From positions 1,423,501 to 1,487,500 of the forward strand of contig NZ_CP012332.1 in NCBI RefSeq assembly GCF_001263175.1: a stretch of 64,000 bases of DNA, read 5' to 3'. Below are positions 1 to 64,000 of the stretch, piece by piece (positions within the stretch are counted from its first letter, which is position 1; each line of letters starts with the position of its first letter). The DNA is from Vulgatibacter incomptus. GTDB lineage: Bacteria; Myxococcota; Myxococcia; Myxococcales; Vulgatibacteraceae. A program made the position numbers and the translations under genes. The notes beneath the pieces are model-generated. The model was not told the origin of the DNA. It worked only from the letters and a program-made list of their open reading frames with translations, and did not search any database.

Positions 1-104
1 TGGCCCGTCTACCAGGCGGTGAACCCGCGCAGTCCGGAATGCGCAGGCCAGGAATGCGCGCTCCTGCACCTGGAATTCTGAGCGATCCCCTTCTTCCCCG
101 AGCC
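1..104. other. Window edge, no gene seen
   Basis: This stretch lies downstream of the minus-strand oxidoreductase. I see no convincing coding signal, hairpin or RNA in it. It may hold the 3' flank of a neighbour outside the window. Confidence 0.4.
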
Positions 105-1208
105 TCACGGCTCGAACAGATCGGGATACCGCCTCGGCTGAGACCGCAGGTACTGCTTCGGCGCTTTCACGGTGGCGCCGAAGTGGGCGGCGGCATGCCA
201 GGGCCAGCGGGGGTCATAGAGGATCGTGCGGGCGAGGGCCACGAAGTCCGCGTCGCCGGTGCCGATGATCGCCTCCGCCTGCTCGAAGTCGGTGATCAGC
301 CCGACCGCGACGGTGGGCAGGCTCGTCGCCGCCTTGACGGCGCGGGCGAGGGGGACCTGGTAGCTCGGCCCGACCGGGATGCGCTGGGCGGGCGTCAGGC
401 CCCCGCTCGATACGTGGATCGCGGAGCAGCCGCGCCGCTCGAGGGCCTGGGCGAAGGCGATCGTTTGCTCGATATCCCAGCCACCCTCCGCCCAGTCGGT
501 CGCCGATACACGCACGCTGACCGGGCGCTCGGCAGGGAACGCCGCGCGCACCGCGTCGAAGACCTCGAGGGGCAGGCGCATGCGGTTCTCGAGGCTTCCG
601 CCGTACTCGTCGTTCCGTTGGTTGGAGATCGGCGACAGGAACTCGTGCAGGAGGTAACCGTGTGCGGCGTGGATCTGGAGGGCGTCGAAGCCGATCTGCG
701 CGGCCCTCCGGGCGGCCTCGGCAAAGGACTTGCGAACCGCGGTGATCCCCCCGGCGTCGAGCGCGAGCGGCGGATGCTCGCCCTTCGCGAAGGGGACGGG
801 CGAGGGCGCCACGGTCTGCCAACCCCGTCCCTCGCCCGGGCGGATCTGGCTTCCTCCCTCCCACGGCGCCCGGGTCGACGCCTTGCGGCCCGCGTGGGCG
901 AGCTGGAGGCCGAGGGGCATGTCCGAATGGCGGCGGACGGCGCCGATCACACGGGCGAGCGCCTCCTCCGTCTCGTCCGACCACAGGCCGAGATCGTCGG
1001 GGGAGATCCGGCCCTCGGGAGTCACCGCGGTCGCCTCGAGCATGAGCAAGGCCGCGCCGGAGAGCGCGAGGTTTCCGAGGTGGATGACGTGCCAGTCGGT
1101 AGCTCGCCCCTCGTCGGCCGAGTATTGGCACATGGGCGCGATCACGATGCGGTTGCGCAGCTCGAGCGATCCCACACGGAGCGGGGTGAAGAGGGCGCTC
1201 GGTTTCAT
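105..1208 (-). CDS. NADH:flavin oxidoreductase, Old Yellow Enzyme family (YqjM-like)
   Basis: This 367-residue protein is a cytosolic FMN-dependent ene-reductase of the OYE family. The N-terminus has the FMN-binding APMCQYSA segment typical of YqjM-type enzymes. Near the middle an IHAAHGYLLHEF segment carries the two active-site histidines, followed by NQRNDEYGGS, and a C-terminal phosphate-binding part follows. The frame stays open upstream to 1343, but the ATG at 1208 has a GAGGAACGGAG ribosome-binding site and matches the usual family N-terminus (MKPSALFTPLRV), so I chose it. Such enzymes reduce activated alkenes with NAD(P)H; the substrate cannot be told from sequence. It is transcribed alone. 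Confidence 0.93.
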   Translation of the reverse strand: MKPSALFTPLRVGSLELRNRIVIAPMCQYSADEGRATDWHVIHLGNLALSGAALLMLEATAVTPEGRISPDDLGLWSDETEEALARVIGAVRRHSDMPLGLQLAHAGRKASTRAPWEGGSQIRPGEGRGWQTVAPSPVPFAKGEHPPLALDAGGITAVRKSFAEAARRAAQIGFDALQIHAAHGYLLHEFLSPISNQRNDEYGGSLENRMRLPLEVFDAVRAAFPAERPVSVRVSATDWAEGGWDIEQTIAFAQALERRGCSAIHVSSGGLTPAQRIPVGPSYQVPLARAVKAATSLPTVAVGLITDFEQAEAIIGTGDADFVALARTILYDPRWPWHAAAHFGATVKAPKQYLRSQPRRYPDLFEP

Positions 1209-1363
1209 CTCCGTTCCTCGGTTCGATCGTCGCTCACGTAGGGAGAATCTACGGGGGCGAGGCGCGACGATGCACGCCGCGGCTCTCCAACTTCGAAGCG
1301 GTCGCCACGCTCGCCGGGTCGCTTGGTCGAGACAGCACGCCAACGCTGGCGTACCGTCGCCCC

Positions 1364-1965
1364 ATGGCGACCAACTCCGGAAACTCCTCCTTCATTGAAA
1401 ACCTCCGAATCACGCGGTTCGGCGTCCTCCTGGCATCGCTGGCGATCTTCCTCGGGTTCGCTCTGGGCGGCGCGTTCGGGGGATGGAGGACCAGATCGTC
1501 GAGAGCTTGCGGGCGAGCGCGGACGCGGTCCGCGATACGGTCTACCGGGGCGACGAGGCGAAGGTCCAGGCGGTGGTCTCGAAGAGCTGGACGTACTTCA
1601 AGAGGGCGCACATGCATGGCGGCGGGATCGGGACGGCGACCCTCGCGCTGCTGCTCCTTGTCGCAGCCTTGCGTCGCCCCTCGCCAGCGGCGCGGGCGCT
1701 CGTGGGCTGGGCGCTCGGTCTGGGCGCGGTGGGCTATCCGGCATACTGGCTGATCGGCGGGATGCTCGCGCCCGGGCTCGGAGGCACGGCGCAGGCGAAG
1801 GAGGCGCTCTGGATCCTGGCGTTCCCGTCGGCGGGCATTCTCCTCCTCGGCGTACTGGGCGTCCTCGTCCTGGCGACGATCGAGTTCTTCGTGGCGCCCA
1901 AGCCCTCCGGCGCCGATCAGAGCTTGAGGAGCCAGCCGACGGACAATCGCGCGACTGGCGCGTAG
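1364..1965 (+). pseudogene. Small integral membrane protein, one frameshift
   Basis: Two reading frames together make one plausible membrane protein. The first starts at the ATG at 1364 and gives a charged N-terminus plus a transmembrane helix ending GGAFGG. The second resumes at 1483 with MEDQIVESLRASADAV and continues through about three more hydrophobic helices to 1965. The frames join if one G is added to the G5 run at 1478-1482. This is either a sequencing indel or a true frameshift; two overlapping genes are less likely because the first frame turns to Arg-rich nonsense after the run. The family was not recognised. The 3' end overlaps the convergent gene by 49 bp. Confidence 0.6.
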
Positions 1966-2405
1966 TAGCCCAGCTTGTCGAACATTGCGCCCCCTCGCAG
2001 TCGGATGTGGAAACCGGATTCGGCGCCGTATCCGTAGCCCAGGGTCGCCTCGCCGTATCCGTTCACGTCCTCCTCGTCGTTGACCCACAGCTCATTGTTC
2101 GGGTTCTTCATGAACGACAAACCCAGGAGAATCGCGTGGGTTGGAGCGTAGAAGCCGGGCTTCGCGAGAGGTACGAAGGCCACGATTCCGCCGCCGACCA
2201 AGCCGTCGCCTGCCCCGACCAACCCGGCCCTGGCAGCGAGGTAGGCGTACTCGTGTATTCGGAGATTGGCCTCCACGTGGGCCCACTCGTTGAAGCCGGC
2301 TCCCGCGTACAGCTCGATGGGGAGTGTCGGCACGCCCTCGGCGTTCGCAAGCCGAGGAGCGATCAGGCAGAGGCCGAGCAGGACTGCAACCGAGGCGCGT
2401 TTCAT
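1917..2405 (-). CDS. Predicted secreted/outer-membrane beta-rich protein
   Basis: A 162-residue protein of no recognised family. It has a clear Sec signal peptide (residues 1-22, ending LANA). The mature part has alternating hydrophobic and small residues and many aromatics and glycines (YAGAGF, GYGEATLGYGYG, LSVGWLLKL at the C-terminus), as in small outer-membrane beta-barrels. Its C-terminal strand ends in a hydrophobic residue rather than Phe. It overlaps the convergent frameshifted membrane gene. The beta-barrel assignment is an inference from pattern only. Confidence 0.65.
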   Translation of the reverse strand: MKRASVAVLLGLCLIAPRLANAEGVPTLPIELYAGAGFNEWAHVEANLRIHEYAYLAARAGLVGAGDGLVGGGIVAFVPLAKPGFYAPTHAILLGLSFMKNPNNELWVNDEEDVNGYGEATLGYGYGAESGFHIRLRGGAMFDKLGYYAPVARLSVGWLLKL

Positions 2406-2478
2406 TTCGTCTTTACCCTCAACGAGCTACGACAATCAGTGGACTGGCCGCGCAGGCTCGAAGCGCGATCCGAATGGA

Positions 2479-3168
2479 TCACATGCTGAGCCAGATCAAC
2501 TGCAGTCCCGCCTGCGATGCCGTCGGTACGAAGGACTTCCCCGCGTAGTCGAGCTTCGATCCGATGGCGTGGGAGGCCTCGAGTCGAAGGCCGAAGCTGG
2601 ACTCGTCGAGTGTGAGGAAGATCAGCGTGAGGCCGGCGACGCCGCGGAGCCCGACGCTCGCGCTCTCCGACTCGAAGCGCGGCGTGTCCTCGCCGTCTGC
2701 GGTGATCGAATAGCTGCTCCAAAACGGCCCCACGCCGGCGTGGACCGCCAGCTCGTCGCTGAGGGCGAGCGATCCGCGGACGTCGAAGAACCAGCCGCTC
2801 TGAGACGCGATCTCGCCGTCCCTATCGCCCTTCGAATTGGAATATCCAACGCCGAGGCCCAGCGCATAGCCGTCGTCGAATCCCACCATCGCCTGGGTGT
2901 ACACGCTGCCGCCCATTGCGACCTTGGCAGAGCCTTCCGGGTGCTCGACGATCGAGGGCCCAAGGTTCGCGCCCAGCACGAGCCCGAAGCGGTTCTCCCG
3001 ATTCTCCCTGCTGGTCTCGATCGTCACCCAGTCGCCTTTTCTGTCGACGATGCGATCGACGTCGTGATCGCCCGAGCGCAGGGCCTCGGCGCCCACTCGG
3101 GCCATGCCGGTGATGCATCCGGTGGAGGACAGCCAAACGGCGACGGCAGCGGCGACGACGCGAGTCAT
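2479..3168 (-). CDS. Putative lipoprotein with beta-barrel-like domain
   Basis: This 229-residue protein begins with a signal segment and a lipobox-like STGC at residues 15-18, so it may be lipid-anchored. The rest shows repeated amphipathic strands (FGLVLGANLG, YALGLGVGYS, GWFFDVRGSLAL, FGLRLEASHAIG) typical of outer-membrane beta-barrel folds. The family was not recognised. It lies 74 bp upstream, in the minus-strand sense, of the 1917-2405 gene, which encodes a similar kind of protein, and the two may be co-transcribed. Strong hairpins separate it from the next upstream gene. Confidence 0.65.
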   Translation of the reverse strand: MTRVVAAAVAVWLSSTGCITGMARVGAEALRSGDHDVDRIVDRKGDWVTIETSRENRENRFGLVLGANLGPSIVEHPEGSAKVAMGGSVYTQAMVGFDDGYALGLGVGYSNSKGDRDGEIASQSGWFFDVRGSLALSDELAVHAGVGPFWSSYSITADGEDTPRFESESASVGLRGVAGLTLIFLTLDESSFGLRLEASHAIGSKLDYAGKSFVPTASQAGLQLIWLSM

Positions 3169-3242
3169 GGGGGCTTCTCGGTGGTGATGGTGACTTGCAC
3201 CCTATCAAACACCGCGGAGGGGGCACCGATAAACGCATCGAG

Positions 3243-3312
3243 CGAGGAGGCCGGAAGCGCCGGCCTCCTCGGTTTCGAATCATCCGGAGGGAGGGGACAT
3301 CTCCTCCCTCCG
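3243..3312 (-). terminator. Two tandem perfect hairpins
   Basis: A 12-bp perfect stem (3243-3254 with 3260-3271, 5-nt loop) lies next to a 10-bp perfect stem (3285-3294 with 3303-3312, 8-nt loop). Both sit just downstream of the minus-strand lipoprotein gene 3324-4943. Neither has a long U tract, so this is a probable but not classical intrinsic terminator. Confidence 0.6.
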
Positions 3313-3323
3313 TGGGGCCTGGG

Positions 3324-4943
3324 TTACGGCGCTTCGCGGACCCAGATGTAGTAGGGATCCAGCGTTCCTCCGCCCAACGCCCCTAGCTGCAGCCGGTAGG
3401 TGCCCGACTTGCTTGCTGTAAACATGGTCCGCGAGCACGTTCCGATGCCGTGGTGGTCGTCGCTCTCCACCAGCTCAAAGGTGGGCCAATCGTAGACCAG
3501 GATGCCGGTCGTGGTCGTCGTCCCGTTCCCGAGGGTGCACTCGAAGGGAGCTCCTACGAAGGTCTCGACGGAATAGGTTCTGCCCGCCACCGCTTCGAAC
3601 GAGTAGAAGCCCCAGAAACCAGCATATTGAATCATGCTCCCCACGTTGATCTGGAAGCCTGGGTAGAGCAAGTCGTTTCCCGGAGGCGTAGGGATGATCT
3701 CGACGTTGCCGCAGAAGCCCAGGTCGCAATACTCGGGATCGCCATTGTCGCATCGGCCCAATGGATGGATGAGGCCGTCGTCACACGGAGCGTGAGTGTC
3801 GACCTGGAGGCTGTAGGGGCCGGTGATGGGATCGTCGGAGCTGACGACGATGTCCAGAACTTCGTTCGGCTGGATGAGGAAGCCGTCGATCTCCGCGTGC
3901 ATTCCGAAGCCCTGCTTGCCGCGGACGCACATGCTGGCGTTGAGCGGGTCGAAGGGCATTCGGTAGATGAAGACGTACGGATCCTTCACGAACGTGCCGT
4001 AGGCACGAATCGTCTGGGGGCTGCCGGTCTCGTTGATGACCCGTTGCGAGACGTAGAACTGGCCGGCGCGAGAGTACGGTCCGCAGTCGTCCCGCACCCG
4101 GGTCCAGGAACGCTCGCCGAGCTCGCCCTCGAAGACGATAACGCCGCCCTGGGGCGCGATGGGCGTTGCTCCCCAGGGGTTGGTGGTGCCGCCCGTGCCG
4201 CCCGTGCCGCCCGTGCCACCCGTGCCACCCGTGCCACCCGTGCCACCCGTGCCGCCCGTGCCGCCCGTGCCGCCCGTGCCGCCCGTGCCACCCGTGCCAC
4301 CCGTGCCGCCCGTGCCGCCCGTGCCGCCCGTGCCACCCGTGCCACCCGTGCCACCCGTGCCGCCCGTGCCACCAGTGCCACCAGTGCCACCCGTGCCACC
4401 CGTGCCACCCGTGCCACCCGTGCCACCCGTGCCACCCGTGCCACCCGTGCCACCCGTGCCGCCCGTGCCGCCCGTGCCGCCCGTGCCGCCCGTGCCACCC
4501 GTGCCGCCCGTTCCGACATCGCCACCGGTTCCGCCGGTGCCGACATCGCCACCGGTTCCACCAGTGCCGACATCGCCACCGGTTCCGCCTGTACCGTCAT
4601 CGCCACCGGTTCCGCCCGTACCGTCATGGCCGCCGGTTCCGCCCGTACCGTCATCGCCGCCGGTACCGCCCGTACCGTCCTCGCCGCCGGTTCCACCGGT
4701 GCCGACATTGCCTCCGGTTCCCCCGGTGCCGTCATCACCACCGGTTCCGCCGGAGCCAGCATCGCCCCCGCTGCCACCCGCTCCGACCGGACGGCCACCG
4801 GTACCACCCGTACCGACCTGGCTGCCTCCGCTACCCCCGGAGCCACCGTTTTCCTCGGAGGACGAATCATCCGATGCAGGTCCGCAGCCGGCCGCGACTG
4901 AAACGGCCGCGACGAGAATGAGTGCTCGCAACTTCCACAACAT
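3324..4943 (-). CDS. Lipoprotein with long Gly-Gly-Thr repeat linker
   Basis: A 539-residue exported lipoprotein with lipobox VAAGC at residues 16-20. A low-complexity region follows (about residues 30-252). It starts with 9-residue units of the type GTGGTGGD(D/V) and then becomes about 36 pure GGT triplets. The C-terminal 285 residues form a Cys-containing beta-rich region with no family I recognise. It has paired segments such as DPYVFIYRMPFDPL and GTYRLQLGALGGG, resembling pre-peptidase C-terminal-type beta-sandwiches. The ATG has a GGAG site upstream and an unusual leader with two hairpins. A surface-exposed protein on a long flexible stalk is the simplest reading. Confidence 0.8.
   Translation of the reverse strand: MLWKLRALILVAAVSVAAGCGPASDDSSSEENGGSGGSGGSQVGTGGTGGRPVGAGGSGGDAGSGGTGGDDGTGGTGGNVGTGGTGGEDGTGGTGGDDGTGGTGGHDGTGGTGGDDGTGGTGGDVGTGGTGGDVGTGGTGGDVGTGGTGGTGGTGGTGGTGGTGGTGGTGGTGGTGGTGGTGGTGGTGGTGGTGGTGGTGGTGGTGGTGGTGGTGGTGGTGGTGGTGGTGGTGGTGGTGGTGGTGGTGGTGGTTNPWGATPIAPQGGVIVFEGELGERSWTRVRDDCGPYSRAGQFYVSQRVINETGSPQTIRAYGTFVKDPYVFIYRMPFDPLNASMCVRGKQGFGMHAEIDGFLIQPNEVLDIVVSSDDPITGPYSLQVDTHAPCDDGLIHPLGRCDNGDPEYCDLGFCGNVEIIPTPPGNDLLYPGFQINVGSMIQYAGFWGFYSFEAVAGRTYSVETFVGAPFECTLGNGTTTTTGILVYDWPTFELVESDDHHGIGTCSRTMFTASKSGTYRLQLGALGGGTLDPYYIWVREAP
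4186..4512. repeat. 9-bp tandem repeat, about 36 copies
   Basis: The unit on the plus strand is CCCGTGCC(A/G), repeated in phase from about 4186 to 4512. On the minus strand it codes for Gly-Gly-Thr. Units differ almost only at one third-codon position (A or G), so the protein repeat is perfect while the DNA is a mosaic. Confidence 0.95.
4513..4790. repeat. 27-bp degenerate tandem repeat
   Basis: Next to the 9-bp array, 27-bp units code on the minus strand for GTGGTGGD(D/V/N/H)-type 9-residue blocks. They are more diverged than the 9-bp units, as if the shorter array had expanded more recently from inside one of them. Confidence 0.8.
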
Positions 4944-4955
4944 CTTGATTCTCCG

Positions 4956-4993
4956 ATCTTTGTGAAAGATTGATCTCTACCTGACGGTAGAGA
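4956..4993 (-). promoter_or_regulatory. Double hairpin in the 5' leader
   Basis: Two small perfect inverted repeats lie 13-50 nt upstream of the ATG at 4943: a 6-bp stem with a 3-nt loop (4956-4970) and an 8-bp stem with a 4-nt loop (4974-4993). In the minus-strand transcript they would sit just before the ribosome-binding site. They could stabilise the mRNA or serve as an operator. No -10/-35 pair was convincing nearby. Confidence 0.4.
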
Positions 4994-5208
4994 CCGATCG
5001 ACGTACAAGCTGAGGCGTCAATCATATTGGAGCACGAAACACTTGGCGTGTCGAACCTCGCGACCCTTTGATACTGAACAGTAGCTCTGCCGGCCTGCGT
5101 CACGCCCCGTGCGGATCCAATCGACACCCGAGCCTCGCGACTGCGGGCACACCGAGGCCGTTGGAGGCGAGTTGCCGCCGTAAATGCGGGAATTGGAGGG
5201 GGAATTGC

Positions 5209-5242
5209 GGGCGGGAGGCGTCAGGGTGAAGCTCTCCCGCCC
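5209..5242 (-). terminator. 9-bp GC-rich hairpin after the 5248 gene
   Basis: A perfect 9-bp stem (5209-5217 with 5234-5242, 16-nt loop) lies just past the stop of the minus-strand gene. There is no U tract. It is a candidate transcription end. Confidence 0.35.
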
Positions 5243-5247
5243 CGTTC

Positions 5248-6282
5248 TTACAGAGGGCAGGCGCGATACTGGATCACGACCTCGGCGCCTTCGGGCGGCC
5301 CCCGTCCGAAGATGAACTCCACGAGGTTGCGGACGTCGCCGTAGCCCCAATTCCGCTCACCTTCCGTGAAGGGCCGCACGAGGACGCCGCTCACGTGGAT
5401 CTCTAGCTGCTCGTCAATGGATCCTTCGCGAATACGGGCCGGCCAGTGCGAGAGCTCGAAGACCCGCTGCCCGTCGGCAGCATGGAAGACATCGCGGATC
5501 GACGTCGCTTCGCCTGCGTGGCCGACCAGCCGCACCTCGAAGGCGGGCATCCCGTCCACGCGGATTCGCAGTCGTCCGGTGGTCTCGCCAGCCTGGAGCG
5601 GCGAGAAGAGCACCGGGAAGCGCAGCTCTCCGCCTGCCGGCACGCCGCGGGGCAGCTCGGGCACCGCGCCGCGCGAGAACGCAGCGTTGTCTCCCGTGTC
5701 CGCCTCCATCACTCGAACCTCGCGCTCGCAGTGATTGTGCAGGACGATCGCACCTTCGGCGGTGCCGCAGCCGGGCGCCGCTACCTCCAGGACCAGGCGC
5801 GCCGGCTCGAGGGTCACGCAGGAGTCGCTCGGCTCCGTGTGCGCGTATGCCTCGAAGCGGAACCCGCGCTCGAACGTCTCACCGTTCGCCAGGAGTCGCA
5901 CCGTGGGCTCGACGACGATGGCCTCCGCCGGCTCGAAGGTGAGCCGCAGGAGCAGCTCGGCTCCCGCCGCGAGGACCCGGTCCTCCACCGGCGCCAGGCG
6001 GACAACATCGCGTCCCCTCTCGAGCGAGACGTTGGTCACCGCGCAGGGTTCGGATCCCAGGTTCGTCAGGTGGATCTCGTAGGATCGGCTCGTCCCGGCC
6101 TCGATGGGGTCGTACGAGCGGGTATCGGGGCGGATGCCCAGGGTGCAGGAGGAGGGCGTTCCATCCTCGCTGCCGTCCGACCGCTGGTGGCCGGGATCGG
6201 ACGAGTCGTCGTTTGGAGCGGTACCCCCGCAGCCGACCGAGAGGATCAGCGCGAGGGTCGAGATCAACGAAGCGTGCTTCAT
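5248..6282 (-). CDS. Choice-of-anchor-D-like lipoprotein
   Basis: A 344-residue lipoprotein with lipobox LSVGC near residue 18, then a short Asp/Ser-rich linker. The body has two immunoglobulin-like repeats of the ASPM-SPD-2-Hydin (choice-of-anchor D) type. Each gives a pattern such as LRLTFEPAEA or FPVLFSPLQAGETTG, followed by strands like FEVRLVGHAG. The C-terminal 70 residues carry a separate unrecognised strand-rich part. The frame opens upstream to 6303, but the ATG at 6282 has a GGAG site and gives a good signal peptide. Likely outer-membrane or surface located; function unknown. Confidence 0.8.
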   Translation of the reverse strand: MKHASLISTLALILSVGCGGTAPNDDSSDPGHQRSDGSEDGTPSSCTLGIRPDTRSYDPIEAGTSRSYEIHLTNLGSEPCAVTNVSLERGRDVVRLAPVEDRVLAAGAELLLRLTFEPAEAIVVEPTVRLLANGETFERGFRFEAYAHTEPSDSCVTLEPARLVLEVAAPGCGTAEGAIVLHNHCEREVRVMEADTGDNAAFSRGAVPELPRGVPAGGELRFPVLFSPLQAGETTGRLRIRVDGMPAFEVRLVGHAGEATSIRDVFHAADGQRVFELSHWPARIREGSIDEQLEIHVSGVLVRPFTEGERNWGYGDVRNLVEFIFGRGPPEGAEVVIQYRACPL

Positions 6283-6567
6283 CTGAGACTCCGTGTACTG
6301 CAATGGCGTTAGGGCAACCGGGGAGCGAAATTCTGCTCCTCGTCGCCTCGGCTCGTCAAAGGGGCCCCATGTGGGGGCGACAGGACCTCAGCCGGGGAGC
6401 ATTGGCGGTTGGTAGGCGCGTCTCCTACCCAAGGAGCGCCCGGGTCGCCCTCCGCTGCGGCGATCCTCTCTTCGCGCCGGGCCTGACGTTGGCTATTCTC
6501 CCGCCGATCGCCCGCGACGTGGGCGGCCAGTGCGGGGCGATACCCCGCCGTCGAGGGAGAATCATCC

Positions 6568-6852
6568 ATGAAAAATTGGTTTGGCATCGGCATCGCGCTT
6601 CTCGCTTTCGTCGTGACGGCCTCCGCATGCGGAGGCGGCAATGGCGATAGCGGGAAGGAGGCATCGTCGTCCGGCTGCGCGGAGCTGTGCGACCATATGG
6701 CCTCGTGCGCGGAAGAAGGCAGCGACATCGTGCGCGCCGGCTGTTCGGGAGCCTGCTCGATCGGCGTCTACACGAAGGAGCAGATTGCCTGCGCTACGCG
6801 CGCGGCTTGCACCGATGTCTCGAGCTGCTTCCCGCAGGCATCGGAGGAGTAG
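6568..6852 (+). CDS. Small Cys-rich lipoprotein, short paralogue
   Basis: A 94-residue protein beginning MKNWFGIGIALLAF with lipobox TASAC, then one Cys-rich module: C-x3-C-x6-C, then C-x3-C and a final C-x5-C-x6-C segment. The same module (CDH, CS.G.YTKE.IAC.TRAAC) forms the C-terminal half of the gene at 7806, so the two are paralogues. Six cysteines in the mature module suggest three disulfides outside the cytoplasm. The family was not recognised. Confidence 0.75.
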   Translation: MKNWFGIGIALLAFVVTASACGGGNGDSGKEASSSGCAELCDHMASCAEEGSDIVRAGCSGACSIGVYTKEQIACATRAACTDVSSCFPQASEE

Positions 6853-6890
6853 CGCCCCCTTGGGTCGAGCGGGCAGTGTGAGGAGCGCGT

Positions 6891-7622
6891 ATGACTCGGC
6901 ACATGCGAACCGCATTCGTCGCCGGCGCTACTGGATACACCGGGCGCGAGGTCGTACGGCAGCTCCGGCAACAGGGCGTCCGGACGATCGCGCACGTTCG
7001 CCCCGGCTCGCGGGCGAGCGGCTGGGCCGACGCGTTTCGGCGATGGGGCGCGGAGGTGGCCGAGGTTGCCTGGGAGCCCGAGGCGCTCCGGGGAGCGATC
7101 GAGGTCGCAAGGCCCGACGCGGTGTTCTCGCTCATCGGGACGACCCGCGCTCGTGCGAAGCGAGAGGCGCTCCAGGAAGCAGACATCTACGACGCGGTGG
7201 ACTATCGCCTGCACGCGATGCTCGTCGACGCCGTGTCGGCGACCTGCCCAGGCGCACGGCTCGTCTACCTCTCGTCCATGGGCGCGGATGCGTCGTCGCG
7301 AAACCCCTACCTGGCCGCCCGCGGACGAGCCGAGCGAAAGCTCGTCGAGAGCGGCTTGCCATGGACCATCGCGCGGCCTTCTTTCATCAGCGGGCCCGAT
7401 AGGGACCGGCCGAGACGCATGGAGCGGGTCTCGGCCGTAGTCGCGGATCGCCTCCTTGGCGTCGCGGGGATCTTCGGGGCTGCAGGGCTACGCGAGCGGT
7501 ACCGTTCCATCGACAACGTCGCGCTCGCGAGTGCGCTGATCGCCGCCGCGTTGAACCCGGCGTTCGCCGGCGAGACTCTGCCGGGCGAAGCGCTCCAGCG
7601 CCTCGCGGCCGGGCAGGCGTAG
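6891..7622 (+). CDS. Atypical SDR, NAD(P)H-binding protein
   Basis: This 243-residue Rossmann-fold protein has the glycine motif GATGYTG at residues 12-18 and a long central helix. A YLAARGRAERKLVESGLPWTI region corresponds to the YxxxK-side helix of NmrA/HIM-type atypical short-chain dehydrogenases, and IARPSFISGP follows. The ATG at 6891 has a GAGG site at good spacing; a second ATG lies four codons later. Such proteins act as reductases, epimerases or redox-sensing regulators, and the substrate cannot be told. It sits between the two paralogous Cys-rich lipoproteins. Confidence 0.85.
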   Translation: MTRHMRTAFVAGATGYTGREVVRQLRQQGVRTIAHVRPGSRASGWADAFRRWGAEVAEVAWEPEALRGAIEVARPDAVFSLIGTTRARAKREALQEADIYDAVDYRLHAMLVDAVSATCPGARLVYLSSMGADASSRNPYLAARGRAERKLVESGLPWTIARPSFISGPDRDRPRRMERVSAVVADRLLGVAGIFGAAGLRERYRSIDNVALASALIAAALNPAFAGETLPGEALQRLAAGQA

Positions 7623-7805
7623 CCGCTCCCGCAAATTCCGTTGGCACCAGGAATCTCGCCGAGGTCGCACCACCCAAGGGTTTCCCGGTGGTCAGGAGAT
7701 CCTCGCTTCTCGGAGGGCCGTCACTTTGGGTAAGCTTGTCTGAACAGCTGCCCAAAGGGCGGCCAGGACGGGGCCCAGGCCGCCGCCGCTCGGGGGGAAT
7801 CGAAC

Positions 7806-8252
7806 ATGAAGAATTGGATGGTTGTTGGCTTCGCGCTGCTCGTTCTCGTCTTCACGGTCTCCGCTTGCGGAGACGACGACAAGCTGACCTGCGAGAGCGT
7901 CTGCGACCGCCAGGGACAAAGGTGCGGCGACGATCCCGACGAGATCGCCGATTGCAAGGCCACGTGCAAGCGCGTCAAGATTCCGTCCAATGTGCTCTCC
8001 TGCATCGATCGGGCGGATTGCCCCTATGAAGCTTCCGTGGCGTGTTTCGCGATGGTCAAGCCGACGTCCGAGTGTGTGGAGATGTGCGACCACCTGGTCT
8101 CTTGTTTCGAGGATGACGACGAAACCGAACGCACCATCTGCACGGGGCAATGTTCGCTCGGTTTCTACACGAAGGAGGAGATTGCCTGCAGCACGCGCGC
8201 GGCTTGTAGCGAAATGATGAGCTGCATAACCGGATCACCTCCGCAGGATTAG
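7806..8252 (+). CDS. Cys-rich lipoprotein with duplicated module
   Basis: A 148-residue lipoprotein (MKNWMVVGFALL, lipobox TVSAC) with two tandem Cys-rich modules. The first (about residues 29-77) runs from CESVCDRQGQRC to CPYEASVAC. The second (about 88-140) runs from CVEMCDHLVSC to CSTRAACSEMMSC and is closely related to the whole mature part of the 6568 gene. The start is fixed by the shared MKNW signal peptide. It is likely periplasmic-face or surface disulfide-bonded. No known family recognised. Confidence 0.78.
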   Translation: MKNWMVVGFALLVLVFTVSACGDDDKLTCESVCDRQGQRCGDDPDEIADCKATCKRVKIPSNVLSCIDRADCPYEASVACFAMVKPTSECVEMCDHLVSCFEDDDETERTICTGQCSLGFYTKEEIACSTRAACSEMMSCITGSPPQD

Positions 8253-8460
8253 GTCGTTCTCGCAGGATCCCTACGCCTTCACGCTGCGGCGCGTAACAAC
8301 CTCGTCCGAGTCGCTATCGCGCCACGATGTCGTGCCCGCCGTTCGGCTGGGAGGTGCGCGGGAAAATCCGCTTCTGCCTTCCCGCCGTGGCCTCGGCGAG
8401 TGCAATGGATCGGACGATTCGACGGGAGTAGACTTTCGGGCACTTCGCGAAAGGCCCCGC

Positions 8461-9192
8461 GTGTCCATCCCGTCGATTGAAGATGCAGCGCTCCTGGAGA
8501 ACAACCTCGTTTTCAACGAATGGCACCGTGGGAGCGTCGAACGCGATCCCGCCGCCATTCGGATCGGGAGCCACATTCCGGGCTTCACCTGCGTGATCCC
8601 TCTCGACGCATCCGGGAGGCTCGACGAGACCCTCGGCGGTTTCGACCGCGCGAGGCTCGTGCCCTGGAGCGATGTACGTGAGGAAGATCTCAGGGAACGC
8701 GGATTCGCCCCTGCGGGCGCGCTCTGCTTCATGGTGCTCGACGAGGAGAGGATCGACCGTCCGGGCGCCATCGAGATCGAGGTCGTCCACGACGCAGATG
8801 CGATGAAGCGCTTCACCGAGGTGCAGGTCGACGGCTTCGGCGCGTCGGCCGAGGAGGCGCCCAAGTGGAAGGCGTGGCTCGGCGAGGCGAACCTGCGAAA
8901 CCTCGGGCACGCGAGCCAGATCTTCTACGTCGGCCACCTCGCTGGTGAGCCCGCCGGCGTCACGCTCCTCGTCCAGACCGGGATTGTTGGCGGCATCTAC
9001 GCGGTGGCCACGCTGCCGCGGCATCGTCGCCACGGCGTGAGCCGCGCGCTCCTCCAGCGCGCAATCCAGGACGCGCGCGCCCGCGGCTGTGAGACCATCA
9101 CCTTGCAGGTCTTCGAGGGGAGCGCCGCCTACGGGCTCTACCGCTCGCTGGGCTTCCGCGACGCGTTCCGCTCTCCAGTCTTCGCGCGGTAG
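8461..9192 (+). CDS. GNAT family N-acetyltransferase
   Basis: A 243-residue protein whose C-terminal half is a GNAT fold. It has a strand giving YAVATLPRHRRHGVSRALLQ, which is the acetyl-CoA pyrophosphate-binding loop (R-x-x-x-G-V/A pattern), and a terminal AAYGLYRSLGFR helix-strand. The N-terminal half is a degenerate domain, as in two-domain GNATs. The open frame extends to 8332, but I prefer the GTG at 8461 because the upstream part has no protein-like character. The acceptor substrate is unknown. Confidence 0.8.
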   Translation: MSIPSIEDAALLENNLVFNEWHRGSVERDPAAIRIGSHIPGFTCVIPLDASGRLDETLGGFDRARLVPWSDVREEDLRERGFAPAGALCFMVLDEERIDRPGAIEIEVVHDADAMKRFTEVQVDGFGASAEEAPKWKAWLGEANLRNLGHASQIFYVGHLAGEPAGVTLLVQTGIVGGIYAVATLPRHRRHGVSRALLQRAIQDARARGCETITLQVFEGSAAYGLYRSLGFRDAFRSPVFAR

Positions 9193-9300
9193 ACCGCGTC
9201 AGGCCTCGGTGGAGCATCTCGTCGAATGCCATCTGGACGGGCGCTGAGCTGCTTCCTGCGGGAGGCGGCCCTGTCGGCGCCTGGTGATAGGCTTCTCTGC

Positions 9301-9876
9301 ATGGACTCGGACGAGAAGAATCGAAAGACCAAGATCACCTACGAGGCAATCGAAGAGCTGCCGCCGAACCTCGTAGGCGAGATCGTGGAGGACACGCTCT
9401 ATGCGTCGCCTCGTCCGGCGGCGCCCCACGCGCTGGCTGCGTCCGCGCTCATGGTCGCGGTGGGGGGGCCCTTCCATTTCGACCTCGAGGGTCCGGGAGG
9501 CTGGTGGATCCTGGTCGAGCCCGAGCTCCACCTGGGGCCGGATGTGATCGTTCCCGATCTCGCGGGGTGGCGACGGGAGCGGATGCCGAACCTCCCCGAC
9601 GTCGTGCATTTCACGGATCCTCCCGACTGGATCTGCGAGGTGATCTCTCCGCGTACCGCCGCCCTCGACCGGATTCACAAACTTCCAGCCTATGCGAGAG
9701 CCGGCGTAGCCCACGCGTGGATGGTAGACCCCCGCGAGCACTCGCTCGAAGTCTTCCGCCTGGCGGAAGACCAGTGGGTCTTCATCCAATGCTGGGACGG
9801 GGACCAGCGGGTTCGGGCCGAGCCGTTCGAAGCCGTCGAGCTCGACCTCTCAAAACTCTGGTTGCCCAAGGCGTAG
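9301..9876 (+). CDS. Uma2 family protein (restriction-endonuclease fold)
   Basis: A 191-residue Uma2/DUF820 protein. It shows the family's PD-(D/E)XK-like core: EPELHLGPDVIVPDLAGWRR, then WICEVISPRTAALDR, then HKLPAYARAGVAHAWMVDP. The conserved Asp, Glu and downstream Lys/Tyr are in place. The open frame extends to 9226, but the ATG at 9301 matches the family N-terminus. These proteins are abundant in cyanobacteria and other large genomes and are of uncertain biological role; nuclease activity is inferred from the fold only. Confidence 0.9.
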   Translation: MDSDEKNRKTKITYEAIEELPPNLVGEIVEDTLYASPRPAAPHALAASALMVAVGGPFHFDLEGPGGWWILVEPELHLGPDVIVPDLAGWRRERMPNLPDVVHFTDPPDWICEVISPRTAALDRIHKLPAYARAGVAHAWMVDPREHSLEVFRLAEDQWVFIQCWDGDQRVRAEPFEAVELDLSKLWLPKA

Positions 9877-9918
9877 GCGTCCGTTCAATCTCCATCAACA
9901 ACGAACGGGGGGTGATTC

Positions 9919-10512
9919 GTGTACATGCCAGCCGAATTTGCGCCTGCGGATCGCGCCATTGGATGGCGGGTCGTTCGAGATCACCCGCTGGGCCTACTTC
10001 TCTTGCCAGGCGGCTCGATTGTTCCGCTGCCCATGTTGGGCGACGAGTCGGGTCGGCTCCTACGAGGACATCTCGCGAGAGCTAATCCGGCCTCGTCCTT
10101 GCCCTCCGGAACCGAGGTGACTGTTGTGTTCCTTGGGCCACATGCGTACGTGAGTCCCACCTGGTACTCGGCCCCTCGAGAGAACGTCCCGACATGGAAC
10201 TACGTGATCGTTCAGATGGAAGGGACGATCTCTTGGCTCGGTGAAGAAGAGACGCACAGGCTGCTCGACGATATGTGCGCCAGGTTCGAAGCGCCAGGCG
10301 GGTATTCCTTGAACTGGGTGGACGATGCTCGAGTAGCGGCGATGCTACGCGAAATCGTGGGGTTCCAGATCCACGTGCAGGAGATGCAGCCTAAGCTCAA
10401 GCTCTCCCAGAACAGGTCTCTCGAGGATCGGTCGCTTGTGCAGAGCCATTTCGCCCAGGCTCCCTCGCCCGGACCTGAGCTCGCCGACTGGATGTCTGGA
10501 ACGAAAAGGTGA
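9919..10512 (+). CDS. FMN-binding PaiB-type protein
   Basis: A 197-residue member of the PaiB family of FMN-binding split-barrel proteins, annotated elsewhere as negative transcriptional regulators. The landmarks are present in order: the N-terminal MYMPAEF, GPHAYVSPTWY near residue 73, VPTWNYVIVQMEG near residue 92, and KLSQN in the C-terminal part. Translation starts at GTG 9919 behind a GGGG stretch. DNA-binding has been proposed for Bacillus PaiB, but a flavin-dependent enzymatic role is as likely. Confidence 0.9.
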   Translation: MYMPAEFAPADRAIGWRVVRDHPLGLLLLPGGSIVPLPMLGDESGRLLRGHLARANPASSLPSGTEVTVVFLGPHAYVSPTWYSAPRENVPTWNYVIVQMEGTISWLGEEETHRLLDDMCARFEAPGGYSLNWVDDARVAAMLREIVGFQIHVQEMQPKLKLSQNRSLEDRSLVQSHFAQAPSPGPELADWMSGTKR

Positions 10513-10514
10513 AC

Positions 10515-10545
10515 CTGGCAGGCGCGTTGGACACACGCCTGCCAG
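10515..10545. terminator. Bidirectional hairpin between convergent genes
   Basis: A perfect 10-bp stem (10515-10524 with 10536-10545, 11-nt loop) lies between the stops of the plus-strand PaiB-like gene and the minus-strand lipoprotein gene. Its position favours a shared terminator. Confidence 0.6.
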
Positions 10546-10549
10546 CGAT

Positions 10550-11074
10550 CTACGGGTTGCACGCAGGACGAGGATCGCTCACGACCTCGACCCTCGTATC
10601 GTCATCGCAATCATCGGCGGAGATACTGCACTCCCACATGTCGTCGCGGTTGCCCACATTGGGACAATCTCTCCTCGTGACGGTGTGGCAGTGGACCGGA
10701 ATCTGAGTCGTGTCGTAGAACTCGACGACCTTGCAGCCACCATCGTTCGGGACGACGAGCAGGTCGGTCCGGATGTAGGCGCGGTCGTAGTCGCGGTCGC
10801 CGGGACGATTCAGTACGGTGAGCTGGGCCGGCCTGCATGCCTCGAGGGCGTCCTCGATGCAGCCGTACGCCACGTGCTCCTCGGACGAACAGCTGCAGTC
10901 GACACCCTCGTTGCCACACGGGCGCCATCGGGTCTCGACCGAAGGGCAGATCTCGAACGATAAACCCACTTCCCGCTTGTAGTCCTCGACGAAACCTCCG
11001 GCGCTATCGGAGGAGCTTTCCCCACAAGCCGGTGCAAGGAAGAGGGTCATCAGCGCGGCAGCTCTAACATTCAT
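10550..11074 (-). CDS. Cys-rich lipoprotein, unknown function
   Basis: A 174-residue lipoprotein (lipobox LAPAC near residue 17) with a Ser/Asp linker and about ten cysteines in the mature part, including CSCSSEEHVAYGC, CHTVTRRDC and CSISADDC. No family was recognised. The start is the ATG at 11074, which gives the signal peptide; the frame opens further upstream without protein-like sequence. It lies next to the convergent PaiB-like gene. Confidence 0.7.
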   Translation of the reverse strand: MNVRAAALMTLFLAPACGESSSDSAGGFVEDYKREVGLSFEICPSVETRWRPCGNEGVDCSCSSEEHVAYGCIEDALEACRPAQLTVLNRPGDRDYDRAYIRTDLLVVPNDGGCKVVEFYDTTQIPVHCHTVTRRDCPNVGNRDDMWECSISADDCDDDTRVEVVSDPRPACNP

Positions 11075-11286
11075 GGCGAATCCAATCAGAGGCCGGTTGC
11101 ACCGCGGAACGGGCGGAGGACTGGGTCCGCCGCCCCCAAGGCAGTGTCGCAGGGCCGTCACTTTGCGTAATCGATCAACCTTCGCATAGGACGTCTGGAC
11201 CCGACCAAAGCGGCCAAAGAATATCTACGCCAGGCTCTGTGCCACGAGAGCGTCTCCTCCATCGAAGGGGACTGTGGCCGGCGGCC

Positions 11287-12639
11287 CTAGAAGGCGAGCC
11301 GGGTGATCGTCTTCCGTCGCCAGCCGAGACGGTAGTAGGTCGCCTGAAGGACGAACATGCTCGTGAAGGCGATCGGGTAGGCGGCCCAGACCCCGTCGAT
11401 CCCGATTTTCTGGCTGAGGAGCCACGCGGACGGCACCTCGACCAGCGCGATCACGGAGATCGCGATGCCGGTAGGGATCAGCACGGTTCCGCTCGCGCGC
11501 ATGACGCCCGACAGCACGGAGGCCATGCCGAAGATGACGACGCTCCACATCACGATGTGGACGAGGCGCTGTGCGAGCTCGATGACCGCTGGATCGGTGA
11601 TGAACAGGCCGAGGAGGGGGCGCGAGAGCGCGTAGGCCAGGACGATAAGGGTTCCGGTGATGACGAGGTTGAGCAGGAGGCCCGTGCGAGCGATCGCGCC
11701 GAGCTGCTCGGAGCGTCCGGCGCCGATCGCCTGTGCACCCAGGATCGAGGCGGTGATCGCGATTGAGAGCGCCGGGAACTGCACGTAGCTCAGAACCTGG
11801 TTGACCGCGCCATAGGCCGCCGTCGCGTTCGAGCCGAAACCGTTGACGAGCCCGAGGAGGACCAGCTCGGCGAGGGACATGGCGATCATCTGCATCCCGG
11901 TGGGCAGACCGATGCGGAGGACGGCCCGCAGTAGCGTCCGATCGACGCGCAGGTGTTGGATGAGCTCGCGGTCGGGGGCCAGCACGTGGCGTCGCCTGCG
12001 GAGGTCGAAGGCGAGCCAGCCGAGGGCGACGGTGATCGCGAAGACGGTCGCGACGGCGGCACTGGCGGCGCCGAGCTTCGGAAGCCCGAGCCAGCCGCGG
12101 ATCAGCGCAGGCGTCACGAGCAGACCCGTCGCGGTCGACACGGCGAGGGCCTTGAGGGGCGTCACGGTGTCGCCGACCCCGCGCATCATCGAGGTGACGA
12201 GGAAGAACAGGAACAACAGGGGCATGCCTATCAGCGTGATGCGGCCGTAGGCGGTCGCCTCCGCCAGCACGTCCGGCGGCGTGCCGAGGAGCTTCATCAG
12301 GCTCCCGGCGAAGGTGCCTCCGACGACGGCCACGACGAGGCCTGCAATCAGCGTGACGCTCGTCGCCGTCCCAACGATCGCCCTGACCTTGTCGGGCTGC
12401 TTCGCGCCCCAGGCCTGGCCGATGAGCACGGACGCACCCGTTCCCATGCCGATGAGGAAGGCGATCAGGAAGAACATCACCGGGAAGAACGCAGAGGCGG
12501 CCGCGAGCGCGCTCACGCCGATCATCTGCCCGAGGAAGATGCTGTTGAGGGTGCCGGAGAGAGATTGGAGGATGTTGGCCAGCATCATCGGCCCGAGAAA
12601 GGCGATGAAGATCTTCCAGAGCGGTCTGTCAGCGGTCAT
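11287..12639 (-). CDS. MATE family efflux transporter
   Basis: This 450-residue integral membrane protein has twelve hydrophobic segments in two halves, as in the MATE (NorM/DinF) family. The first half begins PLWKIFIAFLGPMMLANILQ and the second begins with AVLRIGLPTGMQM, the usual pseudo-repeat. MATE proteins export cationic or organic compounds using Na+ or H+. It is a single gene with no adjacent regulator, so the substrate is open. The length is normal for the family. Confidence 0.93.
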   Translation of the reverse strand: MTADRPLWKIFIAFLGPMMLANILQSLSGTLNSIFLGQMIGVSALAAASAFFPVMFFLIAFLIGMGTGASVLIGQAWGAKQPDKVRAIVGTATSVTLIAGLVVAVVGGTFAGSLMKLLGTPPDVLAEATAYGRITLIGMPLLFLFFLVTSMMRGVGDTVTPLKALAVSTATGLLVTPALIRGWLGLPKLGAASAAVATVFAITVALGWLAFDLRRRRHVLAPDRELIQHLRVDRTLLRAVLRIGLPTGMQMIAMSLAELVLLGLVNGFGSNATAAYGAVNQVLSYVQFPALSIAITASILGAQAIGAGRSEQLGAIARTGLLLNLVITGTLIVLAYALSRPLLGLFITDPAVIELAQRLVHIVMWSVVIFGMASVLSGVMRASGTVLIPTGIAISVIALVEVPSAWLLSQKIGIDGVWAAYPIAFTSMFVLQATYYRLGWRRKTITRLAF

Positions 12640-12794
12640 CGGTGCGTGGGGCTGGAGCGATCGGAATTCGAAGGGACGGCCCCCTCCTGCGACGAAGTTT
12701 GGCGCGGGTTTTACCCTGGTATAATTCCGACGTCAACCGGCCCGAGAGCCGAGATCGTCGGTCAACCCAGCCGATTGCCCCCGGCGCGAGTCCG

Positions 12795-13451
12795 TCACTC
12801 TTTGGGTCGCAAGTCGATCGGGTAGCGAACGGTGATGCTTCCGAAATCGCGCGGCGCGGGGAACGTAGTCCCGCTGAGCCCGTCGAGGATGCAGGCCTGG
12901 ACGAGAACCGATTCCAGGGTGGTCTCGTCCTCGTCGAACTCCGCGTCGATGACGCGGCCAACGCCATCCCGCGCCTCGATCGCGAAGAGGATGGCTACGC
13001 GACCTGCGAGCTCGGGCCAGTGTTGAAGCGCCTCCTCGTAGCATCGCTTCACTGCTGGCAGCACTTGCTGTTCCATCGCGTCGCGCACCCCCTTTCGAGC
13101 GGCTTCGTCGGCCTCGGCCTTGTCGGCGTCGCCAGGTTTGGCGGCCGGAGCAGTCCGAGCGGCCGCCGTCCGGGCACCGCCGAGAGGTGGGGCTGTTGGG
13201 GTAGCCGTCCCTGGAGCGTTCGGGCCGGAGGTGGAACCGGCTCTCTCGAGCTTCTCCTCCGCAGGAGCTCGTTCCTCCACCGGAGCGCGCGTCTTCGAGG
13301 AAGGTGAGGGTTCCTCGGGCTCTTCGGTGGGCTGGTCCGTGGCTCGGGACGCGATGGAGGTCGGATCGGGACGGCTCTGCGACAGGAAAACGAGCACGAG
13401 GGTCAGGGTCGAAACCAGTAAGGCAGCGGGTCCCCATGCTCGAAGTTTCAT
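12795..13451 (-). CDS. AgmX/PglI C-terminal domain protein
   Basis: A 218-residue protein with one N-terminal transmembrane helix (residues 8-24), then an 85-residue Pro/Ala/Glu-rich periplasmic linker, then the AgmX/PglI C-terminal domain. The domain shows VLPAVKRCYEEALQHWPELA, GRVAILFAIEARDGVG and the final TFPAPRDFGSITVRYPI strand. This TonB-like domain is frequent in Myxococcota, where some members act in gliding motility or envelope transport. It is a single gene beside an AsmA-like gene on the same strand, consistent with an envelope role. Confidence 0.85.
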   Translation of the reverse strand: MKLRAWGPAALLVSTLTLVLVFLSQSRPDPTSIASRATDQPTEEPEEPSPSSKTRAPVEERAPAEEKLERAGSTSGPNAPGTATPTAPPLGGARTAAARTAPAAKPGDADKAEADEAARKGVRDAMEQQVLPAVKRCYEEALQHWPELAGRVAILFAIEARDGVGRVIDAEFDEDETTLESVLVQACILDGLSGTTFPAPRDFGSITVRYPIDLRPKE

Positions 13452-13583
13452 GCGTCCTCCGGAAGGCCTGCGGCGTGTCTCGAGCCGGCCAGCGTCCGAG
13501 CGTCTCGACCCACGCCTCTCGATGCTTCGGACGAGCTTATCGGGGCAGCACCACCCCTCACAATCTTGGAGCTCGTCGTTTCG

Positions 13584-14888
13584 CTAGTGCTTCTTTTCGA
13601 ACGGTGAGAGGAGTTTGTTCTCCAACTTCTTCAGCCACCCCGGCACGCGCTCTCCGAAGGGTCCGGGCTTTACAGCCTCAATCTTGGGATCGGACGTAGT
13701 TCCCTCGACACGGAAGCTGACCGGGACCGGCTCGGAGAACTTCTCCTTTCCTGCGACATATTCGGGCTCGACGCCGAGTTGGCCCTCCAGATCGAGAGCC
13801 CCGTCGAGGCCGACCCGCCCAGTCAGGGTGAGCTTTCCCTCGGCGGTATCGGCGACAGCGGGCTCCACGAGGTTGGCCCAGCCGTCGGCGACTCGGACGT
13901 CGGCCCTTGGATCGCCGAGGCTCGTGTGTCCCTTCATCGCGGGCGGCTTTCCGCCGAGGTGGAGTTTCGCCAATTCCTTTTCGAGCGCCGAAACGATCGC
14001 CTCGCCAAGGGTGAAGTGGATCCAGGTCGCGTCGTGCAGCTCGAAGTGCGCGGTGCCCGCGGTGTTGCGTTGGAGGGCCGCGCCGCTGGTGCCGCGTCCG
14101 GAGAGGTCCGCCCGTGCGAAGAGCTTGCCCTCGATCGATTCCGGCGGGGAGGGAAGGGCGCCCAGGTCGATGCCTGCGAGCCGGATATGCACGTTCCACG
14201 CGGGGAGGGCGCTGTTCGAGATGTCGGTCCAGCCCTGCGCGTGCAGCGACCCACGGAAGGCCTTGGCGGTGAGGTCTTCCAGGGTGATCAGCGGATCCTC
14301 GTCGTGGAGCAGAGCATAGATGTCGGTGACGTCGAGCCTCGTCCCCTTGCTCCGGTCGACCAGGGAAAACGAACTGTCGCGAAGCGTGATGCGTTCGATG
14401 CGCACCGGATGCTTGGGCGGCTGGTGGTGCGATGGGGGCTTCTTGGGGTGCGAGGGAAGATCCCAGGCTCCGTTGGGCAGGCGGACCAGGACGAGGTGGA
14501 TGCCGCGCAGGTCGACCGAGTTGACTTTGCGGTGCGTCCCCAGACTGGCGAGGAACGCCCACGGGTCGAAGTCGATGGCAATTTCACTGGCGGTGAGTAC
14601 GGGTTCGCCCGCCTTGCCCAGGACCCGAAAATCCTCGACGGTGACCGTCGTCGACAGGATGCCCTTCTCCTGTACGGAGCGGGTCGTCATCGTCGGGCCG
14701 AGTTGGTCCGAGATCTTGGGAAGGATCTTCTTCTCGACGTGCTTGCCAAACGAAGCAGTGTGGAGCCACACGAAGGCGGCCACGATCATCAACACGGCGA
14801 GGGAGACGAATCCGAGCGCCACCCGGCCGAGCACGTGGAGGAATCGTCGATTGGGTGGCCTGGCAGCGGGCGACTCGGGCTCTGCCAT
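13584..14888 (-). CDS. AsmA/DUF748-like envelope protein
   Basis: A 434-residue protein with an N-terminal membrane anchor (residues 20-42) and a long periplasmic part. The pattern is that of AsmA/DUF748 (VPS13-like bridge) proteins: SVQEKGILSTTVTVEDFRVL, an AIDFDPWAFL segment, VNSVDLRGIHLVLVRLPNGAW, and later an ADVRVADGWANL and LTGRVGLDGALDL strand series. These proteins form hydrophobic grooves thought to move phospholipid or control outer-membrane assembly. The length is short for the family, which often exceeds 600 residues. It lies 132 bp from the AgmX-like gene on the same strand. Confidence 0.8.
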   Translation of the reverse strand: MAEPESPAARPPNRRFLHVLGRVALGFVSLAVLMIVAAFVWLHTASFGKHVEKKILPKISDQLGPTMTTRSVQEKGILSTTVTVEDFRVLGKAGEPVLTASEIAIDFDPWAFLASLGTHRKVNSVDLRGIHLVLVRLPNGAWDLPSHPKKPPSHHQPPKHPVRIERITLRDSSFSLVDRSKGTRLDVTDIYALLHDEDPLITLEDLTAKAFRGSLHAQGWTDISNSALPAWNVHIRLAGIDLGALPSPPESIEGKLFARADLSGRGTSGAALQRNTAGTAHFELHDATWIHFTLGEAIVSALEKELAKLHLGGKPPAMKGHTSLGDPRADVRVADGWANLVEPAVADTAEGKLTLTGRVGLDGALDLEGQLGVEPEYVAGKEKFSEPVPVSFRVEGTTSDPKIEAVKPGPFGERVPGWLKKLENKLLSPFEKKH

Positions 14889-14980
14889 CCGGCGAAGTTA
14901 GGAAGGCCCACGGACTGACGCAAGGCGCCGGTGGGCCGGAGAGGCCGCGAGCGGCCGGGGAGCGTGATAGGTTCGAGCCC

Positions 14981-15499
14981 ATGGCCGAAGGCATCTACCT
15001 ACCGCCGATCCCGCGAGGAACGCTGCTCCCCGAGCCGGCGAGGGTCGAGAGACTCCAACAGGCGCTCCCCCTCATCCTCGCGACGACCGAGGGAGAGACC
15101 GATGCGGTCGCCATCCAGGCGACGCTCGCGACGCTGCTCTGGGACGCCCTCCCGCAGGCGAGCTGGTGTGGATTCTACCGAACGACCGCCCCTGGGATGC
15201 TCACGGTAGGGCCCTACCGAGGACCCATGGGATGCCTTCGGATCCCTTTCGAGCGGGGAGTCTGCGGCGCCTGCGCGCGGACGGGGCAGACGCAGCTCGT
15301 TGAGGACGTGACGCGATTCGCCGATCACATCGCCTGCGACGATGCGACTCGTTCCGAGCTGGTCGTCCCTGTCTTCGCGCACGGCGAGGTGGTCGCGGTG
15401 CTCGACCTCGACTCCCACCAACTCGCAGCGTTCTCGGCTCGGGAGGCGGAGGTGCTCGAGGCGTTCCTCTCGCGCGCGTTCGCAACCGCGGTGTTCTGA
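14981..15499 (+). CDS. msrC: Free methionine-(R)-sulfoxide reductase (GAF domain)
   Basis: A 172-residue single GAF-domain enzyme that reduces free L-methionine-(R)-S-oxide using thioredoxin-type reductant. The catalytic cysteines of the fRMsr family can be seen: Cys85 (PMGCLRIPF), Cys95 (RGVCGAC) and Cys119 (HIACD), with ATRSELVVPVF after it. The ATG at 14981 gives the family-length protein; the open frame upstream is not protein-like. It is a single gene for repair of oxidative damage. Confidence 0.93.
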   Translation: MAEGIYLPPIPRGTLLPEPARVERLQQALPLILATTEGETDAVAIQATLATLLWDALPQASWCGFYRTTAPGMLTVGPYRGPMGCLRIPFERGVCGACARTGQTQLVEDVTRFADHIACDDATRSELVVPVFAHGEVVAVLDLDSHQLAAFSAREAEVLEAFLSRAFATAVF

Positions 15500-15516
15500 G
15501 CGAGCTCAGCTCTTCG

Positions 15517-16350
15517 TCAGGGGGCTCGGGCCGACAGGCCAAACATCAGAGGCAGCCTGGCGGTTCCGTCTGGCCAGAGCCATCGCCGGCCCTCGCCGGG
15601 GACGAGGCCGCCGATCACCTTGCAGCCATTGGCGTGGGGAAATTCTCGAACGGTCTCGAGGAGGAGGCCGGCGTCGATGAGGCTCTGGACGATCTCACCC
15701 AGGCCCCGCTGCCAGGACTTGGCCGGAACGTCGTTCGGGACCGTCGGCCCCACGGTGACGGCCCCCAGACCGTCGCCCGACGCCGCGACGTAATCGCCGA
15801 CGGGATCGACGAACGGACCCCGAAGGAAGTAGTCGTCGCCGCTGAGGCGCAGGTCTGCACCGAAGGACCAGACCGACGGGTGGAACTCCACGTAGACGAA
15901 GCGACCTCCCGGTCGGAGGACGCGCCGAACGCCGCGCGCCCAGGCGTCCAGGTCGGGCAGCCAGGGGGTCGCGCCGTAGCTCGAGAAGGCGAGGTCGAAT
16001 CGCTCGTTTGTTCCCTCCAGCCAACTCACGACCTCGGCCTCTTCGAAGCGCGCGGGGATCTCTGAGCCTGCTGCCAAGCTGCGGGCAAAGCCGATCGCCT
16101 CGTCCGAGAGGTCGACCCCGACGACCTCTGCACCGCGGCGAGCCAGGCAGAGCGTGTCCTGACCCGCGTTGCACTGGAGATGCACCAGGCGTTTCCCCCT
16201 CAAGTCGCCTAGCAGCTCGACCTCCTCGGGGAAGAGCACGTCGCCGCCGCTTCGGAGGAAGGAGATCTGGTCGCCCTTGTGCGCGTTGTGATTGCGAGTC
16301 GCGGCGTTCCAACTTCGCCGCAGCTGGTCGAGATCCGAAGAGGGCTGCAT
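15517..16350 (-). CDS. Class I SAM-dependent methyltransferase
   Basis: A 277-residue cytosolic methyltransferase with motif I as LVHLQCNAGQDTL, the acidic ribose-binding VVGVDLSDEAI, and FDLAFSSYGATPWLPD followed by RVLRPGGRFVYVEFHP. The N-terminus RRSWNAATRNHNAHK with KGDQISFLRSGG is shared with a group of small-molecule methyltransferases of unknown substrate. The start is the ATG at 16350; the frame is open 180 codons further but those residues are a shadow of the next gene. Divergent from the ATPase gene. Confidence 0.88.
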   Translation of the reverse strand: MQPSSDLDQLRRSWNAATRNHNAHKGDQISFLRSGGDVLFPEEVELLGDLRGKRLVHLQCNAGQDTLCLARRGAEVVGVDLSDEAIGFARSLAAGSEIPARFEEAEVVSWLEGTNERFDLAFSSYGATPWLPDLDAWARGVRRVLRPGGRFVYVEFHPSVWSFGADLRLSGDDYFLRGPFVDPVGDYVAASGDGLGAVTVGPTVPNDVPAKSWQRGLGEIVQSLIDAGLLLETVREFPHANGCKVIGGLVPGEGRRWLWPDGTARLPLMFGLSARAP

Positions 16351-16530
16351 CTCGCCATCGTACGCCAGATTCCGATCGGCGATCGACCGGGCGTTTCCTT
16401 CCGAGGGATGTCGTCGCAGCTGTCGGAGTGGGCCTTCGCGGCGACCGAGCGAGCGGGAGTGGGCGAAGGCACGGCGGGAGCTTAGTTTCGCGGTAGCTCT
16501 CGCCATGTACCAAGGACGGACTAGGACCTC

Positions 16531-18825
16531 GTGACGAAGGATCCGAGATCGCTCCGACACGTCGCGCTCCTCGTCGTTTCCGTGGCAGGGCTGGCAGCGG
16601 GCGGCGTGTTGTATCTGTCGGGCGAGCGGGAGGCCGCCTGGTGGGCGTGGTTCTGCGCGACCGCGATCGTCCTCCTCTCCACGTTCGTTTCGGTCGCGTC
16701 GAGCCTGCTGAGGAAAGAGGCCGGCGTCGACGTCATCGCCGTGCTGGCGATGGCCGGCGCCCTCTTGCTCGGCGAGGTCCTCGCCGGCGCGATCATCGCG
16801 GTCATGCTCACGGGCGGCGGGGCGCTGGAGCGCTTCGCGATCGCGCGTGCCAGGCGCGAGCTCGGCGCGCTTCTCCGGCGAGCCCCACGCGTCGCTCACA
16901 GGAGGGTCGGGTCGGAGCTCCTCGACGTCGACATCGGCGACGTCGAGGTGGGAGACGTGCTCGTGGTCAAGCCGGGCGAGGTCGTGCCGGCGGACGGAAT
17001 CGTCGGCGCATCGGGAGCCGTGCTCGACGAGTCGGCCTTGACGGGAGAGGCGAGGCCCGTCGAGCTCGAGCCAGGTTCCCCCGTGCGCAGCGGCGGGACC
17101 AACGCCGGTGCGCCGCTCGAGCTACAGGTGACGGCGTCGGCGGAGGAGAGCACTTTCGCAGGCATCATCCGCCTCGTGCGCGCCGCGGAGGAGTCGAAGG
17201 CACCCTTCGTCCGCTTGGCGGATCGCTATGCCCTCGGATTCCTTGCCGTGACCCTCTCGGTGGCCGGTGTGGCGTGGATCGCCTCGGGCGAGGCCGTTCG
17301 TGCGCTCGCCGTCCTCGTCGTTGCGACGCCGTGTCCGTTGATCCTTGCGGCGCCGGCGGCGATCATCGGGGGCGTCTCTCGCGCTGCGAAACACGGGATC
17401 ATCGTGAAGGGTGGGGGACCGCTGGAGACCCTCGCGTCGGCATCGGCGCTGCTGCTCGACAAGACGGGCACCGTCACTTCCGGGCGACCTCAGGTAACGG
17501 CCGTCGAGACCTTTGGTGTCGTCTCCTCGGACGAGCTCGTCCGCCTCGCAGCTTCCTTGGAGCAGGCGTCGATCCATCCCTTTGCCCCGGCGATCCTGGC
17601 GGAAGCGAGGAGCCGGAGGGTGGAGCTCCGATTCCCTACCGGGAGCCGCGAAAAGCTCGGCACGGGGATCGCCGGAAGCGTCGGTGAACGCCGCGTAGCA
17701 GTGGGTCAGCTGAACTTCGTTTCTCCTGGCGCGTCGAGGACGCCGGCGCTGCGATCGATCCAGCTCCGCACCGAGGTCGAAGGATCGTCCAGCGTGTTCG
17801 TCTCGATCGATGGAGCGCTGGCGGGCGCGCTCCTCCTGCAGGATCCCGTTCGCCCCGATGCCCCTCGCGCCCTTCGGTCCCTGCGGAGCGCCGGCATTCG
17901 ACACATTCACATGGTGACCGGGGATCATCCGGGCGTGGCCGAGCTCGTCGGCGACGCCCTGGGAGTCGATCGGGTCTTCGCCGAGAGGACGCCCGAGGAG
18001 AAGGTCGAGGTGGTCCGGCTCATGTGCGCCGAGGGCATCACGGCGATGGTCGGCGACGGCATCAACGACGCCCCGGCCCTAGCGCTCGCGGACGTGGGCA
18101 TCGCGATGGGCGCCCGCGGCGCAACGGCGGCCTCCGAGGCCGCGGACGTCGTCCTGACCGCGGACCGCCTCGAGGGCCTGCTCCTCGCTACGGACATCGC
18201 CCGCCGGACCCGCCGCATCGCGCTGCAGAGCGTCTTCGTCGGCATGGGACTCTCGCTGGTCGCGATGGGCTTCGCTGCGGCGGGAGCCATCACGCCCATC
18301 GCCGGAGCCATCCTTCAGGAGGGAATCGACGTTCTGGTCATCCTCAACGCGCTGCGCGCCCTCGTGGGGCCGAGACTGGGCCCACGAAAGACGCCCGAGA
18401 TGCGGCGCCTGGCGAGAGGCCTGGCCTCCGCCCATCGCGCGCTCCGCCCTCACATCGGCGAGCTCGTCTCGCTAGCCGCGCGCCTCGACACGCTTCCGCC
18501 TGCCGACGCTCGAGAGGAGCTGGAGCGCGTGCGCGAGATGCTGGAGAAGGAGCTGCTCCCCCACGAGCGGGAGGAGCAGAGGACGGCATATCCGATCGTG
18601 GGGAAGATGTTGAAACACGAGGATCCGACGGGTCCGCTCATCCGGACCCATCAGGAGATCCAGCGCCTCGTCCGGCTCTACGGTCGCTTGATCGAACAGT
18701 TACCCGCGGACGGGCCGAGGCCCGACGACCTCCGCGATCTGCGTCGAGCCCTCTACGGCCTCCACGCGATCCTCGCGCTCCATTTCGCCCAGGAAGACGA
18801 GCTCTTCAGCCTGCTCGAGGCATAG
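16531..18825 (+). CDS. P1B-type metal ATPase with C-terminal hemerythrin domain
   Basis: This 764-residue protein is a heavy-metal P-type ATPase. Its membrane part lacks an N-terminal HMA domain. It has the actuator TGEARPVE, the TM4 metal site TPCPL (residues 266-270), the phosphorylation site DKTGT (Asp310), the HP motif of the N domain, the hinge GDGINDAP, and TM6 with QEGIDVLVILNALR. TPC plus this QEGxD/NALR pair is the signature of the P1B-5 subgroup, linked to Ni/Fe (and Co) export in rhizobia. The last 140 residues form a hemerythrin-like four-helix bundle with HIGEL, LPHEREEQ, RTHQEI and HAILALHFAQEDEL, which fits a diiron or metal-sensing site. GTG start at 16531 behind AGGA. Confidence 0.92.
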   Translation: MTKDPRSLRHVALLVVSVAGLAAGGVLYLSGEREAAWWAWFCATAIVLLSTFVSVASSLLRKEAGVDVIAVLAMAGALLLGEVLAGAIIAVMLTGGGALERFAIARARRELGALLRRAPRVAHRRVGSELLDVDIGDVEVGDVLVVKPGEVVPADGIVGASGAVLDESALTGEARPVELEPGSPVRSGGTNAGAPLELQVTASAEESTFAGIIRLVRAAEESKAPFVRLADRYALGFLAVTLSVAGVAWIASGEAVRALAVLVVATPCPLILAAPAAIIGGVSRAAKHGIIVKGGGPLETLASASALLLDKTGTVTSGRPQVTAVETFGVVSSDELVRLAASLEQASIHPFAPAILAEARSRRVELRFPTGSREKLGTGIAGSVGERRVAVGQLNFVSPGASRTPALRSIQLRTEVEGSSSVFVSIDGALAGALLLQDPVRPDAPRALRSLRSAGIRHIHMVTGDHPGVAELVGDALGVDRVFAERTPEEKVEVVRLMCAEGITAMVGDGINDAPALALADVGIAMGARGATAASEAADVVLTADRLEGLLLATDIARRTRRIALQSVFVGMGLSLVAMGFAAAGAITPIAGAILQEGIDVLVILNALRALVGPRLGPRKTPEMRRLARGLASAHRALRPHIGELVSLAARLDTLPPADAREELERVREMLEKELLPHEREEQRTAYPIVGKMLKHEDPTGPLIRTHQEIQRLVRLYGRLIEQLPADGPRPDDLRDLRRALYGLHAILALHFAQEDELFSLLEA

Positions 18826-18931
18826 CGCGCGCTTGCTGGATCGGCGGACCGGGGCGAGGCCTATATCGAGCGCCGGTGCCGGCCGCGCAGCTATGGAAGG
18901 TTGGAGGTCGAGCCGTGATAGTCTGACCCGC

Positions 18932-19315
18932 ATGGAGCGCGTGCGCGGCATCGGCGGCATCTTCTTCAAGTCCAAGGACCCCAAGGCGCTGTCGCGCTGG
19001 TACGCCGATCACCTGGGCGTGCCGGTCGAGCCCTGGGGCGGGGCGTCGTTCAAATGGCGCGAGCACGAGGGCGCCGGCCAGGACGCCTCCACAGTCTGGA
19101 GCCCTTTCCCTGCCGACACGACGTACTTCGAGCCGAGCCAGGCGCCCTTCATGATCAATTTCCGTGTCGACGACCTCGACCGGATGCTCGAGCAACTCCG
19201 TCGCGCCGGAATCGCTGTGGACGAGCCGCGCGAGGAGTCCGAGTACGGCCGCTTCGGCTGGCTCATGGATCCCGACGGCAACCGCATCGAGCTCTGGGAG
19301 CCGCCGAAGCGTTAG
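18932..19315 (+). CDS. VOC family (glyoxalase-like) protein
   Basis: A 127-residue single-domain vicinal-oxygen-chelate protein. It begins with GIGGIFFKSKDPKALSRWYAD, the usual first beta-alpha unit, has a MINFRVDDLDRMLEQLR pairing and ends GRFGWLMDPDGNRIELWEP, which supplies the C-terminal metal-ligand glutamate. Members include glyoxalase I, antibiotic-binding proteins and unknown lyases; the N-terminal metal ligand pattern here does not choose between them. The ATG at 18932 is the family start. Confidence 0.9.
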   Translation: MERVRGIGGIFFKSKDPKALSRWYADHLGVPVEPWGGASFKWREHEGAGQDASTVWSPFPADTTYFEPSQAPFMINFRVDDLDRMLEQLRRAGIAVDEPREESEYGRFGWLMDPDGNRIELWEPPKR

Positions 19316-19388
19316 CACGTCAACGTGTGAAGTACCGCTACGGTCAGCTGTTTGACTCGCATCGTTCGCTTCCGTACCGTCGCCCCCC

Positions 19389-19994
19389 ATGTCCCAGAGC
19401 GGAACCCTCGAACTCGAAGGTCTCGCGGTGCGCCTCGTTCCGCTGCGGCCGGAGCATGCTCCGGAGCTCCACCGCCTCGCGGAACCGGGTGTGCTCGAGC
19501 ACTACACTCACTCTCCCGAGGACGAGAGCCTCGAGGCGTTCGCGGTCTGGATGGAGCGCATTTACTTCGGGCGCGCCAACAAATGGCCCTTCGCCGTGCA
19601 GAGTGTGGCGACCGGTGAGCTCGTCGGCGCGACGAGCTTCATGGACATTCGGCTCGACGATCGGGCCCTGGAGATCGGCTCTACGTGGTACGGCCGCCGG
19701 TTCCAGGGCACCACGGTGAACCCGGAAGCCAAATACCTCCAGCTACGCCACGCATTCGAGGAGTTGGGGATGCGGCGGGTGCAGCTCAAGACCAGCACGG
19801 AGAACGTGCAGAGCCAGCGGGCGATCGAGAAGCTCGGCGCGGTCCGGGAGGGCGTCCTCCGGAACTACCAGCTACGGATGAACGGCCTCTCCCGGGACAC
19901 GGTGATCTACTCGATCACGGACACCGAGTGGCCGGCCGTGAAGGAGCGGCTCGAGGCGAGGCTGCGCGCCGCGAGCAACCGCGAGATCCGCTGA
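19389..19994 (+). CDS. RimJ/RimL-type GNAT acetyltransferase
   Basis: A 201-residue protein of the RimJ/RimL-like GNAT group. It has LEIGSTWYGRRFQGTTVNPEAKYL, the acetyl-CoA-binding strand and loop (R-x-x-G-T), RRVQLKTSTENVQSQRAIEKLG and GVLRNYQLRMNGLSRDTVIYS at the C-terminus. Related proteins acetylate N-terminal amines or small molecules. It is a single gene, convergent with ileS across a hairpin. Confidence 0.9.
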   Translation: MSQSGTLELEGLAVRLVPLRPEHAPELHRLAEPGVLEHYTHSPEDESLEAFAVWMERIYFGRANKWPFAVQSVATGELVGATSFMDIRLDDRALEIGSTWYGRRFQGTTVNPEAKYLQLRHAFEELGMRRVQLKTSTENVQSQRAIEKLGAVREGVLRNYQLRMNGLSRDTVIYSITDTEWPAVKERLEARLRAASNREIR

Positions 19995-20024
19995 GGCGCT
20001 CTCGCGTCGCCGCGAGCTGAAGAA

Positions 20025-20049
20025 ATCGGCCCCGTCCAGCGGGGCCGAT
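20025..20049 (-). terminator. ileS terminator
   Basis: A perfect 10-bp GC-rich stem (20025-20034 with 20040-20049, 5-nt loop) is followed on the minus strand by TTTCTT. It lies just past the ileS stop and is a good intrinsic terminator for it. It could also end the convergent GNAT transcript. Confidence 0.75.
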
Positions 20050-20086
20050 CTCCAAACAGGCTCGTGCGTTTGCGAAGCCCGAGACC

Positions 20087-23251
<3,165 letters not shown>

Positions 23252-23419
23252 GATGGGGGTCGGACTCTACCAGACATGGAGAGGGCTGGACTGCTCCAAT
23301 CCTTCGTTCGAAGGCCTCCTCGACCAACACGGCGCGAGGGCCCTTTCCTCCCGCCCGAGGGGGGAGCCCGCCTCCGATGCGCGACTCGTGGGAACGGTTC
23401 CCCGACGCTGGTCCGAGGG

Positions 23420-23800
23420 TCAGTGCTCGTTTTGAGGCAAGCCGTCCGCGACGTCGTAGTAATCGCCCTTGTCGGCCACGTGGATGTGGATCCGCAGGCT
23501 CGTGTCGGTGGGGTGCTCGAACGCGCCCATCGCCACGCCGATCCAGTCCTTCTCGATCGGATCCCAGAAGAGCGAAGAGCCGCAGTTCGAGCAGAACCCT
23601 CGTCGCACCTTCTCGGAGGAGCGGAACCACGTCAGGTTGTCGTTGCCCTCGATCTGGAGTGCGATCCGGGGCACGTCGGTCGACGTGAAGAAATGGCCCG
23701 ACCATTTGCGACACTGCGTGCAGTGGCAAGCGTCGGGCGGGGCCGGAGTACAGTCGAGCTCGAAACGCACGGCCCCGCAGAGGCAGGATCCCTTGTACAT
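23420..23800 (-). CDS. GFA family protein
   Basis: A 126-residue protein of the GFA (glutathione-dependent formaldehyde-activating-like, CENP-V) family, built on zinc-binding cysteines: GSCLCGAVRF, ACHCTQCRKWSG and FCSNCGSSLFW. The start at the ATG at 23800 has a perfect GGAGGGAAC site; the open frame upstream is discarded. The formaldehyde-related function was proposed for the founding member only, and most homologues are of unknown role. Confidence 0.93.
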   Translation of the reverse strand: MYKGSCLCGAVRFELDCTPAPPDACHCTQCRKWSGHFFTSTDVPRIALQIEGNDNLTWFRSSEKVRRGFCSNCGSSLFWDPIEKDWIGVAMGAFEHPTDTSLRIHIHVADKGDYYDVADGLPQNEH

Positions 23801-24011
23801 GTTCCCTCCCTGTTGACGACCAGTGTGGTGGCTTTCACCCGACGTTATCGGGAGGGAGCCGGTTGGCGCTCGAGGAATATCCAAGGAGACGCGGGAGCGC
23901 CAGCGAACGGACTTACATGGCAAGCGCGACCCGAGTGCCCAATGTTGGCTCGCCGTGTCCTGGCTGACGCGCTGCGTTGCGGGGCATTCGAGCTTCCAGA
24001 GGAGCCGGGCC

Positions 24012-24410
24012 ATGGTTGATCCACACGGTCTCGTCACCATCGCGAGCCATCATTCGGTCCAGGAGACAGCCGACCGTGCCGAGGAGTTGATCAAGTCTGC
24101 AGGCAAGAAGGTGTTCGCCCGCATCGATCATCACGCCGCCGCGAGGGACGTCGACCTGGAGATGCCACCGACGCAGCTCTTGATCTTCGGAGATCCACGC
24201 GCGGGGACGCCGCTCATGCTCGCTTCACCGACCTTCGCCATCGACCTGCCCCTCAAGCTCTTGGTCTGGCAGGGCTCGGACGGTCGCGTCAGGATCAGCT
24301 TCAACTCGGTCGTCTGGCTGAGCACTCGGCATAGTGGGGCAAGGAGCGACGATCAATTGGAGGCGATCGATGCCGCGCTACTTACGCTGGCCAAGAAGGC
24401 GGCGCAGTAG
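24012..24410 (+). CDS. DUF302 domain protein
   Basis: A 132-residue protein that is almost entirely a DUF302 domain. It has the motif SVQETADRAEELIKSAGKKVFARIDH at the start, then TQLLIFGDPRAGTPLM and LPLKLLVWQGSDGRV, ending with the QLEAIDAALLTLA helix. DUF302 proteins are small, widely distributed and of unknown biochemical function. The ATG at 24012 was chosen because upstream residues overlap the divergent GFA promoter and are not conserved in character. Confidence 0.88.
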   Translation: MVDPHGLVTIASHHSVQETADRAEELIKSAGKKVFARIDHHAAARDVDLEMPPTQLLIFGDPRAGTPLMLASPTFAIDLPLKLLVWQGSDGRVRISFNSVVWLSTRHSGARSDDQLEAIDAALLTLAKKAAQ

Positions 24411-24615
24411 AATCGCAGGACCCGTCCACTCGGGACCTCGGCTCCCGGAAACCCAGTCGCCACTCCGGTATTTCGCGCCGCTCAAGACTCTTCTGAGGGC
24501 CCTCCGAACCGGCACTTGGCCCCTTGTTCGCCGTCGCCATCTTCGCGGCGCCGCCAGCCAACCCCGCGGCAGCGCACCCACCAAACGGGGACTGATCCGC
24601 CCCGGGAGGAACCGA

Positions 24616-25488
24616 ATGGACCCGACGATGCAGTGGCAGCAGTACTCCAGTGGCCCAATGGCAGAGAAGATCGCGGAGGCGGTCCGCGGACGGCTCGAGG
24701 ACAACGTTCGCGAGTGCGTTGCCGAGACGATTCGCGAGAAGGTGAAGGAGGCGATCCGCGACAGGCTGGGAGAGGCGATCCGCAGCTCGCTGTCCCAGCA
24801 GTGGCAGACGTTGTCCCAGTACGGCTACGGCGGCTTCGACCCCGATCGTTTCGCGTACCGGCTCAAGGAGCGGCTCTTCGAGGCGGTCCGCGAGAGGCTC
24901 GCGGAGTCGGTGCGGGAGCGGACAGGCGAGGTGCTGCGCGATCGCCTGGGCGAGGCTCTCAAGTCGGCGTTCGAGGCTCGTGGTGGGTTCCAGATGGGCG
25001 GACCGCAGATGGGGTACATGACCTGGGGACCGCAGGAGCACGAGCGCCTCGCCTCGTTCCTGGAAGAGCGGCTCAAGGAGACGCTCCGCGAGCGCGTGGC
25101 GGAGAAGGTCCGCGAGAAGGCGGTCGAAGTGGTGCGCCAGCGGTTCGGTGAAGCCCTGCGCAGCGCCTTCATGCACGCGCAGCCGGGACCCCAGGGATAC
25201 GACACCGACCGGATCGCGAGGCACGTCCGCGAGAAGCTGGCGGAGGGCTTCCGGGAGAAGGTCGGGGAAGCCCTGCGGGAGCGGATCGGCGAGGTGGTGA
25301 AGGAGCGGGTGGGCGAGTCTTTCCGCGGTGGCATGGGCGCGGGCCCGTCCGGTCCGTCCTTCCAGCCCGACACCGATCGCATCGCCGAGGCGGTGCGTGA
25401 GCGGATCGGCGACGCGATCAAGGAGCAGGTGGGTCAGACCGTGCGCGAGCAGGTGGAAGACGCCGTCCGGAGCGCGATGTCGCACTGA
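24616..25488 (+). CDS. Highly regular helical octad-repeat protein
   Basis: A 290-residue, highly charged protein made of five helical blocks (residues 15-59, 77-119, 142-185, 198-237, 254-290), separated by Gly/Gln/Pro-rich linkers. Inside each block a hydrophobic residue occurs at exactly every fourth position, for example Ile200, Val204, Leu208, Phe212, Val216, Leu220, Ile224, Val228, Val232 and Phe236. Between them RE(R/K) alternates with (A/G)E(A/S), giving an 8-residue unit like VREKLAEG. There is no signal peptide or membrane helix. The ATG follows a GGGAGGAACCGA site and a good terminator follows the stop. No family was recognised. Confidence 0.85.
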   Translation: MDPTMQWQQYSSGPMAEKIAEAVRGRLEDNVRECVAETIREKVKEAIRDRLGEAIRSSLSQQWQTLSQYGYGGFDPDRFAYRLKERLFEAVRERLAESVRERTGEVLRDRLGEALKSAFEARGGFQMGGPQMGYMTWGPQEHERLASFLEERLKETLRERVAEKVREKAVEVVRQRFGEALRSAFMHAQPGPQGYDTDRIARHVREKLAEGFREKVGEALRERIGEVVKERVGESFRGGMGAGPSGPSFQPDTDRIAEAVRERIGDAIKEQVGQTVREQVEDAVRSAMSH

Positions 25489-25513
25489 TTGCTGCTCAGC
25501 GTCTCTGTAGATG

Positions 25514-25545
25514 AAGGGATCGGAGGCATTTTCCGGTCCCTTTTT
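25514..25545 (+). terminator. Intrinsic terminator of the repeat-protein gene
   Basis: A 9-bp stem with one G-U pair (25516-25524 with 25532-25540) is followed by TTTTT. Two A/T pairs extend it into the U tract. It lies 26 bp past the stop at 25488. Confidence 0.8.
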
Positions 25546-25566
25546 CGTCCGTCGCCTTGAAGGTTG

Positions 25567-26025
25567 CTAGCGCTTCGCCTTGGAAGCGGGCGCCTTCGCG
25601 GCACTCGACTTCGCATTCTTGGCAGCCGGCGCCTTCGCGGCCTTGGCAGCGCTCGGCTTCGCAGGCTTGGCGGCGCCCGCCTTCGCGGGCTTCTTCGACC
25701 GCAGCGAGGCCTCGAGCGAGGTCCGGGCCCACTCGACAAGCGCGTCGGCGTCGTCCAGCACCTCTCCCGGGACCCTCCAGTAGGACATCGACACCGACTT
25801 CCCGGTGTCCTTGTGCTCGTACGAGAAGGGGGCGCTTCCGCGGGCCTCGAACCGGGCCCGGTTCTCGTCGTCGACCTTGAGGTAGAGGATGTCGTCCACG
25901 ACGAGCCCGGTGATCGCTCCTTCCACGTAGATTCCGTGGCCTCCGAACATGGCGCGGGAGGTTGCGGGTCCAAGACCCTCGAGCTGGTCGAGCACGTAGG
26001 CGACGAAGTCGGATCGGGATGCCAT
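25567..26025 (-). CDS. TfoX/Sxy N-terminal domain protein with H1-like tail
   Basis: A 152-residue protein. Residues 3-105 form a TfoX N-terminal domain (YVLDQLEGLGPATSRAMFGG, HGIYVEGAITGLVVDDILYLK, RARFEARGSAPFSYEH, YWRVPGEVLDDADALVEWAR). The last 42 residues are almost only Ala, Lys, Pro and Ser in the pattern KPAKAGAAKPAKPSAAKAAK, like the C-terminal tail of histone H1. TfoX/Sxy regulates competence in some Gammaproteobacteria; isolated N-domains elsewhere have unknown roles. The basic tail suggests DNA or RNA contact. The ATG at 26025 matches the domain start. Confidence 0.88.
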   Translation of the reverse strand: MASRSDFVAYVLDQLEGLGPATSRAMFGGHGIYVEGAITGLVVDDILYLKVDDENRARFEARGSAPFSYEHKDTGKSVSMSYWRVPGEVLDDADALVEWARTSLEASLRSKKPAKAGAAKPAKPSAAKAAKAPAAKNAKSSAAKAPASKAKR

Positions 26026-26257
26026 CAGAAAACCTCGGTTGAATGCGAGCCCTGGCGCTGATGCCGGGATTCTGCCACGGCGCTCAGGAGCGCGAACGGG
26101 ATTCTGGAAGCCTGGCCGACGCCAGCTCGCCCGCCTGTCTCCGGTACAGCCGATGCCCCGTGTGAGAGCGCCCATCCAAAGGTGTCGGGCGGGCGACGAC
26201 CCCAGAGGACTGTTTCAGCCCAATTGAGATGCCATCTTTGGGGGCGGAGGTGGCGCG

Positions 26258-26812
26258 ATGCTCGAGACCTGGGTTCGAAATTGGCGGGCGATCACGGTAC
26301 GCGGTGTCTTGGCCATCGCGTTCGGCATCCTCGAGATCGTCTGGCCGCGGATGACGCTGAGAGTACTCGTCGGGATCCTTGCCGCCTGGATCTTCGCGAA
26401 CGGGATTCTGGCTCTCGTGGCCGGAATCGGAGCAGCCAAGCGGCACGGGCGGTCGGCGTATCTGATCTTCGAGGGGATCCTCGGGATGGTCGCCGGAGTG
26501 GTCGTGTTCGTCTTGCCGATGGTCACCGCCTATGCGGTCGTCTTCGTCGTCGGCATCTGGGCGGTCATCGCCGGATTCTTCCAGCTCGCCGCCGCGCTCG
26601 CCCTGCGGCACCACGTGACGGGCGAATGGCTCCTCGGTCTGTCCGGCGTGGCGTCCATCGTCCTCGGGATCCTGCTCTTCACCCACCCATCGGCCGGAGC
26701 GGTTGCGCTCGGCTGGTTGATCGCGGCGTACGCGCTGGTCTTCGGCGCCCTCCTGGTCGCCTTCGGCCTTTGGTTGCGGAGCCGCGCCGTACACCGGCAG
26801 GTCCCCGCGTAG
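26258..26812 (+). CDS. HdeD family (DUF308) membrane protein
   Basis: A 184-residue protein with six hydrophobic helices in three pairs, the DUF308/HdeD pattern. It starts WRAITVRGVLAIAFGILEIVWP and has RSAYLIFEGILGMVAGVVVF and WLLGLSGVASIVLGILLF. HdeD contributes to acid resistance in Escherichia coli, but homologues in other phyla have no assigned function. It is a single gene; the 190 bp after it hold no gene. Confidence 0.9.
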   Translation: MLETWVRNWRAITVRGVLAIAFGILEIVWPRMTLRVLVGILAAWIFANGILALVAGIGAAKRHGRSAYLIFEGILGMVAGVVVFVLPMVTAYAVVFVVGIWAVIAGFFQLAAALALRHHVTGEWLLGLSGVASIVLGILLFTHPSAGAVALGWLIAAYALVFGALLVAFGLWLRSRAVHRQVPA

Positions 26813-27004
26813 CGCTCGTCCGCTCGGTTGAGAACCGCAAGACCGGGAGGGAGACCGACCGGTCCGGATGACCAGCCGAGCGGTTGCTCGCCACGCACGT
26901 GGAGGCTAGCGTCCTGGTCGTCGACTCAACTCGTCCGGACGCCGCCGCAATACGACCGGTGAAGTCCAAGCACGGCGAGCAGGTTTTGCCGGAAAGGAAC
27001 CGTC
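26813..27004. other. Intergenic, nothing recognised
   Basis: No coding signal, hairpin or clear promoter was seen, apart from the AAGGA ribosome-binding site just before the next gene's TTG. Confidence 0.4.
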
Positions 27005-28746
27005 TTGGCCTTCTTCCAGACGCCGCCGGAGCTGGGCAACCAGTTCCTCGATGACTGGGTGCTCCGCACCTATCTCGAGCGGACGCTCCCCGCGGAGGTG
27101 CGAGCCGAGATCGAGCCCGAGCTCCTCGAGATGGGCGAGCTCGCCGGCGGCGACCTGTTCCGGCTGTCACTCGCGGACCGCCTCTCGGAGCCCCGGTTGG
27201 TGCAGTGGGACCCTTGGGGCAATCGGATCGACCGAATCGAGCTGACGCCGCTCTGGAAGCGGGCGGCGCGAATCGCTGCCGAGCGCGGCCTGGTCGCCAC
27301 GGCGTACGAGCGCAGGCACGGAGAGTGGTCGCGCATCCACCAGCAGGCGCTCGTCTATCTCTTCGAGCCGTCGACCGAGGTCTACACCTGTCCGCTCGCG
27401 ATGACCGACGGTGCGGCGAAGACGCTCACGGTCCATCGGAACCAGGCGCTCCTCGATCGGGCGCTGCCGCGCCTCACCAGCCGCGATGCCGACCGGATGT
27501 GGACCTCGGGCCAGTGGATGACGGAGCGCACCGGCGGATCGGACGTGGCGATCTCCGAGACCCTCGCGAGGCGCTCGCCCGAGGGCTTCCGGCTCCATGG
27601 GACCAAATGGTTCACCTCGGCGACCACGTCGCAGATGGCGCTCGCCCTCGCGCGCCCGGAAGGGAATCCGCCCGGGGGCGCCGGCCTCGCGCTCTTTTCT
27701 ATCTGGAGCAGCGGGACGAGAGCGGAGCCCTGAACGGAATCCGGATCAACCGCCTCAAGGAGAAGTTCGGCACGCGCATGCTCCCGACGGCGGAGCTGAC
27801 CCTCGACGGAGCGCTCGCGATCCCCGTCGCGGGTCTCGACGACGGCATCAAGAAGATGGGCCCGATGCTGAACGTGACCCGGACCTGGAACGCGGTCTGC
27901 TCCGTCGCCGGGATGCGGCGGGCCATCGCGCTCTCGCTGGACTACGCCCGCAAGCGCGTCGTCTTCGGCGCGCCCCTGTCGGAGAAGGCGCTCCACGTCG
28001 ATACCCTCGCAGGCCTCCAGGCGGAGCAGATGGGCGCGTTCCTCCTGGCCTTTCGGGTCGTCGAGCTCCTCGGCCGGGAGGAGGCCGGCGTGGCCGACGA
28101 TCACGAGGTTCGGCTCGGGCGCCTGCTGACCCCGATCGCGAAGCTGACCACGGCGCGTCAGGCGGTCGCCACCGCGAGCGAGGCCCTCGAGAGCTTCGGC
28201 GGCGCGGGCTACGTGGAGGACACGGGCCTGCCGCGCCTGCTCCGCGACGCCCAGGTTCTCTCGATCTGGGAAGGAACGACCAACGTCCTCTCGCTGGACG
28301 TGTTGCGAGTATTGGGGCAGGGGAGTGGCGCCTTTCAGGCGTTCGAATCCGAAATCCGACATTGTCTCGAAAAGGCCGAATCGGCGGACGCCGCACGCGA
28401 GGCAAAGGTCGCCCTCGACGCCGTCGCCCACGCGGGGCGCTGGCTCGAAGCCGCTCTCGCCGAAGGGCGCGATGCCACCGAAGCGGGGGCGCGCCGCCTC
28501 GCGCTGACCCTGGGCAGGGCGATGGAGCTCGCGCGGCTCGTCGAGCACGGCGCGTGGCTCCTGGAGGCCAAGGGCGATCCCCGCGGAATCGCGGCGGCGC
28601 GGCGCGTCGCTCGCAACGGGGTAGACCTGATCGTCGACCTGCACGCGCTGGACGAGTCACGCGCGCTGGTCGGCGACGGGGCTCTCATCCGGAGCGGAGG
28701 AGATGCGCACGGCATGCACATCGCCCACGTTGAACGGCGGAGGTGA
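27005..28746 (+). pseudogene. AidB-like acyl-CoA dehydrogenase, one frameshift
   Basis: The N-terminal part reads from TTG 27005 (with AAGGAACCG upstream) to about 27692: NQFLDDWVLRTYLERTLP, then MTERTGGSDVAISETLARR with the flavin-contacting TERTGGSD motif. The rest continues in the next frame from about 27691 with LFYLEQRDESGALNGIRINR, RTWNAVCSVAGMRRAIALSL and ESFGGAGYVEDTGLPRLLRD to 28746. One added T (or two removed) in the T4 run at 27694-27697 joins them into a full-length (about 580-residue) FAD enzyme of the AidB/DNA-alkylation-response group. It may be a sequencing indel or a true inactivation. Confidence 0.85.
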
Positions 28747-28922
28747 TGGCGCGCGTTCCCGAGCGAGCGGCGCTCACGGAGAGGGCGGACGACGGAGATG
28801 AGGAGCCAATGTCGAGTCATATGCGTTTCCGCCCCTCGAGGGGCCCGGCACCATAGCCCCTCCGGCTGTTCGCGAAACCGTCGGTCGGATAGGTTCGAGG
28901 GTTCGTGGATCCGGGGGTGGCG

Positions 28923-29879
28923 ATGCTGATGACCAAAAGTCGTTCAGCGGTACAGGGTGCGCTGGCGACGGCGAAAAGGTGGGCGGGAGCGCAGTACTGT
29001 ACCGCGGCGGGTCGTGCCCGTCGGAACAAGGAGGAGCTCTATCGGGGGGCTGGGGGACTGCGGGTCCTGACATTCCACGAGACCGCCCCCGCCCACATGC
29101 GCGAGCTCGCGCGCATCGTCGACTGGTGCCGCAGGAACCTCGCCCTCGCGACCCCTGCCGACGCCGATGCATTGTTCCAGGGGGAATGGCCCTACGGTGC
29201 CGAGGAACGCGTCCTCCTGACGTTCGACGACGGCTTTGAGAGCAACTTCCAGGCCGCCGAGTGGCTGGCGAGAGAGGGTATCCGGGCGACGTTCTTCATC
29301 GTTCCCTCCCTGGTCGATCGGACCCTGGAGGAGTTCCTCGAGTTCCACGACAGGCGCGGCGTGCGCGCGTTCCCGATGCTCTCGCGTCACTGGCTGCGGG
29401 GGCTCTCGTCGACCCAGGTTCGTGAGATGATGTCGATGGGTCACCGGATTGGTGCGCACAACTATTCACATCGCGACCTGGGCTCGATGGTGGAGGGGGA
29501 AGACTTCGGGTACGAGATCCTGAATTCGCTCGACGCGGTATCCGAGCTCACGGGAGAGCCTTGTCTCGATTTCGCTACCTCGTTCGGGCAGCCCGAGAAC
29601 GTATCGGACGAAGCGATCGACTTCTTGCAAGCCCATTGCCCCCGTGTGTATTCGTGTCATCGAGGGCTCAACGTCCCGGGCGTGACGCCTCGTTTCCTGC
29701 TTCGCCATGCCTGGGAAAGTCATCATCCCTTTTCCTTCACGAAGGCATGTCTGGACGGCAGCGTCGATCACGTCTTGATGGATCGGGCACGAGAGATGGT
29801 ACGCCGGACAGGGCTGTTGGGTGAGCCCTCCACGATCATGGTTCCGTCGATTCCGGAGCTGGTCGCGGAAGCTGGCTGA
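28923..29879 (+). CDS. Polysaccharide deacetylase (NodB domain)
   Basis: A 318-residue CE4-type deacetylase. The metal and catalytic motifs are LTFDDGFESNF (the TFDDG motif) and GAHNYSHRDL (the H-x3-H motif), followed by a FGYEILNSLDAV helix and FATSFGQPENV in place of the usual RPPYG. The start was set at ATG 28923 with a GGGGG site; GTG 28905 is also possible. There is no signal peptide, so it acts in the cytosol or on lipid-linked precursors, as in capsule or LPS-type clusters, although none is adjacent. Confidence 0.88.
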   Translation: MLMTKSRSAVQGALATAKRWAGAQYCTAAGRARRNKEELYRGAGGLRVLTFHETAPAHMRELARIVDWCRRNLALATPADADALFQGEWPYGAEERVLLTFDDGFESNFQAAEWLAREGIRATFFIVPSLVDRTLEEFLEFHDRRGVRAFPMLSRHWLRGLSSTQVREMMSMGHRIGAHNYSHRDLGSMVEGEDFGYEILNSLDAVSELTGEPCLDFATSFGQPENVSDEAIDFLQAHCPRVYSCHRGLNVPGVTPRFLLRHAWESHHPFSFTKACLDGSVDHVLMDRAREMVRRTGLLGEPSTIMVPSIPELVAEAG

Positions 29880-29892
29880 GCGAACGGGAGCC

Positions 29893-31308
29893 TCAGGCGC
29901 TTGCCTCTGCATCCGCGAGAGGCAAGCGCACGCGGAAGGTCGAGCCCACGCCGACGTCGCTCTCGACCTCGATCTCTCCGTGGTGGGCGCGCACCAGGCG
30001 CAGCGCCACGGAGAGCCCGAGACCCACTCCGGGGATCCCTTCCTCGGCGGCCTTGCTGCGGCGGAACGCCTCGAAGACGGCGGCCCGATCCTCTTCCGGT
30101 ATTCCCAGACCCCGATCCTCCACCTCGAGGATGGCCCAGCGGTCGGTGGTCATGAGCCGGACGTCGACCGGGCCTCCTTCGGGCGAGTACTTGATCGCGT
30201 TGGAGACGAGGTTGCCGAGCACCTGCGAGATTCTCGTGGCGTCGGCGGACACGCAGACCGGCCGATCCGGGACTGAGCAGCGGACCTCGTGGATCTCGGA
30301 GACCTCCTCGTAGAGGTCGCAGGTGTCCCGGACAACCTCGCGCAGGTCCGTCGTCGCGAAGTCGAGCTCGAAGCGTCCGGCCTCGATCCGGCTGACGTCG
30401 AGGAGGTCCTCCACGAGCCGGTTCATCCGATCGATCTGCCGCATCAGCCGCTCGGCTTGCCGCCGCTGGCCATCGGTCTCCGCCCGGCGCTCGGCGAGCT
30501 GCGCCGAGGTACGCAGGGCGGTCATCGGGTTCCGGAGGTCGTGGGCCACGCTCGCGAGGAAGGTGAGCTGGTGGTCCCGCTGGGCGGCGAGCCGGTCGAA
30601 GAGGCGGTTCACGTCGGCGCCGATCGCCTGGACCTCGATCGGGCCGGCCTCGGGAACCCGAATGCTCTGATCCCTCGCGTGTCCCTCCAGTCCATGGCGA
30701 AGGCGGACGATGGGGTAGTAGATCACGCGCCGAGCGAACAAGGTCACGAGCGCAAGGCTCAGGAAGACGACGAGGACCGTGAACGCGGCGAGGATGATGG
30801 CGATCCGACTCCAGGCCTCTGCATGGTCGAGAGTGGTGTCGGCATTCGCCTCGATGACGTCCAGATAGTTTTTGGCGTCGGCGTCCGCGACGAGAAAGTC
30901 CCGGCGGCGGGCGACTCCTTGCCCGGGAGGGGCATCCAGCACGTTGCGCCGAAGCGCCTCCACCGTGGCGTCGAGTCGGGCGAAGGCTTCTGCGGCCTCG
31001 GGACTCTTGGGGAGGCTGCGAGCGCGGTCCAGCTCCTCGACGAGCCGGGCCTCGGACTCGTCCGCGTCTTGCTTCCACCTCGGATCCCCCGTCTCCCTGA
31101 AGATCTGGTGCGATCGGCCGGCCCGGATGAGCTGGAATTCGATTTCCATTGCGGCTCGATCCCCGCCGATGGTCCGACGCAGGTTCGCGGATAGCTCCGC
31201 CAGCCAGACCACCGAGATCACGAGCGCGGCGGTCAGCAGGAGCGCCAGGCAGGAGAAGCCGGCCCCGAGGATCAGGTAGGCGTTTCGGAGGCTCGGCGAT
31301 CGGCGCAT
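29893..31308 (-). CDS. Sensor histidine kinase
   Basis: A 471-residue two-transmembrane sensor kinase. An N-terminal helix (residues 10-36) and a second helix near residues 170-193 frame a 130-residue helical sensor region of the CHASE3/four-helix type. Then come a HAMP-like linker, the dimerisation/phosphorylation box FLASVAHDLRNPMTALR, the N box VLGNLVSNAIKYSPEGG, G1 DRGLGIPEED and G2 GVGLGLSVALR. No response regulator lies next to it, so it is an orphan kinase. It is convergent with the deacetylase gene, with 13 bp between stops. Confidence 0.95.
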   Translation of the reverse strand: MRRSPSLRNAYLILGAGFSCLALLLTAALVISVVWLAELSANLRRTIGGDRAAMEIEFQLIRAGRSHQIFRETGDPRWKQDADESEARLVEELDRARSLPKSPEAAEAFARLDATVEALRRNVLDAPPGQGVARRRDFLVADADAKNYLDVIEANADTTLDHAEAWSRIAIILAAFTVLVVFLSLALVTLFARRVIYYPIVRLRHGLEGHARDQSIRVPEAGPIEVQAIGADVNRLFDRLAAQRDHQLTFLASVAHDLRNPMTALRTSAQLAERRAETDGQRRQAERLMRQIDRMNRLVEDLLDVSRIEAGRFELDFATTDLREVVRDTCDLYEEVSEIHEVRCSVPDRPVCVSADATRISQVLGNLVSNAIKYSPEGGPVDVRLMTTDRWAILEVEDRGLGIPEEDRAAVFEAFRRSKAAEEGIPGVGLGLSVALRLVRAHHGEIEVESDVGVGSTFRVRLPLADAEASA

Positions 31309-31465
31309 GCGGCGTGAAGGTGGGTCGCCGCGCTGCCGGGAACCACCTTGCCTGGTCGAAAAGGCGCCCGAGATGCGTGCGCTCGGCCTCGGAAATAGGC
31401 GTCCCCTCCATCCGCGCTCGTCCGCCTGGACGCGATCGGGGCCCCCCGGTTAGCTTCCGCCCGCG

Positions 31466-32338
31466 ATGAGCCGCAAACCCCTTCCGATTCCGCCGATCCC
31501 GTTGCTCCTGATCTCCGCCGCCAGCGTCCAAGGGGGCGCTGCCCTGGCCAAGGAGCTCTTTCCAGCCCTGGGGCCCGCAGGCGCCTCGGGCTTGCGGCTC
31601 CTCTTCGCGTCGGTTGTGCTGCTGGCGGTCTTCCGGCCCGCGCTCTGGCGATTGGGCCGGGCAGGGTGGAAGGCGGTGATCCCCTACGGCCTCGCCCTGG
31701 GCGGCATGAACCTCACCTTCTACGAGGCGCTCAACCGGATCCCTCTGGGCCTGGCGGTGACGCTCGAGTTCGTCGGGCCCCTAGGCGTGGCGCTCTTCGG
31801 CTCGCGCAGGGCCACGGACTTCCTCTGGGCGGCGCTCGCGGGCGTTGGGATCGTGCTGATCGCGCCCTGGCAGGCGACGGAGGGCTCCCTCGATCCGGTG
31901 GGGGTCGCGCTCGCGCTCGTCGCGGGCGGCTGCTGGGCGGTCTACATCGTCGCCGGCGGCCGTTTGTCCCGGCTGCTCTCGGAAGGTGAGAGCGTCACGG
32001 CGGGCATGCTGGTCGCGACCGCGGTGGTCTTGCCGTTCGCCCTGGCCGGAGGCACGGTGGCGAGGATGACTCCCGGGATCGCCGGCCTGGGCCTCGTCGT
32101 CGCGATCCTCTCGAGCGCGCTTCCCTACAGCCTGGAGATGTTTGCGCTCAAGGCGCTGCCAAGCCGCACCTTCGGCATCCTAATGAGCCTCGAGCCCTTG
32201 ATCGCCACGCTGGTGGGCCTGGTCTTCCTCGGCGAGCAGCTGGAGCCGCAGCACTGGATCGCCATGGCCTGCATCAGCGGCGCGTCGGCCGGCGCGGCGC
32301 TCGCGGCGCGGCCGAAGGCGGAGCCTGCCGGGGCCTGA
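31466..32338 (+). CDS. rhtA: EamA/RhtA-type amino-acid exporter
   Basis: A 290-residue membrane protein with ten helices in two EamA repeats. The sequence follows the RhtA (threonine/homoserine exporter) branch: ASVQGGAALAKELFPALGP, EALNRIPLGLAVTLEFVGPL and ALPYSLEMFALKALPSRTFG with ILMSLEPLIATLVGL. It likely exports amino acids or their analogues using the proton gradient. A 7-bp hairpin (32341-32347 with 32354-32360) follows the stop closely. Confidence 0.88.
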   Translation: MSRKPLPIPPIPLLLISAASVQGGAALAKELFPALGPAGASGLRLLFASVVLLAVFRPALWRLGRAGWKAVIPYGLALGGMNLTFYEALNRIPLGLAVTLEFVGPLGVALFGSRRATDFLWAALAGVGIVLIAPWQATEGSLDPVGVALALVAGGCWAVYIVAGGRLSRLLSEGESVTAGMLVATAVVLPFALAGGTVARMTPGIAGLGLVVAILSSALPYSLEMFALKALPSRTFGILMSLEPLIATLVGLVFLGEQLEPQHWIAMACISGASAGAALAARPKAEPAGA

Positions 32339-32340
32339 TT

Positions 32341-32360
32341 CGGGACGCGGGGCCGTCCCG
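32341..32360 (+). terminator. Short hairpin after rhtA
   Basis: A 7-bp perfect GC stem with a 6-nt loop begins two bases after the rhtA stop. No U tract follows, so it is a weak candidate. Confidence 0.4.
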
Positions 32361-32444
32361 TGCATCCATGGCCCGCTCGCGCGAATTTGCGCAGCGTTGG
32401 CGGATGGCCTGGAAGACGGTCCGGGAGGGCTCTACGCTAGGTTG

Positions 32445-33791
32445 ATGCCCGCGCTTCCATCCCAGCTTGCCGCCTACGAACCGCCCGGCTCGCTGGTCGC
32501 CGTGCTCCAGACCCTGCGCAACCATGGCCACGAGGCCTTCGTCGTGGGCGGCGCCGTTCGCGACCTTCTCTGTGGCATCGCCCCCAGCGAGCTCGATCTG
32601 GCCACGGACGCCCCGGCGGAGAGGGTCGCGGCGCTTTTTGCCCGCGTGATCCCCACGGGCATCGCTCACGGCACGGTGACGGTGCTCCACGACGGTGCCT
32701 CGTATGAGGTCACGACCTACCGGGGCGACGCGCCGGTGATCGAGGAGGATCTCGCCAGGCGCGACTTCACCGTGAACGCCATGGCCTTCGATCCGCTCGA
32801 GGGCCGTTTCCTCGACCTCCACGGCGGCCGGGCGGACCTCTCCAATCGGCTGATCCGGGCAGTGGGCGAGGCCCACGACCGGTTCGGCGATGATCCGCTG
32901 CGGGTGATGCGCGCCTGCCGGTTCGCGAGCCGCATGGGCTTCCGGATCGAGCGGAAGACCCGCCGCGCGATCCCGGCGCACCTCCAGGCCTTCAAAAAGG
33001 TGGCGCCGGAGCGGATCCGGGACGAGCTCTCGAAGCTCCTGGTCGGCGACCATCCCCGCTATGGGATGGAGCTCCTCCGCCGCACCGGCCTCCTGGCCTT
33101 GATCCTCCCGGAGCTCCTCGAGGGCCTCGGCATGAGGCAGAACCGCTGGCACAGATACGACGTGTATCATCATGTGCTCCACGCGGTGAACGAGGCCGAC
33201 CCGAAGCTGGCGGTCCGGCTCGCGACGCTCCTCCACGACGTCGACAAGCCGACCACGGCGGCCCCTTCCGCGAAGGTCGAAGGCGAGACCACCTTCTACA
33301 GCCACGAGGTCAGTGGGGCGGATCGCGCCCGGGCGATCTGCGAGAGGCTGCGCTTCTCCAACCGGCTCTCGGCGAAGGTCTCGCTGCTCGTCCGCGAGCA
33401 CCAGTTCGTCTACTCCGAGGCATGGAGCGACGGCGCCGTGCGGCGGATGCTCGCGAGGGTAGGCGAGGAGAACTTCGACGACCTGATCGCCGTTCGGAAG
33501 GCGGACCTGCTCGGCAGGGCCGTCGCCGTCGAAGAAGGCCTCGACAACCTCCGCGCCCTCGAAGACCGGGTCCGCGGGCTGCTCGCCTCCCGCCCGGCGC
33601 TCACCACCCGCGATCTGGCCATCGGCGGCCGCGATGTGATCGAGGCGCTATCGATCCCGCCGTCTCCCGTCATTGGGGCCGCTCTCGACCACCTTCTCAA
33701 CGAGGTGATCGAGAGCCCGGAGCGGAACACGCGGGAGGAGCTCCAGGCGATCCTCGCATCTTGGTGGAAGGACCATCGGCCGGAAGGCTGA
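32445..33791 (+). CDS. cca: CCA tRNA nucleotidyltransferase / poly(A) polymerase family
   Basis: A 448-residue class II nucleotidyltransferase. The head has GGAVRDLLCG with the downstream DxD-type LDLATD metal site, YEVTTYRGDAP and LARRDFTVNAMAFDP, which are the classic Cca motifs, and DPLRVMRACRFASRMGF for the fingers. The C-terminal HD domain has ATLLHDVDKPTT and a later SLLVREHQF. It adds or repairs the tRNA 3' CCA end; a poly(A) polymerase role cannot be excluded. ATG 32445 was chosen over the upstream opening. mnmA follows 166 bp downstream, so two tRNA-maturation genes are neighbours. Confidence 0.92.
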   Translation: MPALPSQLAAYEPPGSLVAVLQTLRNHGHEAFVVGGAVRDLLCGIAPSELDLATDAPAERVAALFARVIPTGIAHGTVTVLHDGASYEVTTYRGDAPVIEEDLARRDFTVNAMAFDPLEGRFLDLHGGRADLSNRLIRAVGEAHDRFGDDPLRVMRACRFASRMGFRIERKTRRAIPAHLQAFKKVAPERIRDELSKLLVGDHPRYGMELLRRTGLLALILPELLEGLGMRQNRWHRYDVYHHVLHAVNEADPKLAVRLATLLHDVDKPTTAAPSAKVEGETTFYSHEVSGADRARAICERLRFSNRLSAKVSLLVREHQFVYSEAWSDGAVRRMLARVGEENFDDLIAVRKADLLGRAVAVEEGLDNLRALEDRVRGLLASRPALTTRDLAIGGRDVIEALSIPPSPVIGAALDHLLNEVIESPERNTREELQAILASWWKDHRPEG

Positions 33792-33957
33792 TGGTGAGTG
33801 GCTGCCCGGTCAGAGGTTTTCCACAGATCCCCGATGCCGAATCGGGGTCGAAGGCCGCGTTCCACGCCGTTTCCCGGCGGATTCGGCAATTTTCGAAATT
33901 CCCCAGCCGTGGAAAAGCTGTGGGCAATTCGCAGGCTCGAAGGTATTGAGGTCGCCG

Positions 33958-35037
33958 ATGCGAGTCGTCGTGGCCATGTCGGGCGGGGTCGATTCATCCG
34001 CGGCTGCCGCGCTCCTGCACGAGCAGGGGCACGAGGTGATCGGGGTCTCCCTGCGGCTCAGCCGCTCGGATCGGCCCAGCGCGCCCGGTCGCTGCTGCTC
34101 GCCCGACGACCTCGACGACGCCAGGTCGGTCGCGGAGACCCTCGGGATCCCGTTCTACGTCTTCGAGGCCACCGAGCTCTTCGACCGCACGGTGGTGCGG
34201 CCCTTCGTCGCCTCCTATCTGGACGGCGAGACGCCGATCCCCTGCACCGCGTGCAACCGCGAGGTGAAGTTCGGCCACCTGCTGGCGAAGGCCCGCTCCC
34301 TCGGCGCCCGCCTCGCCACCGGCCACTACGCGCGGATCGAAGGGGAGGGGCCGCGAAGGCTCCTCCGAGGCGTGGATGCGGCCCGGGATCAGAGCTACTT
34401 CCTCTACGATCTCGGCCAGGACGAGCTGAACGACCTCGTCTTCCCGGTCGGCGGACTCACCAAGGCGCAGACCCGGGACATTGCGCGGCGCGCCGGTCTC
34501 CGCACTGCCGACAAGCCCGAGTCCCAGGACATCTGCTTCATCCCCGACGGCGACACCGCCGGCTTCGTGGAGCGCGGCGCTGCCAAGCTCGGCCGCTCGC
34601 TGGCGCCCGGGCCGATCGTCACCCGCGATGGCGAGATCATCGGCGAGCACGACGGCCTCCACGCCTACACGGTTGGGCAGCGAAAGGGCCTGCCGTCCGC
34701 CGCCCTGGGTCCCGCGGGCCACAAGCTCCCGATCTACGTTAGCGAGCTGCGGCCGGCCTCGAACGAGATCGTCGTCGGCCCGGCTGCCGAACTGGAGAAG
34801 ACCACCTTCCGGGTGGCAAAGGCAGCCTGGATCGCGGGCCACCCCCCTGCGGAAGACGAGACGCTCACGGTGCGTGTGAGACATCGTCATACCGGGAGCG
34901 CTTGCACCGTCCGCGCCTCGGGTGAGGGCTTCGTCGTCCACGCCCTCGAGCCGATCCGCTCTCCCGCCCCAGGCCAGTCGGCGGTGCTTTACCGCGGCGA
35001 CGAGGTCGTGGGCGGCGGCGCGATCGAGCGGTCGTAG
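33958..35037 (+). CDS. mnmA: tRNA 2-thiouridylase MnmA
   Basis: This 359-residue enzyme thiolates U34 of tRNA for Lys, Glu and Gln. It has the PP-loop AMSGGVDSSAAAALL at the N-terminus, the catalytic Cys in PIPCTACNREVKFG, the persulfide Cys in ESQDICFIPDGD, and the Tyr-containing HAYTVGQRKGL. The RFVV-like C-terminal domain is complete. The ATG at 33958 has a GAGG site; the frame opens at a TTG four codons earlier. Confidence 0.96.
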   Translation: MRVVVAMSGGVDSSAAAALLHEQGHEVIGVSLRLSRSDRPSAPGRCCSPDDLDDARSVAETLGIPFYVFEATELFDRTVVRPFVASYLDGETPIPCTACNREVKFGHLLAKARSLGARLATGHYARIEGEGPRRLLRGVDAARDQSYFLYDLGQDELNDLVFPVGGLTKAQTRDIARRAGLRTADKPESQDICFIPDGDTAGFVERGAAKLGRSLAPGPIVTRDGEIIGEHDGLHAYTVGQRKGLPSAALGPAGHKLPIYVSELRPASNEIVVGPAAELEKTTFRVAKAAWIAGHPPAEDETLTVRVRHRHTGSACTVRASGEGFVVHALEPIRSPAPGQSAVLYRGDEVVGGGAIERS

Positions 35038-35183
35038 AGCGCGGCCGGTCGAGGCTGAAACGCCCGTGCGCTTCGCGTATCGAACGCCCGAGCCGCCGGG
35101 GCGCCGAACGGCTTGACCCGGCCCGCTTCGGCTGGCTATCTGAACGCAAATTTCCGGTCCCGATGGACCCATGGAGTGACGTG

Positions 35184-36368
35184 ATGGCGGACAAGCGCGA
35201 AGTGGTGATCGTCGGTGCGGCGCGCACGCCGATTGGTGCGTTCCTCGGCTCGCTTTCGTCGATGACGGCGCCGAAGCTCGGCGCGGTGGCGATCAAGGCG
35301 GCCTTGGAGCGCGCGGGCGTGAAGCCCGAGTCGGTCGGGCACGTGATCATGGGCAACGTCCTCCAGGCGGGCGTCGGCCAGGCCCCCGCTCGCCAGGCCG
35401 CCATCTTCGCCGGGATCCCGGAGCTGACCCCCGCAGTGACGCTGAACAAGGTCTGCGGCTCGGGCCTCGAGGCGGTGGTGCAGGGCGCTCGCGCGATCAT
35501 GCTCGGCGACGCCGAGGTGGTGGTCGCCGGCGGCATGGAGTCGATGTCGAACGCGCCGTACCTCTCCTACACGGAGCGCACGGGCGCCCGGATGGGCGAC
35601 GTCAAGCTCGTCGACGCGATGATCAAGGACGGCCTCTGGGACGTGTACGGCGACTTCCACATGGGCATCGCCGCCGAGGTCTGCGCCAAGACCCAGGACA
35701 TCCCGCGGGCGGCCCAGGACGAGTACGCCATCGAGTCGACCCGCCGCGCAGTGGAGGCCCAGAAGTCGGGCGCCTTCAACGCCGAGATCGTCCCGGTCGA
35801 GGTGAAGGGCAAGCGCGGCGACGTCACGGTGGTGAGTGAGGACGAGGGCCCGAAGGGCGCGCGCCCCGACAAGATCCCCACGCTGAAGCCGGTGTTCCAG
35901 AAGGACGGCACGGTCACCGCCGCCAACGCCTCGTCGATCAACGACGGCGCCGCGGCGGTGGTCCTGATGTCGAAGGAGCGCGCCGAGAAGGAAGGCCGCA
36001 CGATCCTCGGCAAGATCGTGTCCTACGGCCACGCCGCCCGTAAGCCCGAGGAGTTCACGATCGCGCCGGCGGACTCGATCCGCAACGCGCTCGACCGGGC
36101 CAAGCTGAAGACCACGGACATCGACCTCTACGAGATCAACGAGGCCTTCGCGGTGGTGTCCATCGCGAACAACCAGATCCTCGGCCTCGACAGCTCGAAC
36201 GTGAACGTCCGCGGCGGCGCCGTCTGCCTGGGCCACCCCATCGGCTCGTCCGGCACCCGCGTCCTGGTCACGCTGCTCTACGCCATGAAGGACATGGACA
36301 AGAAGCGCGGCCTCGCGAGCCTCTGCATCGGCGGCGGCGAGGGCATCGCCCTCATCGTCGAGCGCTGA
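35184..36368 (+). CDS. Acetyl-CoA C-acetyltransferase (thiolase)
   Basis: A 394-residue thiolase. The acylated Cys lies in LNKVCGSGLEAV, the His in the EINEAFAV context, and the second Cys/His pair in GGAVCLGHPIGSSGTR with the glycine-rich end CIGGGEGIA. The ATG at 35184 is preceded by GGAGTGACGT. With the two CoA-transferase subunits directly downstream, the set converts acetoacetate via acetoacetyl-CoA to two acetyl-CoA, or runs in the condensing direction. A strong hairpin lies between it and the transferase pair. Confidence 0.95.
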   Translation: MADKREVVIVGAARTPIGAFLGSLSSMTAPKLGAVAIKAALERAGVKPESVGHVIMGNVLQAGVGQAPARQAAIFAGIPELTPAVTLNKVCGSGLEAVVQGARAIMLGDAEVVVAGGMESMSNAPYLSYTERTGARMGDVKLVDAMIKDGLWDVYGDFHMGIAAEVCAKTQDIPRAAQDEYAIESTRRAVEAQKSGAFNAEIVPVEVKGKRGDVTVVSEDEGPKGARPDKIPTLKPVFQKDGTVTAANASSINDGAAAVVLMSKERAEKEGRTILGKIVSYGHAARKPEEFTIAPADSIRNALDRAKLKTTDIDLYEINEAFAVVSIANNQILGLDSSNVNVRGGAVCLGHPIGSSGTRVLVTLLYAMKDMDKKRGLASLCIGGGEGIALIVER

Positions 36369-36390
36369 GCTAGGTCGACGCGCCTGCGCA

Positions 36391-36409
36391 GGGGGCCTTC
36401 GAGGCCCCC
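36391..36409 (+). terminator. GC hairpin after the thiolase gene
   Basis: A perfect 8-bp stem with a 3-nt TCG loop lies 23 bp past the thiolase stop and about 80 bp before the CoA-transferase gene. It lacks a U tract, so it may be an attenuator within one transcript rather than a full stop. Confidence 0.5.
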
Positions 36410-36485
36410 ATGCCTGCTATCCTGGATCGCTCCCGACAGCGGGAGCGGTCATCCCCATTCGGATCCTCCGAGGAGGCGAGTTTTC

Positions 36486-37184
36486 GTGAACAAGATCTAC
36501 GAGAGCGCCGACACCGCCGTCGCCGACATGCGCGACGGGATCACCCTGATGTCGGGCGGCTTCGGTCTGTGCGGCAACCCCGAGAACCTGATCGAGGCGA
36601 TCCACCGCAAGGGCGTGAAGGGGATCTCGATCATCTCCAACAACTGCGGCACCACCGACCTGGGCCTCGGGATCCTGCTGCAGTCCAAGCAGATCCGGAA
36701 GATGACGGCCTCGTACGTGGGCGAGAACAAGGAGTTCGAGCGGCAGTACCTCTCGGGTGAGCTCGAGGTGGAGCTGAACCCGCAGGGCACCCTCGCCGAG
36801 CGGATCCGCGCCGGCGGCGCCGGGATCGGCGGCTTCTACACGCCGACGGGCGTGGGGACCAAGATCGCGGAGGGCAAGGAGACCCGCGTAATCGACGGCC
36901 GCGAGTACCTCCTGGAGATGCCGCTGAAGGCGGACTTCGCCATCGTGCGCGCCTGGAAGGCAGACAAGTGGGGCAACCTCGTCTTCCGCAAGACCGCGCG
37001 CAACTTCAGCCCGATGATGTGCAAGGCGGCCGAGGTGACGATCGTGGAGGCGGAGGAGATCGTGGAGGTCGGCCAGCTCTCGCCTGACGAGATCCACGTC
37101 CCGTCCATCTACGTCCATCGGATCATCCAGGGCCACGGCTACCAGAAGTGGATCGAGCGCCGCACCACGCGGCCCCGTGCCTGA
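36486..37184 (+). CDS. 3-oxoacid CoA-transferase subunit A
   Basis: A 232-residue alpha subunit of succinyl-CoA:3-ketoacid CoA-transferase (SCOT/AtoD type). It has the glycine-rich [15 protein letters not shown], the [13 protein letters not shown] segment, [21 protein letters not shown] and the terminal [15 protein letters not shown]. The GTG start at 36486 has AGGAGG about 10 nt upstream. It forms a heterotetramer with the product of the next gene, 42 bp downstream. Confidence 0.95.
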
Positions 37185-37226
37185 CCATTTACCGGGCGCG
37201 GGACCCGCGACCCTCGAAGGTGCAAG

Positions 37227-37883
37227 ATGCCTCTGACCCGAGAGCAGATCGCCCAGCGCGTGGCCAAGGAGCTGAAGGACGGGTTCTACGTGAACCTCGG
37301 AATCGGCATGCCGACGCTGGTCGCCAACTACGTTCCCCAGGGGATCGAGGTGATCCTCCAGTCCGAGAACGGGATGCTGGGCATCGGCCCGTATCCGTAT
37401 CCGGGCGAGGAGGACCCCGACCTCATCAACGCCGGCAAGGAGACGATCACCGAGATCCCCGGCACCGCCTACTTCGACTCGTCCGAGTCGTTCGCGATGA
37501 TCCGCGGCGGGCACATCGACCTCGCCATCCTGGGCGCGATGGAGGTCTCCGAGAACGGTGACCTCGCGAACTGGATGATCCCCGGCAAGATGGTCAAGGG
37601 GATGGGCGGCGCGATGGACCTCGTCTCCGGCGCGAAGCGCGTGATCGTCACCATGGAGCACGTCTCCAGGGACGGGAAGTCCAAGGTCCTGAAGGAGTGC
37701 GGGCTCCCGATCACCGGCAAGCGCTGCGTGAACACCATCGTCACCGACCACGCGCTCTTCGACGTCACGCCCGACGGCCTGCTGCTGAGGGAGCTGGCGG
37801 ACGGCCTGACGGTGGACGACGTGAAGCGGATCACGGAGGCGAAGATGATCGTCGCCCCCGAGATCAAGCCGATGGTGCGGTAG
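37227..37883 (+). CDS. 3-oxoacid CoA-transferase subunit B
   Basis: The 218-residue beta subunit. It contains the catalytic glutamate in [11 protein letters not shown], the [14 protein letters not shown] start, [21 protein letters not shown] and [13 protein letters not shown]. It moves CoA between succinyl-CoA and acetoacetate. A bulged hairpin with a T6 run follows the stop and closes the operon. Confidence 0.95.
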
Positions 37884-37887
37884 GCGA

Positions 37888-37923
37888 CCTCGCCGGCGTT
37901 CGACGGCCGAGGCCCGCTTTTTT
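37888..37923 (+). terminator. Intrinsic terminator of the CoA-transferase operon
   Basis: A GC stem with a one-base bulge (37888-37895 with 37904-37912) is followed after five bases by TTTTTT (37918-37923). Confidence 0.7.
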
Positions 37924-37985
37924 GAAGTGGGCGTCGGCCCGGCCCGGCGGGATGGGCCCGGATCGCTCCGGGCGTTCTGGAATTC

Positions 37986-39412
37986 ATGGCCGCGCCTCCG
38001 ACGATCCGAATCGAGTCCATCGCCCACGGGGGCGACGGCGTCGGCACCCTCGAGTCGGGGAAGCGGATCTTCGTCCCGCTGACGGCGCCCGGCGATCTCG
38101 TCGACGTGCAGCTCGTCTCCGACGGCGCGCAGCATGCGCGTGGGACGATCTCGCGCGTCGTCGAGGCGGGCGCGAATCGCGTGGAGCCGCGATGCGCCCA
38201 TGCCGCGGCGTGCGGCGGGTGCCAGCTCCAGCAGCTCTCGGGGGAGGCTCAGCTCCGCGCCAAGGAGCAGGCGTTCTACGAGGCGCTCGCGCGGTTGGGT
38301 GACTGCCCCCGCGACGCCATCGAGGACGCGCGGCCGATCGTCGCTTCGCCGCTGGCGTTTCGCTATCGCATCCGCTGCAGGCTCAACTTCTCGAAGGGGG
38401 AGCTGGGTCACCTTCGACGTGGCACCCACGAGCTGGAAGCCCTTCGCGAGTGCCACCTCCTCGTTCCGGAGCTCGAGGCCCTGGCGCTACGAGTCGCGGC
38501 GCACCTCCGCGCGAGACCGATCAAACATCTCTCGGCGGTGGAGATCTGCGTAGGCGAAGACGGCTCCGGCGCCGCCGCGCTGGAGCCCACGACCGAAGCG
38601 CCTCCGTCGTGGGGCGAGCGGGCAGGGGAGCTCCTCTCGATCGAGGGCCTTCGGGGTGTGGTGGTGCTTCCCGCGGCGGGCGCGCCGGTGGGGGAAGGCG
38701 TCCGCCTCCTGGTGCGCGGCGACCGTCGCCGAGGATCGGCGGAGATCCGCGGGTCGCGAGACCGGCGCCGCTCGCGCCCGGAGTTCAGCTCCTCGGGCGC
38801 CCGGACGTCTTCGCGCAGGCGAACGCCTCGGCGAACGAGCGATTGGTCGCCACCGCCGTGGAGGGTCTCGGGATCGAGCCTGGAGACGAGCTCCTCGAGC
38901 TCTTCTGTGGCGCGGGCAATTTCACGTTCGCGATGGCCACTCGCGGTGCGAAGGTCACGGCGGTGGAGTCCGAAGGCGTCTCCCTCGACCTGGCGCGCGT
39001 TTCCGCGGAAACGTTCTTGCGCCGGAGTGGCGCCGCCCGCGTTTCTGCGGAAACGCCGGAAACCGGAATTGAAGGCGCTGCCCGCGTTTCCGCGGAAGCG
39101 TCCCCCGGCGCGATCCGCTTCATCGCCGGCGATGCGACCCGGGTGACGGAGGGCTTCGCGAGGGAAGGGCGCCGCTTCGACCTGGTGCTGCTCGACCCGC
39201 CCCGCGCCGGCGCAAAGGGCCTCGCTTCCGCGCTCGCTCGCCTCGAGCCGCGGCGAATCGCGTACGTGAGCTGCGACCCTGCGACCCTGGCCCGGGATCT
39301 CCGGGACTTGCGCGGCGTGGGCTACCGGCCGATCCTCAGCTGCCCGGTCGACATGTTCCCCCAGACCTTTCACGTGGAGGGTGTCGTCATCCTCGAGCGC
39401 CAGAGGAGCTGA
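37986..39412 (+). pseudogene. RlmD-like rRNA (uracil-5-)methyltransferase, one frameshift
   Basis: The first frame (37986 to about 38720) gives a TRAM domain and an iron-sulfur cluster with Cys70, Cys76, Cys79 and Cys156, spaced as in RlmD. The second frame (from about 38723 to 39412) gives LLGRPDVFAQANASANERLV, motif I LELFCGAGNFTFAMA, LVLLDPPRAGAKG and the catalytic VSCDPATLARDL. One inserted base near 38715-38745 would rejoin them. The second part also contains about 35 extra residues made of three RVSAE repeats, coded by palindromic DNA (38998-39100). The family methylates C5 of uridine in 23S rRNA or tRNA. Confidence 0.85.
38998..39100. repeat. Three in-frame palindromic repeats inside a coding region
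   Basis: A perfect 16-bp palindrome CGTTTCCGCGGAAACG lies at 38998-39013. It recurs with one mismatch at 39039-39056 (18 bp) and at 39084-39100. The copies are 41-45 bp apart, in the same frame, and each codes for Arg-Val-Ser-Ala-Glu. The insertion falls between a Rossmann strand and the next helix of the methyltransferase. Confidence 0.85.
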
Positions 39413-39419
39413 CCTCTAA

Positions 39420-40826
39420 GTGGAAGCCCGCATCGTAGAGCTCGCAGAGCTCCTCCGTCAGAACGGCATCCGGGTCTCGCCCGCCGAGGTCACCGACGCC
39501 TCCGTGGCACTGAGCCTCACCGGCGTCTCCGAGCGCGAGACCGTCCGCGGCGCGCTGAAGGCCACGCTTCTCAAGCGTGCCGCGGATCACGACCTCTTCG
39601 ACCGCCTCTTCGATCTCTACTTCTCCGGCCTCCAGGGCGTCCTCGACGGCCTCGAGACCAGCATCCTCCGCCGAATCGAGGAGGAGGGCGTCCTCGAGGG
39701 CGACGAGCTCGAGATGCTCCTCTACACCCTGCGTGACATGGGCCAGCGCCTCTCGCCCCTCACCCAGGCGATGCTCGACGGCGACGCGGGCCAGATGGCG
39801 AAGCTCCTCCGCGGCTCGGCGCTCCAGCTCGACTTCGGAGAGCTCGCGAGCCCACTCCAGGCCGGCTTCTACGCCAGGCGCCTCGCCACCGGCGCCGGCA
39901 CCTCCCAGGCGCGGGGCGACCTCGACGAGCTCGCCGATCGCCTGAAGGCCAAGGGCATCGATCCCGCCAAGGTGGAGCTCGTCGGTCGCCGGCTCTCTGA
40001 GCGCCTGCGCGAGGTGGAGGCCGCGGCGCGGCGGTACGTAGAGCAGGAGATCAGGGCCCGCGGCTCCAAGAACAAGCAGAAGGAGGGCGCCCTAGCGGGC
40101 CGCGCCTTCTCGGAGCTCTCCCGCGAGGAGCTCGACCGGACCCAACTCGCCGTCCGCCGCCTCGCCGAGAAGCTCAAGAGCCGTTTGGTGAGGCGCCAGC
40201 GCGAGAAGCGACGGGGCGCGCTCAACGTCCAGCGCACCCTCCGCAAAAACATGGGCCTGGGCGGCGTGCCGGCGCAGCTCGTCTTCCGTAACCGCCGCCC
40301 TCAGCGCCCCGACGTGGTCGTGCTCTGCGACGTCTCGGACTCGGTGCGCAACGTATCGCGGCTGATGCTCCTCTTCGTCCACACGCTGCAGGCGCGCTTC
40401 GCCAAGGTGCGCTCCTTCGCCTTCGTCTCCGACGTGGGCGAGATCACGCAGCACTTCAAGGAGGTCGACGCCTCGAGGGCCGTCGACCTCGCCGTGGCCG
40501 GCCAGTCGATCAACGTCTACGCCAACTCCAACTACGGCCGCGCCTTCATGCTCTTCGCGGGGGCGCACCTGGGCGCCGTCACCCGCCGCACCACCGTCCT
40601 CGTCATCGGCGACGGCCGCAACAACTACAACGCGCCCAACGTCTGGGCACTCAAGGAGCTCAAGCGGAGGGCGCGTCGGGTGATCTGGATCTGCCCGGAG
40701 GATCGGCCCTCGTGGGGCTTCGGCGACTCCGAGATGGCCCTCTACGAGAAGGCGGTCGACCAAGTCGTGGTTGTCCAGAACCTGGGCGGCCTCGAGGCCG
40801 CCGCCGAGCAAATCGTCTCAGGCTAG
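39420..40826 (+). CDS. VWA domain protein (CoxE-like)
   Basis: A 468-residue protein. The N-terminal 200 residues are helical (AELLRQNGIRVSPAEVTDA, then an ALKATLLKRAADHDLFDRLF segment), and the C-terminal half is a von Willebrand factor A domain of the CoxE/YehP-like type. The MIDAS motif is DVSDSVRN near residue 303 and the second metal loop is VIGDGRNNYN. Such proteins usually work with a MoxR-type AAA+ ATPase in metalloenzyme maturation or stress responses; none is adjacent here. Start GTG 39420, 7 bp after the methyltransferase stop, so the two are probably co-transcribed. Confidence 0.88.
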   Translation: MEARIVELAELLRQNGIRVSPAEVTDASVALSLTGVSERETVRGALKATLLKRAADHDLFDRLFDLYFSGLQGVLDGLETSILRRIEEEGVLEGDELEMLLYTLRDMGQRLSPLTQAMLDGDAGQMAKLLRGSALQLDFGELASPLQAGFYARRLATGAGTSQARGDLDELADRLKAKGIDPAKVELVGRRLSERLREVEAAARRYVEQEIRARGSKNKQKEGALAGRAFSELSREELDRTQLAVRRLAEKLKSRLVRRQREKRRGALNVQRTLRKNMGLGGVPAQLVFRNRRPQRPDVVVLCDVSDSVRNVSRLMLLFVHTLQARFAKVRSFAFVSDVGEITQHFKEVDASRAVDLAVAGQSINVYANSNYGRAFMLFAGAHLGAVTRRTTVLVIGDGRNNYNAPNVWALKELKRRARRVIWICPEDRPSWGFGDSEMALYEKAVDQVVVVQNLGGLEAAAEQIVSG

Positions 40827-40831
40827 GCGAG

Positions 40832-40854
40832 GCGCGCGGCAGAGCTCCGCGCGC
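40832..40854. terminator. Bidirectional hairpin
   Basis: A perfect 8-bp GC stem (40832-40839 with 40847-40854, 7-nt loop) lies in the 34-bp gap between the convergent VWA and Cys-rich lipoprotein genes. Confidence 0.55.
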
Positions 40855-40860
40855 TCGGCC

Positions 40861-41652
40861 TCACCTGCACTCCGCCCTCACACCGTCCCTCGCGTGTGCG
40901 AGACCGAGGACGGCCCGGCACTCCGCGTCATTCTGGCAGCCCGCGAAGACGCATTCGCCGCGGTCGCAGACCTCGAAGCCGCCACCGCACTCGTAGCTCG
41001 TGGAGCAGCCGATGCGGCAGACCTTGTCGCGGCAGGTGGCTCGGCCGTCCCCGAACAGGAAGATGCACTCCCGATCGGTGGAGCATCCGGTCTGAACGCA
41101 GCTCCCGTCCACGCAGGCCTGGAGAAGGAGGCACTGAGCATCGTTCGTGCAGGGCGCCTCGCATCGTCCGGCCGCGCACCGCTCGCCCTGGCCGCAGTCG
41201 CCGTGTGCGCGACACTCCACGCAACGACCGGTCTCACAGAAAGGCCTTCCCGGCCGGTTGCACTGCTCGTCTGCATCGCAATCCGAGCTGCGGTGGACGC
41301 AAAGGCCGTCCTCGCAAGCGGCGTTGCACTCGCACACATCGTGAAACCACTGGCACTCCATCGGATCGGCGTCGCAGGCCTCCTTGATCCGAGGGCAGAA
41401 AGGATCGGGGACGAAATCCTTGCAGCAGTCAGCTTGCGCCGCGCACTCGACTCGGTAGCACTCCTTGCCCGTTGGGGTGAGGCCGAGTCCGCTCGGAATG
41501 CACGTACCTCGAACGCACACGAGATTGGATGCGCAGTCGTTTCGCGCCTGGCAGTCCTCGCCGATTTCACCGCGGTGGAACTCGACCTGCGTGTCTTTCA
41601 CACATCCTGCGGCAAGTGCACACATGAGCGCAGATAGAATTAGGATCCTCAT
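40861..41652 (-). CDS. Cys-rich repeat lipoprotein
   Basis: A 263-residue lipoprotein (lipobox LAAGC). Its mature part is a chain of small disulfide modules with about 40 cysteines, such as DCQARNDCASNLVCVRGTC, DCDADEQCN, CRAHGDCGQGERCAAGRC and CSTDREC. The spacing recalls the Dickkopf/stigma-like Cys-rich repeats common in myxobacterial secretomes. Likely surface located. The ATG at 41652 has a GGGGAAA site. It is not related to the duplicated CDH-type module of the 6568 and 7806 genes. Confidence 0.82.
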   Translation of the reverse strand: MRILILSALMCALAAGCVKDTQVEFHRGEIGEDCQARNDCASNLVCVRGTCIPSGLGLTPTGKECYRVECAAQADCCKDFVPDPFCPRIKEACDADPMECQWFHDVCECNAACEDGLCVHRSSDCDADEQCNRPGRPFCETGRCVECRAHGDCGQGERCAAGRCEAPCTNDAQCLLLQACVDGSCVQTGCSTDRECIFLFGDGRATCRDKVCRIGCSTSYECGGGFEVCDRGECVFAGCQNDAECRAVLGLAHARDGVRAECR

Positions 41653-41893
41653 TGTGTTTCCCCGTGTTCTGGATGGTTGCGCCGCGTGCATAGCATCAAC
41701 CGCCCGCACGGATCCAATTCTCTCTTCCAACACGGACCGAAAGAAATGCGCTCGCCTCGGCCCTCCCGCTGCTGCTCCTTGCCGTCTGCTCCGCTCCCTC
41801 CGCGCCGCCTGCTGCGAAGGCACGGACCGATGCGCCGGTCTCCCTCGAGGTGTTCACGGATTAGGGGACCCAGTCTCGATCGAGCTCCTCGGC
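41653..41893. other. Spacer between lipoprotein and bufferin operon
   Basis: No gene was found. This holds the promoter region of the Cys-rich lipoprotein and the 3' flank of the DoxX gene. Confidence 0.4.
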
Positions 41894-42361
41894 TCAGCTC
41901 GCGATCGAAGCCTTCCTCTTCCAGAGGCGGAGCAGGAGATGGTCCAGACTGATCTTCCCTGGACCCGTGAAGATGAGCCACAGGAACGAGAGCGCGTAGA
42001 GCGGCTCATCCAGCTCGACGAAATCGTCTAGGCTCGTGACTTGCTTCATTTTCACGGCGACGATCGCCACGACCATGTTGATGATCATGGGAATCGACAC
42101 GATCCGGGTGAGAAGCCCAAGCACGATGAGAGCGCCTCCGATGAGCTCGGTGTAACCGGAGATTGTCGCGCTGAACGCCGGCGCGGGAACGCCCCAATCG
42201 GCGAAGCGCTTGGCCATCGCGCCCAGGTTCTGGACCTTGCCCAGACCAGTCTCGACGAAGAAGTAGCCGACGAAGAGTCGGACAAGGAGCGCGGGCACCC
42301 AGGCCGACCGTTGGAGAGATGACGAGATGGATTCAGTCTTCTGAAGCGCAGAGTTGAGCAT
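41894..42361 (-). CDS. DoxX family membrane protein
   Basis: A 155-residue DoxX protein with four hydrophobic helices: ALLVRLFVGYFFVETGLGKV, YTELIGGALIVLGLL, IPMIINMVVAIVAVKM and LYALSFLWLIFTGPGKISL. It is the last gene of the bufferin-type operon; its ATG at 42361 lies 2 bp from the stop of the DUF2063 gene. DoxX proteins often accompany DUF692/DUF2063 pairs and are thought to support the redox or membrane step of the pathway, but the role is not defined. Confidence 0.9.
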   Translation of the reverse strand: MLNSALQKTESISSSLQRSAWVPALLVRLFVGYFFVETGLGKVQNLGAMAKRFADWGVPAPAFSATISGYTELIGGALIVLGLLTRIVSIPMIINMVVAIVAVKMKQVTSLDDFVELDEPLYALSFLWLIFTGPGKISLDHLLLRLWKRKASIAS

Positions 42362-42363
42362 CG

Positions 42364-43140
42364 TCACGGCCTCGCTGTCTCTTCTTCGGGCTCGCAGATC
42401 CATCCTTCGGCAAACCAGCTCCCGATCGCGCGAAACGCCGCCTCGACGGGATCGCCCCGGTCCTCGAAGGCCGCGCAGACGACCTCGAGAGGCTCGCCAG
42501 CGCTGGCGAGAGCGAGCGCCTTGGCCTCGTCGGCCTGGACTTGGACGTGAAAGACCTCGAGCTCCCTTCGCCAGACCACGGCGAAGGAGGGCGCTCGATG
42601 CGCCGCCGGCACGGGGTGACCGTCCTCGAGCTGTTGCCAAACGTCGAGCACGTCGGAATCGAAGCGGAGCAACCGCAGGGCCGGGACGAGCTCCAGCGAC
42701 GCGCAAGAGAAGTCCCCGGCTGCCGCCATCTCACGGAGCATCGACGGGGAGGCCGTCGGCACAGCCGCCTCTTCGAACACCTCGGCGCGCGCCCATTCGA
42801 GGGCGGCGAGATCGCTGAGGTCCGGTCGCGAGCCGGGATGCTCCTTCAGATACTGGGGAAGACGTCGACCGAGCTGCGAGAGCGAGTGATGTACCGACGG
42901 ATGGACGTGAACGAATGCTTTTCCGAGCGTGTAGAACGCCTCGTCGCCCAGGAGCACGGCCAATTTGGGAAAGTCCTCACGCAGGACGTCGATCTGCCGC
43001 CACAGGTACATGTTGGCGTAGATCTCCATCCGGCTCGCGGCATCAAGCGCGGGCGTGCCAACGAAGGCGCCGCTCGGGTCACGTTTCCCCCGCCGCGTGG
43101 CGCTGGCCCAGAACAGCTCCTGGAGCTCGACGAGCCTCAT
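42364..43140 (-). CDS. DUF2063 (HvfC/BufC) family protein
   Basis: A 258-residue protein with the HvfC/BufC N-terminal domain: LVELQELFWASATRRG, RMEIYANMYLWRQIDVLRED and FPKLAVLLGDEAFYTLGKAFV, then HPSVHHSLSQLGRRLPQYL. The C-terminal region (residues 140-258) is more variable and may recognise the precursor peptide. In known clusters it is the obligate partner of the DUF692 enzyme. Its start overlaps the end of the DUF692 gene by 62 bp, which suggests translational coupling. Confidence 0.92.
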   Translation of the reverse strand: MRLVELQELFWASATRRGKRDPSGAFVGTPALDAASRMEIYANMYLWRQIDVLREDFPKLAVLLGDEAFYTLGKAFVHVHPSVHHSLSQLGRRLPQYLKEHPGSRPDLSDLAALEWARAEVFEEAAVPTASPSMLREMAAAGDFSCASLELVPALRLLRFDSDVLDVWQQLEDGHPVPAAHRAPSFAVVWRRELEVFHVQVQADEAKALALASAGEPLEVVCAAFEDRGDPVEAAFRAIGSWFAEGWICEPEEETARP

Positions 43141-43975
43141 CTTCCTTCCTCCCGAGAACCGACGCTTCGACCGCAGCCGCCTTCTGGCTCTCCGCCAAAA
43201 GAACGTCGAGATCCGGGATCCGGTCGTCCCACTCGATCAGGGTCGGCACTTTGCCGATGCGTTGCACCGCGAACGCGTAGAGCTCCCAGACCTCGGGTGC
43301 CACATGGCCGTCATGCGAGTCCAGGACGTACGTGCCCTTGTCGGTGTGTCCGGCGAGATGAATCTGGAGCACACGGGAGGCAGGCAAGGCCGCGATGTAC
43401 TCAGCTGGATCGAAGCCGTGATTGCGGCTGCTGACGTAGACGTTGTTCACATCGAGCAGAATTCCGCAGTCGGCGCGTTCGGCGATCTGCGTGAGGAACA
43501 CCTGCTCGGGCATGGTCGAAGCCCGGTAGGCCACGTAGGATGAGACGTTCTCGAGCAAGATCTGCCGGCCGAGGATCTCCTGCACCATGCTGACGCGCGA
43601 GACCACGTGCTCAAGCGCCTCGTTCGTGTAGGGGAGGGGCCACAGGTCGTGCGCGTAGCGGCCCCCGTGCCGACCCCAGCACAAGTGGTCCGATACGAGA
43701 GCCGGTTCGATCCGGCGGATGAGATCCTTCAGCTCCGCCAGGTATCGAACGTCCAGGCCCTCCGCAGCGCCGATGGACAGCGACACACCGTGGAGCGACA
43801 CGGGCATGTCCCGGCGCACCTTCTCCAGGACCGCGAGCGGCCTTCCTCCGCGTATCATGAAGTTCTCGCTGACGGCCTCGATCCAGTCGAGTCGCGGTCG
43901 CCCTTCGAAGAACTGGCCGAAGTGCTTCGGACGAAGTCCGACCCCGTGTCCAAGCTCCTGGCGCGTAATGGACAT
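43079..43975 (-). CDS. DUF692 multinuclear non-heme iron oxidase (BufB/HvfB)
   Basis: A 298-residue TIM-barrel enzyme of the MNIO family. Metal-ligand motifs are seen in order: HFGQFFEGRPRLDWIEAVSE, VSLHGVSLSIG, LVSDHLCWG, ILLENVSSYV, GILLDVNNVYVSSRNHGFD and LQIHLAGHTD with LIEWDD. The His, Glu, Asp and Asn positions agree with the family's di/tri-iron site. MNIOs oxidise cysteine residues of RiPP precursors, for example to oxazolone/thioamide or thiooxazole. The substrate is most likely the 88-residue protein coded 41 bp upstream. ATG 43975 gives the family-length protein. Confidence 0.94.
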   Translation of the reverse strand: MSITRQELGHGVGLRPKHFGQFFEGRPRLDWIEAVSENFMIRGGRPLAVLEKVRRDMPVSLHGVSLSIGAAEGLDVRYLAELKDLIRRIEPALVSDHLCWGRHGGRYAHDLWPLPYTNEALEHVVSRVSMVQEILGRQILLENVSSYVAYRASTMPEQVFLTQIAERADCGILLDVNNVYVSSRNHGFDPAEYIAALPASRVLQIHLAGHTDKGTYVLDSHDGHVAPEVWELYAFAVQRIGKVPTLIEWDDRIPDLDVLLAESQKAAAVEASVLGRKEDEARRAPGAVLGQRHAAGET

Positions 43976-44016
43976 GGTGAGTTGGCGTCCTACGCCCGCG
44001 CAGGACGCCACATCCT

Positions 44017-44283
44017 CTACTTCGCGACGGTGCCGCCCTTGTCGGCGCACGCCTTCGCGTCCTGCTCCATCGTGAAGCTCTGGCCCTTGCAGTTGTTCTG
44101 GCCTTTGCAGTCGTGTTGCGCGCTCTTGCAGTTGCCCTTGCCCTTGCAGTCGTTCGTCCCGTTGCATTTGACCGACTTGGATGCCGATTTGTCGGTCTTT
44201 CCTTCCGCATAGGCGGCCCCACCAGCGAACATCACCGCCAGGGCACCTGCGATCGCCGCGCCCTTCAAAGGCCCCATCTGCAT
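44017..44283 (-). CDS. Bufferin-type RiPP precursor (BufA2-like)
   Basis: An 88-residue precursor with a Sec signal peptide (residues 1-26, cleavage near AYA-EG) and a mature part with six cysteines (positions 40, 46, 52, 59, 65, 79). The core has two related C-x-G-x-N-x-C-K-G units: KCNGTNDCKGKGNC and CKGQNNCKGQ. This pattern is that of the BufA2 family of periplasmic metallophores (DUF2282-related). After signal cleavage and Cys oxidation by the MNIO, it would buffer copper or another metal in the periplasm. The ATG at 44283 has a GGGGGAG site. Confidence 0.88.
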   Translation of the reverse strand: MQMGPLKGAAIAGALAVMFAGGAAYAEGKTDKSASKSVKCNGTNDCKGKGNCKSAQHDCKGQNNCKGQSFTMEQDAKACADKGGTVAK

Positions 44284-44643
44284 CTCGTGCTCCCCCTTCT
44301 TGGTCCGCCCCCATGGCGGAACCCGTTCAGCACCTGCCAACTCGTCTGAGGTCTGTAAGCTGCGGCACACAGAGCGAGCCTCAGGTCGGAAACATGCGAG
44401 TGAGGATTCGGGAGGGCAACGTGCCCGAAAGGGGAAGGAAGAGGCGGACGACAGCAAGGTGCTCGGCACCACGGGAAGGGTCCTGCACGTCCACGGCGGG
44501 CACCGTTTCGTGTAGCGGGAGTGCCCACTTGCCTCGCACCTCCTCCTGACCTGCCCCCAAAAGAACGGGCCTATCTGCAGCGTGAGCCCAGCGGTGTAGG
44601 ATGGGTTCTTGCAGAAGGGGTCTGCCGAGCTGGGGGGTACGTC
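44284..44643. promoter_or_regulatory. Divergent promoter region of the bufferin operon
   Basis: This 360-bp gap carries no credible gene; short open frames here are Arg/Ser-rich shadows. It must contain the promoter of the minus-strand metallophore operon and of the plus-strand lipoprotein. I could not pick a convincing -10/-35 pair or metal-regulator operator by eye. Confidence 0.5.
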
Positions 44644-45471
44644 ATGCGACGGTTGGTCGAGACGGTGGTTCTCGCGGTTGCAGTCAGCGGTTGCAGCAGT
44701 CCGACGTCCACGCTCCCGCCTGAACCCGTGCACGAGGTCTTCCTCTATCCGGGCGACCTCATCACGAATTTCAAGGATGAGGCGCCTGGGCTCGTTCTCC
44801 ATGCCTCGGAAGCGGATTTCGACGAGGAATCAATCGCCTCGGCCATCGAAGAGTTGGCGGCTAACCTAGCGATTTACGAGTGGCCGAGCTTGAGGCAGCT
44901 CGATACCGCCGTCGAGCTCGTGCCGGGCCAGTACGACCAGGACCGGCTGCTGCATCTCCGTCTCATTGATGGCGCCTTGACGGACGGTTGGTACGCGATC
45001 GGCGTACGGGAGGTGCCGAGACCATTCTACTGGGGCGACCCGTCCGAGGTCGTGGAGCTCACAGATGGTCTGCGGGGCTCTCGCTTTCGTGTCGGGTCGG
45101 AGCCGTTCCTGCGGAGTGTTGCTCTCTGCGGAGGGGAGGCCGACGGCGGGGTTGCCTATTCATTCTTGAGTATCGAGTTCAGTGAGGCCGTCGTGTCTTC
45201 CGAGCCCGCGGCGGCCTTCGTCGAGGTGACTCAGCGGGGGGATCGGCTCTCCTGTGAGGGCTTCGAGCAACCTGGCCAGGACGGCCCCGTCGTCTACGTC
45301 TTCTGCCCGGTCGTCTCGCGTGGCACTCCTGTGACGGTTCAGGTTGCTGGGACTCTGGTCTCAGCCGAGGGCGTGCCGGTTCCGCCCGTCGACTTCACCA
45401 TCGTTCCAAACAGGGAATCGGTGGGACCGGGCAACTGCCAGACCGTCTGGATCAAGGACAAGACCTGGTAG
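44644..45471 (+). CDS. Lipoprotein, unknown function
   Basis: A 275-residue lipoprotein (lipobox VAVSGC, residues 12-17). The mature part has an acidic first half (DFDEESIASAIEELAANL) and a Big-like second half, with SFLSIEFSEAVVSSEPAAAF, VYVFCPVVSRGTPVTVQV and SAEGVPVPPVDFTI. The second half follows the pattern of bacterial Ig-like domains, in which a function of the type 'minimum/maximum' values is tested. The family was not recognised. The ATG at 44644 was preferred to the open frame upstream because it gives the signal peptide. Confidence 0.72.
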   Translation: MRRLVETVVLAVAVSGCSSPTSTLPPEPVHEVFLYPGDLITNFKDEAPGLVLHASEADFDEESIASAIEELAANLAIYEWPSLRQLDTAVELVPGQYDQDRLLHLRLIDGALTDGWYAIGVREVPRPFYWGDPSEVVELTDGLRGSRFRVGSEPFLRSVALCGGEADGGVAYSFLSIEFSEAVVSSEPAAAFVEVTQRGDRLSCEGFEQPGQDGPVVYVFCPVVSRGTPVTVQVAGTLVSAEGVPVPPVDFTIVPNRESVGPGNCQTVWIKDKTW

Positions 45472-45968
45472 TGCGCCTCCCTGGTCCCGGGTCGAAATCG
45501 ACCCTCCCGCGGATGGGGACGATTGGGTCTCTTGAGGAGCCGCGGGTTGGGGCCAGTCCCGGATATTGAGCGCGACGGGTAGAACCTCGGCCGTCTTGCC
45601 CTGGGCCTCGTCGAGCTTGCGCGCGTCGGGCCGCTCGACGATCCCAGCAAGCGCGCCTCGCGGGTGACTCAGGACGGTGTTCCGAGCGACCCCCAGCTCG
45701 GCAGCCATCGCCTTCGCACCCGAGACGAGCTCCCGCATCTGCGGCAGCCGCCGGTGGGCGAGAGCAGACAGGGCTTTGATGGCGACCCCGGCTCCTCGCC
45801 TCCAAGAAGCGAGGGAGGAGGCGATCGAGTCCTCGTCCGGTCGCTCAGCCTGCCCGTGGACAGCGCCTTGGTGCCCGCCCGCTGGCCATCCTTTCCGGGG
45901 TGGAGGTCGCCTACTACATTTTCAACAGTTCGCGGGACATCCCCCAACCGAGCCCGAACGAGGCGATG
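45472..45968. other. Gene-poor stretch with a decayed open frame
   Basis: On the minus strand, from about 45860 down to 45530, the frame gives coding-like sequence with an HTH-like MAAELGVARNTVLSH segment and LDEAQGKTAEVLPVALNI. It has no clear start and runs into the antisense of the lipoprotein gene. It may be the remnant of a transferred gene; I could not assign it. Otherwise nothing was seen. Confidence 0.3.
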
Positions 45969-46817
45969 ATGAAGACGGTCTTGATCACGGGAGCTGGGAG
46001 TGGTTTTGGACATGAAGTAGCAATTCGACTTGCCCTCAAGGGCTTCGATGTGATCGCTGCGGTCGAGATATACGCCCAGGTTCAGACGATGAAGCGCGAA
46101 GCGGCGACACGCGGGGTCACGTTACGTGTCGAGAAACTCGATATCACAAACGAGGGCGACCGAACGAAGGCACTCGCGTGGAACGTCGAGATCCTGGTGA
46201 ACAACGCCGGGGTTCTGGAGGGAGGATCCGTTCTTGATGTCCCTGGCTCGAACATGCGCCACGAATTCGAGGTCAACGTGATCGGGCCCTTGCTGTTGAC
46301 GCAAGGGATCGCCAAGCAGATGGTAAAGCGCGGTAAGGGTCGAATCGTGTGGGTGTCGTCTCGAGAAGGCCTGAACGTGAACCCATTCACGGGGATCTAT
46401 TCAGCATCGAAGCATGCAGTCGAAGCCATCGCGGAGACGATGAGCTTGGAACTGCAAGAATTTGGCATCGAGGTTGCGACCATCAATCCGGGGCCCTTCC
46501 TCACAGGTTTCAACGATCGCGGATTCGAGACCTGGAAGAGTTGGGACGACGATCCATCCGATCGACTGTTCGATTACTCCAAACTGGCCTTTCCACGCGC
46601 TCAATTCGATCCCGAACCAGTTTACGCCACGATGACGAAGGTCGCGGCGGGCGAAATCGACACCTATCGGAACCTCGAGCCCAAGTCGATGACCGAGGAA
46701 ACGAAGCACCTCATTGAGGCCCCATGGAACAAGAAGGTGAGAGACGGCCTCGGCACGCGACCAGCAAGTCTACAGAAGTCCTATGAGATGAAGCCCGAGA
46801 CGCCTGTGGCAAGGTGA
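45969..46817 (+). CDS. Short-chain dehydrogenase/reductase
   Basis: A 282-residue classical SDR. It has TGAGSGFG at the N-terminus for NAD(P), LVNNAGVLEGG, the catalytic Ser in WVSSREGLN and Tyr/Lys in GIYSASKHAVEAIAE, then TINPGPFLTGF. ATG 45969 has GAGG at suitable spacing; an ATG lies one codon earlier. The base composition is visibly less GC-rich and codon choice less biased than in the flanking genes, which suggests transfer. It lies just left of the island's left repeat. Confidence 0.9.
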   Translation: MKTVLITGAGSGFGHEVAIRLALKGFDVIAAVEIYAQVQTMKREAATRGVTLRVEKLDITNEGDRTKALAWNVEILVNNAGVLEGGSVLDVPGSNMRHEFEVNVIGPLLLTQGIAKQMVKRGKGRIVWVSSREGLNVNPFTGIYSASKHAVEAIAETMSLELQEFGIEVATINPGPFLTGFNDRGFETWKSWDDDPSDRLFDYSKLAFPRAQFDPEPVYATMTKVAAGEIDTYRNLEPKSMTEETKHLIEAPWNKKVRDGLGTRPASLQKSYEMKPETPVAR

Positions 46818-47014
46818 CCGACGCCTGACCGGATTTGCCAGAGCGGGCTTGGAGCCATGAGGGGCACGTTGCCAAGCCCGCAGACAGCGAGCAGCAGGCC
46901 AGACGGTTCCTCGACAGCGCCCTCGGCGGGGGGACGATGCGGCTGACGCGGTCGAGGCTCAAAGCTCGTTCCATAGAGCTGCACCCGATTCCGCGTCGGG
47001 TCGCCCTACCGACC
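46818..47014. other. Left flank of the island
   Basis: No gene was seen. The short open frames here are shadows or end in the direct repeat. Confidence 0.4.
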
Positions 47015-47126
47015 CGATGGCCGATTGGCCATGCGGATTGGCACCAACAGCCCGGTAGGCTGCTTCCGTTTGACCCGCAAGCCCTCGGGCCGTAGGGTGC
47101 CGCGCGATGGAACGCAAGGTCTTCGT
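47015..47126. repeat. Left direct repeat (attL-like) of the island
   Basis: Positions 47059-47126 are identical over 68 bp to 53208-53275. A further 15-bp block (47015-47029) matches 53164-53178 in the same register, with a diverged section between. The constant offset is 6149 bp. The repeat contains the miaB upstream region, its ATG and the first 20 coding bases. Confidence 0.9.
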
Positions 47127-47229
47127 CCGGATTTTTCTTGAGGACCGATGGGACCTCGCGCCCGCGATGAGTCGTAGAGGTCGGGACGGCGTGCGGCCGT
47201 GGACGCGCGCATTTGGGCTAGAGGACTAA
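47107..47229 (+). pseudogene. Truncated copy of the miaB 5' end
   Basis: The duplicated miaB start (MERKVFV) runs on for 33 unrelated residues (RIFLEDRWDLAPAM...) and stops at 47227. It has the same upstream sequence as the true miaB and so may be translated as a 40-residue stub. It is the scar of island insertion rather than a functional gene. Confidence 0.7.
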
Positions 47230-47440
47230 CCGAGCCAGAATGGGGACCGCCGCAGGCGGGGGCCTTTGTGCCTCACCCTGGGGGGCGGCAGGTCCTTCGC
47301 AGGGTAGGGGCTCCTCGATTCCCGAGAAACCCCAGGTGCCCCCGGCGCACGGGGGGGAACCGCACGCAGGACCCGCGATATGGGCGCTCGAAAATCTCGC
47401 CCAAAATTCTGGGGGCCTCTCTCATCGGGAGGGATTCCGG
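47230..47440. other. Left end of the island, no gene
   Basis: GC- and G-rich, with long runs of G and C. I saw no gene, integrase remnant or RNA. Confidence 0.4.
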
Positions 47441-48766
47441 TTAGCTGCCCCTCCGAACAACGACCTCAACTCCTTTGCCGCCCGCTAGCTTGATGAGGTC
47501 GGAAGCGACGGTGTGAATCCCAACTGCGCCGTCGCGCTCGGAGTCCCGAGAATCGCGTTCCGGTGGCGTCCTCACAAACGATAGGTTCGCCATGTCCATG
47601 CGCACCTCGTTCTGCTTGTCTTCGGGCAGGGGAGCCAGGAAGGGTTCCAACGCCGCGAGTTTGAGTGCGAGCTCCTCGTCGGCCCTCGCTCGCTTCTGCT
47701 CACGCGCTCCCTGCCGTCCCGCATACGCAGCGAGTAGGCCAAAAGTTATTGTGACGAGCGCTCGTGCAGCGACGGAAGGCCATGTGAACTCGGCGTGGAA
47801 GTAGCCGAAGAAGTTGAAGTACGACGCGGACGCGAATACGACCAAGAGGACTAGCGATCCAACCGTGGTCCCTTGCCACCTGCGTGCTGCTTTCGTCGCC
47901 GCTGTTGTGGCCTTCTGGTACCCGGCTGTTACGCCGAGAGTTCCGATGACGCCCACCAGCTTCTCGACGGCGTCCTTCTGCTTGTTCATCTCGGATTGGA
48001 GCTTCTCTGCCGCCGCGACAAACTCTTGTCTCAAGCTCCTCAAGAGGTCGTCTCGCTGTTGCTCGGCTTCGGTCCGTAGCTCGGCAAGCGCCTTCAGTTC
48101 CGCCTCCCTCTTGGTGCGGGATTCGACGTCCTCGGCCTCTACAGCCGATTTTCGAGTCGCCTGCTCGTTAGCGAAGGCCGTCCGGTGCTCCGCTTCCACC
48201 GTGGCAAATCGTTCCGTTTGCGAGGAAGCGAGCGCGGCAAGGTTCGCCTTCTGCGTCTCAACCTCCTGACGGTGTGCAGCCAACTCCTCCTCGAACTTGC
48301 CAGCGTCATCGCGCGCCCCAAGGAACTTCGGACGCAGTTCCGCAATGGCATCGGACGCCACTTGCCGCAAATGATCGACCGCATCCTTCGCCGCCAGAAA
48401 CTCCTCGGTAGATCCGGGGAGCGCGATCCCCGCCAGAGAAGTAAGGGCTTGATCGAAGTAGTTGTTGGCGTGGTCGAGGTCGGCGGCGCTTCTGGTGCTG
48501 GCGTACGCTAGAACGTGCCCTTTCGCGTAGTTGATCGCGTCCGCGACCCCGCTCAGGGGACCAGGAAGAAGAAAGTACGAATCGACGCCGGCTAGGCGCT
48601 TGCCTATTGAGGCATGGAGCGCCCTCACACGGTTGATTGCGAAGATGTCGGCTGCGTCTGAGTTGGACGTTCTCGCCTGTCCCTCTGCTTGATCTAGAAC
48701 TGGTCCAAAAGAAGCGAGCGCCTCCCAAACCGGTAGCTCTTTGCCGCGAACAACCCATTTGTCCAT
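47441..48766 (-). CDS. Coiled-coil protein with two C-terminal membrane helices
   Basis: A 441-residue protein. Residues 1-145 are helical. Residues about 145-285 form a long, charged coiled coil (EEELAAHRQEVETQKANLAAL, ESRTKREAELKALAELRTEA). Two hydrophobic segments follow (TTVGSLVLLVVFASASYFN and ARALVTITFGLLAAYAG), then a cytosolic tail of about 80 residues. No family was recognised. It is the last gene of the island's minus-strand series, 360 bp after the TIR gene. The architecture (sensor-like coiled coil plus membrane pair) is compatible with a membrane effector, but that is speculation. Confidence 0.75.
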   Translation of the reverse strand: MDKWVVRGKELPVWEALASFGPVLDQAEGQARTSNSDAADIFAINRVRALHASIGKRLAGVDSYFLLPGPLSGVADAINYAKGHVLAYASTRSAADLDHANNYFDQALTSLAGIALPGSTEEFLAAKDAVDHLRQVASDAIAELRPKFLGARDDAGKFEEELAAHRQEVETQKANLAALASSQTERFATVEAEHRTAFANEQATRKSAVEAEDVESRTKREAELKALAELRTEAEQQRDDLLRSLRQEFVAAAEKLQSEMNKQKDAVEKLVGVIGTLGVTAGYQKATTAATKAARRWQGTTVGSLVLLVVFASASYFNFFGYFHAEFTWPSVAARALVTITFGLLAAYAGRQGAREQKRARADEELALKLAALEPFLAPLPEDKQNEVRMDMANLSFVRTPPERDSRDSERDGAVGIHTVASDLIKLAGGKGVEVVVRRGS

Positions 48767-49126
48767 TGCGGGTTTACCCCCCTTCGTTGCTGAACAGGAT
48801 GAACGCAGTGCCCACCCCCAAACCCATCCTAGCCCGCCGACAGGGCTGTTGGGTTTTGGGTGGCCTGTTCCGGCGCCGCTAAGGAGTCGGCGACGCTGGA
48901 AGCGCTCCTAGACCTAGTTCGCAGCAGTGAACTGGCTTCCCCAGACCCTTCGGGCACAGCTGTCCCGGTGTTGGCCAGAGGTCGCTAGAGAGGCGACTAT
49001 TGCCCATAGCGGCCTCGGTCAAGCCCGGAGAGGTGCAGGGCCTCGGGTCCCCACGGCGGCCACCGAAAAGCGCCAACGGGCTTGCGGGATGCGTGCCGGA
49101 AGGTGCCCAAGCTCGGCTTGCTACCC
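48767..49126. other. Island intergenic region
   Basis: This is 360 bp without a credible gene. It should carry the promoter of the coiled-coil gene. No terminator with a U tract was found. Confidence 0.4.
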
Positions 49127-50191
49127 TTACTTACGCTTGGCCAACTCCAACTTAGGGGCGAGTTCGTCGTCTTCATCCATGACCAAGTCTTCCGAATCCC
49201 AGAAGAGGTACACGTTGAGCCGCGCTGGATGATCGTGCTTCTTCTCGTAGTCCCGGTGAAACTCGGCCGTGGCGTTCTTCAGCATTGTCGAAAGCTTCTT
49301 CATCGCGTCGAAAACGTCGCGATTCGCCTGGGTCCCTTTCGTCGGCGAGGCCACCCAAATTCGCTCAAAACTAGCACTGTAGGTGTATGTGGTTTCGAGC
49401 ATGCCCCGCAGTTCTGCGTCGATTGCCGCACTCTCCAAGTGGCCCTCAAGCACCAAGTCATGCCCGTTGGCGTCGTGCCGGAACGCGTAGCGGACCACAT
49501 CAGGCAACTCGGCGAGCCGCTCGCGCAGGGCCCCGACGAGGAGCGCGAACTCTTTCTTGTCCGACTCCAAGGTGCGCTTGGGTGATGGTGCGGCGGGGGT
49601 TGACGTGTTTCCGGAGGACTTCGTGGCCTGCTCGGGCGTGGCGCCCCTCGCCAAATGCGCATCCAGCCCTTTTTCGAACTTGGTGAGAGCGGCCGAGAAC
49701 GTGTTGAAGCCGTTGCGCTTCAGCCAATCCCCCCCACAACCATCCGGGCCAAACCTGTCGTAGAGCTCGCCCAGGTCTTTCGTGCTTGCGAGCGAGAGGC
49801 ACTGGATCCCGGCTAGGACTCCCGAGAGTTTTTCGAACTCCAGCGGAGGCACGATGACGGGAACCAGTCGTCCCTCCATCGCCCAGGCCGCTCCGAGCTC
49901 GGCTACGGCGAACGGCCTCTCCATGTACCTCGGCGTAACTAGGCAGACTACGACGCCGGCATCAACGAGAGCTGACCTAATGGCGGGATTGAAGTTGGCA
50001 CCACTGGGAACGGGCGAGGTTTCCGCCGAGGTGTTGAAGATCTCCGTCGCGGGAATGCCGAGCCCCCGTACGAGCAGCGTGTCGACGAAGTAGTTGACCA
50101 GCTCAGCGTCATCGCCCGCGTGACTAACGAAGACGTGTCGCGAGGGCGGGGTCATCTGCGGCTGGCGGTTCATTGCACCGGGCTGAGTCAT
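49127..50191 (-). CDS. TIR-domain protein
   Basis: A 354-residue protein. Residues 18-150 form a TIR domain: HVFVSHAGDDAELVNYFVDT (strand A and box 1), IFNTSAETSPVPSGANF (BB-loop region), VVVCLVTPRYMERPFAVAELG with a candidate catalytic Glu in the AELGAAW helix, and VPVIVPPLEFEKL. A linker and an unassigned C-terminal domain (residues 205-354; VVRYAFRHDANGHDLVLEGH, LNVYLFWDSEDL) follow. Bacterial TIR domains of defence systems degrade NAD+ or make cyclic-ADP-ribose signals. Its ATG overlaps the stop of the upstream gene by ATGA, so the two are translationally coupled. Confidence 0.88.
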   Translation of the reverse strand: MTQPGAMNRQPQMTPPSRHVFVSHAGDDAELVNYFVDTLLVRGLGIPATEIFNTSAETSPVPSGANFNPAIRSALVDAGVVVCLVTPRYMERPFAVAELGAAWAMEGRLVPVIVPPLEFEKLSGVLAGIQCLSLASTKDLGELYDRFGPDGCGGDWLKRNGFNTFSAALTKFEKGLDAHLARGATPEQATKSSGNTSTPAAPSPKRTLESDKKEFALLVGALRERLAELPDVVRYAFRHDANGHDLVLEGHLESAAIDAELRGMLETTYTYSASFERIWVASPTKGTQANRDVFDAMKKLSTMLKNATAEFHRDYEKKHDHPARLNVYLFWDSEDLVMDEDDELAPKLELAKRK

Positions 50192-51285
50192 GGGGAGATT
50201 GTACTAGCTCGCGCCTGAATCGACGGCATCAAAGAAGCTGCACCACCGAGCCTCTCGCCGGGCACTCGCGGCCATGCCAAGATGACCCCGAGAGAGTCAC
50301 AGAGGTCCTGCCTCTCCGGGTCATTCGGCTCCCGCTCGGTGACGAGATGGGCCAGAACGGACACGCCCGGTCGCGTCAGACGCTGCCTGTAACGAAGAAC
50401 CTTGCCGAGCCCAAGCCGGAGCTGGCGCTCCTCGTTCTCGGCGGTCAGCGATTTCACTTCGGCGACGCAGAGAGTCTCTTCGGCACGCCACAGCAGGTCG
50501 TAGGAGGGATCGTCCTTGGTCGGCGACGGCGGAGTGTAGCCACGAGAGGCCACTAGGTCCGCCAAGAGGCTCTGCGTCTTGGCGTGCCCCCTGTGGCCCC
50601 GCTCGATCGCCGCTGGGTCAATGGGGAAAGGGTCGATCTCCGGGACCGCCACAGCTTCGTCGGCGCGGAAGTACTCGCGGCCCGGCTCCGAAGGCTCGAC
50701 CGAGGCAAGAGCTGGAGCCGGCAACGGCCGCTTCGCTTGCCCCTGCATAGCCGCGGTGCTGAGCTTGGGGAACGCTGCAACAACCTCTGCAGGCATCTTG
50801 AACAAGTAGCCCTGCCCGCAGCGCACCCCATCACTCCGAACCTGGAACGGAAGGTAGAGGTTCACCTTGGCGTGCTTGGCTTTCACCTCGCTGTAAGCCG
50901 CCCTCAGTGCATCAACGTTCGCCCGCAGTTCGTCCAGGTGAAGCGGGTCAGGGAGTTCAAAGGCGCCGTGCAGTCCACAGAAGAATCCCGGCCGTGCGAA
51001 GGGGGCTTCCGCCCGACTCGCGGTTCCGCGTGCACCCCACACTGCCGCGGCTTCCCAGTGTCCGCCCTGGGCTACCGACCACGATTCGATCCGGTTGCGC
51101 TCAGTCGAGTAGTGGAAAACCGCGTCGCCCTCCTCGACCTCGCGCACGAGGGAGTAGCTCCAGTACGACCTTTCGCCCTTGCGGGTTTGAGGAGCGTGGA
51201 GGTCCGAGCCAATGTCGGAGCGGGCGGTCGCCTCCATCCAGAATCGCTGCGCAGGGTCAGCCACCCACCACCGGCTAAGTTTCAT
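50188..51285 (-). CDS. EVE/PUA-like domain plus PD-(D/E)XK nuclease-like protein
   Basis: A 365-residue protein with two parts. Residues 1-150 resemble EVE/PUA-type modified-base readers: WWVADPAQRFWMEATARSD, YWSYSLVREVEEGDAVFHYS and RIESWSVAQGGHWEAA, then VNLYLPFQV with GYLFKMPAEVVAAFP. Residues 225-330 look like a restriction-type nuclease fold: HAKTQSLLADLVASRGY, an Asp in SYDLLW, then the E-x-K motif CVAEVKSL and a helix with RQLRLGLGKVLRYRQRL. This pairing suggests type IV restriction of modified DNA. Both domain calls rest on pattern only. Stop and start overlap with the TIR gene. Confidence 0.7.
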   Translation of the reverse strand: MKLSRWWVADPAQRFWMEATARSDIGSDLHAPQTRKGERSYWSYSLVREVEEGDAVFHYSTERNRIESWSVAQGGHWEAAAVWGARGTASRAEAPFARPGFFCGLHGAFELPDPLHLDELRANVDALRAAYSEVKAKHAKVNLYLPFQVRSDGVRCGQGYLFKMPAEVVAAFPKLSTAAMQGQAKRPLPAPALASVEPSEPGREYFRADEAVAVPEIDPFPIDPAAIERGHRGHAKTQSLLADLVASRGYTPPSPTKDDPSYDLLWRAEETLCVAEVKSLTAENEERQLRLGLGKVLRYRQRLTRPGVSVLAHLVTEREPNDPERQDLCDSLGVILAWPRVPGERLGGAASLMPSIQARASTISP

Positions 51286-51401
51286 GGTCTAAACTGTAGC
51301 TCAATGAACGCAAGCGTGCGCGAGTACGGGCCCTTCAGTTCCGGAGGTTCAGGGTCGCGCATGGTGCCCACTTGCGGGCGGCGTGGCGCAAGTTATGTGC
51401 G
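51286..51401. other. Spacer upstream of the EVE-nuclease gene
   Basis: This 116-bp gap divides the island's minus-strand genes into two groups. It could hold a promoter for the nuclease-TIR pair. No clear motif was seen. Confidence 0.4.
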
Positions 51402-52091
51402 TCAATTGGCCAGCGCTGTGACGGCGCTGACGGCCGCAGCGAGGAAGCCAAGGACGGCACCCGCGAGCTTGAGCCAGAGGGGCCAGCCCGCTCCTCCCTC
51501 CGCGTTCGGGTCGATCTTCGTGACTCGGACGTAATTCCCATCTCCGGTGATGACGCGGTTTTGGTCGCCCGTGATGATGACGCTCGAGCCTACGTTCGCG
51601 CTGAGCTGCTCGGTTGCGACTGGCCGGACGAATTTCGCGCTGGCCTTGATCGCCCGGATCTCTGTCGAGGCCACCTGCTCCAGTACAACCACCATCGTGC
51701 TTTCGGACCGGTCTCGAGTTTCGAAGTAGCCCGGGAGCCGGTCGAGATACGCGTAGGATCCGATCACCGCCCGTTCGATCAGGCCTTCGAGCAGCGTGAC
51801 GGCCTCGCTCGCAAGGAACTGTGAGGTGGCAGGTTCTGGCACCGCCTCGGCCTTGAACTCCGCGACAACCGTTCGCACCAGCGTCTCCAAATGCCGATGG
51901 ATGGCGGTGGAGAAGATCGGGGAGTCGGCCGTCACCTTGGTGCCACTACGGGCCTGTTCTACGTGCAGCTTGCCGATGGCTTGCGATAGCGCCGCTCGCG
52001 TCACCACGAGGTGCTTGGCCCAGAGCGCCCGGAGGAGTTCGGCAGCTTCATTTGGAGACGCGTTCTCGGCGGCGCTGGTGGTCTTCGTCAC
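51402..52091 (-). CDS. Membrane-anchored protein with GDxNxVxGDGN motif
   Basis: A 229-residue protein. The helical body (residues 12-150; LLRALWAKHLVVTRAALSQA, FLASEAVTLLEGLIERAV) leads to a short beta segment, GSSVIITGDQNRVITGDGNYV. A C-terminal transmembrane helix ends the protein (WPLWLKLAGAVLGFLAAAVS). The G-D-x-N pair recalls small hairpin motifs found in some NTPase-linked conflict systems, but I cannot name the family. Its start overlaps the preceding 83-residue gene by 44 bp. Confidence 0.7.
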   Translation of the reverse strand: MTKTTSAAENASPNEAAELLRALWAKHLVVTRAALSQAIGKLHVEQARSGTKVTADSPIFSTAIHRHLETLVRTVVAEFKAEAVPEPATSQFLASEAVTLLEGLIERAVIGSYAYLDRLPGYFETRDRSESTMVVVLEQVASTEIRAIKASAKFVRPVATEQLSANVGSSVIITGDQNRVITGDGNYVRVTKIDPNAEGGAGWPLWLKLAGAVLGFLAAAVSAVTALAN

Positions 52092-52299
52092 GCCCCGAAG
52101 TCTGCCACATCGGCGATGTCCGTTCGACCAGCCGCCTGGAGAGCGTCAGGTAGACCGCCGGGAAGGTGCGGTGCGGCGGGTTCGCTTTGGCGACCGCCAA
52201 CCGAACCAAGAGGCCCCAGAGGCCCACGGCGGCTCCAGAGAGACCGGCACGCGCGAGGATCCCGAAGAGGGCCTCGGCGGCGGATGCGAAGGGGATCAT
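52048..52299 (-). CDS. Small membrane-associated protein
   Basis: An 83-residue protein with one long hydrophobic helix near the N-terminus (AAEALFGILARAGLSGAAVG, then LWGLLVRLAVAK) and a basic tail. Its ATG overlaps the stop of the HTH gene (ATGA at 52296-52299), which supports it as a real translated gene. The family was not recognised. Confidence 0.6.
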   Translation of the reverse strand: MIPFASAAEALFGILARAGLSGAAVGLWGLLVRLAVAKANPPHRTFPAVYLTLSRRLVERTSPMWQTSGRDEDHQRRRERVSK

Positions 52300-52569
52300 G
52301 ATGCCCTCCAGTGGGCGGCCTGGGTGTCGTCGTTGGAGGCCACTGCAGCACCAACGGCATCGGTGAGCATCGGGAAGTGCTTCCAGGTCTCGCCGCGGAT
52401 TGCTTGCCGCATGGGTCTCGACCGTGACCCCGTACTCTCGGGCGAGGCTGGAGATGGAAACGCCTGCCGCATAGCAGGAGCGGGCGTCAATGACCCCTGC
52501 GGTAGTGAGCTTGGACGGCGGGAACGTGTCTCCCCTCGCCGTTCGGCCCGCTTCCTCGCGATCCCTCAT
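52296..52569 (-). pseudogene. Small HTH protein, one frameshift
   Basis: The frame from ATG 52569 gives LTTAGVIDARSCYAAGVSIS and SLAREYGVTVET, the first two helices of a Hin-type helix-turn-helix. The expected continuation MRQAIRGETWKHFPM lies in the next frame and ends at 52296. Removing one base from the GGG at 52413-52415 (plus strand) joins them into about 90 residues. The gene is linked to its neighbours by ATGA overlaps on both sides, which supports an intact gene with an indel. Hin-like HTHs of this type occur in phage and mobile-element proteins. Confidence 0.65.
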
Positions 52570-53025
52570 GTTCTCAGCCTGGGTGCCAAGGACGATTTGG
52601 TCGGCACGAACGCAGCCGAGGTGCCCATTCCCGCAAAGATGAACGAATCACTGGCATGGGTGAGTGACGCGAGCTCGTTGCCAGAGGTGCGGCCTGCAGT
52701 GGCAAGCTCCCGGGTCAAAATCGTCCGCTCCCGTGCGCCGCAGGCAGGCACGAGGTCGTCCCAAAGCTGAAGGTTGTGGGTGAGGTCCCCGCGCGGGCCG
52801 AAGAGTGCCCGGAGGTTCTCAGGGATCTCCTCGGACGGGGGGCGAGGTGGTGCTGTACTTGGTGGGCCCGGCCGCCGTCGCCCTCACAGCGGCCTGGATC
52901 GCCAACCTCAGTTGCTTCGGCGCCGAGCTAACAGGTCCGTTCGAGGATGCGGACGGCCAAATTGGCGGTGATGCGACGTGCGCGAACGAGGCTTTGATGA
53001 CCAGATGGGAGCTTTGGGGATCCAT
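52566..53025 (-). pseudogene. Unknown island protein, one frameshift
   Basis: Two frames combine into one 152-residue protein: MDPQSSHLVIKASFAHVASP from 53025 through LAIQAAVRATAAGPTKYSTT, then SEEIPENLRALFGPRGDLTH, LQLWDDLVPACGARERTILT and a tail ending at 52566. They join when one base is removed from the G6 run at 52837-52842 (plus strand). Its stop overlaps the ATG of the HTH gene (ATGA). It is the first gene of the island's minus-strand chain. Family not recognised. Confidence 0.55.
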
Positions 53026-53163
53026 TTCGATCGCGTCGCGGAAGTCGGCCAGCTGTCCTTCCTCCGCATTCTTCCCGCGGAATGGCCGAGAAGACGAGAT
53101 CGTCTTAGTCCGACGTTCCTCGACGCTTGGCTTTCGAATCCGAGTTGGATCGTCCTAACGGCA
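53026..53163. promoter_or_regulatory. Right end of the island, probable promoter of the chain
   Basis: There is no gene here. It lies upstream of the first minus-strand island gene and upstream of the right direct repeat, so it probably holds divergent promoters. No consensus was clear. Confidence 0.35.
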
Positions 53164-53275
53164 CGATGGCCGATTGGCGACGCGGATCGCCTCTATGCGC
53201 TCGGTCAGCTGCTTCCGTTTGACCCGCAAGCCCTCGGGCCGTAGGGTGCCGCGCGATGGAACGCAAGGTCTTCGT
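53164..53275. repeat. Right direct repeat (attR-like) of the island
   Basis: The partner of 47015-47126, with 68 identical bases at 53208-53275. It supplies the upstream region, the start codon and the first 20 bases of the intact miaB gene. Confidence 0.9.
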
Positions 53276-54623
53276 ACATACCTTCGGCTGCCAGATGAAC
53301 GAGGCCGACTCCTCGCGGATGATCGAGTCCCTGGCGAAGTCCGGCTACGCCCAGACCCAGCAGGCGGACGACGCGGACCTGATCCTCCTCAACACCTGCG
53401 CCATCCGGGAGAAGAGCGAGCAGAAGCTCCTCTCCGCGCTCGGGCGGTACCGGCCGATGAAGCTCGCCCGCGGCGCGCGGATCGGCGTGGGCGGCTGCGT
53501 GGCCCAGCAGGAGAAGGATCGGCTGCTGAAGAAGGTGCCGTACCTGGACTTCGTCTTCGGGCCCGACCAGGTGGGCAACCTCCCCGAGATCCTCGATCGC
53601 GTGGAGAGCGAGAACGTTCGCCTGGCCGAGACGGCCTGGCTCGACTCGTCCACCTACGTCTTCCCCCGCGCCGACGCCGAGTTCGCCCGCGGCAAGACGA
53701 CTGCCTTCGTCTCGGCGATGAAGGGGTGCAACAACGTCTGCTCCTTCTGCGTGGTCCCTTACACCCGCGGCCGCGAGGTCTCGCGGGGCGTGGACGACCT
53801 TCTGGGTGAGGTGGCCGACCTGGCGGCGGTGGGCGTCCGTGAGATCACGCTCATCGGCCAGAACGTGAACTCCTACGAGGGTGGGGTGAGCTTCGCCGAG
53901 CTCCTCCGCCGCACCGCAAACGTGCCTGGTGTCGAGCGCGTGCGCTTTACGACCAGCCACCCGCACGACCTCTCGGACGAGCTGATCGCGCTTTTCGCCG
54001 AAGAGCCGAAGGTGATGCCACACTTCCACCTCCCGGTGCAGAGCGGCTCCGAGCCGGTGCTGAAGCGGATGCGGCGCGACTACACGATCGCCTGGTATCT
54101 GGACCGCCTCGAGAGGCTGCGGGCTGCGAGGCCCGGCATCGCGATCACCACCGACATCATCGTCGGCTTCCTCGGCGAGACCGACGAGGACTTCGAGCGG
54201 ACGATGGAGCTGGTGGAGAAGGTGCGCTACGAGAACGCCTTCTCGTTCATCTTCAGCCCAAGGCCGCACACCACGGCGATCCGCCACCTCCACGACTGGG
54301 GCGAGATCCCGAAGGAGGTCGCGACGGCGCGGCTGGTGCGGCTGCAGGCCCTGCTCCGCGAGCACTCCTGGTCCTACTATTCCGCGTGCGTCGGCAGCGA
54401 GGTCGAGGTGCTCGTGGAGGGGCCCAGCCGCTACGACCCCGAGAAGCGCTTCGGCCGCACTCCCGAGAACCGCGTCGTGAACTTCGAGGGCACCGCCGAG
54501 ACGGGCTCGCTCGTCCGCGTGCGGATCGAGGACGCGACGCCCAACGCCCTCTCGGGCGTCCAGGTGGGCTTCGAATCCCCCAGGGCGGTGAAGGCGCCGG
54601 TGCGGCTCGCGGTGGTGGGGTGA
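53256..54623 (+). CDS. miaB: tRNA-2-methylthio-N6-dimethylallyladenosine synthase
   Basis: A 455-residue radical-SAM methylthiotransferase that adds the 2-methylthio group to i6A37 of tRNA. The N-terminal MTTase domain has cysteines in TFGCQMNEADS, LNTCAIRE and GGCVAQQ. The radical-SAM cluster is KGCNNVCSFCVVPYTRG, and the TRAM domain is at the C-terminus (VGSEVEVLVEGPS). The ATG and first six codons lie inside the island's right repeat; the protein is complete. A VanZ-like gene follows 7 bp after the stop. Confidence 0.97.
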   Translation: MERKVFVHTFGCQMNEADSSRMIESLAKSGYAQTQQADDADLILLNTCAIREKSEQKLLSALGRYRPMKLARGARIGVGGCVAQQEKDRLLKKVPYLDFVFGPDQVGNLPEILDRVESENVRLAETAWLDSSTYVFPRADAEFARGKTTAFVSAMKGCNNVCSFCVVPYTRGREVSRGVDDLLGEVADLAAVGVREITLIGQNVNSYEGGVSFAELLRRTANVPGVERVRFTTSHPHDLSDELIALFAEEPKVMPHFHLPVQSGSEPVLKRMRRDYTIAWYLDRLERLRAARPGIAITTDIIVGFLGETDEDFERTMELVEKVRYENAFSFIFSPRPHTTAIRHLHDWGEIPKEVATARLVRLQALLREHSWSYYSACVGSEVEVLVEGPSRYDPEKRFGRTPENRVVNFEGTAETGSLVRVRIEDATPNALSGVQVGFESPRAVKAPVRLAVVG

Positions 54624-54630
54624 GGCATCC

Positions 54631-55107
54631 GTGAGCGCTAGGCCCCTTCATCGCTGGCTCCTGGCGCTCGCTCCGGTCGTGTTCTACGCCGGGTTGATCT
54701 TCTACTTCTCCGCGCAGACCACGCTCCCGAAGGTGGGCCTGCTCTCGATGCTCAAGCGCGCCTTCGAGGCCAGCTTGTTCAGTGGCTGGATCGGGTTCGA
54801 CAAGCTCGAGCACTTCACCGAATACGCCGGCTTCGGCTTCCTGATCGCCCGGGCGCTTCGGTTCGTCGGCCCGACGAGCATGAGCACCCTGCGGGGCTGG
54901 GGCGTGACGGTCGCCCTCGGCGCCGCCTTCGGGGTCAGCGACGAGATCCACCAGTACTTCGTCCCCGGCCGGGATTCGTCGATCTTCGACGTAGCCGCCG
55001 ACACCCTCGGCACCGCCTTCGGGGCGATGGTGTGGGTCGTCTTCGCCCGGTTGACGCGGCCGCTCATGGGGCGCTCGGCCCCGGGAAGCGGGCGCGCCGC
55101 CATCTGA
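54631..55107 (+). CDS. VanZ family membrane protein
   Basis: A 158-residue protein with four hydrophobic helices. The family landmarks are present: FYFSAQTTLP, DKLEHFTEYAGFGFLI and SDEIHQYFVPGRDSSIFDVA, with a final DTLGTAFGAMVW helix. VanZ contributes to teicoplanin resistance in its namesake cluster, but most homologues are of unknown function. GTG start at 54631, co-transcribed with miaB. Confidence 0.93.
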   Translation: MSARPLHRWLLALAPVVFYAGLIFYFSAQTTLPKVGLLSMLKRAFEASLFSGWIGFDKLEHFTEYAGFGFLIARALRFVGPTSMSTLRGWGVTVALGAAFGVSDEIHQYFVPGRDSSIFDVAADTLGTAFGAMVWVVFARLTRPLMGRSAPGSGRAAI

Positions 55108-55138
55108 CCGCTCGGCGTCCGTCCTCCCAAAAGCCACG

Positions 55139-55167
55139 TTGACGCAGGCCTCCGATTCAAATATTGC
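55139..55167 (+). promoter_or_regulatory. Promoter-like motif of lipoprotein copy 1
   Basis: TTGACG at 55139-55144, a 17-bp spacer, then TATTGC at 55162-55167. The same pair with the same spacing and the same GCGGCG after it occurs upstream of copy 3, so it is probably a real sigma-70-type promoter. Confidence 0.7.
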
Positions 55168-55216
55168 GCGGCGTAGACGAATGGAATGAAAGTTCCTTCG
55201 CTATCGGGGGTGCGAC

Positions 55217-56599
55217 ATGACGCGTTTGCAGGTTCGAGCCTTGGTGGTGGTTTGCGCTCTCGCTGCCTTGAGCGCGTGCGGCAGCAGCGGTAGCGATCAC
55301 AATGGATCAGGCGGCTCCGGAGGGACCTCAGGATCTGGTGGTTCAGGCGGCAGCGATGGGACGGGAGGGACGGGCGGAACCGCTGGGACGGGAGGCGACG
55401 GCACGAGCGGCTCCGGCGGTACAGTTCCGCACGGGATCGACGTCGAGGGCACGATCGTCGACAAGACCTTCCATCCGGTCGCCGGCGCGAGGGTCGCCCT
55501 CAACGGCGATCTCACGCAGTTGGTGACGACCGAAGGCGACGGCACCTTCCGCTTCAGCGGCGTGGACACGCCCTACGACCTCACGGTCGGGTTCGAGGAT
55601 CCGCCCCTGGTTCCTCGTAGCCTTACGCTTCGCGGACTCACGCGAGCGAAACCGATCATTCCCGCGAACCTCGACCTCTATGCGAAGCGAGCGGTCCCGC
55701 TCGTGGTGGCCGTGACGGGTCCGGAATACCCCCTTCCGATGGAGGACCAGATCCTCGTTACTTCGACGGCGAAGAGCCCCGGAGCGCGACGCGCGTCCAG
55801 TAGTGGCGGCATATTCGAAGATGACATCGAGTGGTTCGGACCGAGTGAGCCGACCGTGAATCTGGTGGCGGCTCGAACCACGTTCGACAGTACTTTTGGC
55901 TTCCGCGTCCTGTCGGCTGGGGTTCGAGAGAATGTCCGTCTCCAGTCGGCGATGCCGGGCTACATGATCAGTCTCGACCGAGCGGTTCCGACAAGCACCA
56001 CGACCATCGACGTCCAGCCTGGGGTGTATACCGAGAACGTGCATGTGCGGTTGAACTCGTTCACCGTCGAAGGGGCCCAGTTCTCCAAATCCTTCTACTT
56101 CGATGATCCGACCATCGAGTTTCCCTCCGAGGGCGCGACCTTCATGGCCTTCGGCTTCATAGCCAACGGCCGTTCGGCTGCCGCGTCCAGCCCCGCGGTT
56201 GCCGGCGGTACGACCCGCCTCGCCATGCCGGAGACCATCGACACCGTCCTCCCTGCGGAGGACGCTACAGGTGTTTCTCGCACGCCGGTCCTTACCTGGA
56301 CTCAGGTGCCCGGTGCTTCGGCATACTGGGTCACCGTAGGATCTCAGTTCGCCGTAGGAACTCAGTTGTACGTGCTTCCTGCACCCGCCTCGAGCGTTTC
56401 GATCCAGGACCTCTCCGCCCTCGGCGTCGGCCTCGAGGCGGGTCAGACCTACCCCTGGGTGGTCAGGGCGTGGGTCGGCAACGGGTTCACGGCGGACGAC
56501 GTTGCCGACGGCACCGGTATTGGGGGCTACCGCGAACAGATCACGACCGATTCCTTCGTTGAGTACATGACGTATTCGAAATTCACGACCGGTCCCTGA
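55217..56599 (+). CDS. Tandem-array lipoprotein, copy 1
   Basis: A 460-residue lipoprotein (MTRLQVRALVVVCALAALSAC) with a Gly/Ser/Thr-rich linker (residues 25-70). A carboxypeptidase-regulatory-like beta-sandwich follows (IDVEGTIVDKTFHPVAGARV, then TLRFSG-type GTFRFSGVDTPYDLTV). Further beta domains end with an Fn3-like unit (TPVLTWTQVPGASAYWVTV). Three further copies follow on the same strand. It is probably a surface protein; carbohydrate or peptide binding is a guess. GGGGGTG serves as the ribosome-binding site. Confidence 0.85.
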   Translation: MTRLQVRALVVVCALAALSACGSSGSDHNGSGGSGGTSGSGGSGGSDGTGGTGGTAGTGGDGTSGSGGTVPHGIDVEGTIVDKTFHPVAGARVALNGDLTQLVTTEGDGTFRFSGVDTPYDLTVGFEDPPLVPRSLTLRGLTRAKPIIPANLDLYAKRAVPLVVAVTGPEYPLPMEDQILVTSTAKSPGARRASSSGGIFEDDIEWFGPSEPTVNLVAARTTFDSTFGFRVLSAGVRENVRLQSAMPGYMISLDRAVPTSTTTIDVQPGVYTENVHVRLNSFTVEGAQFSKSFYFDDPTIEFPSEGATFMAFGFIANGRSAAASSPAVAGGTTRLAMPETIDTVLPAEDATGVSRTPVLTWTQVPGASAYWVTVGSQFAVGTQLYVLPAPASSVSIQDLSALGVGLEAGQTYPWVVRAWVGNGFTADDVADGTGIGGYREQITTDSFVEYMTYSKFTTGP

Positions 56600-56652
56600 G
56601 CTCCGCGCGACGCAGTGGGGGGCGGCTCTTTCGCTTGTTCGGGGGTTGCGAA

Positions 56653-58019
56653 TTGACGCAGGTTCGAGCCTTGGTGATGGTGTGCGCTCTCGCGGCGTTG
56701 AGCGCGTGCGGCAGCAGCGGTAGCGTCCACGGTGGCTCGGGAGGCTCGGGAGGCTCGGGAGCGACCTCTGGGGCTGGCGGTTCCGGCGGCACCGACGGGA
56801 CGGGCGGCAGGGGAGGCACGGGAGGGATTGGAGGCGACGACGCGGGCGGCTCCGGCGGTACCGTTCAGCACGGGATCGACGTCGAGGGCACGATCGTCGA
56901 CAAGACCTTCAGCCCGGTCGCCGGAGTGAAGGTCGCCCTCAACGGCGATCTCACGCGGTTCGTGACGACCGGACCCGACGGCATCTTCCGCTTCAGCGGC
57001 GTGGACACCCCCTACGACCTCTCGGTCGTGTCGGAAGAGAGGCCCCGGCTCCTCGCTTGCTCACGCTTCGTGGCCTCACGCGCGCGAATCCAGTCATTCC
57101 CTTGTACGTCGAGCTCTTTGCGAATCGAGCGGTCCCGCTCAGATTGGCAGTGACGGGCCCGGACTACCCCCTCAAGCCCGACGACCGGCTCTTCGTCGCA
57201 TCGACGGAGAAGGGTTCCAGAGGAAGGGAAACGAACCGCTTTGGCAAATACGAGCTCGACATCGAGTGGTTCGGACCGATTGAGCCGACCGTGAATCTGG
57301 TGGCGGCTCGAACCACGCCCGACAGTACTTCTGGCGTCCGCGTCCTGTCGGCTGGGGTTCGAGAGAATGTGCGCCTCTCGTCGGAGATGCCGGACTACAC
57401 GATCAACCTCGATCGAGAGGTTCCGACGAGCACTACGACCATCGACGTCCAGCCCGGGCGCTACACCGACTTCCAACATCTGGGTTGGCAAAACTTCACT
57501 GTCGAGGGGGCCCAGTTTGATTGGTGGGTCCCGATTCCTGGCCCGACCGTCGAGTTTCCCTCCGAGGGCGCGACTTTCTCCGCCTCCGGCTTCAGCACCA
57601 ACGGCTCTGCGGCCGTGTGCGCTCCTGCAGTCGCCGGCGGCACCACCCGCCTCGCCATGCTGGAGTCCCTCGACACCGTTCTCCCAGCTGAGGGCGCGAC
57701 AGGCGTTTCTCGCACGCCTGTCCTCACCTGGACTCAGGTGCCAGGTGCTTCGGCATATTGGGTCACCATGGGACTGGGACAAATGATGTTCGTGCTTCCT
57801 GGATTCGCCTCGAGCCTGTCAATCCAGGATCTCTCCGCCCTCGGCGTCGGCCTCGAGGCGAATGGGAGCTACTGGTGGAAGGTCGAGGCATGGGTCGGCA
57901 ACGGGTTCTCGGCGGACGACGTGACCGACGGTATCGGTCTCGGAACCTACCGCCTAGTCGTCACGACCGAACCCCTCGTAATGTACAGGGCATGGTCGAC
58001 GTTCAAGACCGCTCCCTGA
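56653..58019 (+). pseudogene. Tandem-array lipoprotein, copy 2, frameshifted
   Basis: Closest to copy 1. Translation would begin at TTG 56653 (copy 1 has ATG at the matching position). The first frame runs through the lipobox, Gly-rich linker and HGIDVEGTIVDKTFSPVAGV to about 57054. The rest reads in another frame from about 57057 (LTLRGLTRANPVIPLYVELF) to 58019. One extra base near 57055 would restore it. It lacks the TTGACG promoter found before copies 1 and 3, so it depends on read-through from copy 1. It looks like a decaying duplicate, or an indel. Confidence 0.8.
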
Positions 58020-58040
58020 GCGTACCCACAGTGAGGCGCA

Positions 58041-58069
58041 TTGACGCGTGAAGCCGAACCGTCTATTGC
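58041..58069 (+). promoter_or_regulatory. Promoter-like motif of lipoprotein copy 3
   Basis: TTGACG at 58041-58046, a 17-bp spacer, TATTGC at 58064-58069, then GCGGCG. The arrangement is the same as upstream of copy 1. Confidence 0.7.
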
Positions 58070-58121
58070 GCGGCGCACACTGTTGAAGCGAAAGATTCTT
58101 TCGCTTCTGGGGGTATCCGAC

Positions 58122-59534
58122 ATGCGGCGTTTGCAGGTTCGATTCTGGGTAATGGTCTGCGCTCTCGTGGCCCTGTCCGCGTGCAGCAGCAGCGACGGTA
58201 GCGGCCGCGACGGAACGGGCGGCTCCGGTGGAATCGCCGGTTCCGGCGGTATCGCCGGAAACGATGGCACCGGTGGGACGGCCGGTGACGGCTCCACCGG
58301 CGGTACGGGGGGAGATGACGGCACCGGCGGAACGGCCGGGGACGGCACGGGTGGCACGGGCGGCGACGCCACGGGGGGCGCAGGCGGTACCGTCCCCCAT
58401 ACGATCGACGTCCTGGGCACGATCGTCGACGAGGCGTTCCAGCCTGTCGCCGGCGTAACCGTCGCCCTCGACGGCGATCCTACCCGGTTGGAGACCACCG
58501 GCGTGGACGGCGTCTTCCGCTTCAGCGGCGTGGACACGCCCTATGACCTCTCGGTCGCGTTCGAATCGAACCTCCTGGAGCTCCGCGGTCTCTCGCGTGC
58601 GCATCCCGTCGTTCCCTTGAACCAGATGCTGATGGCGTTTCGAGGGGTCGATCTCGAAGGGGTCGTGAGAGGCCCGACCTATCCCATCTCGGACGAAGGG
58701 ATTGCCGTCACGCACACGGGCAAGTCGCTCCTCATGGCGTCTGTCGACGAGGAGTCCGGCGAATACGGCAGCCATTTCGCGTGGCCGGGACCGAGCAGGC
58801 AGGCGGTCAATCTGGTCGCGGCTCGCGTCGCAGCCGACCCGGTTACGAACGGCCTTCGCTTCTTGGAGGCCGGAGTTCGAGAGGATGTCCGGCTCGAAGA
58901 TGGGGTGGGGATGACGGGCCTTTCGATCACACTCGATCGGCCGATCGCGACCAGCACCACGACGATCGACTTCCAGCCTGGCTCCTACAGCGGTTCCGAG
59001 CCGGCGTTGAGCTCGTTCACCGTCGAGGGCGCGCGATTCAACTTCTTTGGATCCCCGATCCCCGTTCTGTCCACGGAGTTTCCGTCCGAAGGCGCGACCT
59101 TCGTCGCCCAGGGCTTCGGTCCCCAGGGTTTCGCGCTCGCGGTCGCACCCGCGGTCGCTGGGACGACCCGCATTACGCTGCCGGAATCCATCGAGATCCT
59201 GCTTCCCGAAAATGGGGCGACCGACGTGTCTCGCACTCCCGTCCTCAGCTGGACGCCGGTGGCCGGCGCTTCCTCCTACTGGATCTCCGTCGGAGAGCAG
59301 ATGTACTTCGTTCCTGCAACCTCGACGAGCCTCGCGCTTCCGGATCGCTCCGCCCTCGGCATCGGCCTCGAAGCCGACTCGACCTACGACTGGTCGGTCT
59401 ATGCGTTCGTCGGCAACGGGTTCACGGCCGACGACCTGACCAACGGCAGCGGTGAAGGCCTCTACCGCATCTACCTCACGAACGAGGCGGTCACCGTGTA
59501 CATCGCGGTCTCGGAGTTCACGACCGCTCCCTGA
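58122..59534 (+). CDS. Tandem-array lipoprotein, copy 3
   Basis: 470 residues, with the same domain order as copy 1: signal and lipobox (MRRLQVRFWVMVCALVALSAC), Gly/Thr-rich linker (GSGGIAGSGGIAGNDGTGG), HTIDVLGTIVDEAFQPVAGV, GVFRFSGVDTPYDLSV, and the terminal TPVLSWTPVAGASSYWISVG. The start is the ATG at 58122 with a GGGGGTATCC site. It is more diverged from copies 1 and 2 than they are from each other. Confidence 0.85.
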   Translation: MRRLQVRFWVMVCALVALSACSSSDGSGRDGTGGSGGIAGSGGIAGNDGTGGTAGDGSTGGTGGDDGTGGTAGDGTGGTGGDATGGAGGTVPHTIDVLGTIVDEAFQPVAGVTVALDGDPTRLETTGVDGVFRFSGVDTPYDLSVAFESNLLELRGLSRAHPVVPLNQMLMAFRGVDLEGVVRGPTYPISDEGIAVTHTGKSLLMASVDEESGEYGSHFAWPGPSRQAVNLVAARVAADPVTNGLRFLEAGVREDVRLEDGVGMTGLSITLDRPIATSTTTIDFQPGSYSGSEPALSSFTVEGARFNFFGSPIPVLSTEFPSEGATFVAQGFGPQGFALAVAPAVAGTTRITLPESIEILLPENGATDVSRTPVLSWTPVAGASSYWISVGEQMYFVPATSTSLALPDRSALGIGLEADSTYDWSVYAFVGNGFTADDLTNGSGEGLYRIYLTNEAVTVYIAVSEFTTAP

Positions 59535-59633
59535 GCCTCCACGAGCGGGAGATTCGAACGGTAGTCCGGTCGGCGGGCGCCACGCCCGTCGACCACACCA
59601 GGGATACGCTCCGGTGCGTGAGCGTGGCCCACA

Positions 59634-59662
59634 TTGACAACGGGTGTCGACACGCTTTAGGA
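59634..59662 (+). promoter_or_regulatory. Promoter-like motif of lipoprotein copy 4
   Basis: TTGACA at 59634-59639, a 17-bp spacer and TTAGGA at 59657-59662. The -35 part matches the other copies; the -10 part is poorer. Confidence 0.5.
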
Positions 59663-59709
59663 GACGCCCTCGGACGGTGGGGCGTCCGGATCGCCCCGGG
59701 GGTGTCGAC

Positions 59710-61053
59710 ATGACGCAGCTCACGCGAATCGGTGCAGCGGTACTGGTCTCCTCGCTCGTTCTCCTTGGCGGGTGCGGCGGCGGCTCTGGCGACCCCGGCA
59801 CCGGCGGGACGGGTGGCTCCGGGGGCACGGCAGGAACCGGCGGCACCGGTGGCACCGCGGGTGAGGGCACTGGCGGAGCCGGCGGCTCCGGCGGCAGCGT
59901 CCCCTCGAACATCGACGTCCACGGAAAGGTCGTGGACAAGCTGGGGAAGCCTTTCATCGGCGCCACGATCCTTCTCGACGGCGATATCGATCGCCTGGAG
60001 ACCACTGGGACCGACGGCCTCTTTCACTTCGGCGGCGTGGATACGCCGTATCGCCTCACGGTGCTGGCCTCCGGGCAGCTCTACGAGCTGCGGGGCCTCA
60101 CTCGGTCCAATCCCGTCGTCGTCGCGGGTAGCGAGGTCGGAGCGTTCACGGTCCGCCAGGGCGCGAAGATCGCGGGCCACGTCGGCGGCCCCGCGTACCC
60201 CGTTGGTGGAAAGATCCTTTTGGCGCCGTCCGGACGGACCGGGGTCACCGTCTCCGCGGACCCGGCGAACGGCGATTTCGACGCCGAGATGGCATGGATG
60301 GGCGACGCCAAGCAGACCCGTGACCTCGTGGCGGCCTGGATCGAGTACGGTCCCGAAGGTCTGGTCGTCCACGGCCTGGGCCGGAAGACCGACGTCACCC
60401 TCGAGAGCGGAATCGGCTTGAGCGGCCTCGGCGTCTCGCTCGGCGGCCCGATCGAGACGCGACCGACGACGGTCAGCAGTTTTGGGGGCGCCTACTCAGA
60501 CGCCTTCGTCACCCTTTACGGCTCCTTCACCATCGAGGGCACCCGGTTCAACGTGCTCGACGGAATCGTCGGCTCCGTGGCCGGGGTTCCCACGGACGGC
60601 GCCGTGTTTTACGCACAGGGATACGATGCCGACGGCAACTTCGCCATCCGCCTGATCCCGGCGATCCCGGGGGGCACGACCAGGGTGGAATTGCCGGAAA
60701 TCGCGGAGATGAAGGCCGTCTCTCCGGTGAACCACTCCATGAACGTCTCGACCCGGCCGACCCTCGCCTGGACCCAAGCGACCGGTGCGAAGGCCTACTG
60801 GGTCATCGTGGGCCCGTACACCTACGTTCTGCCGGCGACGGCCCATAGCCTCCAGATTCCCGATACGTCGTCGTTCGGGATCAGCCTCGATCGGGGCAAG
60901 AACTACGATTGGTACGTCGCGGCCATGATGTCCGATGGATTCTCCGCCGACGACGCCACCGACGGGAGTGGCCTCGGGATCAATCGATTCCTGATTCTGG
61001 ACGAGGACACGCTCCTCATCCAGACCGTGGCCGAGTTCAAGACCGCGCCCTGA
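59710..61053 (+). CDS. Tandem-array lipoprotein, copy 4
   Basis: 447 residues, with signal and lipobox MTQLTRIGAAVLVSSLVLLG-GC, a Gly/Thr-rich linker, NIDVHGKVVDKLGKPFIGAT, GLFHFGGVDTPYRLTVLASG and, at the end, RPTLAWTQATGAKAYWVIVG. It is the most distant copy. The GGGGGTGTCGAC site before the ATG at 59710 is shared with the array. Confidence 0.85.
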   Translation: MTQLTRIGAAVLVSSLVLLGGCGGGSGDPGTGGTGGSGGTAGTGGTGGTAGEGTGGAGGSGGSVPSNIDVHGKVVDKLGKPFIGATILLDGDIDRLETTGTDGLFHFGGVDTPYRLTVLASGQLYELRGLTRSNPVVVAGSEVGAFTVRQGAKIAGHVGGPAYPVGGKILLAPSGRTGVTVSADPANGDFDAEMAWMGDAKQTRDLVAAWIEYGPEGLVVHGLGRKTDVTLESGIGLSGLGVSLGGPIETRPTTVSSFGGAYSDAFVTLYGSFTIEGTRFNVLDGIVGSVAGVPTDGAVFYAQGYDADGNFAIRLIPAIPGGTTRVELPEIAEMKAVSPVNHSMNVSTRPTLAWTQATGAKAYWVIVGPYTYVLPATAHSLQIPDTSSFGISLDRGKNYDWYVAAMMSDGFSADDATDGSGLGINRFLILDEDTLLIQTVAEFKTAP

Positions 61054-61102
61054 CGATCGCCTGGGTGGCTCGAGTGGCCGCCACGGACAACAGGATCCCT
61101 CC

Positions 61103-61633
61103 ATGATTCGACCTTGCCCCTTCACGCATACCGAGCCGTCCATCGACGAGACCGCCTACGTCGACGTGAGCGCTCACGTGATCGGGCGGGTGAGGATCGG
61201 CGCCCGATCCTCGATCTGGCCTGGTGTCGTCGTCCGCGGCGACGTCCACACCATCGAGATCGGCGACGACACGAACGTGCAGGATCTCTCGTGTCTGCAC
61301 GTGCTCAAGGATCGCTTCTCCCTGACCCTCGGCAGCCGGGTGAGCGTGGGCCACGGCGTGATGCTCCACGGCTGCACGATCGGCGACGGCAGCCTGATCG
61401 GCATGAGGGCGACGATCATGGATGACGCCCGAATCGGCGCCAACTGCCTCGTCGCGGCGGGCGCGCTGGTCACGCCGGGCTTCGAGGCGCCTCCCGGGTC
61501 GCTGGTGATGGGCTCGCCCGCCAAGGTGAAGCGGGAGCTCGACGCATCCGAGCTCGAGCTCCTCGATCGCACCTGGCGCAACTACGTGGACTACTCCCGC
61601 GCCTACATCGCCAAGTTCGGCCGCGGCTTCTGA
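61103..61633 (+). CDS. Gamma-carbonic-anhydrase-like hexapeptide protein
   Basis: A 176-residue left-handed beta-helix protein. It has hexapeptide repeats from DVSAHVIGRVRIGARSSIWP on, and metal-ligand histidines within DLSCLHVLKD and SVGHGVMLHGCTIGD. The conserved VVRGDVHTIEIGDDTNVQD segment marks the gamma-CA/PaaY/YrdA family. True carbonic-anhydrase activity is shown for few members. It is a single gene after the lipoprotein array, convergent with the response regulator. Confidence 0.92.
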   Translation: MIRPCPFTHTEPSIDETAYVDVSAHVIGRVRIGARSSIWPGVVVRGDVHTIEIGDDTNVQDLSCLHVLKDRFSLTLGSRVSVGHGVMLHGCTIGDGSLIGMRATIMDDARIGANCLVAAGALVTPGFEAPPGSLVMGSPAKVKRELDASELELLDRTWRNYVDYSRAYIAKFGRGF

Positions 61634-61634
61634 C

Positions 61635-62054
61635 TCAGTCCAGGAGCCGGTGGAGCGTCTCGATCACGATCCGGTCGTCGATCGGCTTGGTGACGAAGCC
61701 CGCGCACCCCAGGTCGAAGGCGCTCCGGCTCATCTGCTCCGGCGACGAAGAGCTCATCAGCACGATGGGAAGGGCGGCGCCGCTCGGCGTCTCGCGCAGA
61801 CGCTGGACAAGAGAGATCCCGTCCAACTTGGGGAGCACCACGTCCACCATCGCCAGGTCGAAGTGCGTGAGGTCGGAGCGCTCCAGCACGGCCTCGGCGC
61901 TCCCGACCCCCGTGACGTCCCAGCCCTCGGCGCAGAGCAGATCCGCGAGCATCGTCAGGTAGAGGCGGTCGTCGTCGACCAGGAGGATCCGGCGCCGCCG
62001 TTCCTCGATGCTCCGTCGAATTCGCGCGACCTGCATCTTGCGCAAGAGGTCCAT
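61635..62054 (-). CDS. Single-domain response regulator
   Basis: A 139-residue receiver-only protein. The phosphoacceptor Asp lies in [13 protein letters not shown], with the acidic pair in [10 protein letters not shown] and the conserved Lys in GFVTKPIDD. The basic N-terminal extension ([20 protein letters not shown]) may bind a partner. ATG 62054 has a GAGGGCGAG site; the frame also opens with a TTG seven codons earlier. The kinase is not adjacent. Confidence 0.92.
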
Positions 62055-62190
62055 CGACTCGCCCTCAGTAGGCAATGCAATTAGTCATAATGGCCGAAAT
62101 CCTCCAGGCGAGCAAGAACACGCCATCCTTGACCATGCGCTGGACGACCGCTACAAACGCGCGCGAATTTCCAACGAAAAGGAGAGCTTC

Positions 62191-63045
62191 ATGGAGGTCA
62201 AGAGCCTCGCGGTTGTCGGCGCGGGTCAGATGGGCGGCGGGATCGCCCAGGTGGCGGCGCAGGCCGGGATCCAGGTCGCGCTCATCGACGTGAACCTCGA
62301 GGCCGCGAAGGCTGGCCACGCGAAGATCGGCGCCGGTCTCGCCCGCCTCGTGGAGAAGGGCAAGCTCGCCGCCGCGGATCGCGACGCCATCCTCGGCCGG
62401 ATCACCCCCGCCGGCGACGTGTCGGCCGCCAAGGGCTTCGACTTCGCCGTGGAGGCCGCCACCGAACAGGAGGAGCTGAAGAAGAAGCTCTTCCGCGGCC
62501 TCGACGAGGTGATCGCACCCCACGGCATCCTCGCCTCCAACACGAGCTCCATTTCGATCACCCGGATGGCGGCGGCCACGAGCCGCCCGTCGCGCGTGAT
62601 CGGCATGCACTTCATGAACCCCGTGCCGGTGATGAAGCTCGTGGAGATCATCCGGGGCGCGCAGACCTCCGACGAGACCTACGCCGCCACCAAGGCGTTC
62701 TCCGAGCGGCTGGGCAAGACCACGGTGCTCTCCTCCGACTTCCCCGGCTTCATCGTGAACCGGATCCTGATCCCGATGCTCAACGAGGCCTGCTACGCGC
62801 TCCAGGAGGGCGTCGCCTCGGCAGAGGACATCGACACGGCGATGAAGCTCGGCACCAACCAGCCGATGGGACCCCTCGAGCTCGCCGACTTGATCGGCCT
62901 CGACACGGTCTACTACATCGCCAAGGTCCTCCACGAAGGCCTCGGCGACCCCAAGTACCGGCCCAACCCGCTGCTGAAGCAGTACGTCGACGCCGGCTGG
63001 TTCGGCCGGAAGACGGGCAGGGGCTTCCACGTCTACTCGAAGTGA
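62191..63045 (+). CDS. 3-hydroxybutyryl-CoA dehydrogenase
   Basis: A 284-residue NAD(P)-dependent dehydrogenase. The Rossmann motif is [14 protein letters not shown]. The catalytic His lies in [17 protein letters not shown], with [12 protein letters not shown], the Asn in [11 protein letters not shown] and the terminal [15 protein letters not shown]. It interconverts acetoacetyl-CoA and 3-hydroxybutyryl-CoA. ATG 62191 follows AAGGAG. The stop overlaps the next gene's GTG, and an enoyl-CoA hydratase gene follows, so this is a C4 acyl-CoA operon. Confidence 0.95.
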
Positions 63046-63440
63046 TTCGCCGCCCGCCGCCTATCGCGGGCGTCTGGCTGGGCGCCTCCTGGCGCGAGCT
63101 GCGGGATCGCCTCGGCGATCCCCTCCGCGGCGAGAACCGCAGCCGCACTGAGGCCGAGCTCTTCTATGACGGGTTGAGCGCGGTGCTCAGCGACGACCGC
63201 GTGGTCGAGCTGAGCCTCTCGCTCGGCGACGACTCCTGCACGGGGATCCCCTCCACCCGCGCGCAGGTCTTGGCGGCCCACGGCGAACCCGACGAGAAGA
63301 TGATCGAGGCCGAGCTGGAGGGCTGGGTCTACGAAGGCGCGGACTTCGACGCGATCTTCCTCTTTGCGCCGCCGGGGAGCCCGGTGGCGGAAGAGGTGGT
63401 CTTCCGCACCCACACTCACGAGATCGACGAGGAGAGCTGA
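63042..63440 (+). CDS. Hypothetical protein in the C4 acyl-CoA operon
   Basis: A 132-residue protein starting with a GTG that overlaps the dehydrogenase stop (GTGA). It has a repeated pattern ([17 protein letters not shown] and [16 protein letters not shown]) reminiscent of SmpA/OmlA-type short domains without a signal peptide. The family was not recognised. It sits between two beta-oxidation-type enzymes and is surely co-transcribed. Confidence 0.75.
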
Positions 63441-63445
63441 CTGCC

Positions 63446-64000
63446 ATGGCCTACGCCAATCTGAAGGTCACCCGCCGCGAGGACGGCGTCGCCTGGATCG
63501 AGTTCGACCGCCCCAAGGCGCTCAACGCGTTCAACACCGAGACCCTCCTCGAGCTCGAGTCGGCCCTCGACGTGCTGTCGAAGGATGAATCACTCCGCGT
63601 GCTCGTGCTCACCGGCGCCGGCGAGAAGGCCTTCGTGGCCGGCGCCGACATCGCCGAGATGGCCGAGATGGGCGCGCCCCGGGCGCGGGTCTTCTCCTCG
63701 GTGGGCCACCGGGTCTTCGAGAAGCTCGAGAAGCTCCCCGTGCCGACCATCGCCGCGGTGAACGGCTTCGCCCTCGGCGGCGGCATGGAGGTCGCGCTGG
63801 CATGCGACCTCATCTACGCCGCGGACAAGGCGAAGTTCGGCCAGCCCGAGGTGAACCTCGGCGTGATCCCCGGCTTCGGCGGCTCCCAGCGGCTGCCCCG
63901 GAAGATCGGCCCCATGCGCGCCCTGGAGCTCTGCTTCACCGGCGACATCATCGCCGCCGCCAAGGCGCAGGAGGTCGGGCTGGTCCTCGAGGTCTTCCCG
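63446..64000 (+). CDS. Enoyl-CoA hydratase (partial)
   Basis: A crotonase-fold enzyme cut by the window end after about 185 residues. It has the family core FDRPKALNAFN, AFVAGADIAEMAEMG for the oxyanion hole, and NGFALGGGMEVALACDLIYA, with the catalytic Glu region GQPEVNLGVIPGFGGSQRLP. It probably acts on crotonyl-CoA next to the hydroxybutyryl-CoA dehydrogenase. ATG 63446 follows GGAGAGCTGACTGCC. Confidence 0.95.
   Translation, partial: MAYANLKVTRREDGVAWIEFDRPKALNAFNTETLLELESALDVLSKDESLRVLVLTGAGEKAFVAGADIAEMAEMGAPRARVFSSVGHRVFEKLEKLPVPTIAAVNGFALGGGMEVALACDLIYAADKAKFGQPEVNLGVIPGFGGSQRLPRKIGPMRALELCFTGDIIAAAKAQEVGLVLEVFP

Follow-up and report, generated by a model that had tools for sequence, protein, structure and literature searches.

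We regard it as fairly probable that two overlapping genes of Vulgatibacter incomptus form a two-gene defence cassette, in which a type IV-like modification-dependent restriction enzyme is paired with a TIR NADase, the two proteins probably acting independently and the second position being open to exchange. Modification-dependent restriction enzymes and TIR proteins are both encoded by known kinds of defence gene; the first protein combines an EVE domain of the DNA-restriction subtype with a PD-(D/E)XK nuclease domain, which would extend modification-dependent restriction enzymes beyond the EVE-HNH family. The window, by which we mean the whole 64,000-nucleotide stretch analyzed here, covers positions 1423501-1487500 of a genome that consists of one contig (4,350,553 bases) and belongs to the Myxococcota, the phylum that also includes Myxococcus xanthus AM003 and Corallococcus praedator.

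A coupled gene pair on a repeat-bounded island

Both genes lie on the minus strand. The first (EVE-PD-(D/E)XK; 50188..51285) is an open reading frame (ORF) of 365 amino acids encoding protein 1, and the second (TIR; 49127..50191) is an ORF of 354 amino acids encoding protein 2. As read directly from the sequence, the end of gene 1 and the start of gene 2 share an ATGA stop/start motif (50188..50191, minus strand). An earlier note on this DNA had described an operon-like coupling of two genes by such a motif, and the 4-nt overlap at 50191-50188 bears it out; the two genes are probably co-translated, yet their products probably act independently. Both ORFs are intact and encode the expected catalytic residues. 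Comparison of the nuclease gene with its Myxococcus xanthus copy (dN 0.19, dS 1.34) shows that the nuclease family is under purifying selection, and we take both ORFs to be real genes because relatives exist and because dN for the nuclease is far below dS.

The pair is located on a small, horizontally acquired island, where the earlier note had also placed it, and the boundaries are now sharper owing to an exact 68-nt direct repeat. The left copy (47059..47126, plus strand) consists of the miaB promoter region and the first 20 nt of miaB and marks the island edge, while the right copy (53208..53275, plus strand) lies at the real start of miaB (53256..54623, plus strand). These 68 nt are the core of a 141-nt direct repeat (86%; 46986-47126 and 53135-53275), no further copy of which was found elsewhere in the genome. 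The repeat brackets five same-strand ORFs over about 6.1 kb, with a G+C content of 63.5% for the island versus 66.8% for the window, and the arrangement has the appearance of an element integrated site-specifically at the start of miaB (5' end). An integrase was not detected in the island ORFs scanned, and a scan covering few promoter types found no sigma-70-like promoter on the island. Relatives carry miaB with different upstream genes, and a clean empty site was not found among them.

Two flanking island ORFs were considered as further members of the system. The upstream one (51402..52091, minus strand; 229 amino acids) shows, as judged by eye, motifs of the GDxN type and a membrane segment at its C-terminus; it matches no family and has no clear relative in the rest of the phylum. 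The downstream one (47441..48766, minus strand; 441 amino acids) has, again by eye, a coiled coil and likely membrane helices; it gave weak matches only to known families and is likewise nearly absent from the phylum. Neither gene has a convincing match to a defence family or travels with gene 1 or gene 2, and membership of either in the system is unsupported. Elsewhere in the window, a gene for an MbnB/TglH/ChrH-family RiPP enzyme, a DUF2063 gene and, upstream, a small Cys-containing, signal-peptide-like ORF (42364-44802, minus strand) look like a metal-linked RiPP operon.

An EVE domain fused to a PD-(D/E)XK nuclease

The N-terminus of protein 1 (residues ~1-190) is a VcaM4I-type EVE domain of the DNA-restriction subtype. 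VcaM4I was the top PDB match of the N-domain profile (6yex; E 0.0071), hhalign aligned the N-domain with VcaM4I-type plasmid proteins (P 96.4, E 1.3e-9) and a Foldseek search with the protein 1 model ranked VcaM4I first (prob 1.00, E 1.6e-3), the two structures superposing at Z 7.8. Because the protein 1 model is poor overall (mean pLDDT 51, with the EVE part mostly <60), the EVE call stands on the profiles, the residues and the Foldseek match. In VcaM4I, residues E15, P24, Q128 and Y130 touch the flipped 5mC/5hmC or occupy its place, and cutting is impaired in the Y130A and E15A mutants (PMC7897488). The HMMER alignment maps these four positions to pocket residues E18, P32, Q158 and Y160 of protein 1, of which E18 and P32 are invariant and Q158/Y160 are present in all five copies that extend that far. 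Four of the five members of the VcaM4I pocket and wedge set (E15, P24, W82, Q128 and Y130) are in this way aligned and conserved, the counterpart of W82 being uncertain, with W83 as the candidate.

The C-terminus (residues ~220-350) is an XisH-like PD-(D/E)XK nuclease. Pfam returned a PD-(D/E)XK match only, below threshold; the profile of the C-terminal domain retrieves XisH, and the nuclease model matches Can2, Cdn1, EndoMS, XisH and McrC at Z 9-11. The putative active site (D263 and E276-V-K278) gives the D...ExK arrangement of the superfamily on an alpha-beta core, and D263, E276 and K278 are invariant across all 10 aligned relatives. Together with the VcaM4I matches, these results substantiate the suggestion in the earlier note of a modified-base reader fused to a PD-(D/E)XK-like nuclease.

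Each half also occurs with other partners. The N-terminal EVE domain is fused to NOV_C in relatives at two loci (L054 and L061), and the same nuclease domain is joined to BRCT-like domains (L057:7949-8743, minus strand, Actinomycetota, Pfam E 0.047; L059, by eye) or to the methylase-associated MTaX1 domain in Actinomycetota (L055:7844-8836, minus strand), so protein 1 is modular. Among its closest known parallels is the VcaM4I-type EVE-HNH family, with which it shares the subtype of EVE domain and its N-terminal position, conserved base-flipping and wedge residues, a C-terminal nuclease and the lack of a visible methyltransferase partner. In contrast to that family, the nuclease here is of the XisH-like PD-(D/E)XK type rather than HNH, and a second gene overlaps by 4 nt. 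Judged from its domains, protein 1 would work like the EVE-HNH enzymes without being a member of the family.

A TIR protein with its own C-terminal domain

Protein 2 carries an N-terminal TIR domain (residues ~17-170; TIR_2 match, E 6.7e-11) with a predicted catalytic glutamate, E98. SpbK is its best match in both PADLOC and the PDB, the model superposes on SpbK at Z 16.6, and E98 falls at the aligned glutamate of SpbK and is invariant in relatives. A TIR fold with a catalytic glutamate is what characterizes TIR-domain NADases, and protein 2 is probably a NADase of the single-gene kind that would destroy NAD+. After a linker whose length varies within the family comes a C-terminal domain (residues ~208-333) that is conserved among relatives and confidently predicted (pLDDT mostly 68-93) as helices and a beta hairpin. 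The PDB matches in a second comparison with the TIR model were all taken up by TIR domains; by topology only, the modelled C-terminal domain resembles a winged helix. The TIR_2 match, the SpbK model match and the conservation of residues 208-333 agree with the previous description of a TIR protein with an additional C-terminal domain.

SpbK, encoded on ICEBs1 of Bacillus subtilis, is thus the closest solved TIR protein by sequence and model, is likewise borne on a mobile element and shares the aligned catalytic glutamate. The two differ in architecture: SpbK has an N-terminal sensor and a C-terminal TIR domain, whereas protein 2 has the TIR domain first and the extra domain last (TIR match at 17-141 of 354 in protein 2 versus 137-259 of SpbK). 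Thoeris also has a TIR component, and protein 2 gave weak ThsB/ThcB4 matches, but the ThcB4 score was 24.3 bits against a cut-off of 220 and neither ThsA nor a type III Thoeris effector was found among the island ORFs scanned, which sets the locus apart from Thoeris.

Second genes, prophage settings and proposed modes of action

Three intact EVE-nuclease genes were found, and all three are followed, at a 4-nt overlap, by a second gene that is different each time. The M. xanthus AM003 nuclease (L007/L027) is 72% identical to protein 1 and is followed, likewise with an ATGA overlap, by a DUF4238 gene (E 5.5e-30); the Corallococcus praedator nuclease (L008/L028) is 31% identical, and the gene after it, which also starts within an ATGA overlap, encodes a mostly hydrophobic protein of 105 amino acids. 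Genome G031 has a further nuclease copy (L009), which carries a frameshift. The DUF4238 family, distinct from the TIR protein of the window and absent from this island, includes a single-gene defence system of P2-like phages that protects Escherichia coli against T7 (PMC9122126). The site that follows the nuclease gene is best read as a slot for exchangeable genes, a reading supported by three cases because only three intact EVE-nuclease genes were found. A pattern scan of genome contigs detected the nuclease only in M. xanthus AM003, C. praedator and a Micromonospora fragment, and distant cases may be missed because the scan patterns were strict. Scanning a viral collection with the nuclease profile yielded two more nuclease-domain relatives, the same scan with the EVE-NOV_C protein added nothing, and no nuclease relative was found in a phage collection.

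The genes and their overlap, the domains with their conserved active-site residues, the repeats that bound the island, the three second genes and the prophage location of relatives are computed features; from them we infer a mode of action, with an anti-phage effect, its trigger and a division of labour between the two proteins. Incoming phage DNA would be read by the EVE domain, which would flip out a modified base (by analogy with VcaM4I, probably a modified cytosine), and the PD-(D/E)XK domain would cut the DNA close to the flipped base. The C-terminal domain of protein 2 probably senses infection and gathers the TIR domains, and the resulting assembly may destroy NAD+ and arrest growth when restriction fails.

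An alternative idea, akin to the two-gene unit of the earlier note, is that the two proteins form one integrated system in which the EVE-nuclease acts as the sensor and turns the TIR protein on when it binds or cuts modified DNA. The ATGA overlap, which implies translational coupling, speaks for this, and activation through a partner is common among TIR proteins, Thoeris and SPARTA being examples. A fixed EVE-nuclease and TIR unit, for which conserved co-occurrence was looked for, must nevertheless be rejected: of 195 Myxococcota genomes, 6 encode relatives of protein 1 and 9 encode relatives of protein 2, the two sets overlap only in the genome studied here (roughly as expected by chance, P about 0.25), and the nuclease relatives have other second genes. 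The other partner was absent from the checked neighbourhoods of the relatives of either protein, and no publication describing the pair was found in the literature searched. Neighbouring genes of these relatives point to prophages. In C. praedator (L008) the nuclease gene adjoins portal and terminase genes, and the same protein recurs on a viral-collection contig (L030); in M. xanthus AM003 (L007) the surroundings of the nuclease gene include an antirepressor (E 3.5e-51) and a weak match to a small terminase subunit; and the closest TIR relatives (L022, L023 and L031) sit beside terminase genes without a nuclease. Relatives of each protein are therefore cargo of myxobacterial (Myxococcaceae) prophages, and the TIR protein is unlikely to need the nuclease, because its relatives beside prophage terminase genes lack one. 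Given these settings, the replacement of TIR by DUF4238 behind a 72%-identical nuclease and the conserved C-terminal domain that the TIR protein has of its own, we consider an integrated system unlikely.

It could also be that two prophage-type cargo genes have come to lie side by side by chance on a decaying island, each functioning, or failing to, by itself and their overlap having no functional meaning. In favour of this, the pair was observed a single time, each family is rare and travels as separate prophage cargo, and the island has no detected integrase; but neither ORF is disrupted and both retain the catalytic residues, the nuclease family is under purifying selection and every intact nuclease gene is followed, at a 4-nt overlap, by a second gene, which makes chance adjacency quite improbable. 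Another possibility, that the EVE-nuclease does not restrict DNA but serves as a regulator, a toxin or a reader of RNA modifications, is very improbable. Many EVE domains do have links to RNA and to settings outside defence (PMC7641849; PMC7897488), but this one is of the VcaM4I subtype that restricts DNA, carries the flipping residues of that subtype and is fused to a restriction-type nuclease.

The reading of a restriction enzyme and a largely independent TIR NADase can be taken further, to a version for which we see a small chance: myxobacterial mobile elements may carry a modular family of operons in which EVE-PD-(D/E)XK is always the first gene and the second gene is an exchangeable effector (TIR, DUF4238 or a small hydrophobic protein) that acts once restriction is overwhelmed, in effect a type IV enzyme with a plug-in suicide module. 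If the second gene is such an exchangeable back-up effector, these loci would offer a natural comparison of suicide genes behind one sensor-nuclease and a way to ask whether restriction and abortive infection are linked.

Two observations were made around DUF4238 genes. Downstream of the one in M. xanthus AM003, a single protein (L007:11944-13062, minus strand) combines a Schlafen AlbA_2 domain with a PilA-type pilin segment. On a Mesorhizobium plasmid (L064:1647-5074), a DUF4238 gene lies two genes ahead of a TIR gene of the same family as gene 2, so that the two partner types meet again.
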